A stretch of DNA of 38,277 nt. Origin: Streptacidiphilus pinicola (lineage in GTDB: Bacteria; Actinomycetota; Actinomycetes; Streptomycetales; Streptomycetaceae). The stretch lies in contig NZ_QKYN01000130.1 in the NCBI RefSeq assembly GCF_003258295.1, positions 1-38,277 on the forward strand, in the 5' to 3' direction. Both the position numbers and the translations under genes were made by a program. The notes under the pieces are model-generated. The model was not told the DNA's origin, ran no database searches, and saw only the letters and a list, made by a program, of their open reading frames with translations. Positions 1 through 38,277 of the stretch are shown here, one piece after another. Every line of letters begins with the position of its first letter. Positions within the stretch are counted from its first letter, which is position 1.

Positions 1-801
1 GCCATTAGAAACCGCGTCTTAGGGAAGGCCCCCAAGGCAACCCCGATGGATCGCACACCCGGATCTCAGGGTCGGATGTCTTGCCGAGCAGGCCGCGATG
101 GTCAGCGAGCCCCAGGGAAGGAGATGTTCCGGCAGAAGGGTGGGAGCTGTGTGTGGACGATCACGCAGTTCCCGGGGCTGGGTTCACGGGGATCCCGAGC
201 CTCCCGGGTGGTGGTCGCGTCATAGCTGGGGTTCGATCCGGACGCGGCGGACTGGCTCTTCGTCGAGTAGGACTGGTCGATCATCTCAGTGGCGATCTCG
301 TCGGTCCCGCCCTTCGGCACGTGAAGCGTGATCAGGTACGCGCGGAGAGCGCCGCTGGCCCGCTTCGGGGAGGGTCGCGAAGCCGGGGATCTAGGAACTG
401 CGGCATCGGGTCGCGCGCGAAGGCGGGTGCGACGGCCCGGGCGATCTCCTTCGCGGAAACCTCTTCGTGGCCCGTCAGAAACAAGGCTTGTGCGGCACAC
501 GCACACCGCCGGAGGTCCACTGCCGCAGTCCTGCCACCCGGTCGAGCCAGTCCGTGACCGGCGATGGTAGCCGGGGCCCGACCGGCATGACGTCGAACCT
601 GGAAGGGCAGGTCTCAAGGGGTTGGGATGACGGCTGGATCCGCCACGGATACGTGAGCTGGGCCTGTCCCTGTTCCCGGCACGAAGGCAGCCTGCACGGG
701 CCGTCATCAGGCCGGTTTCCGTTCCCAGCAGGACAACGCTCTCGGTCCGGGATCAGGATGGAGTGACGGGGGGTTCTCGATCGTCCGGCAGGAGCAGCCC
801 G
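1..801. other. No confident gene; minus-strand coding debris
   Basis: I see no complete gene here. On the minus strand two pieces have natural-looking protein composition in different frames: one at about 332-500 (contains HEEVSAKEIARAVAPAFA) and one at about 180-350 (contains PKGGTDEIATEMIDQSYSTK). They abut with a change of frame near 350-380, as if one small protein had been broken by an indel. I do not recognise the family. The plus-strand frames are arginine/serine-rich and look like shadows. Confidence 0.3.
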
Positions 802-2010
802 ATGCTGAGATTCTTCGATGACCCCCTCTTTCAGATGTTCAGCGAGCGGGCCATGTGTGTGATGACCGGCAACGCCTCCGAGTACGGCGAGGTGGCAGCG
901 ACAGCCGAGCGCATCACCGACGGGGACAGGGACGCCTGGCACCGTGAGTGGAGCGCCACCGCTGACCAGGTCCGAGGCTGGGCCGAGGAGAGTCTCGCTC
1001 GGGGCCACCGGGTCAGCGCCGCAGAGGGCTTCCGCCGCGCGGCCACCTACGACCGGATCGCCTTCTACCCCCTCTACGGCTCCCCGGTCGACCCGCGCCT
1101 CGCCGCCTCCTTCGAAAACGAATGCGCCGATTTCGCCCGCTTCGCGCAGCTCCAGCCCAGCCCTGTCCTCCAGGTCAAGGTGCCCTACGAGGGCACCGAC
1201 CTCGACGGCTACCTCTGCCTCGTGGACGACGCCGGCGCCCCCCGACCGACCCTGATCGGGGTCAACGGGTACGACTCCACGGTCCACGAGATGTACTGGT
1301 CCCACGCACAGCCGGCGCTGCGCCGGGGTTACAACTGCCTCCTCGTCGACGGGCCCGGGCAGGGCGCCGCGCTGATCCGCCAGGGTCTGCACTCGCGTCC
1401 TGACTGGGAGGTCGTGCTGCGCGCCGTGGTCGACCACGCAGTGAGCCGACCGGAGGTGGATCCCTCCCGGCTGGCGGTGATGGGCTGGAGCCTGGGCGGC
1501 TACTACGCGCCGCGCGGCGCCGGCGGGGAGCACCGGATCGCCGCGCTGATCGCCGACCCCGGTCAGCTGGACCTGCTGGAGGCCGCCCGGGCGAGGCTGC
1601 CCATCCCCGGTGAACTCGTGGACCGGCTGCCGAATGTCGATCCGGCCGAGCTGGAGCCGTACCTCACCCCGCTGCTCCAGCACCCGGTGGCACGCTGGCA
1701 GCTGGGGCAGAGGGCGGTGTGGGTGCACGGTCTGAGCAGTCTCGGTGAGTACCCCGTCGTGCTGAGCGACTACAACCTCCACGGCGTGGTCGGACACATC
1801 TCCTGCCCAACCCTGGTCACCGTGGCCAAGAGCGACCCGATCGCCGCCCAGGCCGAAACCCTGTACGAGGCGCTGACCTGCCCCAAGACCCTGGCCCGGT
1901 TCACCGCCGCGGATGGCGCCGACGGCCACTGCGAGGTCTGGAACCGATCACGCCTCACCCAGGTCGTCTTCGACTGGCTCGACGAGGTCCTCGACCACCG
2001 GACCGGCTGA
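802..2010 (+). CDS. Alpha/beta hydrolase (FrsA/DUF1100-like, S9-type fold)
   Basis: This is a 402-residue cytoplasmic alpha/beta hydrolase with no signal peptide. A helical N-terminal cap of about 120 residues precedes the core, the arrangement seen in FrsA and 2,6-dihydroxypseudooxynicotine hydrolase-like enzymes that cleave C-C or ester bonds. The nucleophile elbow GWSLGG puts Ser at residue 230; the likely triad partners are Asp345 (KSDP) and His376 (DGHCE). An upstream ATG at 763 is in frame, but the 13 residues it adds are low-complexity; the ATG at 802 begins the natural MLRFFDDPLF sequence. The substrate cannot be read from the sequence. It stands alone, 325 bp upstream of the IS110 transposase frame. 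Confidence 0.85.
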   Translation: MLRFFDDPLFQMFSERAMCVMTGNASEYGEVAATAERITDGDRDAWHREWSATADQVRGWAEESLARGHRVSAAEGFRRAATYDRIAFYPLYGSPVDPRLAASFENECADFARFAQLQPSPVLQVKVPYEGTDLDGYLCLVDDAGAPRPTLIGVNGYDSTVHEMYWSHAQPALRRGYNCLLVDGPGQGAALIRQGLHSRPDWEVVLRAVVDHAVSRPEVDPSRLAVMGWSLGGYYAPRGAGGEHRIAALIADPGQLDLLEAARARLPIPGELVDRLPNVDPAELEPYLTPLLQHPVARWQLGQRAVWVHGLSSLGEYPVVLSDYNLHGVVGHISCPTLVTVAKSDPIAAQAETLYEALTCPKTLARFTAADGADGHCEVWNRSRLTQVVFDWLDEVLDHRTG

Positions 2011-2335
2011 GCAGAGCGACAAGCCTGGAAGCCCCACAAAGGACTGCCTTGTCGCATCACGCTCGTGGTCGGGGTGGTCGGGGTGGTCGCCTAATGGGCC
2101 TCGTCGGGCCGTGAGGGAGACTACGGTCCGTAGCCGCCAGCGGGTGAGCACTTCGTTCGCCGGAGCCGTTCAAAGCTCTGCTGTCAGACCGTGCCCCCGC
2201 TGGTCGGCCGGGAGGCCTGACTTCTGATGGGATGGCGTGCCCGCCGAGCGGTTCGGCGTGAGCACTGGATCCATTAGGGCGACAGCCGTGCCTTCCGCTG
2301 GCTGCGCAAGGTCCTTACCAAGGCGAAGGGTTGGG
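2011..2335. other. Intergenic, probable IS110 left flank
   Basis: No gene is supported here. It holds a short run of imperfect GGTGGTCGG tandem units at about 2066-2091 and presumably the left end of the IS110 element, which normally lacks long terminal inverted repeats and so cannot be delimited by eye. Confidence 0.35.
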
Positions 2336-3571
2336 GTGCTGGTGCTGTTCATCGGCGACGATTGGGCCGAAGACCACCACGATGTGGAATTGCAGGACGG
2401 GACTGGCCGCAAGCTCGCCACCGCGCGAGTGCCGGAGGGCGTTGAAGGGATCGCGAAGCTGCACGCTCTCGTCGCGCGGCACGGCGGCGAGGAGCCGATG
2501 CCCGGTCAGGTGGTGGTGGGGATCGAGACCGACCGGGGTCCATGGGTGCAGGCGCTGATCGCGGCCGGCTACCGGGTCTACGCGGTCAACCCCAGGCAGG
2601 CCGCTCGGTTCAAGGAGCGGTACGGCACCTCGGGGGCCAAGAGCGACAAGGGTGACGCCCACGCGTTGGCTGACATGGTCCGCATCGACCGTGACCAGCT
2701 TCGGCCGATCGCCGGGGACAGCGACCAGGCCCAGGCCGTGCGCGTGGTCGCCCGCGCTCACCAGACGCTGATCTGGGAGCGGACCCGCACCTTTCAGCGG
2801 CTGCGGAGCACGCTGCGTGAGTACTTCCCCGGCGCGCTGACCGCCTATGCGGGCCTGGAGCTGACCAGCACCGATGCGATGGAACTGCTGGTCAAGGCCC
2901 CCACGCCCGAAGAGGCCGCCAGGCTGACGAAGCCGCAGATCACCGCGGTCCTAGCTCGTCATCGGCGCCGCGACCGGGACCAGAAGGCCGCCGCGATCCA
3001 GGCCGCGCTGCGCGAGCCACGGCTCGGCCTGCCCGCGCCGGTCGCCGCCGCCTACGGTGCGGCCGCGATCGCGCACGCGAGGCTGCTGATCGCGCTGAAC
3101 GAGCAGATAGCCGTGCTGGAAGAACAGGTGAGCGCGCATTTTCTCGCGCACCCGGACGCTGAGATCTACCTGTCGATGCCGGGCATCGGTGAGATCACCG
3201 GTGCCCGGGCGCTGGCCGAGTTCGGCGACGACCCCACCCGCTACACCACCGCCAAGGCCCGCAAGAACTACGCCGGCACCAGCCCGATCACCCGTGCCTC
3301 CGGCCGGACACACGCCGTCCAGGCCCGCTTCGTCCGCAACAACCGGCTGGCCGACGCCTTGCAACGCCAGGCGTTTTGCTCACTGCAGCGATCACCCGGC
3401 GCCCGCCGCTACTACGACAAGCAGCGAGCCCGGGAGCTGGACTACAACCCCGCCTTGCGCCAGCTCGGCAACCGCCTCGTCGGCATCCTCCACGGCTGCC
3501 TCAAGACCCGCACCCTCTACGACGAGGCCACCGCCTGGTCACATCATGCGACCCTCCCAGCCACAGCTTGA
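2336..3571 (+). CDS. IS110-family transposase (DEDD, RuvC-like)
   Basis: This is an apparently intact 411-residue IS110-type transposase. The N-terminal RuvC-like DEDD domain shows FIGDDWAEDHHDVE (first Asp), GIETDRG (Glu) and SDKGDAHALADM (Asp pair). The C-terminal Transposase_20 domain shows LSMPGIGEITGARALAEFGD followed by the serine motif region AGTSPITRASG. The open frame extends upstream to 2237, but family members begin just before the GDDWA motif, so GTG 2336 (or 2342) is the better start. No disruption is visible, so the element may be active. The related transposase pieces elsewhere in the window belong to other families and are broken. Confidence 0.9.
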   Translation: MLVLFIGDDWAEDHHDVELQDGTGRKLATARVPEGVEGIAKLHALVARHGGEEPMPGQVVVGIETDRGPWVQALIAAGYRVYAVNPRQAARFKERYGTSGAKSDKGDAHALADMVRIDRDQLRPIAGDSDQAQAVRVVARAHQTLIWERTRTFQRLRSTLREYFPGALTAYAGLELTSTDAMELLVKAPTPEEAARLTKPQITAVLARHRRRDRDQKAAAIQAALREPRLGLPAPVAAAYGAAAIAHARLLIALNEQIAVLEEQVSAHFLAHPDAEIYLSMPGIGEITGARALAEFGDDPTRYTTAKARKNYAGTSPITRASGRTHAVQARFVRNNRLADALQRQAFCSLQRSPGARRYYDKQRARELDYNPALRQLGNRLVGILHGCLKTRTLYDEATAWSHHATLPATA

Positions 3572-3696
3572 CGCCGCTACGGCATGGGATGTCTGACAGC
3601 ACGGCTGCTCCTGCTGGTCTCCGCTGACCTCGGGCGGAGCCGGAGGGAGCGCTTCGCCGCCACCGTCCGGGCCGGAGCAGGCACAGTGCCGGATGC

Positions 3697-4896
3697 TCAG
3701 CCCGTGGCCGGGAGGTCGTAGACGTGACCGGGGGTTGCGATTTTCGTGATGGCGTTGGCGAACAGCGTGCTCGGCTCGGCGCCGTTGTGCAGGATGTCGG
3801 TGTTGAGCAGGACCACCAACGTGGCGTGCTCCTGCGGCAGGTAGACCGTCGCGCTCTCGTAGCCGGGAATCGAGCCGTTGTGTCCGCGCCAGCCGTTCGT
3901 CTCGAACAGGCCTAGTCCGTACCCGGCGCCGGGGAAGCCTGCGGGGATGAACTTCACCCGCTCCGCCTGGGTGGCCGGGGAGAGCAGCGTTCCGGTGGCG
4001 ACGTCCTTGGCCCAGAGGCGCATGTCGCGCAGGTCGGAGATCATCGCACCGGCCGCCCAGGCGGCGCTCGGGTTCCACTTCGTGGAGTCGGCGACCGCGC
4101 CCGTGAGCGTCTGGTCGGTGTAGCCGTGCGCGTGCGGCTTGCGGAACTCGGCGCCGAAGGGGAAGAACGTGTGGTCCAGGTGGGACGGTTCGAGGATCCG
4201 CTCACGGACGAAATCGGCGAGCGGCATCCTGCCGAGCTTCTCCACCAGCAGGCCGAGCACGACGTAGTTGGTGTTGGAGTACTGGAACTTCACGCCTGGA
4301 GCGGTGGGGTGGTGGCGGAAGGCGTACGCCAGGAGCTCCTGCGGGGTCCACTGGCGGTACGGGTCCGTGAACAGCGCCTTGTCGAAGTCCGTGTCGGCGG
4401 TGTAGGGAAACAGGCCACTGCGCATCTCCAGCAGCTGGCGGACGGTGATGTGGCGTCCGTTGGGGATGCCGTGGAGGTAGGCGGCGATCGGGGAGTCGAG
4501 CTTGACCAGGCCCTGGTCGACCAGTTCGAGGACGGCGGTGGCGGTGAAGGTCTTGGTCTCGCTGCCGATCCGCAGGTACAGGCCGGGCCACATCGGCATG
4601 CCGGTCGCCTTGTCGGCCACCCCGAACGACCGCACGTAGTCGCCTCGGCCGGGGAGCGTCAGCCCGACCGTCACGCCGGGCGTGCCGGTCTCCTTCATGA
4701 CGCTCTCGATCGCCTTGTCGAGGCGGGCGACCAGGGCGTGATCCGGCGGGCAGCCCTCCACCGACCGGGCTGTGGAGTGGGTGGCCCGTGGCGCGGCCTG
4801 GACCGACGGCGCGGCCAGGACGGTGGAGCCGACAGCGGTGAGAGCGGCCAATGTGACGGCCAGTCGGCGGGCGGAGGCACGGCGCAGCGCGGGCAT
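3697..4896 (-). CDS. Secreted beta-lactamase-fold serine hydrolase (D-Ala-D-Ala carboxypeptidase-like)
   Basis: This is a 399-residue exported penicillin-binding-type serine hydrolase (beta-lactamase family, PF00144). A Sec signal with Arg-rich start and Ala-rich core ends near residues 34-36 (VQAAPRA). The catalytic motifs are all present: SxxK as S112-E-T-K115, YxN as Y206-S-N208, and the HxG triad as H339-N-G341. Family members are DD-carboxypeptidases or esterases such as the Streptomyces R61 enzyme, acting outside the membrane on peptidoglycan stem peptides or small esters. It is convergent with the IS110 gene and monocistronic. A GGAAG stretch about 10 nt before the ATG can serve as the ribosome site. 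Confidence 0.88.
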   Translation of the reverse strand: MPALRRASARRLAVTLAALTAVGSTVLAAPSVQAAPRATHSTARSVEGCPPDHALVARLDKAIESVMKETGTPGVTVGLTLPGRGDYVRSFGVADKATGMPMWPGLYLRIGSETKTFTATAVLELVDQGLVKLDSPIAAYLHGIPNGRHITVRQLLEMRSGLFPYTADTDFDKALFTDPYRQWTPQELLAYAFRHHPTAPGVKFQYSNTNYVVLGLLVEKLGRMPLADFVRERILEPSHLDHTFFPFGAEFRKPHAHGYTDQTLTGAVADSTKWNPSAAWAAGAMISDLRDMRLWAKDVATGTLLSPATQAERVKFIPAGFPGAGYGLGLFETNGWRGHNGSIPGYESATVYLPQEHATLVVLLNTDILHNGAEPSTLFANAITKIATPGHVYDLPATG

Positions 4897-5700
4897 GGGT
4901 ACCGTTCTTCCATTGAGGTGGCCTTGCCAGGCATCATCGCTGTCAACCCCGCGTCAAACGGCGCACTCCCTGGGGCATCGGTCCGCGAGTCCACCCGTCT
5001 GGACCCGGTCCGACCCGCGGAACGCGGGAGGGCTCGCAACGCAGGCTTCATTGGGTGTCCATGGCGAACGCGCCACTCTCGGCCTCAGGACCGCCGGCTC
5101 GACCGGGTGTACGACAGCCAGGCCCGACCATGAGATCGACACGTCGGTGCCGGCGTCGATCCGTCCGACCACTGCCTACGTCGCCCCTCTCCGGTTGCGA
5201 TCGTCCAGGACGGCTGTGGGCTGCCGCCGAACAGTGGTGACTACCTGTCGGTCCACGCGCTGACCGTGCGGGGCGGCGACGAGGAGATCGGCGTCGACCT
5301 GACCCGGCTGAGCGCCAGGAGTAGACCACCAGAGATCCCGTCATGCCGTACTGGCATCAGTGGAGTTCAGCGCCTCCGGGCTGGCGCTCCCACACAACGA
5401 CGAGCAGTTCAGGCCTTCTTGGTCCACGTCCGACGCTGTGCGCCGAATGGGGATTCCTGGCAGTGGCAGACGTAGCTTGATCGGGCAAGGGACCCAGGCG
5501 GTCTGGCGTCAGCGCTGAGGCTGAACACCGGTTGCTGACCATCACGGCGTACTGCTACCGCGACATCATGACCCGGCGAGCGGCAAGTTCGAACTCCTTG
5601 GTGGGAACAGCCGGCTCATGATCACGCACACGGCTTCGGGCATCCGTGGTCCGGCACAGCGCAAGGCTCGCCGCGACCCGTCGCGACAAGCAGCCAGACG
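4897..5700. other. No complete gene; coding fragments
   Basis: The stretch upstream of the serine hydrolase has no complete gene. Two plus-strand pieces have natural amino-acid composition without start or end: one at about 5220-5325 (contains GDYLSVHALTVRGGDEEIGV) and one at about 5515-5625 (contains EAEHRLLTITAYCYRDIMTR). They lie in different frames and I cannot assign either to a family. They look like relics of old genes. Confidence 0.35.
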
Positions 5701-5701
5701 C

Positions 5702-5740
5702 CGTGTCCCGCGGCTCAATGATTGAGAGTCGCGGGACACG
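5702..5740. terminator. Strong hairpin (terminator-like or operator)
   Basis: A perfect inverted repeat has arms CGTGTCCCGCG (5702-5712) and CGCGGGACACG (5730-5740). The loop itself contains a smaller inverted repeat around CTCAATGATTGAG. There is no T-run, which is usual for actinomycete terminators. No intact gene ends beside it, so it could be the terminator of a lost gene or a protein-binding site. Confidence 0.5.
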
Positions 5741-6027
5741 ATGGGCTAATCGGCTGGGCGAGGCGTCGGTGCTGGTGCCGCTGGCGACCTCGGCGGGGAA
5801 CGAGCAGGCGCACAACGCCGCATACGGTCGTGCGACACCTTTGACCTGTGCTGACGTCAGAGAAGCCCCCTGGGGGCTGATGCTTGCGACACCTGGCTTT
5901 GACGCCGCGCCAGTTGTCGTGCCCGGCGGCCGTTATCGAAGCTGCCGCGGGCGCCCGGGTCCGCCGCTCCGCGCCGCGTGCCCTGGGTGGACGGCGCCCC
6001 AGGGGCGCGCCGCTTTGCGGGGTTCTT

Positions 6028-6206
6028 GGTGTGTCGAAGTCCCGGACTCGTTCTGGTCGGGTCCGGGCCTTCGACGTGCCAGCACGCGCTTCCGGCACAG
6101 ACACACCTTGCATCACGATCCGGCAGGAGGTCGGACGACGACGCCGACGATCATCGGAATTCCCCAGGTACAAGGAAGACTCGAGGATCGCTCTCGCGTG
6201 GGTGCG
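6028..6206. repeat. Diverged ~180-bp repeat, copy A
   Basis: This copy matches 8941-9127 in the same orientation over about 180 bp with scattered substitutions and small indels. It starts with a hairpin (6032-6076: arm TGTCGAAGTCCCGGACTCG, loop, arm CGGGTCCGGGCCTTCGACG). A smaller stem follows (GTGCC ... GGCAC), then a shared tail (ACACACCTTGCATCACGA and so on) ending near GGGTGCG. Arm differences between the copies keep pairing through G-T wobble. Neither strand carries a convincing gene through it. Confidence 0.7.
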
Positions 6207-6838
6207 GCTCGGCCGGCGCCATCTGTACCGGCTTGGACGCCCCGTGAGACCCAGCTCAGTGGGGTTCGAGATGGGAACAACCCCTCCGATGCCGATGGCT
6301 GCTCGCCGGTCCTCCGCACCGGAGCGGTCGGCCCGCAGACAGCGTGATGAGGTCGTGCGCCGACACGCGGGTGCTGCCATTCCTCAGCAACAGTGTCCCG
6401 ATCCTGAGGGAGGATCCGATCTCTGATCCCGCTGACAAGTGCCGCCAACATCCGCCGCATCTACGGACCGGAGAAGGAGGCGCTTGGCGTGCTCGCCATC
6501 GAGATCGAGCGCGTCACCGGCAAATACTGACGCTGACGGAGTACCGAAGGGGAAGGACCTGCTGAGACCGTCCCCTTCGTCAACCATGTCCTGGCCGGCC
6601 GTCGCGCCATGCTGTCCGTGGCCGCCGTGGCGGGAGGATGCGGGTCTTCTACGGTAGGGCCGGGCACTGACACTGGGCGGCTGGGGCTGCTTGAGCGTCC
6701 CCACTTGGCGTGTTCGGCGCCCTCTGGAGGCCGCTACGCTCCCTGCACTGGTCCGAGCAGCCAGTCGCCCCGGTGCGTGACCCTCACCCGCGCGCCGGGG
6801 CCTTGTTCGGCTCGATCGTCGCCGCCCGGCCGTGAAGT
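6207..6838. other. No complete gene; one coding fragment
   Basis: This lies between repeat copy A and the small-gene set. A plus-strand stretch at 6424-6529 ends at a TGA and has natural composition (contains NIRRIYGPEKEALGVLAIEI), but no plausible start. The rest shows only shadow frames. Confidence 0.3.
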
Positions 6839-7126
6839 TCAGCCCGCGCGCCGCGGGGTCCGCTTCTTCAGCGCGGTCTTGTTCGCCGGCGCCGCTGCCG
6901 CCTCCCGCTGGGCCTGCATCCCCGCGTTTGAGGCCTTCGGCGCAGCCATGAGGTCCACGACGGGCGCCCCCCTGGCTGCGGCGGGCTCGGCTTCGTGCGG
7001 TTGGATTCCTTGAGGCGGTGCCTGCTGATGTGCGTCGAGGGCGAGTTCGTGGAGCGCGTGGGTCTTGTCGAGCGGTCCCTGGGCGAACGGGCGGCAGAGG
7101 AGTTCGAAGCGGTTCAGCTCAGGCAC
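6839..7126 (-). CDS. Small hypothetical protein, basic C-terminus
   Basis: This is a 95-residue protein of unknown family. It starts at GTG 7126, placed by a strong GAGGAGG site five bases upstream; this start overlaps the stop of the preceding frame. The N-terminus (PELNRFELLCRPFAQGPLDK) looks globular. The rest is Ala/Pro-rich and ends in a lysine/arginine tail (KKRTPRR), which could bind nucleic acid; that is inference only. It is the last of four closely packed minus-strand frames with overlapping ends, a layout common in actinomycete plasmids and integrative elements. Confidence 0.6.
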   Translation of the reverse strand: MPELNRFELLCRPFAQGPLDKTHALHELALDAHQQAPPQGIQPHEAEPAAARGAPVVDLMAAPKASNAGMQAQREAAAAPANKTALKKRTPRRAG

Positions 7127-7360
7127 GGGTTCCTCCTCGGGTGACGGTGAAGGTGCCGGCGTTGCCGCAGGGGGTGAGGATCAAGCCGCGGGGCTCGTAC
7201 AGGTCGGCGTACACGGTGAGCGGGTGGTCGTGCAGGAACCGAGCGGCGCCGTCGCGGACTCGCCGTTCATCCTCCCAACGGTGAACGCGCCGAGGTCGAG
7301 CGGCGGAGGCATCGGGGCGAGCGGGTCACCGATCCGCTCATACGTATTGAGGAACCGCAT
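7119..7360 (-). pseudogene. Small hypothetical gene split by a one-base frameshift
   Basis: The frame starts at ATG 7360 after a GGGAGGG site and reads MRFLNTYERIGDPLAPMPPP, continuing to LGAFTV near 7285. From there the natural sequence continues in another frame (RWEDERRVRDGAARFLHDHP, then VYADLYEPRGLILTPCG) to a TGA at 7121-7119, overlapping the GTG of the next gene. Restoring one base gives a protein of about 80 residues. The clean continuation and the overlaps on both sides argue for a real gene with a recent single-base deletion or a sequencing error. The family is not recognised. Confidence 0.6.
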
Positions 7361-7378
7361 CTGCCCTCCCGCCAGCCA

Positions 7379-7636
7379 TCACTGCTCCTCGTCCAGCGGA
7401 TATTCCAATTCGACGTCACGGGCCTGGTCCCGAATTGAGTCGACGGTGGCCGGTGCGTCGTCCCGCCAGTCGTACCGCCACCACCGAGCGACTTCGCGCA
7501 CGAACCCGAGCAACGCGATCACAACCGCGACGGCGACCATCCCGAACCCAGCCACCAGCAGTGGCACTTCTCGGTCGGGCACGCCAGCGGCGGCGATCAG
7601 CAGGCCCGACCAGAACAGGACCGACCGGACGGTCAC
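7379..7636 (-). CDS. Small two-TM membrane protein, unknown
   Basis: This 85-residue protein has two hydrophobic segments (about residues 5-18, FWSGLLIAAAG, and 26-45, LLVAGFGMVAVAVVIALLGF). A cytoplasmic, Trp/Arg- then acid-rich tail follows (WWRYDWRDDAP ... LEYPLDEEQ). GTG 7636 overlaps the TGA of the upstream gene and is preceded by AAGGGGG, so the two are translationally coupled. Small membrane proteins in such clusters resemble plasmid spread (Spd) proteins by position, but no sequence signature supports that here. Confidence 0.65.
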   Translation of the reverse strand: MTVRSVLFWSGLLIAAAGVPDREVPLLVAGFGMVAVAVVIALLGFVREVARWWRYDWRDDAPATVDSIRDQARDVELEYPLDEEQ

Positions 7637-7950
7637 CGCGCAGCCCCCTTCGCGTCGTAGCCTCCAGCGTAGTTATCCAGGCTGCCGCCTTCGCCGCAGT
7701 GCTGGTCGAGCGGGGTGCCGGTGCCCGCGTGGAGCCTGTAGTCGTCGAGCAGACCGTCGACGGCGTTGTACGTGGCGGTGTGCCCCGAGCAGGCGTCCCG
7801 CTGCTGCTTGAGCCACCCTTCGAGGTAGTCGCCGCGGCGCGGGAGCAGGTCGGGTCCGTCGCAGGGGCTCAGGTTGGAGTGGGCGGGGCTGCCGCAGCCG
7901 CAGCGAATGCCGTTCTCGCCATAGGTGATGGAAGCGTCGACGAAGTTCAT
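7633..7950 (-). CDS. Small Cys-containing hypothetical protein
   Basis: This is a 105-residue protein with an N-terminal CxC motif (IRCGCGSPAHSNLSPCDG) and further cysteines at DACSGH and DQHCGEGG, suggesting metal binding or disulfides. The family is not recognised. ATG 7950 lacks a strong ribosome site. An unusually A/T-rich stretch (about 7951-8000) lies just upstream and probably holds the promoter of the four-gene minus-strand set. Its stop overlaps the next start by four bases. Confidence 0.6.
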   Translation of the reverse strand: MNFVDASITYGENGIRCGCGSPAHSNLSPCDGPDLLPRRGDYLEGWLKQQRDACSGHTATYNAVDGLLDDYRLHAGTGTPLDQHCGEGGSLDNYAGGYDAKGAAR

Positions 7951-8123
7951 GAAGGTTTACTTTTGCGGTAGTTGATACGCATTTGGATAAGCCTAGTGTC
8001 CCATGAATGGGTGATCGTTGGGCGGATTCCGCATGCCCTGCCCGCCCAATTTCCCCACGTCAGCTCGCCTTTCGCGCCCCCGCCGCAAAGCCGCTTGTCT
8101 GTGCCCTGCGAGGCGATCTCGCC

Positions 8124-8390
8124 GTGAGCACCCATCAAGACCTGGGGACATGCCGTGACTGCGGCCAGCACAGCGATGACCGGCACCTGGGCGACCGCTG
8201 CGACGCCCTGCGCCCGCGACCGGGAGCAACGGGACCTGGCCGCCGCCGTCGCGGCGCTCCGCAAGGCGATCCGACACCGCACTCGACTGCTGGCTGCTGC
8301 TACGTCATCACCCCGGCCTGGAGCGTCCTGGCCCACGAAGCACTCACGCACGCGCGGGAGGCGTACGCCGCCTGGCACGAAACACCGTAG
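8124..8390 (+). pseudogene. Zinc-ribbon-like small gene with two frameshifts
   Basis: Starting at GTG 8124 the sequence reads as a small Cys/His-rich protein (TCRDCGQHSDDRHLGDRCDA). Near 8205 the natural sequence moves to the +1 frame (ARDREQRDLAAAVAALRKAI, helical). Near 8300 it returns to the first frame (ITPAWSVLAHEALTHAREAY) and stops at 8390. The two indels compensate, giving an intended length of about 88 residues. It diverges from the small minus-strand gene set across an A/T-rich gap. Function is unknown. Confidence 0.45.
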
Positions 8391-8940
8391 GGCACCGACG
8401 CCTCGTCACAGTGGGCCTGGACGACCGGCCGCAGCCCTGTCGCGCATCTCTGCTGCGCCTCAGGGTCTCGTTTCGGCCGCCGCCGCTCGCTGCGCGCTGG
8501 GCGGGCGTCGGCCTGTGCTCGTGCGCGCGAAGGTCGCGTCTTCCTGGGTCACCGAGCGGTGGGCGAAGGCCAACACCACCGGCGCGCTCGCGGCCACCTC
8601 CATCGACTTTGCCGCCGGCTGGTGGCGCCTCGCCTACGGCGGCGACCTCACCTGCGCCCCGACCGCGTCGGCGCAGACGTGGGTCACCGCCAGGTGAAAC
8701 GCCTGCGGTAGGGCCAGGTCGGCAGGAACTGACCCGGCATCGCGCCGGGAACGGCTCGAGCCCTCGGCGCCGCGGGCCACCAGCCCCACCGGCGTGGCGC
8801 TCCATGCCACGCCGGTACTCCTCCTGCGCCGTCGTGGAGTGGCTACTCCGCCTCCCCTGGGGGCCGTGCACCGCCGTGCCGGCTAGGCCGCCCGCCGGGC
8901 CCTTGCTGGACGCGCTCGCCGCCGGCCGGGCCATCGCCGT
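8391..8940. other. No supported gene
   Basis: Open frames exist on both strands but none has a natural composition, a ribosome site or a recognisable motif. I see nothing that can be annotated. Confidence 0.3.
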
Positions 8941-9127
8941 GGTGTGTGTCGAAGTCCCGGACCCGTGCACGGAGTCCGGGTCCGGGCCTTCGACAGTGCC
9001 AGCACGCGCTTCCGGCACAGACACACCTTGCATCACGACCCGGCAGGCGGTCGAACGACGACGCCGACGATCACCGGAATTACCCAGGCACACCTCACTC
9101 TCGCGGATCACTCTTGCGCGGGTGCGA
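8941..9127. repeat. Diverged ~180-bp repeat, copy B
   Basis: This is the second copy of the element at 6028-6206, same orientation. The leading hairpin (8947-8995) is better here: arms TGTCGAAGTCCCGGACCCG and CGGGTCCGGGCCTTCGACA pair at 18 of 19 positions across an 11-nt loop. The small GTGCC/GGCAC stem and the shared tail follow. After the repeat a plus-strand fragment (about 9150-9270, contains IEADYDYVHGDVLIRVSHHV) ends at a TAG and may be the C-terminus of a lost gene. Confidence 0.7.
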
Positions 9128-9456
9128 GCAGCGGTGCGGTCGCCACAGCTGCCCTGCCGATCGAGGCCGACTACGACTACGTCCACGGGGACGTGCTGAT
9201 CAGGGTCAGCCACCATGTAACGCCTACGCAGGCCAAGGCGTACGAGGCATTCGCGAACACCCTGCCGTAGTCCAGCCGCGAGGTTGGCCGGCTACACGGA
9301 ATGCGGACACCCCGTAGTCAGGCGATCACTCTCGCTGTACGGTTCTGCCCGAACGCGCTGTGCCGAAGTTGCCTCACCGCAGACCCGAGGACCCAGAGCG
9401 ATCACACCCAGGGGTACCCGGATAGTGGGTCCCCGCGATCCCAAGTGGGAGACAGC

Positions 9457-9660
9457 ATGGCTCAGGGCACCGTGAAGTGGTTCAACGCCGAGAAGGGCTT
9501 CGGCTTCATCGAGCAGGCCGGGGGCGGCCCGGACGTCTTCGCCCACTACTCCGCGATCACCGGCAACGGTTACCGCGAGCTCGTCGAGGGCGAGACCGTG
9601 ACGTTCGACGTCGAGCAGGGCCAGAAGGGTCCGCAGGCCGCGAACATCGTCCGCGGTTGA
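9457..9660 (+). CDS. Cold-shock domain protein (CspA family)
   Basis: This is a 67-residue single cold-shock domain, full length for the family. The N-terminus [20 protein letters not shown] carries RNP1 (KGFGFI) and is followed by RNP2 (DVFAHYS). It binds single-stranded RNA/DNA and acts as an RNA chaperone in the cytoplasm. ATG 9457 follows GTGGGAGACAGC, which places the ribosome site. It is monocistronic, with a perfect terminator hairpin 17 bases after the stop. Actinomycetes usually have several paralogues, so no specific symbol is given. Confidence 0.95.
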
Positions 9661-9676
9661 CCACGGGAACGCCGAT

Positions 9677-9705
9677 GGCCCCGCTGGCTTCGTGCCGGCG
9701 GGGCC
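9677..9705 (+). terminator. Rho-independent-type terminator after the csp gene
   Basis: A 12-bp stem (GGCCCCGCTGGC paired with GCCGGCGGGGCC, one T-G wobble) closes a TTCGT loop, beginning 17 nt after the stop codon. It lacks a T-run, as is common in this group. Confidence 0.8.
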
Positions 9706-9910
9706 ATGGCGTGTCGACCGCCGAAGATTGACGGGAGAAAGACGAGAGCGGCCGCGATGAAGATGCCGCTCGCGCGGCCGGCAGTTGCCGGCGGGTGGGC
9801 CGCCCACCCGCCGCTCCTGACCAGCGGCAGTCCATTTTTGTCCGCACGAAGTGCCTTCCGGCGAGCTTCGTTGGCACGCCGGCCGAGCCCCCGCTTGTTG
9901 TGGGCGCGCC

Positions 9911-11281
9911 TCACCGATCGGTCGGGGCGGTGCGGTCGTGGAGAGTGGCATGCAGCGGCGCGGCCGGCTGAAGCTGCAAACCGGCCTTGGGCGTGACCGT
10001 CTCGGGATCGACGTCAAGGTGGAAGCGCTGGGCGAGCGTGGCGAGGACGAGCGTCATTTCGACGAGGGCGAAGCGGGCGCCGAGGCAAGTGCGGGGGCCG
10101 CCGCCGAAGGGGAACCACGCGTGCTCGGGCACGCTTTCCGGTCGCTCCATGTCCCAGCGTTCGGGGCGGAAGACGTCGGGATCGGGAAACCAGCGTGGGT
10201 CGCGTTGTGTGGACCATGGGCTGCACCAGATGGTCGTCCCGGCCGGAATCGGCGTCCCTCCCAGGGTGACGCCGTCCCGCGCAGTCCGGGGAGGAAGAAC
10301 CCACGCGGGCGGGTAGAGCCGCAGGGCTTCCTTGATGACCTGTCTGGTCCAACTCAACTGGTCGTAGTCGTCGTAGGAGGGCATGCGCCCGGCCAGGACA
10401 CGGTCGAGTTCTGCGGTGAGCCTGCCCCGGACGTCCGGGGAGGCGGACAGAAGGTACCAACACCATGTCAGTGCGGTGGATGTGGTCTCGTGGCCGGCGC
10501 CCCAGAGCGTCACGGCCTCGTCGCGTACCTGTCGTTCGGTCAGCCGATTGCCGTCCTCGTCCCGGGCCGCGAGCAGCCTGGCCAGCACGTCCTCCCCGTC
10601 ATCGGCCTCGCGCTCTGCCTCCTGGCGGGCGCGGATGAGCCGATCGATCTCGCCATCGACCGTTGCGACCGCGGCGAGCACGCGCCGCCGCGCCGGGGTC
10701 CGCACCCAGGACGGAGTGAGAAGCCCAACACCGCGCAGCTCGGCGCTGAGCTCCCGCCCGACCACCGCCATTGCGTCGCCGAGTTGGCGATCTCGGCCCC
10801 CGAGGTCATTTCCGAAGAGCGAGCGGACCACGATCCGCTGGGTGAGCAGGCTCATCTCCCGCTGCACGTCGATCCGCTGCCCGTCCTGCCAGCTCTCCGC
10901 CACAGTCACGGCGCACTCAACCATCGTGGCGGCGTGTCCGCGCACCTGACGGGGACGGACGGCCGGCTGAACAAGACTCCGCTTGCGACGCCAGTCGGCA
11001 CCCTGGCTACGGATGACGCTGTCCCCTACGAGCTGCTTGAACACCCAGCTGACGTCGATGGGCTGGTAGAGCTTCTCGTCGCCGGCAAGGAGTTCGGCGA
11101 TGTGCTCGGGGTGCGAGAGCAGCATCATCGGCATAGGGCCGAGCGACCAGGTCACCACGTCCCCGAAGTCGTCGCGCAGACGGACGAGAAACGCCAACGG
11201 GTCTCGCCCGAAGGCGGGAAGACTGCCGAGGAGCGGAAGCCCACGAGGACCGGTGACGGGAACGAAAGGGATAGCAGGCAC
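9911..11281 (-). CDS. Cytochrome P450
   Basis: This is a 456-residue P450 with no membrane anchor. The I-helix oxygen-activation motif is GAGHETTS (261-268), the K-helix ExxR is E318-R321, the meander has FRPERW (371-376), and the heme-binding loop FPFGGGPRTCLG places the thiolate at Cys399. The proline-rich start (PFVPVTGPRGLPLLG) resembles the CYP4/CYP102-like branch, whose actinomycete members oxidise terpenes or fatty acids; the assignment to that branch is my reading of the pattern. No ferredoxin, reductase or terpene synthase is adjacent, so electrons must come from elsewhere. It lies 247 bp downstream of the DUF899 gene on the same strand. Confidence 0.92.
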   Translation of the reverse strand: MPAIPFVPVTGPRGLPLLGSLPAFGRDPLAFLVRLRDDFGDVVTWSLGPMPMMLLSHPEHIAELLAGDEKLYQPIDVSWVFKQLVGDSVIRSQGADWRRKRSLVQPAVRPRQVRGHAATMVECAVTVAESWQDGQRIDVQREMSLLTQRIVVRSLFGNDLGGRDRQLGDAMAVVGRELSAELRGVGLLTPSWVRTPARRRVLAAVATVDGEIDRLIRARQEAEREADDGEDVLARLLAARDEDGNRLTERQVRDEAVTLWGAGHETTSTALTWCWYLLSASPDVRGRLTAELDRVLAGRMPSYDDYDQLSWTRQVIKEALRLYPPAWVLPPRTARDGVTLGGTPIPAGTTIWCSPWSTQRDPRWFPDPDVFRPERWDMERPESVPEHAWFPFGGGPRTCLGARFALVEMTLVLATLAQRFHLDVDPETVTPKAGLQLQPAAPLHATLHDRTAPTDR

Positions 11282-11528
11282 ATCCGGCCAACGACCCGGG
11301 GATCGAACGGTTGCGACCCATGCTCCGGACCAGGAGTTCGGAGAAATGCCGCAGCCGAGAACGCGCAGGCAGCGCTCGCCGACTTCCGCGTGGCGGTCGG
11401 CGCGTACCCCTCGGTCGATGAGCTGGCAACGATCATGCGACCGGTCTTTTGCACGTTCGGTGCGCGCAGTAACCCGTCACTCGTTCGTGTGGCTCGGTCT
11501 TTGGCCAGGGTCATCCCGACCGCGCAAC

Positions 11529-12236
11529 TCAGGGGTACTCCAGTTCGGGCCACCAGTCCTGGCCGCGGCCCTCGGGGCCGCGGTCGAGTACGGACCAGAG
11601 CGGCCACATGAAGTCGACGTGGCGTGGGTTCTGACCGGGCTCGGGTGGCACGAACCACAGTTCGCTGCTCCAGGCGTGCCGTATGGCGCCGTCCCGGCGG
11701 GTGAAGACCGTCGCCATCGCGCACTGGTCGGCGTCCGATGTCTCGGCCAGGTAGTCGCGGTTGTAGGTGCTGTGTGCCGACGACAGAAGCCGGGCGCTGC
11801 GCCAGCCGCGTCGCTGCCCGTGGCCTCGCAGGCGCTCGATCGGGGCCTTGGCCGCGACAGCGAACGCGATGCGCTGGCTGATGTGCGGGACGGCTCCGTC
11901 TATCCCGTCGATGATCGAGGTGCAGAGTGGGCACGGCGCCTCCAGCGGCGTGCCCGTCTCGCCCGGATTGAACATGTGGCTGTACAGGAACAGGGTCTCG
12001 TGCCGACCGAAGAGCGCGGACATACGCACTTGGCGGGGAGCCTGCGTCTGTTCGTCCCACTCCTCGAAGATGTAGTCCGTGGAGACCTCGCCTCCCGGCG
12101 GCAGCCCCCGGCGCAACTGTGCCACGGCTTCGACCTGCCGGCGCAGCGCGACTTCGGCCTCCAGCAATCTCTCGCGCGCGGCCCGGTATTCCTCGCTTTC
12201 GCCCGGGAACCGCGGTCGTGGCGCTTCGGTTGTCAT
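11529..12236 (-). CDS. DUF899 thioredoxin-like protein
   Basis: This 235-residue protein matches the DUF899 pattern: an N-terminal helix rich in Glu/Arg, then FLYSHMF and a CPLC pair (C102, C105) in the position of a thioredoxin active site, then AFAVAAKAPIERL and the C-terminal WPLWSVLD ... WWPELEYP. The biochemical role of the family is not established; dithiol redox chemistry is the usual guess. ATG 12236 is preceded by GGAAGGAGCGG, a strong ribosome site. It is divergent from the DUF1326-DUF2182 pair across 174 bp, so the two units may share regulation. Confidence 0.85.
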   Translation of the reverse strand: MTTEAPRPRFPGESEEYRAARERLLEAEVALRRQVEAVAQLRRGLPPGGEVSTDYIFEEWDEQTQAPRQVRMSALFGRHETLFLYSHMFNPGETGTPLEAPCPLCTSIIDGIDGAVPHISQRIAFAVAAKAPIERLRGHGQRRGWRSARLLSSAHSTYNRDYLAETSDADQCAMATVFTRRDGAIRHAWSSELWFVPPEPGQNPRHVDFMWPLWSVLDRGPEGRGQDWWPELEYP

Positions 12237-12410
12237 GGGACCGCTCCTTCCGGAAGGCGCCTCGCCTCCAGCAAATCACCGATGCCGGGCGGACGCCGAA
12301 CGGCGTGAGGCGAGGCCCCGGGCCGACAGCTATCGCGCCTTGCCCGGTGATCGTCAGGAGCGGAGAATGAGGGACCGGAAGTGTGCCTCGGGAAGAGGAA
12401 GGAGCTTCCG
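12237..12410. promoter_or_regulatory. Divergent promoter region (DUF899 / DUF1326)
   Basis: This 174-bp gap separates two divergently transcribed units and must contain both promoters. I see the two ribosome sites but no clear operator or consensus -10/-35 pair. Confidence 0.4.
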
Positions 12411-13016
12411 ATGGCGTGGCGGATCGAAGGGACGTATTTCGAGAACTGCAATTGCAATATGGTGTGTCCCTGCTCGACCTCCGGTCTCTCGGCGCCGGCG
12501 GACTACGACCGGTGCCGGGTGGTCCTGGCGTTCCACGTCGCCTCCGGCCAGGTCGACGACGTCGACGTGAGCGGCCTGACGGTGGCGGTGGTGGCCGACA
12601 CTCCGCCGCTCATGAGTGAGGGCGGCTGGCGGATGGGTCTGTTCATGGACGAGGCGGCCTCGCCGGAACAGGCGGAGTCGCTGGGGGCGGTCTTCTCCGG
12701 TCAGCGGGGCGGTCCGATGGAGGGCCTCGGGCCGCTGGTCGGCGAGATGCTCGGGCTGGAGGTCGCCCGGATCGAGTACGTCGATGACGGCCGCACCCAC
12801 CGCGTCCGGATCGGCGATGCGATCGATCTCGAGGTCGAGGACTTCGTCTCTCCCCTGGACGCGACCGGAAAGGGGATCAGGGTCAGCGGAGTGGGGTTCC
12901 CCGCGGACACCCTCGCTGCGGGAACCGCGACCAGGTCGCGGGTGAACGCGTTCGGCCTCGAGTTCGAGAACGAGGGGAAGAACGCCTTCTCGGCACCGTT
13001 CTCCTGGGCGGCCTGA
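12411..13016 (+). CDS. DUF1326 protein
   Basis: This is a 201-residue DUF1326-type protein. The signature is the Cys-rich N-terminus ENCNCNMVCPCSTS (C13, C15, C19, C21), with a further Cys35. The clustered CxC and CPC pairs suggest metal or thiol chemistry, but the function is unknown. ATG 12411 is chosen because GAGGAAGGAG lies just upstream and the natural MAWRIEGTYF begins there; an in-frame ATG at 12381 adds a poor leader. Its stop touches the DUF2182 start (TGA then ATG), so the two are translationally coupled. The DUF1326-DUF2182 pairing is familiar in bacteria and implies joint action at the membrane. Confidence 0.88.
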   Translation: MAWRIEGTYFENCNCNMVCPCSTSGLSAPADYDRCRVVLAFHVASGQVDDVDVSGLTVAVVADTPPLMSEGGWRMGLFMDEAASPEQAESLGAVFSGQRGGPMEGLGPLVGEMLGLEVARIEYVDDGRTHRVRIGDAIDLEVEDFVSPLDATGKGIRVSGVGFPADTLAAGTATRSRVNAFGLEFENEGKNAFSAPFSWAA

Positions 13017-13790
13017 ATGTCGCTACCGCAGGCCCGACGGGGCGTCGTCCCGGCGAGCTGGGCGGCTCTGCTCACGGCTGCCGCGCTGGCCTGGGTCCTG
13101 ACGTTGCGCAGCTCGTCCGGGATGGCGCCGGGGCCGGGCACGATGGGGCGGGACCTGTGGGGATTCCTGGCCCTGTGGGGGCTGATGATGGGCGCGATGA
13201 TGCTCCCGGCGGTCGCGCCCGTCGTCGCGCTGTATTTGCGGACACTGCGGGCCCGAACGACGGGGTGGACGCGCGCGGGGCGCAGCGCCGGTCTGGTGGT
13301 CGGGTATCTGTGCGCGTGGGAGGCCTTCGGCCTGGCCGCGTTCGGCGCGGCCTGGGCCGGTGGCGAGCTTGCCGCCAGGGCGCCGGGTGCCGCGCCGTGG
13401 GTCGGCGCCGTCGTGCTGGCGTGTGCCGGGCTGTACCAGGTGGCCCCGGTCAAGGACCGCTGTCTGCGTCACTGCCGCTCCCCGCTGGGCTTCTTGTTGC
13501 ACTTCGGCAACTACTCCGGGAGGCTGCGCGATCTGCGGGTCGGCCTGTATCACGGCGGGTACTGCGTCGGCTGCTGCTGGGGCCTGATGGTCGTGCTGAT
13601 CGTGGTCGGAGTGATGAACCTCGCCTGGATGGCAGGTCTCGCCGCCGCCGTGTTCGTGGAGAGGACGTGGCACCACGGCAAGGCGTTCAGCGTCGCCCTC
13701 GGCCTCGCCCTGATCGGCTTCGCCTGCTTCGTGCCCTGGAACCCGGGCCTGGTCCCTGGGCTCCATCTGCCTCCGACCATGCCCATGTGA
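13017..13790 (+). CDS. DUF2182 polytopic membrane protein
   Basis: This 257-residue integral membrane protein has about six or seven hydrophobic segments. The family-defining parts are LMMGAMMLPAVAP in an early helix, KDRCLRHCRSPLGFLLHFG in a loop, and YHGGYCVGCCWGLM before the last helices (VVLIVVGVMNLAWM). The conserved Cys/His/Met content fits a metal-binding membrane protein, which is how the family is often annotated, but the substrate is unproven. It begins one base after the DUF1326 stop and is followed on the opposite strand by an IS1182 remnant. Confidence 0.88.
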   Translation: MSLPQARRGVVPASWAALLTAAALAWVLTLRSSSGMAPGPGTMGRDLWGFLALWGLMMGAMMLPAVAPVVALYLRTLRARTTGWTRAGRSAGLVVGYLCAWEAFGLAAFGAAWAGGELAARAPGAAPWVGAVVLACAGLYQVAPVKDRCLRHCRSPLGFLLHFGNYSGRLRDLRVGLYHGGYCVGCCWGLMVVLIVVGVMNLAWMAGLAAAVFVERTWHHGKAFSVALGLALIGFACFVPWNPGLVPGLHLPPTMPM

Positions 13791-13888
13791 ACGCTCACGC
13801 GCGGACCATGGTGGTCAGTTCGGACACGTGGGCGGTGACCAGCGGCTCCGGTGGGGCAAGCCCTGGGCCAAGGGGAATGCGGCAGTGT

Positions 13889-14170
13889 CGAGTTCGTGGC
13901 TGCGAGATCGAGGGCGGCGGCGCTGAGGACGTGGGCCAGCCCGGTCCTGGCCAGGCCCCGGTAGCGGTTGGTGCGGATCCCGGTGGTGTGAACGGCCTGG
14001 TGGATGGTGCCTTCGACGCCGGCGCGGCGGCCGTAGCGCTGCCGCCATCCGGGGGTCTCCTGCTCGGCGCGTTGCTGCTGGAGCAGTTCATGCTCCTCGC
14101 GCGGGTGCAGGGTGAGGCGGCGGGTGAAGCCGCTGATGCACAACTCGCGGTTCTTTCGTCGATCACCCTG
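13889..14170 (-). pseudogene. IS1182-family transposase C-terminal remnant
   Basis: The minus-strand reading carries the C-terminal signature of IS1182-type DDE transposases: ELCISGFTRRLTLHPREEHE, then QQQRAEQETPGWRQRYGRRA, VEGTIHQAVHTTGIRTNRYR and GLARTGLAHVLSAAALDLAA. The catalytic Glu region (AGVEGT) is present, but the N-terminal two thirds are missing and no start exists, so it cannot act. The frame runs on into unrelated sequence on both sides. Confidence 0.85.
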
Positions 14171-14332
14171 GTCCGGTTCGAGGCCCCGGCGTGACGGGGC
14201 GGAGCCGAGCGAGGCGGGTGCACCAAGCGAGTGGGTTGCGGACCGGGATCGGCGAGGCGTCGCGCTCATCGCCTGCTCGCGCCCCAGGCTGGCGTAGGCA
14301 GACTGGATGCTGAGCCGAGGATCGGCCGAGGG

Positions 14333-15913
14333 ATGACTACTGGGACCGCCCCACCGTCCCTGCGGGCTGCTCGATGGGGGCGGCGCGCGGGGCTGGCCGT
14401 CGCGGCCGTTCTCGCGTCGGTGGCCGCAGCCGCGTGCACGTCGAACGGCGCGAACGACGCCGAAGCCGATGCCGGGTACCGGCCGGACGCGATCGCCTGG
14501 ACGAGCTGCAGTGGACTGGGCAGTGAGTTCCAGTGCGCGCGGGTCCCGGTGCCGCTGGACTGGAGCCGACCGACCGGCAGGCAGATCGAACTGGCCGTCA
14601 TCCGTCGTCTCGCAAGCAGACCGGACGCGCGCATCGGGTCGATGTTCGTCAATCCCGGCGGTCCGGGCCAGAGCGGTGTCGGACTCGTACGGGACTCGGG
14701 AGAGGAACTCGACACATTCGGCGACGGACGCTTCGACGTGGTGGGCTGGGACCCCCGCGGCTCGAACGACAGCACCCACGTGGAGTGCTTCACCAGCAGC
14801 GATGAGCAGGATCAGTTCTGGAAGGGCGTGTCGATCCCCAGCACCCCTGCGGAATCGGTGGCGTACCAGCGCAAGGCCGAAGAGCTGGCGTCCCGCTGTG
14901 CCAAGCTCACTGGAGACCTGCTCACGCACATCTCCACCGCGGACACCGCCCGCGACCTCGACCGGCTCCGCGCCCTGGTCGGCGACCCCGAGCTCACCTA
15001 CGTCGGCCTGTCCTACGGTTCCATGATCGGCCAGACCTACGCGAACCTGTTCCCCGGCCGGGTGCGGGCGATGATGCTTGACGGCATCGTCGACACGGTG
15101 GCCCAGACCACCAGCATGGAGGCGAACATCACCAGCGCCGTCTCCTCCACCGACGAGGTGCTGGCCCAGTTCGAAGCGTCGTGCCAGCAGGCGGGCCCTG
15201 GGCACTGCGCGCTCGCCGGTCACGGCGACACGGTCGCACAGCGCATGACGAGGCTGTTCGCCGCCGCCCGCAGGACGCCGATCCCCGCGCGCCACGCCAA
15301 CCCGCCGGGCGTGCTCACTTACGGCGACCTGCAGGTCTCCACATTCACCCCGCTGCGGTCGCCGCTCACCTGGCCCGCCTTCGCGAAGGACCTCGAGGCC
15401 GCAGTAAGCGGCGACGCGTCGAACCTGAAGACAGCGGCAGCGGCCCTGCAGGCACCCGAGGTCTTGGGCGTCGGCGCGACGACCTCGTCGGCGATCTCGT
15501 GTGCGGACGCCGCGGCCCGCGTCCCGTCCTCTGCCTGGACCCGACAGATCGCCGACTTCACCGACACCAGCAAGCTGTGGGGCACGGTGCTGGGCTGGTG
15601 GCTGTGGTCGCCGTGCGCCTCGCACTGGCCGTCCCCCGACGCCGATCGCTACACCGGACCGTGGAACGCCAGGACCAGAACCCCGATCCTGCTGATCAAC
15701 GCCCGCTACGACCCGGCCACCGGATACCGAAACGCCCAGGCAGCCCAGCGGCGACTCGGCAACGCCGTGCTGCTCACCTTGAACGGCTACGGCCACCCCA
15801 GCTACCAGGTGCCCAGTAAATGCGTCGACGAGGCGAGGGTGCGCTACCTCGTCGATCTCGTCACCCCCGCCAACGGCACTGTCTGCCAACCGGACCGGAC
15901 GCCCTTCGGGTAG
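14333..15913 (+). CDS. Lipoprotein alpha/beta hydrolase, tripeptidyl aminopeptidase-like (S33)
   Basis: This 526-residue exported enzyme has a lipoprotein signal (lipobox VAAAAC, modified Cys35). The S33 TAP-type core shows NPGGPGQSG (oxyanion loop), the nucleophile elbow GLSYGSM (Ser227), Asp460 in NARYDPAT and His488 in GYGHPS, with the TAP-like C-terminal domain containing the last two. Streptomyces relatives release tripeptides or single residues from peptides outside the cell. ATG 14333 is chosen over the upstream in-frame start at 14231 because it begins a proper signal peptide. It has no partner gene nearby. Confidence 0.9.
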   Translation: MTTGTAPPSLRAARWGRRAGLAVAAVLASVAAAACTSNGANDAEADAGYRPDAIAWTSCSGLGSEFQCARVPVPLDWSRPTGRQIELAVIRRLASRPDARIGSMFVNPGGPGQSGVGLVRDSGEELDTFGDGRFDVVGWDPRGSNDSTHVECFTSSDEQDQFWKGVSIPSTPAESVAYQRKAEELASRCAKLTGDLLTHISTADTARDLDRLRALVGDPELTYVGLSYGSMIGQTYANLFPGRVRAMMLDGIVDTVAQTTSMEANITSAVSSTDEVLAQFEASCQQAGPGHCALAGHGDTVAQRMTRLFAAARRTPIPARHANPPGVLTYGDLQVSTFTPLRSPLTWPAFAKDLEAAVSGDASNLKTAAAALQAPEVLGVGATTSSAISCADAAARVPSSAWTRQIADFTDTSKLWGTVLGWWLWSPCASHWPSPDADRYTGPWNARTRTPILLINARYDPATGYRNAQAAQRRLGNAVLLTLNGYGHPSYQVPSKCVDEARVRYLVDLVTPANGTVCQPDRTPFG

Positions 15914-16297
15914 GCCACCGCTGCGGCTCGCAGTCCAGGTCGGAGTCGCGGAGAGGCAGGGGGCCCGGGATTTCTTGCGCCCGGCCTGCTGGTCCTCCCC
16001 TCCGGACGGCCGACGCGAACAGGGACGGCAGGGGGCCGGAGCGCCCGCGCCCCGGCCCGATGAAGGTCTGTCACCACGGGACACCGACACGGGCACTCGA
16101 CGCGCTGAGCAGGCGGTGTCGCGGACTCGACCGCACAAGACATGCCCTCTTTGCCGATTGACCGACCATCGAGAGCAGTCACGCCCCCGAAGTCCGCCTG
16201 TCTCAAGCCGACGCCGCCTGAGGCGCCGCAACCCCGACGGGGGATCCACAACACTTGACGATCACTCTCGTCCCGCGGGTGTCACAGGAATTCGCGG
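15914..16297. other. Intergenic between convergent genes
   Basis: This is 384 bp between the peptidase stop and the antiporter stop. Minus-strand frames have no natural composition, and I see no hairpin that clearly serves as the shared terminator. Confidence 0.35.
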
Positions 16298-17530
16298 CTA
16301 GCCGCGTGCTCCGGCCGCTGTCGCCGTCCTGGAGCGGGCTGCCGCGTATCTGGCGGCCAGGGGGCCATAGGTGAGTCCGTGCAAGGCCAGGCTCATCACA
16401 ACCGTCATCGTCATCACCTGGCCGACCAGGTCGGCGTCGTGGGGGTCGGTGTCGGCCAGACTGATGAAGGCGAGCAGGCCGAAGACGATGGAGGCCAGGC
16501 CGCGGGGGCCCAGCCAGGCCAGCAGCCAGCGGTCGGCCCAGTCCAGCCCGCTGCCCGTCAGGCAGAGCAGCACCGGCCCGATTCGCACCACGGTCAGTGC
16601 CAGGAGGGCGTAGACCACGACATTCGCGTTGAAGTTGCCCGTGAACGCCGTGGTGACCACATCGCCGAAGACGAACCACAGTGCCAGCGAGAGCAGGGTT
16701 CCGAGGTCCTCGACCAGATGCAGTGCCTTGTGCGGCAGGGCGCGGGAGGCCGGCGTGAAACTGAGCCCGGCGACAAAGGCAGCGACGAAGCCGTTTCCGT
16801 GCACCGCGTTCGCGAGCGCGTACGCGGCCAGTGGCAGAGCCACGATCCCCAGGCGTACGGCCGACTCACCCGTCCACTTCGCCCGCCAGGAGCGCCGCAG
16901 CAGCCAGCCGCCTGGCCCACCGACCAGGAAGCCGGCGGCCAGAGCCCACAGCAGAGCGGTGAAGGCCGCGCCCACCTCGCCCGTGGACTGGTGCGCAGGC
17001 TCGCTGTGCGCCTCGAAGCCGGCCAGGCACAACAGGAACACGGGGGCGACGATCCCGTCGTTCAGCCCGCTCTCGACCGTGAGTACCGCGCGCAGCCCCG
17101 AGGGCAGACGTGAGTCGCGGATCAGCTCGGCCGCGGGTGCCAGATCGATGGGCACGGTCACCGTCGCGAACAGCGCTGCCAGCCACCACCCGCCCGAGGG
17201 GAAGAGCAGCTTCCCAAGCAGGACGCCCACCGCCAGCGTCAGCGGCAGGGCCCAGGCCACCAGCCTGGTCAGCAGACTGCGTTGCTGGTGGATCGCCCCG
17301 GCGGGTACCTCGTTGGCGTCGACGAACAGCAGGACGGCGAGGATGAACTCGACCGCGTGCTCGGCGTTCGAGGTGGTGAGATGGATGCGCACCAGGGGAT
17401 GCGGCCCGACGGTCAGCGCGACCCCGGCGGCCGTCATCGCGACCGGTGCCGTGACGCTCCACCGCGCCAGGCGGCCGGCCACGAGCGACCAGACGAAAAG
17501 TGTGGTCATCGTGACTGCCAGCGCGATCAC
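16298..17530 (-). CDS. CPA1-type cation:proton antiporter
   Basis: This is a 410-residue polytopic protein with about eleven to twelve hydrophobic segments. The family core is clear: VTVPIDLAPAAELIRDSRLP, followed by LTVESGLNDGIVAPVFLL, where the ND pair of CPA1 Na+/H+ exchangers is kept. In the upstream unwound-helix motif the usual Thr-Asp is Ile-Asp, so the Thr is lost while the ion-binding Asp remains. The open frame reaches 17782, but those residues are basic low-complexity sequence; GTG 17530, with GAAGGAAGAG upstream, starts right at the first helix. The C-terminal half ends in WLGPRGLASIVFGLLAF, also typical. The transported ion cannot be told. Confidence 0.87.
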   Translation of the reverse strand: MIALAVTMTTLFVWSLVAGRLARWSVTAPVAMTAAGVALTVGPHPLVRIHLTTSNAEHAVEFILAVLLFVDANEVPAGAIHQQRSLLTRLVAWALPLTLAVGVLLGKLLFPSGGWWLAALFATVTVPIDLAPAAELIRDSRLPSGLRAVLTVESGLNDGIVAPVFLLCLAGFEAHSEPAHQSTGEVGAAFTALLWALAAGFLVGGPGGWLLRRSWRAKWTGESAVRLGIVALPLAAYALANAVHGNGFVAAFVAGLSFTPASRALPHKALHLVEDLGTLLSLALWFVFGDVVTTAFTGNFNANVVVYALLALTVVRIGPVLLCLTGSGLDWADRWLLAWLGPRGLASIVFGLLAFISLADTDPHDADLVGQVMTMTVVMSLALHGLTYGPLAARYAAARSRTATAAGARG

Positions 17531-17694
17531 GCGCGCACCTGTCTCTTCCTTCTCGCCACCGGTGAAGCGTGCTGCCGATCCTAGATGGCGCGACCGCCGG
17601 CCCCGCGCAGCGGCGCGCGCCAGCCTGCCCGACCGGCCACCTGACCGACGCTGTCGCCGCTGACCACCCACGACCCGAGGACCGTGCAGGTCTT

Positions 17695-18561
17695 CTACCG
17701 ATCGTCGTTTGCGACCGTGGGCGCGTGGGGGTCGGGGGCCGGTCCGGTGTGGAAGATGGGCCAGCAGATCTCGGTGCGCCACTGGGCTGTGTCCGAGCTC
17801 TCGCGGCGTCCGACGGGGTAATACTCGCGAATAGGGCCGTCCACGGCCAGGGCGTGCTCAGCGACGTAGGCGCCCAGGGTCCCGTAGGCCAGGTCGATGT
17901 TCGAGTGCGGGCCGCGGTGCACGATCGTGGCAAGCTCCACCGCCGGAATGACCAGCGCGTCGACCCGGCCCATCGGGCGCAGCGGCCCGGTGCACGGCAC
18001 AAAGATCGTCGCCGGTCCGCGCTCGTGCGTGAACAGGTCGGTGCTGAAGATCCCACCCGCAGGTCCTTCGGAGGCGAGTCCCTGGGCGTCGAGCATGGCG
18101 TAGATCTCGCCGAGTGCGCCCTGGTACCAGGTCAGCGCCTCGGTGACATCGACGGTCTCGGTGATCGCGGCCGCGGGCGTGGTGGGGACGCTGCGGCGCC
18201 CGATGTCGGCGCGGGTGCCGCCCGGCGGGCGTGTGAGCAGGTCGCGCAGTGAGGTGACGGCGTTCTGGGCGTGGGTGAGCTGCTGTTCCATCTGGTTCAG
18301 GTGTGCGGCGATCAGGGTGTTGCGTGTTTCGAGGTCGGGGGCGGCCAGCACTTGCGCGACCTGCTCGACCGGCATGTCCAGGGCGCGGAAGCGGCGGATG
18401 ATCTGCGCGGTCGGGATCTGGGCGGTGGTGTAGTGCCGGTGGCCGGTGTGCCGGTCCACCTCGTTGGGCTCAAGCAGCCCCACGCGGTGGTAGTACCGCA
18501 GCGTCTTCACGCTCAGGTGCGTCGCGCGCGCGAAGTCCCCGATCGGCAGGGTGGCGTCCAT
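17695..18561 (-). CDS. MerR-family regulator with GyrI-like effector domain
   Basis: This 288-residue transcription regulator has an N-terminal MerR winged helix (about 1-75: LPIGDFARATHLSVKTLRYY, GLLEPNEVDRHTGHRHYTT), a dimerisation coiled coil (about 80-115), and a GyrI-like ligand domain (about 140-280), the BmrR layout that senses hydrophobic or cationic small molecules. ATG 18561 is preferred to GTG 18570: the predicted -10 (GACAGT) covers 18574-18569, so the transcript would begin at about the ATG, giving a leaderless message. The perfect operator in its promoter implies autoregulation. The SnoaL genes and esterase downstream on the other strand are its likely targets. Confidence 0.9.
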   Translation of the reverse strand: MDATLPIGDFARATHLSVKTLRYYHRVGLLEPNEVDRHTGHRHYTTAQIPTAQIIRRFRALDMPVEQVAQVLAAPDLETRNTLIAAHLNQMEQQLTHAQNAVTSLRDLLTRPPGGTRADIGRRSVPTTPAAAITETVDVTEALTWYQGALGEIYAMLDAQGLASEGPAGGIFSTDLFTHERGPATIFVPCTGPLRPMGRVDALVIPAVELATIVHRGPHSNIDLAYGTLGAYVAEHALAVDGPIREYYPVGRRESSDTAQWRTEICWPIFHTGPAPDPHAPTVANDDR

Positions 18562-18568
18562 ACCCGTC

Positions 18569-18599
18569 ACTGTCCCACCTCCCCTTGGGGGAGGTGCAC
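18569..18599 (-). promoter_or_regulatory. MerR autoregulatory promoter with 19-nt spacer and perfect dyad
   Basis: On the minus strand, -35 GTGCAC (18599-18594) is followed by exactly 19 nt and -10 GACAGT (18574-18569). Within it lies a perfect dyad: arms CACCTCCCC and GGGGAGGTG with a 3-nt centre (18576-18596). A 19-nt spacer with a central dyad is the hallmark of promoters untwisted by MerR proteins. Confidence 0.75.
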
Positions 18600-18614
18600 G
18601 GGCACGCGCGTGTG

Positions 18615-18645
18615 TTGCACCTCCCTGAAGGGCACCTCGCAGGCT
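18615..18645 (+). promoter_or_regulatory. MerR-type promoter of the first SnoaL gene
   Basis: -35 TTGCAC (18615-18620), 19 nt, -10 CAGGCT (18640-18645). The left half-site GCACCTCCC is identical to the regulator's own dyad; the right half is degenerate. The leader to the ATG would be about 40 nt. Confidence 0.7.
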
Positions 18646-18692
18646 TCTTTCGAGGCGGTCGACCGTGCCGCCGTCCTGGAAGGAGCACGTGC

Positions 18693-19058
18693 ATGACTGC
18701 CGTTGCGTCCCTGCCGCCCGTCGTCGCCGAGTACCTGGCGGCGGTCAACGCCTTCGACCTCGACCGGATGGTCGCCGCCTTCGCCGAGGACGCCTACGTC
18801 AACGACGCGCGCCGCGAGATCAGCGGTGTTGACGCCATCCGGCGCTGGGCCGAGAAGGAGATGATCGGCGACCACGTCACGATGGAGGTGCGCGAGGTCG
18901 TCGAGCACCACGGCGACACGATCGTTCGGTCCCGCTACGACGGCACCTACGACAAGACCCACCTGCCGGCCGAGCTGGTGATGTCGGACTACTTCAGCGT
19001 GCGCGACGGCAAGATCGTCAGCCTCGCCGTGATCCGCAACCAGCCATCGCCGTACTGA
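18693..19058 (+). CDS. SnoaL-like (NTF2-fold) protein
   Basis: This is a 121-residue single-domain NTF2/SnoaL-fold protein. Features include a start helix (VVAEYLAAVNAFDLDRMVAAFAED), the strand AYVNDARREISGVDAIRRWA and the C-terminal FSVRDGKIVSLAVIRNQPSPY, typical of small polyketide-cyclase-like or detoxifying enzymes. The active-site substrate cannot be inferred. ATG 18693 follows GGAAGGAGCACGTGC. It sits behind a MerR-type promoter and is followed 142 bp later by an HSL-type esterase on the same strand. Confidence 0.85.
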   Translation: MTAVASLPPVVAEYLAAVNAFDLDRMVAAFAEDAYVNDARREISGVDAIRRWAEKEMIGDHVTMEVREVVEHHGDTIVRSRYDGTYDKTHLPAELVMSDYFSVRDGKIVSLAVIRNQPSPY

Positions 19059-19200
19059 GCGATCCCGCACCTGACGTGCCCCGATATCGACCGCCCACGC
19101 CACAACCCACGGCGCATGCAGAGCTCCCCACCCTGTGTACGCCGCTCGGCCGCCTCCCGCTGGTCTCTCTGCCCCTCCCGTGGAAAGCGAGCACCACCGC

Positions 19201-20151
19201 GTGAACTACACCCTCGACCCGGAACTCGTCCCCCTCCTGGCCGCCCGCACCGAGCAGGCAGCTGGGGCACCCGCCCGCGAGCGCGGGGACTGGAAGTCGA
19301 TTCGCGAGGCCGGCAACCTCGGCCAGGCCGCCATGGCGGCCCTGGTCCCCCCGGTCACCGGGATCAAGACCGCTACCTACTTCGCCACGGCGCCCGACGG
19401 CGCCCGGATCGAACTGCGCTGGTACACCACCGGCGAGAGCACGGCGCCCGGCCCCGCCGTGGTCTACGCCCACGGCGGCGGCATGATCCTGGGCGACCTG
19501 GACGCCTACGACACCCTGCTCTCCTGGTACGTCGCCCACAGCCGGGTGCCGTTCCTGTCCGTCGGCTACCGCCTGGCCCCCGAGGCGACCGGCATCATGC
19601 TCGCCGGGGACGTCTTCGCCGGCCTGACCTGGCTCACTGACCACGCGCACGAACTGGCCGTGGACACCGGACGCATCGCGGTGATGGGCGACAGCGGCGG
19701 CGGCGCACCCGCCGCGGCCACCGCAATCTTGGCGCGGGACCGGCACATCCCCCTGGCTCGGCAGATCCTGGTCTATCCGATGCTCGATGACCGCAACCAG
19801 GGCCCCGACCCGGCCCGCGAACCCTTCCTGACCTGGACCTACGACGACAACTACACCGCCTGGAAGGTGGTGCTCGGCGACACGTTCGACACCGCGGATG
19901 TCTCCCCGATCGCCGCACCGGCCCGCCTGACCGACTTCACCGGACTGGCCCCGGCCTACATCGACACCGGTGACCTCGACATCTTCCGCGACGAGGACAT
20001 CGCCTACGCCGCGCGCCTGGCCGCCGCGGGCGTCCCCGTTGAACTGCACGTCCATCCCGGCGTCCCGCACGGATGGGACCGCCTCGCCCCCCGGTCCGGG
20101 GCCGCCCGACGCGCCTTCGCCGACCGGATCCGCACCCTGGCGGCCCTCTGA
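19201..20151 (+). CDS. HSL-family alpha/beta hydrolase (esterase)
   Basis: This 316-residue cytoplasmic esterase of the hormone-sensitive-lipase family has the oxyanion motif HGGG (91-94), nucleophile elbow GDSGGG (Ser165), Asp near 258 (DTGDLD) and His290 (PGVPHGWD). Such enzymes hydrolyse short-chain esters or acetylated xenobiotics. GTG 19201 begins the natural VNYTLDPELV; the in-frame ATG at 19135 adds an Arg/Pro-rich tail outside the family. It lies between two SnoaL-like genes, each with a MerR-type promoter, so it is probably cotranscribed with the first and induced by the same regulator. Confidence 0.88.
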   Translation: MNYTLDPELVPLLAARTEQAAGAPARERGDWKSIREAGNLGQAAMAALVPPVTGIKTATYFATAPDGARIELRWYTTGESTAPGPAVVYAHGGGMILGDLDAYDTLLSWYVAHSRVPFLSVGYRLAPEATGIMLAGDVFAGLTWLTDHAHELAVDTGRIAVMGDSGGGAPAAATAILARDRHIPLARQILVYPMLDDRNQGPDPAREPFLTWTYDDNYTAWKVVLGDTFDTADVSPIAAPARLTDFTGLAPAYIDTGDLDIFRDEDIAYAARLAAAGVPVELHVHPGVPHGWDRLAPRSGAARRAFADRIRTLAAL

Positions 20152-20220
20152 GTGGCCAACTTTTCGGGGAACCCCCCATGTCCAGCGCTGACGGCATGCC
20201 CTGGGCAGCGGAGCTACCCT

Positions 20221-20280
20221 GAGGGGAGATCCCCTCGCCGGGCTGGGTCTTGCACCTCCCCTGACGGCACGCCGCAGGGT
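20221..20280 (+). promoter_or_regulatory. MerR-type promoter of the second SnoaL gene
   Basis: -35 TTGCAC (20250-20255), 19 nt, -10 CAGGGT (20275-20280), with the half-site GCACCTCCCC as in the other two promoters. Fourteen bases upstream of the -35 there is another dyad, GAGGGGA / TCCCCTC around a 2-nt centre (20221-20236). The leader to the ATG is about 40 nt, as in the first SnoaL promoter. Confidence 0.7.
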
Positions 20281-20326
20281 TGTCCGTAGCGGCCGATCAG
20301 GGCCGCGAGATGAAGGGAGCAAGGTC

Positions 20327-20743
20327 ATGACGACGACCGAGCAGGACAAGGAAGCTATCATCGCCATCGTCCGCGAGATGGCGGACTCGATCACCGGCGC
20401 GCAGAGCACCCGGCACTGGGCATCCGACGTGCTGTGGTTCGACATCCCCCCGTTCGCGTCCAGGGGCGTCGCGCCGGCGCGCAAGTTGTTCGACGACACG
20501 TTCGCCAAATTCGAGTCCTGCAAGGTCGAGATCCTCGAACTGGACGCGAAGGTCAACGGGGACATGGGCATCGTCTGCACGGTGCAGAGCACGAACATCG
20601 TGCTCAAGAACGGCTCCACCAGGCACGTCATGGCCCGGCAGACCGACTGCTTCGAACGGGGCGAGAACGGCTGGGAACTGATCCACCAGCACGCGTCCGT
20701 CCCGGCAGGCGGCGAGTGGGACGGCAAGATCACCACGGCGTAG
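20327..20743 (+). CDS. SnoaL-like / DUF4440-type NTF2-fold protein
   Basis: This 138-residue NTF2-fold protein begins with a charged helix (TEQDKEAIIAIVREMADSIT). The pocket strand VLWFDIPPFASRGVAPARKL follows, and the C-terminal strands include RQTDCFERGENGWELIHQHA, which is the SnoaL_3 pattern. It is not a close copy of the first SnoaL gene. ATG 20327 follows AAGGGAGCAAGG. The function is unknown; position and promoter place it in the MerR regulon. A LexA C-terminal relic starts right after its stop codon. Confidence 0.85.
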   Translation: MTTTEQDKEAIIAIVREMADSITGAQSTRHWASDVLWFDIPPFASRGVAPARKLFDDTFAKFESCKVEILELDAKVNGDMGIVCTVQSTNIVLKNGSTRHVMARQTDCFERGENGWELIHQHASVPAGGEWDGKITTA

Positions 20744-20749
20744 GGCCGG

Positions 20750-20971
20750 ATCCTCGACGGCGACACCGTCGCCTTCCGCGCCGCCCAGGCCGCCGACCAT
20801 GGCGACATCATCCCAGCCCTGGTCGACGAGACCGAAGCCACCGTCAAGCATCTCCACCACGGAAGTCGGGGCGGCTCCTGGCTCAGCCGGCCAACGACGC
20901 CTACCAACCCCATCCCAGCGAAGGACACCAGGATCCTCGGCACGGTCATCGCCGTGCTCAGGCGGGTGTAG
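20750..20971 (+). pseudogene. LexA/S24 repressor C-terminal relic
   Basis: Immediately after the SnoaL stop, the plus strand reads ILDGDTVAFRAAQAADHGDI, then PALVDETEATVKHLHH and finally ILGTVIAVLRRV before a TAG. This is the end of LexA-type repressors: the DGD strand, the catalytic Lys in EATVK and the conserved last strand. The DNA-binding half and the catalytic Ser are absent. A short stretch between (PANDAYQP) is in another frame, so two small indels have accumulated. It cannot encode a working repressor. Confidence 0.8.
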
Positions 20972-21184
20972 CGGCCAGCGAGCGGTGTTTTCGAGGCCGC
21001 GTCCGGCGTCAGCCCGGTTCGCGAAGGAGCAGTCTCGGGGGAGTCGCCCTCAATCGTGCACTTCATTGCGGGGCGACTCGACCGCAGCCACCCCTCGCTC
21101 GACCTCCGGCGTCACTGGGTCTGCGGGTTGCCCTGCGCTGCCATGCCCGCAAGGTGTCTGGCATCGGCACCCCACCCGAACCCG
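20972..21184. other. No gene seen
   Basis: This is the gap between the LexA relic and a convergent small membrane gene. I see no supported feature. Confidence 0.3.
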
Positions 21185-21538
21185 CTACTGCCCAGCCGGA
21201 GTGGTGAAGATGTTGACGAGCGAGGCCACGGCGAGGACCGGGGGCAGGAAGGCCACGAGGAGGCGCCCGTTGCGGGGCGTCCAGTAGGCGGGAAACCACT
21301 GAAGCACCCCGGTGACCGCCGCGGCGGCGATCAGCCACTCGGACCGGGTGAGCGCCGCGAACGTGTTGGGGCAGTCAGCCGCCGAGTTGCACGGGTCAGT
21401 GGACATCACCGAGAACATCCAGAAGAACACAGCGATCGGAACCAGGACTCCGGTGACGACCGTGGAGATGATCGGCTCCTGCCACCACTCCGCGGTCCGG
21501 CGGGCAGTGCTTGCACCGTGTGCGGCTGTCTCGTTCAC
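21185..21538 (-). CDS. Small membrane protein, three TM segments, unknown
   Basis: This is a 117-residue hypothetical membrane protein with hydrophobic segments at about 25-45 (IISTVVTGVLVPIAVFFWMF), 71-88 (LIAAAAVTGVLQWFPAY) and 92-112 (LLVAFLPPVLAVASLVNIF). Two cysteines in the first outer loop (DPCNSAADCP) could form a disulfide. GTG 21538 begins the natural NETAAHG sequence; a TTG at 21589 is also in frame. I do not recognise the family, and it has no partner gene on its strand. Confidence 0.65.
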   Translation of the reverse strand: MNETAAHGASTARRTAEWWQEPIISTVVTGVLVPIAVFFWMFSVMSTDPCNSAADCPNTFAALTRSEWLIAAAAVTGVLQWFPAYWTPRNGRLLVAFLPPVLAVASLVNIFTTPAGQ

Positions 21539-21961
21539 CCCACGATTCTCGCTGGCTGCGGGCGCGAGAACATCCGTATCCCTACTCAATTCCCGTGGGT
21601 GGTGTGACAGGTGTGCCGTGCGGAACGGCTTGGTTCAGATCCGATTAACGCGGCGAAAATCGGGTTGCCGTTCCCGCGCGGAGGCCGAACGATTGCGCCT
21701 TGTGACGACTGGTGCTCACCGCAGGGCCAGTGGATCAACGGTCAACTGCTCAAGAGCAACGGCGGTCTCGCCGGCTGACGAGCTATCACGCGGCCTCCTG
21801 CCGCTCCACGAGGACACCGTTCCCGAGAGCTGGCTCCCGCCCGCACGAGCGGGACCACGTGGGGGAGTGGCGCGGTATCGGTGGGAGTTGGTAGTTTCCG
21901 GCGCGCCGTGCGCATGCGGACCGGGTTCTGCGTGCGCGACCGATCTGGCCGTGGGGTGGGC
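21539..21961. other. Divergent intergenic region
   Basis: This is about 420 bp between the small membrane gene (minus) and the DNRLRE gene (plus). It includes a less GC-rich stretch near 21620-21660 that may hold promoters. No gene is supported. Confidence 0.35.
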
Positions 21962-23371
21962 ATGCGGGCGACGTCCCGAACTAACAAGGCGGACGGCTTC
22001 GAGGCGGAGGTCGACGAGCCGAACGGCGGTGCGCTGCCCAGGGGCAGGTACGCCGCGATGGTGGCGGGGCTGTCGTGGTGGCAGGCCGGCCTGGTGCTGG
22101 TGCCGTTGGCGCTGATCCCGCTGGGCGGGGCGATCGGCGGCTTCTTCGGCGGCATGGCCGCGGCGACGAACGCGGCGCTGGCCAGGCGCAACCAGTTCGG
22201 TTCCGCGATCACCGCGCTGGCGATGAGCACTGTCGCCCTGTTCGCCTACGGCCTCTACTTCATCATCGCCGGCTCGCTGCTGTCGTGGTTCACCTCGGGC
22301 TCGCACCCGTCCGCGTCTCCGGGCGGTTCGGTCCTCGCCACCACTGCGCCCGCGCCCGCACCCTACCGGTCCCCGCCGCCCGAGCAGCAGTGGAAGCCCG
22401 TGCCCCCGGGCGTGGTCGTCGACCAGCCGAGCGTCATCAACGCAACCGGAGCGGCACTGGCCTGGCCCGCCTACGTGAACACCACCGGGAGCGCCGCCTA
22501 CGACGTGGCCAGGTACGAGGTGTACCGCAACGGACTCAACCAGGACCTGAGCCAATCGCCCGGCCACCTGATCGGCGTCGTGAACGGCGACCAGACCTCG
22601 TTCCTCGACTCCGGCGCGCCCACCCGGACGGGCCCGCACGACGGGCTCTACACCTACCTGATCGGGGTGCGCACCAAGGGCGGGCGGTTCATCCAGGGCA
22701 CGCCGCTGCTGGTGCAGTTGCCGATGCCGGGCCGGACGGAGGTCGCGCTGCCGGCCCTCGTCGCCGACACCATCGGCTCCGGCATGCCGAACAGCGCCGC
22801 GGACGCGGTCATCAAGAAGGATTCGACGCCACACCTGGAGCTCGGCCCGGACGAGGACATGGGGCTGGGCAACACCCGCCTGGTCTTCGGCTTCGGGCCG
22901 CTCGCCATGCTGCCCAAAGGCGCGGACGTGGTCGAGGCGCACCTGAGCCTTTGGCGCAGCAGCGGCGGGAACTACCCGGACCAGGACACGCTGTACGCGC
23001 TGCACCGCTCCTTCACCGGCGCACAGGTGACATGGAACCGGGCGGCGGCAGGCCGGCCGTGGTCGCGACCGGGAGGGGACTACGGGGCGCCCACCGGGCA
23101 CCTCGCCCAGGAGGTGGGTGGGGCGTTCGACCGCACCGACTTCGACGCGACCGGGGCGGTACGCGGCTGGGTGGGCGACCCGGCGTCCGAGCACGGGCTG
23201 CTGTTGAAGGCCGACGTCGAGTCGGTGCGTACGGCCCCGCTGCTCGGCGGGTGGTACGTGCCGGTCGGTGGCGCGCCGCCGACGAATCCGGTGACGGAGG
23301 CCCCGGAGCTGTTCATCACCTACGCAGGCACCATGCAGCCCGTGACGGCGTCCGCGTCGCCGTCGCCGTGA
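21962..23371 (+). CDS. Membrane-anchored DNRLRE-domain protein
   Basis: This is a 469-residue protein. After a cytoplasmic start come two or three hydrophobic segments (LVLVPLALIPLGGAIGGFFGG; ALFAYGLYFIIAGSLLSWF), then a Ser/Pro linker, then a fibronectin-III-like stretch (AAYDVARYEVYRNGLNQDLS) and a C-terminal DNRLRE-type beta domain of about 160 residues (DAVIKKDSTPHLELG; ADVVEAHLSLWRSS; VTWNRAAAGRPW; GLLLKADVES). DNRLRE domains are found on large surface or secreted proteins; here the domain is tied to the membrane, presumably displayed outside. ATG 21962 follows a GTGGGG stretch; GTG 21881 is an alternative. The role is unknown. Confidence 0.78.
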   Translation: MRATSRTNKADGFEAEVDEPNGGALPRGRYAAMVAGLSWWQAGLVLVPLALIPLGGAIGGFFGGMAAATNAALARRNQFGSAITALAMSTVALFAYGLYFIIAGSLLSWFTSGSHPSASPGGSVLATTAPAPAPYRSPPPEQQWKPVPPGVVVDQPSVINATGAALAWPAYVNTTGSAAYDVARYEVYRNGLNQDLSQSPGHLIGVVNGDQTSFLDSGAPTRTGPHDGLYTYLIGVRTKGGRFIQGTPLLVQLPMPGRTEVALPALVADTIGSGMPNSAADAVIKKDSTPHLELGPDEDMGLGNTRLVFGFGPLAMLPKGADVVEAHLSLWRSSGGNYPDQDTLYALHRSFTGAQVTWNRAAAGRPWSRPGGDYGAPTGHLAQEVGGAFDRTDFDATGAVRGWVGDPASEHGLLLKADVESVRTAPLLGGWYVPVGGAPPTNPVTEAPELFITYAGTMQPVTASASPSP

Positions 23372-23619
23372 CGGCTCGTCGCCGTGACCGTGGGGTGGCG
23401 GCGAGTCAGGACAGGAGCAGGACGGCACCGGCGACGGCCATGACGGCGGCGACGGCGCCGTTGACGCCGTAGGAGGTCTTGGAACACGCGCGTGTCGCAG
23501 TGGTGCACGAGCTTTCCGTTGATCCATTGGTACGGCTGCACGAGTAGAGGGTCTTTTCAGCATTCCGACCAGTCAGTATGTTGCCTTTTGCACTCCCGTC
23601 GACTTGTGGAGGGACCCCC
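23372..23619. other. Intergenic; possible C-terminal membrane fragment on minus strand
   Basis: The minus strand holds two abutting pieces in different frames (VQPYQWINGKLVHHCDTRV, then YGVNGAVAAVMAVAGAVLLL before a stop at 23406), which could be one broken small membrane protein. CCGACCAGTCAGTATGTT at about 23566 resembles a TetR-type half-site pair but is unproven. Confidence 0.3.
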
Positions 23620-24800
23620 ATGGCAGGCTCCGCTGTTCCCGCACCCGTGCCCGCACCGCGCATCGAGGGCCACTGCGACGAGCGTTTCGCCGCCGTCAAG
23701 GAAGCGTTCCAGGCCAACTTTGCGGAGCGTCAGGAGTAGGGCGCGGCGGTGACCGTGCAGGTCGGCGGCGAGGTCGTGGTGGACCTGTGGGGCGGGTGGG
23801 CGGACGGCGCGGGCACGCGTCCGTGGACGCGGGACACAGTGGTCAACGTCTGGTCGACCACCAAGGGGCCGACGGCCCTGTGCGCACATCTGCTGGCCGA
23901 CCGGGGTCTGCTGGATCTGGACGCGCCAGTCGCCCAGTACGGCCGGAGTTCGCGGCGAGCGGGAAGTCGGAGGTGCTGGTGCGTCATCTCCTGTCGCACC
24001 GAGCCGGCCTGGCCGGACTGCGGGAACCCCACAGCGCGGCGGACCTGTACGACTGGGAGCTGACCACGGCGCGGCTGGCATCCATGGAGCCGTGGTGGGA
24101 GCCCGGGACGGTGTCCGGCTACCACGCCCTGACCTACGGTCACCTGATCGGCGAGGTGATCCGGCGCGTATCCGGCCTCATGCCGGGCGAGTTCCTGGAG
24201 CAGGAGATCACCGGCCCGCTCGGCATCGATTTCACCATCGGCCTGCCGGACAAGGAGAGCGATCGGGCAGCCGAGCTCGTGCCCGCGCAGGTGACGGCGG
24301 ACAGCGCCGCGCTGCTCGCCCAACTGCCAGCGGTCGCCCTGGCGGCCGTGGGCAACCCCGCGGTTGGCGCCCGCGAGGCCAACACCCCACAGTGGCGGCG
24401 GGCCGAGATCCCGGCCGCGAACGGCCACGGCACGGCGCGCGCGGTGTGCGCCCTGTACGGCATCCTCGCCCGCGGCGGCCGCCACGGTGACCGCCGAATC
24501 CTCTCCGCCGAAGCGGCGGAGCGCGTCCGCGAGGGTCAGGGCGCCTGCCGCGACCTGGTGCTGGGCCCGGGCTTCCCCCACGACACCGAGGTCGGTCTGG
24601 GCCTCTGGCTCAGCGGCCGCAACGCCTCCTACGGCCCTAACCCCCGCGCGTTCGGCCACGACGGTTTCGGCGGCTCCTGCGGCCTGGCCGACCCGGAGTC
24701 AGACCTCAGCCTCGGCTACGTCATGAACCGCATGGGTCCGCACATCGCGGACGACCCGAGGAAGATGGCCCTGATCGAGGCGGTCCACACGGCCTTGTGA
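23620..24800 (+). pseudogene. EstB-like beta-lactamase-fold esterase, disabled by stop and frameshift
   Basis: This is a class C beta-lactamase-family carboxylesterase with two lesions. ATG 23620 follows GGAGGGA and reads IEGHCDERFAAVKEAFQANF to an in-frame TAG at 23737, where relatives have a Leu codon (ELGAAV). The frame then continues with [18 protein letters not shown] and the SxxK nucleophile STTK. At about 23940 one base is missing (the QYWPEF region), and the rest runs in another frame ([33 protein letters not shown]) to 24800. All catalytic motifs survive, which points to recent inactivation. Confidence 0.85.
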
Positions 24801-24921
24801 ACCGCGGCCTCCCGTCACTACGTAGCTGGGCGGAGCTGCTCGCGGAGGCTGAGGCGCGGGCCGCGGAGCCTGAGGGGACGCCCTGGGGCAGCCGATCCGC
24901 CGAAGAGTAGCCCGCAGGTCA

Positions 24922-25298
24922 GTGCTCCCCGGCATCGACAGCAAGCGGGATGCCGATGGGACGGCTGATGCGTTCTTCACGGTGGTCAAGGACCTTGCCG
25001 TGGTGAACCCGGTGCGCGGGGCACGGCTGCTTCGTTCCCTGACCGCTGATCCCATCCTCAGCATCCGAGACCGCAAACTGGCGGCGGAGGCGCTGGCGGT
25101 TTTGGCCCCGGAGAGCGGCGCCCGACGGTCCGAGTCCTCGCCGAAGACCCCGACGAGGACTCCCGCGGCGACCGGACACTGGCCGCGTGGACGCTGCTCG
25201 AGGTAGCCAAGAACCTGACCGCAGTGTCCGCGGATCGAGGGCGCTCGTTTCCCGGAACATCGGGATTGGAAGCATGCTGCGCCGGCACCGTGATCTGA
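24922..25298 (+). pseudogene. Helical-repeat (HEAT/ARM-like) fragment with frameshift
   Basis: The first part (ADAFFTVVKDLAVVNPVRGA, RDRKLAAEALAVLAPES) and the second (VRVLAEDPDEDSRGDRTLAA, WTLLEVAKNL) are successive helix pairs of one repeat-type protein, but the frame changes near 25120. The reading stops at 25298. The piece could be the C-terminal helical repeats of a larger sensor protein. No N-terminal domain remains. A 37-codon frame before it (GTG 24798 to 24911, WAELLAEAEARAAEPEG) may be another relic. Confidence 0.5.
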
Positions 25299-25372
25299 TC
25301 AGGCGTCGACACGCTCGCGCGAGAGCCCGGCGCCGGCCGGGCGGCCACCCTGGGCCCGTACGCCCAGTCGGC

Positions 25373-25951
25373 CTAGAGCTTGCGAAGTCCGCTGAGCACC
25401 CTTTCGAGCAGTGTCACATCTGGCGTTCCGTCGGAATCGCCCCCGGGGGCGGGCTGGTGGATCGCGACGAGGCCGGACTCGGCCAGGTCCGCGACAAGGA
25501 TGCGGGCCACGCCGAGTGGTATCGACAGCAGCGCCGAGATCTCGGCCACCGACTTGACGGTGGTGCACAGGCTGCAGATGAGCTGGTGCTCGGGCAGCAG
25601 CGAACCGTTCCGCTCCGGGGCGGCGGCGGTCGACACCAGCGCCTCGATGGCGAGTTGGTAGCTCGGACGGCTCCGGCCACCGGTCATCGCGTAGGGGCGG
25701 ATGAGCGACTGCTCCTCCGACTCCTCCTCGACCGGCGCCTGCGGGCGACCGCCGGGCGAAGCCGACCGGAGCTGCCACGCCTGCAACTGCTGATCCCGCC
25801 AGTAGCTGGACAGCTCAGCTTGGGACGTCTGGCGGTCACCGGCGTGCGCGGGAGCCGGGGTATACCCGTCGGCCGGACCGCCGAACGCGACACGGCCAGT
25901 TCCCCTTAAAGCAGCGCCGTGCCAGCCGCTCTGATCCTCCGGCAGAGCCAA
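25373..25951 (-). CDS. DUF742 protein (conservon CvnC-like)
   Basis: This is a 192-residue protein. The first 80 residues are low-complexity Gln/Pro/Arg-rich, then the DUF742 winged-helix-like domain follows (LIRPYAMTGGRSRPSYQLAI, EHQLICSLCTTVKSVAEISA, LLSIPLGVARILVADLAESG, ending VTLLERVLSGLRKL). In Streptomyces conservons this protein partners a roadblock protein and a small GTPase next to a sensor kinase. It uses a TTG start at 25951, set by GAGGAGG five bases upstream. Nine bases before that start a decayed roadblock gene ends, so the operon order is kept although the partner is broken and no GTPase follows. Confidence 0.87.
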   Translation of the reverse strand: MALPEDQSGWHGAALRGTGRVAFGGPADGYTPAPAHAGDRQTSQAELSSYWRDQQLQAWQLRSASPGGRPQAPVEEESEEQSLIRPYAMTGGRSRPSYQLAIEALVSTAAAPERNGSLLPEHQLICSLCTTVKSVAEISALLSIPLGVARILVADLAESGLVAIHQPAPGGDSDGTPDVTLLERVLSGLRKL

Positions 25952-25960
25952 GGTTCCTCC

Positions 25961-26228
25961 TCAAAAGCGTCCAGACATGGCTCGCGTGACGTCGCCCAGA
26001 CGACGCCGGTTCAGTGCAGCAGGCTGGCGCCCCTGCCGTTCGGCGCGGAACGCGGTAGGAAGCACCGTGTCGGCACCGACCAGGAGAGCCAACTCGCAGC
26101 CGACCAGGCCGATGTCACTCTCCGGGGGCGAGGACTGCGAGGGAGGAGCCGTCGGACATGGCCACGGTGTCGCCCAGCGCCCTGAAGATCAAGCCCTTCG
26201 CAACGATCTCCCCACCATCATCACGATG
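25961..26228 (-). pseudogene. Roadblock/LC7 (CvnB-like) relic
   Basis: Upstream of the DUF742 gene the minus strand reads GLIFRALGDTVAMSDGSSLA then VLAPGE and a stop in one frame. It continues in the next frame as SDIGLVGCELALLVGADTVL, PTAFRAERQG, to a TGA at 25963-25961. This matches the second half of roadblock/LC7 proteins of conservons (pattern SDGSSLAVLA..CDIGLV.YEMALLV...LTPALRAELQ, from memory). A frameshift near 26115 and a missing N-terminus make it non-functional. Spacing to the DUF742 TTG is 9 nt, the normal operon arrangement. Confidence 0.65.
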
Positions 26229-26254
26229 AGTGCCAGAATGCGCGCCGCTCATTT

Positions 26255-26868
26255 TCATCCGGAGTGGCGATCAGCAGTGGGCGCCGATCGGCGCTGTTGG
26301 AAAGAATGTCCCCACCTCTTGCTCGGGAAGAGACAAACCTGCTCGATTGATCCCCTGGTCGGCACGTCGGGATGGTTGGTGGCGGGGACCACAGGCCCAG
26401 GCCCGACACGGTTGTCTGGTCCCAGCTGACCGCTTGGGGTCCAGGGCCGTGTTGTGAAAGTGATGAGGGACCTGCGGGGAGCCCACAGCCCGCGAATGGC
26501 TTCGGCCAGGTCGGAGCCGTAGGAAGCCCAGCAGACGAGTGAGCCGTCCGCGTCGCGCCGTCCCTTGAACCACTCGTCATCAGCTCGAGCGAGGCCGATC
26601 CTGGGAAGTCCGGAACCCCCGCATTCCGTACGGCGGATGCGCAGGAGACCGGGCCCGGGGCGGGTCGTCCGGCCGGAAACCGGACGGCCCGCTCGCACAC
26701 ACAGACCGCGTACCCGGGCGATCGCTTCGCGATCCCGGTGACCCTCCACGTGAACACCGTGGTGCCGCACGTGCGAGGCCTGGTGCAGCCAGTCTGGGGT
26801 GAGCCGGTGCCGAGCACGAAAATTCCCTGGGACCCCAATCCCAGGAACAACAGCGCCGCCCTGATCAT
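26255..26868 (-). pseudogene. Frameshifted hypothetical secreted-type protein
   Basis: ATG 26868 opens a frame with a hydrophobic start (MIRAALLFLGLGSQGIFVLG) and natural sequence as far as TTVFTWRVTGIAKRSPGYAV. Farther on, the natural sequence is in another frame (ADDEWFKGRRDADGSLVCWA, SYGSDLAEAIRGLW). The switch lies somewhere near 26590-26640. Restored, it would be a short exported protein of unknown family. The far C-terminal part is probably read-through. Confidence 0.45.
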
Positions 26869-26949
26869 GAACTGACGTCCGGTCCAGGCCAGGGCAGTGA
26901 GTATCCGGAGACAGCGGACCCGGACACCGCCTTGGCCTGTGGCATGTCC

Positions 26950-27131
26950 TTGGTCCCGTCCAGCTCGCCCTGGACCTGCTTGAGCGCCTGCGACTGCGGC
27001 TGTTCTCCGCCGCCGGCCAGCTCGTCACGACCGGCCGCCGCCGCTGGCTCCGCCTGGCCCGTCACTGGCCCTGGACCCAGGTCGTCACCGCCACCTTCGA
27101 CCGGCTTCAGGCTCTCCCGAAACCCCGCTGA
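26950..27131 (+). pseudogene. IS1380-type transposase C-terminal remnant
   Basis: The plus strand reads ALDLLERLRLRLFSAAGQLV, then TTGRRRWLRLARHWPWTQVV, and TATFDRLQALPKPR before a TGA. This is the conserved end of IS1380-type DDE transposases (pattern LF..AG..V...RR..LRL..HWPW). The catalytic domain is missing and the left edge dissolves into unrelated sequence near 26950. Confidence 0.75.
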
Positions 27132-27304
27132 CCAGCGAGAACGACCCGCACAGACGAGCCCTCGCACGACCGGAGCAGTGGAACCCCGCGCCCACCCCAC
27201 GCAACAGCCGGGTCGCGGACATGCCCGCCATCAGCCCGAAGAACCGAAACGGCCCGCCAGGCGAACCGACGGACCGTCACGAAAGACCGAGGCTGGTGAG
27301 CGAG

Positions 27305-27512
27305 ATGGAGACCGTGGCGGTCAAGGTGGTGCTGTTGGTTCGGCGACCAGGCCGAGGTGCGGGCCGACGCGCTGGACGCGGACGGCGTGGATCGGTACCC
27401 GGCGCGTGAGATCGCCGGGGCGCTCGGGGTGCCCGCCAAGGAGCTGCCCGGGATGCAGATGCTCGCGGATGTCGGCCCTGGGGACCGGTTGACGTACTGG
27501 CGGCTGCCGTAG
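27305..27512 (+). pseudogene. Short hypothetical gene with one-base insertion
   Basis: ATG 27305 reads METVAVKVVLL. Removing one G near 27338 leads into FGDQAEVRADALDADGVDRY, PAREIAGALGVPAKELPGMQ and MLADVGPGDRLTYWRLP, ending at a TAG. The 68-residue product would have a helix-turn-helix-like middle (ARE-IAGALGV) but I cannot name a family. Confidence 0.45.
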
Positions 27513-27870
27513 GCGGGTGAGCGTCCCCTTGCGGGGTGTGGGCGGATCAGCCGGTTTCCGGCCTGGCTTTCCTTCGGTGCCGGAGCGGATGGCGACGAAG
27601 AGGTAGTCGTGGTTCTTTCCCACAAGTGCGCGGCGGGGGGCGCGCCGATCGGCTGGCCGGGCAGGGAGTGACGGGCAACGGTGCCGCGCGCACCACGCCC
27701 GCGCGCTCCTGGCCCAGGTGTCCAATTCCGTCGAGCGCGCGGCGTGCCATCTTGCCAGAAAAAAGCTGTATCGGATGATCTATTTCACATTGGCAAGAAT
27801 GCACCTGATATCCAATATTGCCATTGTTGGTCAACATATCCGTCGCCGGCCCGTCATTCCAGGAGTTGTC
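27513..27870 (+). promoter_or_regulatory. A/T-rich leader with inverted repeats upstream of the WxL-like gene
   Basis: From about 27750 to 27840 base composition drops sharply in GC content compared with both sides. Two inverted repeats are visible: CTTGCCA (27751-27757) with TGGCAAG (27791-27797), and GATATCCAAT with ATTGTTGG and ATATC around 27807-27840. The stretch is the likely promoter and structured leader of the following secreted protein. No gene is seen before it from 27513. Confidence 0.45.
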
Positions 27871-28569
27871 GTGCTTGCACGAAGTATGTCTGCAGCGGCC
27901 TCGGCCGCTGCTCTTGTTCTGCTCCAGCCATGCCTCGCCGTCGCTGCGGCCGGTTCCGGAGGCGCCGTTGGGAGCCACCGAGGCGTCTCGGATCGACCGC
28001 AATCCGTGAAGGTCGTCGCTGACAAGGACGGCCTGCACCGGACCCACTTGCCCCTTCGGTCCGGTCACGGGCGGGGCCGGCTCACGACGCACCGCAGCCC
28101 GGCGGCCGCAACCAGGGGAGCCGACCCCGACACCACCACCACGTTCAGCGTCACGTCCGGCGCGTTGTCGATGTCGGCACCGGTGAGCGCCAGCCTGGGC
28201 TCGGGAGCGCCCGGGACCACGGTCAGCGGAGCGCTCGGTGCGGTGTCCGTCACCGACGATCGTGCCCTGCTGTCGGCCTCCTGGACGGCGACCGCGTCGG
28301 TGACGGACTTCACCACCGGCGGGGGGACGCCCCCCGAAACGATCCCCGCTACCGACAGCGGCTACGATCCCGGGGCGATTACGACGACCGGCACCATTAC
28401 CGCCACCGGAACGGTCGTGACGCTGAGCAACTCTCCGCAGACGGTGGTCACCGGCACCTCGGGTGTCGGAGACAACACCGCGAGCTGGGACCCGAACGTC
28501 TCCATTGCCCTGCCCGCCAGCGCGGTCGGCGGGACCTACACCGGAACGCTGACCCAATCCGTTGCCTGA
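27871..28569 (+). CDS. Secreted WxL-domain-like protein
   Basis: This 232-residue exported protein has a signal peptide (SMSAAASAAALVLLQPCLAV, cleavage near AVAAAG). After a linker of less natural composition comes a beta-rich domain of about 140 residues: TTTTFSVTSGALSMSAPVSA, GSGAPGTTVSGALGAVSVTD, SASWTATASVTDF, and the end SIALPASAVGGTYTGTLTQS. This resembles the WxL fold of Gram-positive surface proteins, with Trp-x-Ala in place of the first WxL. GTG 27871 is set by AGGAG five bases upstream. The WxLIP-like gene begins at once downstream, so the pair probably forms a cell-wall complex. The Arg/His-rich linker might reflect a double frameshift. Confidence 0.65.
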   Translation: MLARSMSAAASAAALVLLQPCLAVAAAGSGGAVGSHRGVSDRPQSVKVVADKDGLHRTHLPLRSGHGRGRLTTHRSPAAATRGADPDTTTTFSVTSGALSMSAPVSASLGSGAPGTTVSGALGAVSVTDDRALLSASWTATASVTDFTTGGGTPPETIPATDSGYDPGAITTTGTITATGTVVTLSNSPQTVVTGTSGVGDNTASWDPNVSIALPASAVGGTYTGTLTQSVA

Positions 28570-28573
28570 CGCG

Positions 28574-29599
28574 ATGAGGGGTGCGCGCCGATTCGGGGTT
28601 CTGCTGCTGGTGCTGGCCTTGGTTCAGGCGGTCTGGGTGGTGTCGATGGGGCAGGAGGTGTCCAGGGCTCTCTCCCCTCAAAGCCCGGGAGCGGGCACGG
28701 TCATCGGTATCAAGCTGCTCGACGCACCGGTGAGCCGCCGTGCCGATCCCAGGGCGCGGGCTTACATCGTCGACCACCTCGCCCCCGGCTCGACCATCGA
28801 GCGGCGAGTGGAGGTCACCAACGAGTCGCCGACGCCGATGCATGTCGACGTCTACGCCGCGGCGGCCACCATCGGGCAGGGCAAGTTCACCTTCGCGCCA
28901 CAGCGCACCCCCAACGAGCTGACCGGCTGGACGTCATTCGACACGACGGCCCTTGAGCTGCAAGCCTCCGAAACCGCGTCGGTGCGCACCACGATCCACG
29001 TGCCCAAGGACGCCGCCGCCGGGGAGCGATACGGCGTCATCTGGGCGCAAACGGACATGGGAAGGGACATGGACCCCTCCCACAATCTGACGGTGTTGGG
29101 CCGAGTGGGCGTCCGTATGTACGTCGACGTCGGTTCCGGCGGTGAGCCACCCTCGGACTTCAAGATCGAGCGGCTCTACGCGGCCCGGGCCAGCGACGGG
29201 CGGGAAGAAGTTCGCGCTCAGATCCGCAACACGGGGCGTCGCGCCCTGGACATCAGGGGGACACTGTCCCTCTCCGACGGGCCCGACGGACTGCGCGCCG
29301 GACCGTTCTCGGCCACGCCGGGCACCACACTTGCCCCGGGCGACCGCGCGCAGGCCGTCGTCCCCTTGGACGCACGACTGCCGGACGGCCCCTGGACCGT
29401 GGAACTCACGCTCAAAAGCGGGCTAGTCGAGCACACCGAGCGCGCCACCCTCACCTTTCCGACATTCGACAAGGCCGGAGCGGTCGCCGCATCGGTCACC
29501 GGACAAGGGCATGTCCCCATCCTCGTGGCCGCCGTGCTGTCCGCCCTCACCCTCACCCTGTCCTTGCTACTCCCCAGGTTCCTCCGGCGCCGCCGGTGA
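28574..29599 (+). CDS. WxLIP-like (DUF916-type) membrane-anchored protein
   Basis: This 341-residue protein has an N-terminal signal/anchor (FGVLLLVLALVQAVWVVSM), an Ig-like N-terminal domain (IGIKLLDAPVSRRADPRARA, VDHLAPGSTIERRVEVTNES, HVPKDAAAGERYGVIWAQTD) matching the DUF916/WxLIP peptidoglycan-binding region, a second beta domain (RREVRAQIRNTGRRALDIRG-like stretch), a C-terminal TM (ILVAAVLSALTLTLSLLL) and a basic stop-transfer tail RFLRRRR. In Firmicutes such proteins hold WxL proteins at the wall. A TTG at 28562 overlapping the previous stop is the alternative start. Translational coupling to the WxL-like gene is likely. Confidence 0.75.
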   Translation: MRGARRFGVLLLVLALVQAVWVVSMGQEVSRALSPQSPGAGTVIGIKLLDAPVSRRADPRARAYIVDHLAPGSTIERRVEVTNESPTPMHVDVYAAAATIGQGKFTFAPQRTPNELTGWTSFDTTALELQASETASVRTTIHVPKDAAAGERYGVIWAQTDMGRDMDPSHNLTVLGRVGVRMYVDVGSGGEPPSDFKIERLYAARASDGREEVRAQIRNTGRRALDIRGTLSLSDGPDGLRAGPFSATPGTTLAPGDRAQAVVPLDARLPDGPWTVELTLKSGLVEHTERATLTFPTFDKAGAVAASVTGQGHVPILVAAVLSALTLTLSLLLPRFLRRRR

Positions 29600-29714
29600 C
29601 CACTCCAACCCACGCCCCCGCGGCCGGCTGATCCTGGACATGTCCGGGGCCGCAACGAAGAACGCGCGTGCGCTTCCTTCTGCGCTGGCCTGCCGCTCCG
29701 GAGGTCCTCTTCGG

Positions 29715-30083
29715 CTAGTGGCGTGGTGTGCCAGCCGAGGTGGACGGCTTCGTCCTGGATCCGCCGGCGCCCGAGGGCGGCAGGCCCTCGCGTCGACAGC
29801 GATTCAGGACCTCGTGCAGGTCGGGGGCCTGGTCGGCAAGGACGGCGATGCCCTCGTGGAGGTAGCGGTAGCCGGTGGACTGGGAGACGCCGGCATCGCG
29901 GGCCAGACAGTGCACGCAGCCGCGCTCGCGGAACCAGCGCAGCACCATCACCGCCTGGCGGAAGGGTTCGAGGGCGCGGGAGCCCTTCGGAGTGCCCATC
30001 CGGCGGCGGTGGGCAGCCAACAGACGGGCGAGGTACTCCACCACGTGGCGCGGGACGTCGAGCGTGGCAGCGAAGGTGACCAA
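29715..30083 (-). pseudogene. IS5-type transposase N-terminal fragment
   Basis: The minus strand carries the helix-turn-helix N-terminus of IS5-type transposases (HTH_Tnp_4): VEYLARLLAAHRRRMGTPKG, SRALEPFRQAVMVLRWFRER, GCVHCLARDAGVSQSTGYRY and DQAPDLHEVLNRCRREG. The DDE catalytic domain that should follow is replaced by unrelated frames, so the gene is truncated. It lies between the WxLIP-like and HAD genes. Confidence 0.85.
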
Positions 30084-30223
30084 CGGGAAGCCTCTGGTTC
30101 AGCGGACATGATCTTGACAGACCTGTTCCTACCAGGGGCATCAGGCCTGTTGGCGCGGGTCCCGCGCCGGGGCAGGGTGGGGCGGCATCACGCCGGCCGC
30201 GTTACCGTCGCCCGGCGAGGCCT

Positions 30224-30922
30224 TCAACAACCGGCGACGCCGCAGGCGGCGAGGACCAGGTGCAGCCGCTTCTCTGTGGCGTGCGTCAACGGTGGAACGA
30301 GCAACGTCGTGATCCCGGCTTCGACGGCCGCCCCGTCGTGGCCGGAGCGATCGCCGACCATCAGTGTCTCGTGGGGCTGCACGCCTAGCCGTTCCAGGGC
30401 GGTGCGAAAGATGGCCGGGTCGGGTTTGCACGCACCACGCTCGAAGGACAGGACGAAGTCGTCGACGTGCGTGTCCAGCCCGGCCTTTGCGAAGCCGGGG
30501 CGGATGTCGACGTGGATGTCGCTGACAATGGCTACCTTCACCCCGGCTGCCTTGAGCGCCCCCAAGGTGGGTTCGACATCGACCGCGAACACGTTGTCGA
30601 CGGCGTCGCACAGAGCTTCGTACATCGCCTCGGCTAGGATGCAGTCCAGGCCGGCGGCCATCACCCAGCGGAGATAGCTCTCCTGGTGGGCCGCAGCGGA
30701 CAGATCCGCTCCTGCCCAACCCTCTGCGACGTCGGGGCGCTTGCCTGCTGCGCTCAGGGCTGCGCTGATCCGCGCGACCTCTGCCGAGGAGGCCTCCCAC
30801 CCAACCTGTGTCAACGAGCGCTCGATCCACGAGGCTCCTCTCGGTCGCCCACGAGTCGGACCCCACTTCGGGACGATGAGCGTTCCGACCCAGTCGAGGA
30901 GAACGGCTTTGAAGAAGGGCAT
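30224..30922 (-). CDS. HAD-superfamily hydrolase
   Basis: This is a 232-residue HAD hydrolase with an alpha-helical cap between motifs I and II (C1 type). Motif I is KAVLLDWVGTL: nucleophile Asp10 is present but the usual second Asp is Val12. Motif II is AIVSD, motif III has the Lys in ACKPDP, and motif IV is MVGDRSGHDG. Loss of the second Asp argues against an ordinary phosphatase and recalls haloacid dehalogenases or other HAD members. ATG 30922 begins at MPFFKAVLLD; the longer frame to 31012 adds Cys/Arg-rich sequence. A GGGGATC stretch precedes the ATG. There is no pathway context. Confidence 0.87.
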   Translation of the reverse strand: MPFFKAVLLDWVGTLIVPKWGPTRGRPRGASWIERSLTQVGWEASSAEVARISAALSAAGKRPDVAEGWAGADLSAAAHQESYLRWVMAAGLDCILAEAMYEALCDAVDNVFAVDVEPTLGALKAAGVKVAIVSDIHVDIRPGFAKAGLDTHVDDFVLSFERGACKPDPAIFRTALERLGVQPHETLMVGDRSGHDGAAVEAGITTLLVPPLTHATEKRLHLVLAACGVAGC

Positions 30923-31012
30923 GGAGATCCCCCGTGTCCAGCAGGTGCGTGAGCAGGAAGGCTGCCACTCGCCTGCCGACGGGTCAATCTTCGCGAAGCC
31001 GAGCGCCGGCAC

Positions 31013-31479
31013 CTTCGTCCGCCCGCTGCCGGGCGTCGATCTTCACTGAGAAAACCTCAGTCGCCGGTCGTGTGGGTGCTGCAGGCGATGCCGGGCCCGC
31101 TTACCGACGTCCTGGCGAAGTGCGGCGGCGTGCCGCACAACGTGGTCCGGCTGGCCGAGCAGCAAAGCGGCGTCGGAGGCCAACGTCATCCCGCCGGTCG
31201 GCCGCTGCCGCCGAGGTACCCAGCGCCCCAGCCCGCGCCTGGCGTGGGGTCCCCCGATGTCAACCTCCGGTTCGCGGCCGTGAATTCTCGGAAGCCGTAG
31301 ACAGGTTTCGGCACGGCTACGCGGTGTTTGCACGGCCGTTGCCGCCGAATCACCGGGCCGCCGGCACCGGATGAGCGCTGCGGAACCGGTACGCAACCGC
31401 GGTTGTCTACGCTCTCAGCCCTCGACAACACCAGTCATGTCCACACGTCCCGGTTGATCCCGGCGATGGGGGAGTCACC
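31013..31479. other. Intergenic; no supported gene
   Basis: This is about 470 bp between the HAD gene (minus) and the sensor kinase (plus), containing their promoters. Short frames on both strands lack ribosome sites and natural composition. Confidence 0.35.
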
Positions 31480-33420
31480 GTGCCCAATCGGTCACCACGC
31501 CAACTCGCCCTCCTGAGGCGAGCCATGCCGCGTACGATCCGCGCGCGCCTGCCCGGACTGCTGGCCATCCCGACCTGTGCCCTGGTCGCGGTCGCGGTCA
31601 CCGGAACCGCCGGCCAGGCGTCGCGGTACTCGGCGGCAGGAGGTACCGCCGATCAGGTGGTCCTGGTCGCCGCCGCGGAAGACTACGTCCACCAGCTGCA
31701 GATGGAACGCGGGCTGACCGCCGGTCTGCTCGGAGGCGACCGGAGCTTCCGCAGCCGGCTGACTGCCCAGCGGTTGGCTACCGATGAGGCGCTTGGGCAG
31801 TTGAGGGCCCAGTTAGCCGCGGAAACGCCCACCAGCAGCGCGATCCGGACGGCACTCAACCTCCTGGCCGACCTGGCCGCCGAGCGTGGCAACGCAGACG
31901 ACGGCACCCTGGGCCGCACCGACGCCCTCACCTACTACACCAGGGCCATCGCCGCCCTGGATGACGCGGCCTTCTCCCACCCGACGCAGGTGGCGGATCT
32001 GCTGCTCTTCAACGACCTGGCGACCATGCGCAAACTCGAGGACGTCGTGGAGGCCGCCGCTCTGGAGCGTGGAACGGTGAACGGCATCCTGGCCTCCGGG
32101 GCTTTCCAACGCAACGACTACGCCACCTTTGCGCAGCTGCTCGGCCGCAGGAACGACGACGCCGCCCAGGTGCCACGCACGGCGACCAGCGTCCAGTCCC
32201 AGGCGCTTGCCGCCGCGCTGCGCACCCCGCAGGCAGTCACCGTGACCGGCTTGGAGCAGCAGCTGCTGGCCGCATCCAGCGCGAAGAAGCTCCCGATCGG
32301 CCCGGCCGACTGGTGGCAGCCCGCCACCGCGTTGGTCGACGGCCTGAACGGAGTGCGGCTGGAGGTGGCGGCCGACACCCAGGCACGCGCACAGCAGCTG
32401 CGGACCGATGCGCTACGGCAGCTGATCCTGGACGCGGGGCTGGCCCTGCTGGCATTGCTGGTCGCGGCCGGGCTGGCGTGGGCGGCAACCCGCTCGGTCC
32501 TGCGGCCGCTGCGGGCCCTCACGCAGGAAGCCGACCAGCTCGCCAGCCGCGACCTGCCGGCCGCCGTCGCCCGGGTGCGTGAGGCCAAAGACGGACACGA
32601 CCCTGCCGAACTCGCTCCCACCCTGCCCGGCTCCGCTCTCACCAGTCGCGGCGACGAGATGACCGAAGTGGCGCAGGCCCTGAACCGAGTGGCCACCACC
32701 GCCCTGCAACTAGCCGTCGAGCAAGCCGTACTGGAGCGCGACAGCACCGAGTCCCTGGCCAGCCTCGGACGCCGCACACACGAACTGGTGGGTCGTCAAC
32801 TCGACTTTCTCAGCGCCCTGGAGCGCGGCGAGAACGACCCGGAGGCGCTCGCTGACCTCTTCGAGCTCGACCACCTGGCCACCCGCATGCGGCGCAACGC
32901 CGAGAGCCTGCTGGTCCTGGCCGGCGAACGAAGCCCGCGCCGCTGGTCACAACCGGTGCCGATAGGCGACGTGCTGCGCTCCGCACTCGGGGAAGTGGAC
33001 GACTTCCGACGGGTCGTCCTGCGCCACAGCGACGACGTGCTACTCGACGGGAGCGCGGTCGCGGAGGTGTCCCACCTGCTCGCCGAGCTCGTCGACAACG
33101 CGCTGGCCGCCTCATCCCCAGCAACCGACGTGGAGGTCTACGCCCAGCGCCATGGTGCGGACTACCTCTTCGCGGTGGTGGATGTCGGCGCCGGACTCCC
33201 GCCGGAGGAACTGGCCTTGGCCAACCAGCGCCTCGCCGGCCAGGAGACCTTCCTGGCCGGCCGCAGCATGCAACTCGGCCACTACGTGGTGGCCCGGCTG
33301 GCAGCCGGCCTCGGCGCCCACGCCTGGCTGGCCGCCACACCGATCGGCGGCATCACGGCCTCCGTGCTGCTGCCCGGCGGTCTCGTGTCCGGGCACGCCG
33401 ACCTGGCCACTGCGCGATGA
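31480..33420 (+). CDS. NIT-HAMP sensor histidine kinase-like protein (conservon CvnA-like)
   Basis: This 646-residue membrane sensor has a first TM near 28-45 (LLAIPTCALVAVAVTG), an extracellular nitrate/nitrite-sensing (NIT) domain with YVHQLQMERGLTAGLLGGD, a second TM near 312-335 (AGLALLALLVAAGLAWAA), HAMP, a dimerisation helix (LFELDHLATRMRRNAESLLV) and an HATPase domain with the N-box HLLAELVDNALAASSP and the G1 box VVDVGAGLPP. The G2 region reads SMQLGHYVVARLA, where relatives have a Gly-Leu pair, so ATP turnover may be weak. GTG 31480 is set by GATGGGGGAG. The stop overlaps the DUF742 start. Conservon kinases act with roadblock, DUF742 and GTPase partners, two of which are missing here. 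Confidence 0.88.
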   Translation: MPNRSPRQLALLRRAMPRTIRARLPGLLAIPTCALVAVAVTGTAGQASRYSAAGGTADQVVLVAAAEDYVHQLQMERGLTAGLLGGDRSFRSRLTAQRLATDEALGQLRAQLAAETPTSSAIRTALNLLADLAAERGNADDGTLGRTDALTYYTRAIAALDDAAFSHPTQVADLLLFNDLATMRKLEDVVEAAALERGTVNGILASGAFQRNDYATFAQLLGRRNDDAAQVPRTATSVQSQALAAALRTPQAVTVTGLEQQLLAASSAKKLPIGPADWWQPATALVDGLNGVRLEVAADTQARAQQLRTDALRQLILDAGLALLALLVAAGLAWAATRSVLRPLRALTQEADQLASRDLPAAVARVREAKDGHDPAELAPTLPGSALTSRGDEMTEVAQALNRVATTALQLAVEQAVLERDSTESLASLGRRTHELVGRQLDFLSALERGENDPEALADLFELDHLATRMRRNAESLLVLAGERSPRRWSQPVPIGDVLRSALGEVDDFRRVVLRHSDDVLLDGSAVAEVSHLLAELVDNALAASSPATDVEVYAQRHGADYLFAVVDVGAGLPPEELALANQRLAGQETFLAGRSMQLGHYVVARLAAGLGAHAWLAATPIGGITASVLLPGGLVSGHADLATAR

Positions 33421-33779
33421 ACCCGGGAGGTGAGGACGCCGAGGCAGGCGAGGTCGTCCGCGCGTTCATTGTGACCCGTGGCCGGACCCGTCCTGTGCGA
33501 CCCGAATTGCGATTGGAGACCTTGGTCACGGCGTTCCCGGCAGCGCTCGGCGCACCGCTGGACTTCGAGCGCCTTCGCATCGTGGAGCTGTGCCGTTTCC
33601 CACACTCGGTCGCCGAGATCGCGGCGCTGCTCTCCCTTCCGCTCGGAGTGGCCCGCGTCCTGGTCGCCGACCTCGCTGCGGAGCGCCACCTCCACGTCCA
33701 CGATCACCCGCCCGAGCACGCGGGACGCCCCTCCATCGCCCTCTTGGAACGCATCCGCGACGGCCTGCTGCGGCTGTGA
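33417..33779 (+). CDS. DUF742 protein (CvnC-like), short form
   Basis: This 120-residue protein consists almost only of the DUF742 domain: VRAFIVTRGRTRPVRPELRL, FERLRIVELCRFPHSVAEIA, ALLSLPLGVARVLVADLAAE and the end SIALLERIRDGLLRL. It starts at an ATG overlapping the kinase stop (ATGA), so the two are translationally coupled. In complete conservons a roadblock gene lies between kinase and DUF742; here it is absent, and no GTPase gene follows. Directly after its stop begins a broken recombinase, so the operon may have been cut there by an insertion or recombination event. Confidence 0.88.
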   Translation: MNPGGEDAEAGEVVRAFIVTRGRTRPVRPELRLETLVTAFPAALGAPLDFERLRIVELCRFPHSVAEIAALLSLPLGVARVLVADLAAERHLHVHDHPPEHAGRPSIALLERIRDGLLRL

Positions 33780-33795
33780 CACGCGCGCGGCCGCA

Positions 33796-34275
33796 CTGCA
33801 CCCGAACCCGCAACGTCCGCCTGACCGCGATCCGCTCCCTGTTCTCCTACGCCGCCCTCCAGCGCCCCGAACACGCCCAGCTCATTCAGCGGGTCCTGGA
33901 CATCCCGCCCAAGTGGTTCGACAAGAGGGCCGTCACGTTCCTGAGCGGCCCGGAAGTCGACGCCCTGCTGGCGGCACCGGATCCGAAACGCTGGGATGAA
34001 CTGCGGGACAAGGCCACGTTGGCACTGGCCATTCAGACCGGCCTGCGCGACATCGAACTCACCAGCCTGAACTGCGACGACATCACCCTGGGCGACGGCG
34101 CCGTCGTCCGCTGTGAGGCAAGGGACGCAAACAGCGCAGCGTCCCGCTCGACCGCCCCGTCCAGAACCTGCTGGCCGCCGGGCTGAACGAACGCGCCGGA
34201 CGCCACGGCGACACCGCCCGGCCGGGCCGCTATCGGCCCACCGACAAGGCGCTGGCCTTCCTCGACCGCCTGTGA
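33796..34275 (+). pseudogene. Tyrosine recombinase (integrase) remnant
   Basis: This is the middle part of an XerC/D-like tyrosine recombinase: RNVRLTAIRSLFSYAALQRP, VLDIPPKWFDKRAVTFLSGP, and the first catalytic Arg in QTGLRDIELTSLNCDD. Near 34110 one G is missing; after it GKGRKQRSVPLDRPVQNLLA continues in the next frame to a TGA. The usual HxLR, second Arg and Tyr regions are absent, so the enzyme is dead. Its start is also missing, beginning right behind the DUF742 stop. The sequence resembles the recombinases of multi-recombinase transposons in actinomycetes. Confidence 0.8.
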
Positions 34276-34325
34276 CCATGCCGAGGCTCTCTCAAAGGGC
34301 TTGCCGCCGAGGTTCCGAACTGTGA

Positions 34326-35030
34326 ATGTCGGGGTGGCACTGCGAGCAGCCGTGGGAGCAGATGGTGGCGCTGGTCAAGAAGGGGTCCCGGCGCATCGTC
34401 GTGGACGGCGTCACCTATCGCTGGCGCGTCCGTCACAAGCCGACCTACTGCCAGGGCAACGGCTGGACTCCGTTGACCTTCGCGGTCGAGGACGCGAGGA
34501 GGCCGGGCACCACTCTCGTTGTCCAGGCCGATCGCCCCCACCCGTCGAACTGGTTCGCCCTGCCGACACGGCCGGTGCTTCCAGGCGCCGTCGCCCAGGC
34601 CATTCGGACCGCTCTCGCGCGAGGGTGGATGCCGCTGGCGAGCGGATCCCCCTTCCCCCTCGAACTCTCAAGCGGGCTGCGACCAGCGAGGACATGGCCC
34701 TCACCAGGTGACTGTCGGCAGGGCGAAGGCGGAGACGTTGGTGAGGTGACTGTCGAACGGGCCCACCTTCGACACCGAGCAACCGCGGCGGAACACGATC
34801 TGAAGACCGTGCTCGGGCTCCCAAGCGCACTCGCACTCCAGGATTTGAACCTTCGACCCCTTAACCCCCAGAAATGCCGTCATGCCACTCTGTTCCCGGG
34901 CCAGTTCGGCACCTCTCGCCGACTGCTCCCACTCAATAGGGAGCAGTTTGGGCCCGCTTGGGCGAGGTTCAACACTGCTGCCCCTTGTGGTGATTGCGGT
35001 GAATATGTCCATTTTAGGATCAGATTTTGA
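34326..35030 (+). CDS. Hypothetical protein, C-terminus probably altered
   Basis: This is a 234-residue frame whose first 118 residues form a natural small protein of a type I remember as common but uncharacterised in Streptomyces: VKKGSRRIVVDGVTYRWRVR, NGWTPLTFAVEDARRPGTTL, VVQADRPHPSNWFALPTRPV, AIRTALARGWMPLASGSPFP. Relatives end near this point; the remaining 115 residues cross the tRNA-like stretch and look like read-through of non-coding DNA. No clear ribosome site precedes ATG 34326; an internal ATG at 34362 (MVALVKKG) is an alternative start. Confidence 0.55.
   Translation: MSGWHCEQPWEQMVALVKKGSRRIVVDGVTYRWRVRHKPTYCQGNGWTPLTFAVEDARRPGTTLVVQADRPHPSNWFALPTRPVLPGAVAQAIRTALARGWMPLASGSPFPLELSSGLRPARTWPSPGDCRQGEGGDVGEVTVERAHLRHRATAAEHDLKTVLGLPSALALQDLNLRPLNPQKCRHATLFPGQFGTSRRLLPLNREQFGPAWARFNTAAPCGDCGEYVHFRIRF
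34838..34876 (-). other. tRNA 3'-end-like sequence (possible att site)
   Basis: On the minus strand GGGTCGAAGGTTCAAATCCT has the T-loop core of a tRNA (GGTTCAAATCC) with the sequence before it resembling the anticodon-stem/variable-loop side. The T-stem does not pair fully and no acceptor stem or complete cloverleaf is found, so it is not a functional tRNA. Such 3'-end fragments mark integration sites of tyrosine-recombinase elements, and a recombinase remnant lies 560 bp away. Confidence 0.4.
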
Positions 35031-35454
35031 AGAGTCAAGGCCTCCCAGGTGGCCCGGCAGCCAGAGCGCCCCGTGCTCGCTGCTGGCTGGATACGAACCG
35101 CTTGACGGCGCTAACTTGGTCCACCTCTTTAAGGAGCACATGGGCCTTGACGTCATTCCCGGTCCCGTTCCACCCAAGCGGAGGCCCCAGTAGGGGCAAG
35201 CCCTGAGCGAGCCCCACGGGCCAGACGCTCCATGTGACGGTCAAGTTGGTCTACGTGGACGGCCTGCAACCGCTACTGGCATTTGGCGGGCCTCTGCGAG
35301 TTCGGCGCGGGAACCAGTTACAGATCCATCAGGTCACGAAGCCGCCAGAGGCTCCGCTCCGGTGTGATCAGATCTAGGCTACGGCTCGGCGTCTGCCCTG
35401 GGAGTAGCTCCAGGGAGGGCAGGTGAAGTGGGCTGAAGGGGAACGAGACGGATT
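35031..35454. other. Upstream region of the DAC/CD-NTase operon
   Basis: There is no supported gene. It should contain the promoter of the nucleotide-signalling operon. A small inverted repeat around 35396-35422 (CCTGGGAGTAGCTCCAGG) lies about 35 bp before the start codon. Confidence 0.4.
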
Positions 35455-36927
35455 GTGTTGAGTGAAGTTGAAGTCGGCGCACTCCTGGGAGGCAACTTCC
35501 CCGGGCTTGTCGAGTCTGCTGCGGACGACCTCTTGGAGGAAGCGGGCTTCGAGGGGTCTACGAGAGCAATGGTCGTTGGGATCCCGAACAGCGACCCAGG
35601 TGAGTCGTGGATCACGTCCGCTGACCGGGGGGTAGCTGCTGTTGATCTCTCGATGGTTCTCCGACGCGCCGAAGCCCACTACCAGCAACGCGAAAATCTG
35701 TACCTCAAGGACCCGAACGCCCAACTTTGGATGGGCCGATTCATGCGAGAGGAGTCGGAGGCGGCCGCGCTCAAGGAAGTTCTCGACTCCGACCACGCGC
35801 CAGCCAGCAGGACGTTTTTTGTCAGCCGTCCCGCGCTTGTCGGTGACCACAAGATCCACGTTGCCATAAGTGTTGACGCGGCTGCGTTGGCGCGAGTGCC
35901 GCGACTTGGTCCGCCAGCCACCCCGCAGCCCTACCTGGTGTACAGCATCATCGAGGCGATCCTGTTCGCGCTGCTGGAGCAGGCGCAGCGCGATCTCTAT
36001 ATGCCGAATCCGTCTGGAGCGGGGCCCAGCGACCTTGGGCGGCTCCCTTACGACACGCCTGAGATATCGGTGTACGCCATCAGCACCATGGTGCGCGCGG
36101 CCCTTGTGCGAGCCGGCCACACGCTCGCTGGCGCGGGAACCAATGCGAAGTTCAATGCCCTGTCCTCGCTGCTGTACGAGGGGCGGTCGCCCGCGGGACG
36201 CCTGCTAATAGCACCCCACAACCATGCTGCCCTAGACGTCGCCTTGCGCTTCGAGGAGCCGGTTCGTCTCGCCGAAGCGCGGCATGTCCGCAAGCTGCTC
36301 GAAGCCAGTGGTCCCGCCTATGCACTCCTTATGGACCATTCCCACGTCTATGGCCTGGGAGCCGTGGTTGCGGGTACGGAGTTGGAGACCGAGGAGATCT
36401 TCACGATCGCGATCCGCAAGGGAGGTGTTTGGCAACTCGAACATGGCAGCTCGGTCCTGTTCACAGTCCGGGACAACCAGCCGCACTTGCCCACGCCCCA
36501 GATCGACGCGGCCCGGATACGCGCCGCCATCGCCGCCAACATCCCCAACGCCGACGCGGAAACGTTGGTCACGCTGGCTCGTGCGGCCGGGGAACACCGG
36601 CACGGGGCGATGTTGATCATCTCCAGCGACGCTGAAGCCGAAGCCAAGCGACTTGCCCCTCAGGCGATGAAAACCCAGCCAATACTGCTCAAGTCCAAAC
36701 TGCTCGACCAACTGACGAACATGGACGGTGGCGTACTGGTGGACGGGAAGGGGAACTGCCACGCCGTCGGTGTGATACTCGACGGCCTTGCCTGCGACGG
36801 CAGCGACCCCGTGCGCGGCAGCCGCTTCAATAATGCGGCCAGATATATAGGCAGCACTATCCCATCGGCTGTGGTCCTCTCCTACAGCTCGGATGGAGAC
36901 GTCACCATCTTTTCGGTGCTCGAATAG
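35455..36927 (+). CDS. DAC (DisA_N-like) domain protein with N-terminal sensor region
   Basis: This is a 490-residue soluble protein. Residues 375-490 form a diadenylate-cyclase-type domain: HGAMLIISSDAEAEAKRL, the DGA-like motif NMDGGVLVDGKGNCHAVGVI (DGG at 424-426), the RHR-like motif GSRFNNAARYI (Arg457-Phe-Asn459) and the last strands AVVLSYSSDGDVTIF. Canonical cyclases have DGA and RHR; the changed residues leave c-di-AMP synthesis open, though an R-x-N variant seems usual in this subfamily (memory). Residues 1-370 form an alpha/beta region (RKLLEASGPAYALLMDHSHV, YGLGAVV) like the DACN-type sensor domains placed before DAC domains. GTG 35455 is the start. It heads an operon-like array with a CD-NTase and a membrane protein. 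Confidence 0.85.
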   Translation: MLSEVEVGALLGGNFPGLVESAADDLLEEAGFEGSTRAMVVGIPNSDPGESWITSADRGVAAVDLSMVLRRAEAHYQQRENLYLKDPNAQLWMGRFMREESEAAALKEVLDSDHAPASRTFFVSRPALVGDHKIHVAISVDAAALARVPRLGPPATPQPYLVYSIIEAILFALLEQAQRDLYMPNPSGAGPSDLGRLPYDTPEISVYAISTMVRAALVRAGHTLAGAGTNAKFNALSSLLYEGRSPAGRLLIAPHNHAALDVALRFEEPVRLAEARHVRKLLEASGPAYALLMDHSHVYGLGAVVAGTELETEEIFTIAIRKGGVWQLEHGSSVLFTVRDNQPHLPTPQIDAARIRAAIAANIPNADAETLVTLARAAGEHRHGAMLIISSDAEAEAKRLAPQAMKTQPILLKSKLLDQLTNMDGGVLVDGKGNCHAVGVILDGLACDGSDPVRGSRFNNAARYIGSTIPSAVVLSYSSDGDVTIFSVLE

Positions 36928-37203
36928 GACGGACGCTCCATCATGTGATGAGAGCGGCACGGCACGGAATGCTGCACTCTGCTGGTGCCACGACGAGCGG
37001 CTGACCGACCTGGGTTCCTGCTTCCGGCCCTTGCCTGCTGGCGCGCGCAGAGCCAAGTGCGGCTGGCCGCTCGCCCGGCCCAGGGGCTGGCCGACGGGTC
37101 CAACTCCACACCATGTCCGCGGCGGTGCGTATTCTTCCCCCGTGCGCAAGCCATCAGGCCCCAGGCAAGCATCCGCTCGCCGGGCCGAGGGGGAGGAAGC
37201 TAC
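36928..37203. other. Gap between the DAC and CD-NTase genes
   Basis: This is 276 bp with no supported gene. A TATTCT near 37130 could be a -10 for separate transcription of the CD-NTase, but no matching -35 is obvious. Confidence 0.35.
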
Positions 37204-38115
37204 GTGGGGATGTCCGACGCCGATCGCGCAGCGCTGCTGAGGCGAGCGGTAGCTCCGCCCAGCGACGCGGAGACCGAGCGGCTCGAACGCGCTGAGAGGA
37301 TGATCCGCTCCGCCGTCAGGGGGCACACCGCTTTCGCTGGCCTCGATCTGTCCGTGGAGGCGAAGGGCTCCTACGCCAACAACACCAACGTCCGATACGA
37401 CAGCGACGTCGACATTAAGGTGCAGCTCAACGACCGGGTGGTACATGCGTACCACCCCAAGCTGAGCCACTGGTCGTGGCGCTTGAACAACCACTATCGC
37501 GGCCCCTGGACGGCGACGCGGCTGCGCCAGGAGCTCGGTGCCGCCCTCAACACCGCCTTCGGCGCCATCGACGCGACGCGCAACGTCGCCTTCTACATCC
37601 CCGAGGTCGCAGGCAGCCGCCCGAGCGCCGATGTGGTCCCCTGCTTCGCGTACCGCCAGTACCGTGACGCAAACGCCTCGCAGTGGGACGAAGGCAGCAT
37701 CGTCCACACCCGCGACGGCGGAAACATCGTCAACTGGCCCGCGCAGCAACTGGTCAACGGGCGGGACAAGAACAAGCGCACCAACCGCCGCTACAAGTTC
37801 GCGGTGCGAGCGCTGAAGTACGTAGAGAACGACCTGGCGCGACGCGGAGTGATCAATGAGCTGCCGTCGTACTTCATGGAATGCCTGATCTACAACGTCC
37901 CCGACGCCGTCCTGATGGGTGACTCCCTGGACGCGTCGTTCCGCGGTGCGATCGCCCACCTGCGGGGCGAGGTCCACATGATCTGGGGCAACTGGCGCGG
38001 GATGCTCGAGCCGAACGAAATGAAGAAGGTCTTCCAAGACGGCCAGAAGTGGAAGATCAGAGATGCCAGACAACTCCTCGATGCGGCCTGGCACCACCTC
38101 AACTACGGATCGTGA
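37204..38115 (+). CDS. CD-NTase (CBASS-type nucleotidyltransferase)
   Basis: This 303-residue protein has the cGAS/DncV-like nucleotidyltransferase core: AKGSYANNTNVRYDSDVDIK gives GS at 55-56 and the DxD pair (D68, D70). The third Asp (D143) is in SADVVPCFAY. A C-terminal helical domain follows (RRYKFAVRALKYVENDLARR, LPSYFMECLIYNVPDA), as in OAS/CD-NTase proteins. All three metal-binding acids are present, so it should make a cyclic or linear oligonucleotide signal in the cytoplasm. GTG 37204 is preferred: GGAGG lies seven bases before it, while ATG 37210 is 13 bases away. Its TGA overlaps the next ATG by one base. No Cap2/Cap3 or HORMA genes are visible before the window ends. Confidence 0.9.
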   Translation: MGMSDADRAALLRRAVAPPSDAETERLERAERMIRSAVRGHTAFAGLDLSVEAKGSYANNTNVRYDSDVDIKVQLNDRVVHAYHPKLSHWSWRLNNHYRGPWTATRLRQELGAALNTAFGAIDATRNVAFYIPEVAGSRPSADVVPCFAYRQYRDANASQWDEGSIVHTRDGGNIVNWPAQQLVNGRDKNKRTNRRYKFAVRALKYVENDLARRGVINELPSYFMECLIYNVPDAVLMGDSLDASFRGAIAHLRGEVHMIWGNWRGMLEPNEMKKVFQDGQKWKIRDARQLLDAAWHHLNYGS

Positions 38116-38277
38116 TGAACTCACCAGCCCAATCCATACGACGCGGAGCGACTGCGGCGTCCACCGTATACAGCGCCCTCATCTACGTCCTGGGACTGCA
38201 ACCGAACAAGGAACTGAAGTACGCGCTCGCCTACGTGCCAGCGATCCTGGGCTACCTAGTTGTTCTGTCCCGTGAGG
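38115..38277 (+). CDS. Membrane protein, probable CBASS-type effector (partial)
   Basis: Starting at an ATG that overlaps the CD-NTase stop (TGATG), the first 54 residues contain two hydrophobic stretches: AASTVYSALIYVLGL and YALAYVPAILGYLVVL, separated by QPNKELK. The window ends inside the gene. Two closely spaced N-terminal TM helices directly after a CD-NTase fit a membrane-disrupting effector of the 2TM type, such as Cap15-like proteins with a beta-barrel nucleotide sensor, but the sensor part lies outside the window. The tight overlap supports cotranscription. Confidence 0.65.
   Translation, partial: MNSPAQSIRRGATAASTVYSALIYVLGLQPNKELKYALAYVPAILGYLVVLSRE

What the first reader, a model, noticed from the sequence alone, without database searches (positions are those of the whole stretch)
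35455..38277. Operon-like array combining a DAC-type domain, a CD-NTase and a 2TM membrane protein
Seen: a DAC-like domain with changed DGA/RHR motifs, a CD-NTase with intact GS, DxD and third Asp, and a membrane gene overlapping the CD-NTase stop. Known: CBASS loci normally have one CD-NTase plus an effector, and DAC domains make c-di-AMP. Inference: this is a defence system with two nucleotide modules. The DAC protein could make a second signal, bind or degrade signals, or hold the membrane effector inactive until a phage nuclease lowers its product, like the guard logic reported for Panoptes systems. A DAC partner is not a standard CBASS component.
Basis: partly seen in the sequence, partly recalled or inferred. 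Interest (0 to 1): 0.92.

Follow-up and report, generated by a model that had tools for sequence, protein, structure and literature searches.

The report
CBASS operon with extra DAC cyclase
This bacterium carries a predicted phage-defence gene set in which a CBASS signal enzyme and its likely membrane-disrupting effector sit next to a second, unrelated signal enzyme, a relative of the published DS-2 system, but a jumping gene appears to have cut the effector gene in two, so the set is likely silent in this strain.

Summary
The array is real, but its idea is already in print. The window is one whole contig. Its last 2.8 kb hold an open 490-residue DACNG-DACNH-DAC gene, a CdnE-type CD-NTase with intact catalytic residues, and 47 codons of a membrane gene. 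The contig ends 17 bases inside an insertion element. The rest of that gene lies on contig C35, next to the matching element end and the same 6-bp target duplication. It carries a Cap15 receptor domain; a truncated second DAC gene follows. So this is a CBASS (CdnE + Cap15) with a DAC module, its effector most likely split. CBASS plus DAC was shown to defend as DS-2 (Science 2026, phospholipase effector). I found no report of the Cap15 version: 11 of 80 DAC loci are CdnE-Cap15-DAC, 12 of 80 phospholipase-CdnE-DAC. In 394 family genomes the DAC occurs in 5 of 11 with a related CdnE and 2 of 383 without: a real, optional partner that goes with different effectors. RHR is lost throughout the family; DGG for DGA is shared by close relatives. 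Best mechanism: the DAC product is a second required input. Decoy and Panoptes-like guard readings stay open.

The parts
35455..36927 (+). DAC-type protein, 490 aa, short form without the ~85-residue C-terminal extension that 27 of 32 aligned members have
   Evidence: Pfam DACNH 1.3e-23, DACNG 2.4e-22; NCBIfam DS2_3_antiphage 399 bits, cut-off 630; 32-row alignment
35509..36015 (+). DACNG domain (residues 19-187), GAF/IclR/Roadblock-like in the predicted fold
36145..36447 (+). DACNH domain (residues 231-331)
36505..36903 (+). DAC (diadenylate cyclase) domain, residues 351-483, with D424-G-G and R457-F-N in place of DGA and RHR
37204..38115 (+). CdnE-type CD-NTase; start GTG 37204 or ATG 37210; catalytic D66, D68, D141 and QKW (residues 279-281 counted from 37210)
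   Evidence: PADLOC PDLC00794 1.6e-116; PDB 7x4f cyclic dipyrimidine synthase 5.9e-49
38115..38255 (+). First 47 codons of the cap15-like effector gene (membrane part), overlapping the CD-NTase stop by one base
   Evidence: 68% identity to residues 1-47 of the intact 211-aa Cap15 of a same-genus genome (L141); no Pfam hit on its own
38255..38260 (.). Target duplication CCTAGT of the insertion element, the same as at C35:200-205
38261..38277 (.). End of an insertion element (IS481-like by recall) at which the contig stops
   Evidence: four left and four right ends of the element in this genome pair uniquely by their 6-bp duplications

Best explanation
The end of the window holds a predicted CBASS locus (a CdnE-type CD-NTase and a Cap15-type membrane effector) with a DS-2-type DAC gene upstream: the CdnE is predicted to make a cyclic di-pyrimidine that would open Cap15 in the membrane, the DAC likely makes an adenine dinucleotide that would be a second required input, and an insertion element most likely splits cap15 in this genome. 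Shown here by sequence: the gene content, intact catalytic residues of the CD-NTase, the QxW donor motif, the Cap15 receptor domain on contig C35, matching insertion ends and target duplications, and the recurrence of DAC beside CdnE. Inferred: that the DAC is enzymatically active (from its predicted fold, the invariant Asp and the DS-2 mutants), the identity of both products, and the order of action. I place the DAC's action at or above CdnE rather than on one effector, because the same DAC family is coupled to Cap15 and to phospholipase and to CdnE of two donor-pocket types.
For: Families. Predicted fold of the DAC domain. Catalytic Asp triad in the window CdnE; QxW lid-3 motif in 15 of 16 distinct Cap15-linked CdnE (window included; exception L030) against 0 of 14 phospholipase-linked ones (one further CD-NTase of L066 and the duplicate row L118 left out). 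The published (R/Q)xW motif sets pyrimidine donors, and the three enzymes of that paper are encoded with Cap15 (PMC10442399, abstract and passages). Halves of cap15: window part 68% identical to residues 1-47 and C35 part 70% identical to residues 49-211 of one intact relative; both in the same codon phase at CTAG; same 6-bp duplication. Recurrence: of 80 DAC loci 11 CdnE-Cap15-DAC and 12 phospholipase-CdnE-DAC. Association in 394 genomes. One other genome, G557, has the window's order DAC-CdnE-Cap15 (L126). DS-2 loses defence when predicted DAC catalytic residues are mutated (PMC13092281, passages); a DS-2-layout plasmid DAC over the NCBI cut-off also has R-Y-N (L109).
Against: No product was measured, and DGG with R-F-N could mean altered or no cyclase activity in this protein. 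Six of 11 related CdnE genomes have no DAC hit at all, so CdnE-Cap15 can evidently exist without it; that weakens 'required' and fits 'accessory' as well. The five DAC-less CdnE printed (by eye) also have QKW, so the motif does not track the DAC. Four loci pair Cap15 with DAC without an adjacent CdnE (L026, L050, L079, L104), which would suit direct action on Cap15 better than action on CdnE. 52 of 80 DAC loci show none of the three partners. The link C60-element-C35 is inferred from contig ends, not read through.
Confidence: 0.5

Rival explanations
1. Decoy or sponge-filling: the DAC floods the cell with an adenine dinucleotide that occupies phage sponges and nucleases, so that the CdnE signal survives. 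The DAC would be an anti-anti-CBASS accessory.
For: Explains why the DAC is optional (5 of 11 CdnE genomes), why its position varies (of 18 CdnE-Cap15-DAC sets, 15 have it downstream, L020 divergent, the window and G557 upstream) and why it goes with two effectors and two CdnE pocket types. Phage proteins that deplete such nucleotides are known. Fits loss of DS-2 defence in DAC mutants if the test phage carries such a protein.
Against: No phage protein was tested here. Cap15-DAC loci without an adjacent CdnE are not explained unless an unlinked CD-NTase serves them; matches to such genes exist in three of the four genomes.
Confidence: 0.2
2. Panoptes-like guard: the DAC makes an adenine dinucleotide all the time that keeps Cap15 shut; its loss during infection, or the CdnE product, opens Cap15.
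For: The effector is of the same 2TM-beta family as OptE, which c-di-AMP holds inactive (PMC12657218, PMC12657230, passages). Four loci couple Cap15 and DAC without adjacent CdnE, at four separate places of the DAC tree.
Against: DS-2 DAC mutants lose defence (phospholipase effector; toxicity is not mentioned in the passages seen). Intact CdnE-Cap15 without a DAC hit occurs in same-genus genomes G004 and G011, so these Cap15 proteins evidently need no DAC to be kept shut. In G107 the missing CdnE looks like a rearrangement, since its neighbour belongs to a common Streptomyces family.
Confidence: 0.15
3. The DAC protein is not a cyclase any more and serves as a nucleotide-binding sensor or partner of CdnE.
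For: DGG and R-F-N replace DGA and RHR; the Pfam DAC model does not match the window protein, while the precomputed Pfam lists show PF02457 for many relatives.
Against: The catalytic Asp is invariant in 32 of 32, the predicted fold is that of active DACs, and DS-2, whose plasmid-borne relative shares R-Y-N (L109), needs predicted catalytic residues (which residues were changed is not stated in the passages seen).
Confidence: 0.1
4. Coincidental neighbourhood: the DAC is a housekeeping or unrelated gene that happens to lie beside a CBASS locus.
For: 52 of 80 DAC loci show no CdnE, Cap15 or phospholipase within the fetched flanks; 276 bp separate DAC and CdnE in the window.
Against: 5 of 11 against 2 of 383 genomes; such gene sets in Actinomycetota, Pseudomonadota and Chloroflexota, on plasmids and in one viral contig.
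Confidence: 0.05

Closest known systems
DS-2 (DefensePredictor, Science 2026, PMC13092281)
   Same: CD-NTase plus DAC plus effector; the DAC is of the same family (NF053872, 399 bits for the window protein).
   Different: DS-2 has a phospholipase effector; in the two plasmid relatives looked at the DAC is full-length. Here the effector is Cap15, the DAC is short and upstream, and both proteins stay below the NCBIfam DS-2 cut-offs.
Type I CBASS, CdnE + Cap15 (e.g. LpCdnE, ClCdnE, EfCdnE loci, PMC10442399)
   Same: CdnE with (R/Q)xW donor motif next to Cap15; here the cap15 start overlaps the CdnE stop.
   Different: An additional DAC gene upstream and a truncated one downstream; cap15 most likely split by an insertion element in this genome.
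Panoptes (OptS/mCpol + OptE/2TM-beta; PMC12657218, PMC12657230)
   Same: 2TM-beta effector and a synthase expected to make an adenine dinucleotide.
   Different: The synthase is a DAC-fold protein, not an mCpol, and a CD-NTase is present as well.
Canonical diadenylate cyclases (DisA, CdaA)
   Different: DGG and R-F-N motifs, DACNG/DACNH sensor-type domains in front.

Membership tests
Type I CBASS | CD-NTase with intact catalytic residues | tested here: met
   D66, D68, D141 invariant with 11 relatives and in the wider alignment except L114; PDB CdnE match 5.9e-49
Type I CBASS | Adjacent cyclic-nucleotide-gated effector gene | tested here: met
   Cap15 receptor domain PF18153 1.2e-14 on the C35 part, membrane part in the window; most likely interrupted by an insertion element
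Type I CBASS | No Cap2/Cap3 or HORMA/TRIP13 helpers | not tested
   no dedicated search was made for them
Type I CBASS | Anti-phage activity | not testable with these tools
   no experiment
DS-2 | DAC protein over the NCBIfam NF053872 cut-off (630 bits) | tested here: not met
   399 bits; the long DACs of L016, L109, L050 pass with 741, 804, 723 bits
DS-2 | CD-NTase over the NF053871 cut-off (350 bits) | tested here: not met
   124 bits
DS-2 | Patatin-like phospholipase effector | tested here: not met
   Cap15 instead; no hit in the window or on C35 with a patatin model built here
Panoptes | mCpol (OptS) synthase | tested here: inconclusive
   the two synthase genes seen are a CD-NTase and a DAC-fold protein; no mCpol search of the genome was made
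Panoptes | 2TM-beta effector | tested here: met
   Cap15-type domain; OptE belongs to the same family according to PMC12657218
Panoptes | Cyclic nucleotide inhibits the effector | not testable with these tools
   needs toxicity assays
Canonical DAC | DAC fold | tested here: met
Canonical DAC | DGA and RHR motifs | tested here: not met
   DGG and RFN

The most novel reading that the evidence does not exclude
Cap15 in these loci is a dual-ligand switch read by two unrelated cyclases at once: the DAC product holds the 2TM-beta effector shut and the CdnE product opens it, so the cell dies on either loss of one signal or gain of the other. CBASS and Panoptes logic would be fused in one operon, and the CdnE-less Cap15-DAC pairs would be DAC-based Panoptes systems.
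Probability: 0.12. Interest if true: 0.85.

Novelty: new variant of a known kind. Interest (0 to 1): 0.45.

Why it matters
Why a CBASS locus would carry a second, unrelated cyclase is open since DS-2. The set gathered here shows that the DAC follows CdnE across two effector types and two predicted donor-pocket types, is present or absent between close relatives, and sits on either side of the core genes. That turns 'what does the DAC do' into a testable question with natural plus and minus pairs in the same genus (window genome against G004 and G011). If the DAC proves to be a guard or decoy, it adds a layer of counter-counter-defence to CBASS.

Tried and rejected
Novel combination: rejected, because DS-2 was found in print (listing, passages, outline); the DAC-CBASS association is credited there to Galperin 2023, which is not held, so I did not see it. 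Paper searches in whose listings I saw no report of Cap15 with a DAC gene: (open-access library only; two showed the best 20 of 87 and 69 papers; most listed papers were not opened). The one paper with both 'diadenylate cyclase' and 'Cap15' mentions the former only in its introduction. Supplements could not be opened, so Fig. S9 of the DS-2 paper was not seen and may show Cap15 sets.

RHR loss as sign of a special enzyme: rejected, family-wide. I first took the DGG change for family-wide too; the recount shows it is not (1 of 80), only common among near relatives (16 of 32). Coincidence: rejected (in the rows shown at most 5 first-look candidates per genome were scored, so misses are possible). 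Cap15-DAC without CdnE as a clean two-gene system: weakened. G107 shows no CD-NTase by two profiles, but the gene that stands in place of CdnE belongs to a family with 139 hits, mostly Streptomyces where named, which looks like a rearrangement. The genomes of L026, L050 and L079 have CD-NTase-domain matches elsewhere; L079 also has a phospholipase-like gene 2.2 kb from the DAC. Phages: no hit to the DAC; viral contigs: 2 loci. G250 had a weak DAC hit (20 bits) that the family model did not confirm; it stays among the 2 of 383, which works against the association. Promoter and terminator scan: no promoter-like site, one terminator-like site against 1.9 expected. Sequence search of solved structures with the DAC protein: three chance-level hits, E 0.078-1.4. 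The neighbour listing of DAC-only loci gave me no common partner; the CD-NTase model used there is CdnE-like and would miss other clades, and one search's output was cut. Rows dropped before the DAC tree: 12 of the 80 loci (broken, partial or very long proteins: L074, L076, L077, L082, L085, L086, L088-L090, L092-L094), the viral locus L115 and repeats.
Full report

The third gene and the contig end. The gene starts in the CD-NTase stop (ATG 38115). The last 17 bases of the window are an insertion-element end. A pattern search of the genome found four such left ends and four right ends (one match to the reversed control pattern). They pair uniquely by their 6-bp target duplications: C60 with C35 (CCTAGT), C252 with C50 (GCTAGT), C4 with C70 (TCTAGG), C112 with C265 (GCTAGG). 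Contig C35 begins inside the element, repeats CCTAGT, and continues in the same codon phase with a Cap15 receptor domain (PF18153, 1.2e-14). In genome G004 of the same genus an intact 211-residue Cap15 matches the window part at residues 1-47 (68% identity) and the C35 part at 49-211 (70%). So one cap15 gene is most likely split by the element. IS481 family membership (target NCTAGN) is recalled, not tested. Behind cap15 on C35 lies a DACNG-only remnant of a second DAC (PF21752, 8.5e-39; 60% identical to P0005).

The motifs. RHR is absent from all 80 wider DAC loci: 65 have R-[FY]-N, the rest close variants, one of them a match I take for false. DGA is kept in 62 of 80, with DGT 11, DGS 5, DGG 1 and one not matched; among the 32 nearest members, window included, 16 have DGG. 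The Asp is invariant in all 32.

Is the association real? A scan of genome contigs with the DAC alignment gave 183 pattern matches, 92 relatives, 80 kept. Of the 80: 11 carry CdnE, Cap15 and DAC (L016-L025, L030; L020 in divergent orientation), 12 carry phospholipase, CdnE and DAC (the published DS-2 gene content; L064 and L066 also have Cap15 genes nearby), 3 carry Cap15 and DAC without CdnE (L026, L050, L079), 1 has only a weak CD-NTase hit (L045), 1 a phospholipase-like gene 5 kb off (L084), and 52 none of these. Further loci outside the 80: CdnE-Cap15-DAC in L102, L106, L119, L125, L126 and a viral contig (L114, whose third Asp is Gly); Cap15-DAC in L104; phospholipase-CdnE-DAC on two plasmids. 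From the other side, 11 of 394 genomes of the family hold a CdnE like the window's (E up to 1e-20) and 7 of 394 hold the DAC (E up to 1e-3; the handles indicate the same draw). Five genomes hold both, own genome included: 5 of 11 against 2 of 383, p = 1.2e-7; without the own genome 4 of 10 against 2 of 383, p = 3.1e-6. One of those 2, G250, is a doubtful hit. None of the 60 relatives has the DAC. Further draws found it in 6 of 391 genomes of the order (partly the same ones) and, with P0003 as query, in 3 of 392 of one genus.

The DAC is optional and variably placed. In the clade of eight CdnE that holds the window's, three have a DAC (window upstream, G557 upstream, G146 downstream) and five do not (contexts). 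Five of the six DAC-less CdnE loci have Cap15 next to CdnE; the sixth (L144) ends with its contig. On the DAC tree (87 rows, quick method, 12 of the 80 loci left out) the four context groups need 11 changes against a shuffled mean of 29.4, so context is clustered but has changed repeatedly. The four Cap15-only DACs sit in four separate places. Of the distinct Cap15-linked CdnE, 15 of 16 have QxW (not L030); of the phospholipase-linked, 0 of 14. One DAC family is thus used with two predicted donor-pocket types and two effectors.

Mechanism. DS-2 is reported as phospholipase, cGAS-like enzyme and DAC; changing two predicted catalytic residues of the DAC abolished defence, and 15 of 30 DAC homologues lay beside CBASS (PMC13092281; passages). 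A positive, catalytic role is therefore the best start. Because the DAC goes with different effectors and different CdnE pockets, I favour an input at or above CdnE, a two-key system, at about 0.4 for this step. A decoy role (0.2) explains optionality and position equally well. A Panoptes-like guard (0.15) draws on the kinship of Cap15 and OptE (PMC12657218, PMC12657230; passages) and on Cap15-DAC pairs without adjacent CdnE. It is weakened by the DS-2 mutants, by CdnE-Cap15 loci in G004 and G011 whose genomes show no DAC hit, and by signs that the clearest pair (G107) is a rearrangement.

Verdict. The locus is a CBASS of predicted type I with a DS-2-like DAC module, in a Cap15 version that I did not see described in the listings, with the effector probably broken in this strain. 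It is not a member of DS-2 by NCBI's cut-offs; it is a relative that probably works in a similar way.

Noticed in passing
window 33590-34186: Partial tyrosine recombinase (Phage_integrase 4.3e-5, below the cut-off) just upstream of the array: likely remnant of a mobile element.
   Followed up: partly
window 31480-33779: NIT-HAMP-HATPase sensor protein followed by DUF742: looks like part of a conservon operon (recalled), cut short near the integrase remnant.
   Followed up: partly
contigs C4, C35, C50, C60, C70, C112, C252, C265 of the own genome: Four copies of one insertion element, each at a break of the assembly; contigs pair by target duplications.
   Followed up: yes
L114:766-1671: CD-NTase of a CdnE-Cap15-DAC set in a viral contig has Gly at the third catalytic Asp position.
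   Followed up: no
L104:8080-9057 (minus): In G107 a member of a common Streptomyces protein family stands where CdnE is expected and overlaps cap15; no CD-NTase found in that genome by two profiles.
   Followed up: partly
L066:5667-13352: Pseudomonas locus with phospholipase-CdnE-DAC and, 1.3 kb on, a second CD-NTase with two Cap15-type genes.
   Followed up: no
L086:9725-11287 and L088:9710-11272: Paenibacillus DACs (over 850 aa) are followed by a gene that reads like an alpha/beta-hydrolase, possibly another DAC partner (no family search made).
   Followed up: no
window 35455-36927 and P0003, P0004, P0040, P0045: A short DAC form without the conserved C-terminal extension recurs in the window's own subclade, mixed with long forms.
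   Followed up: partly
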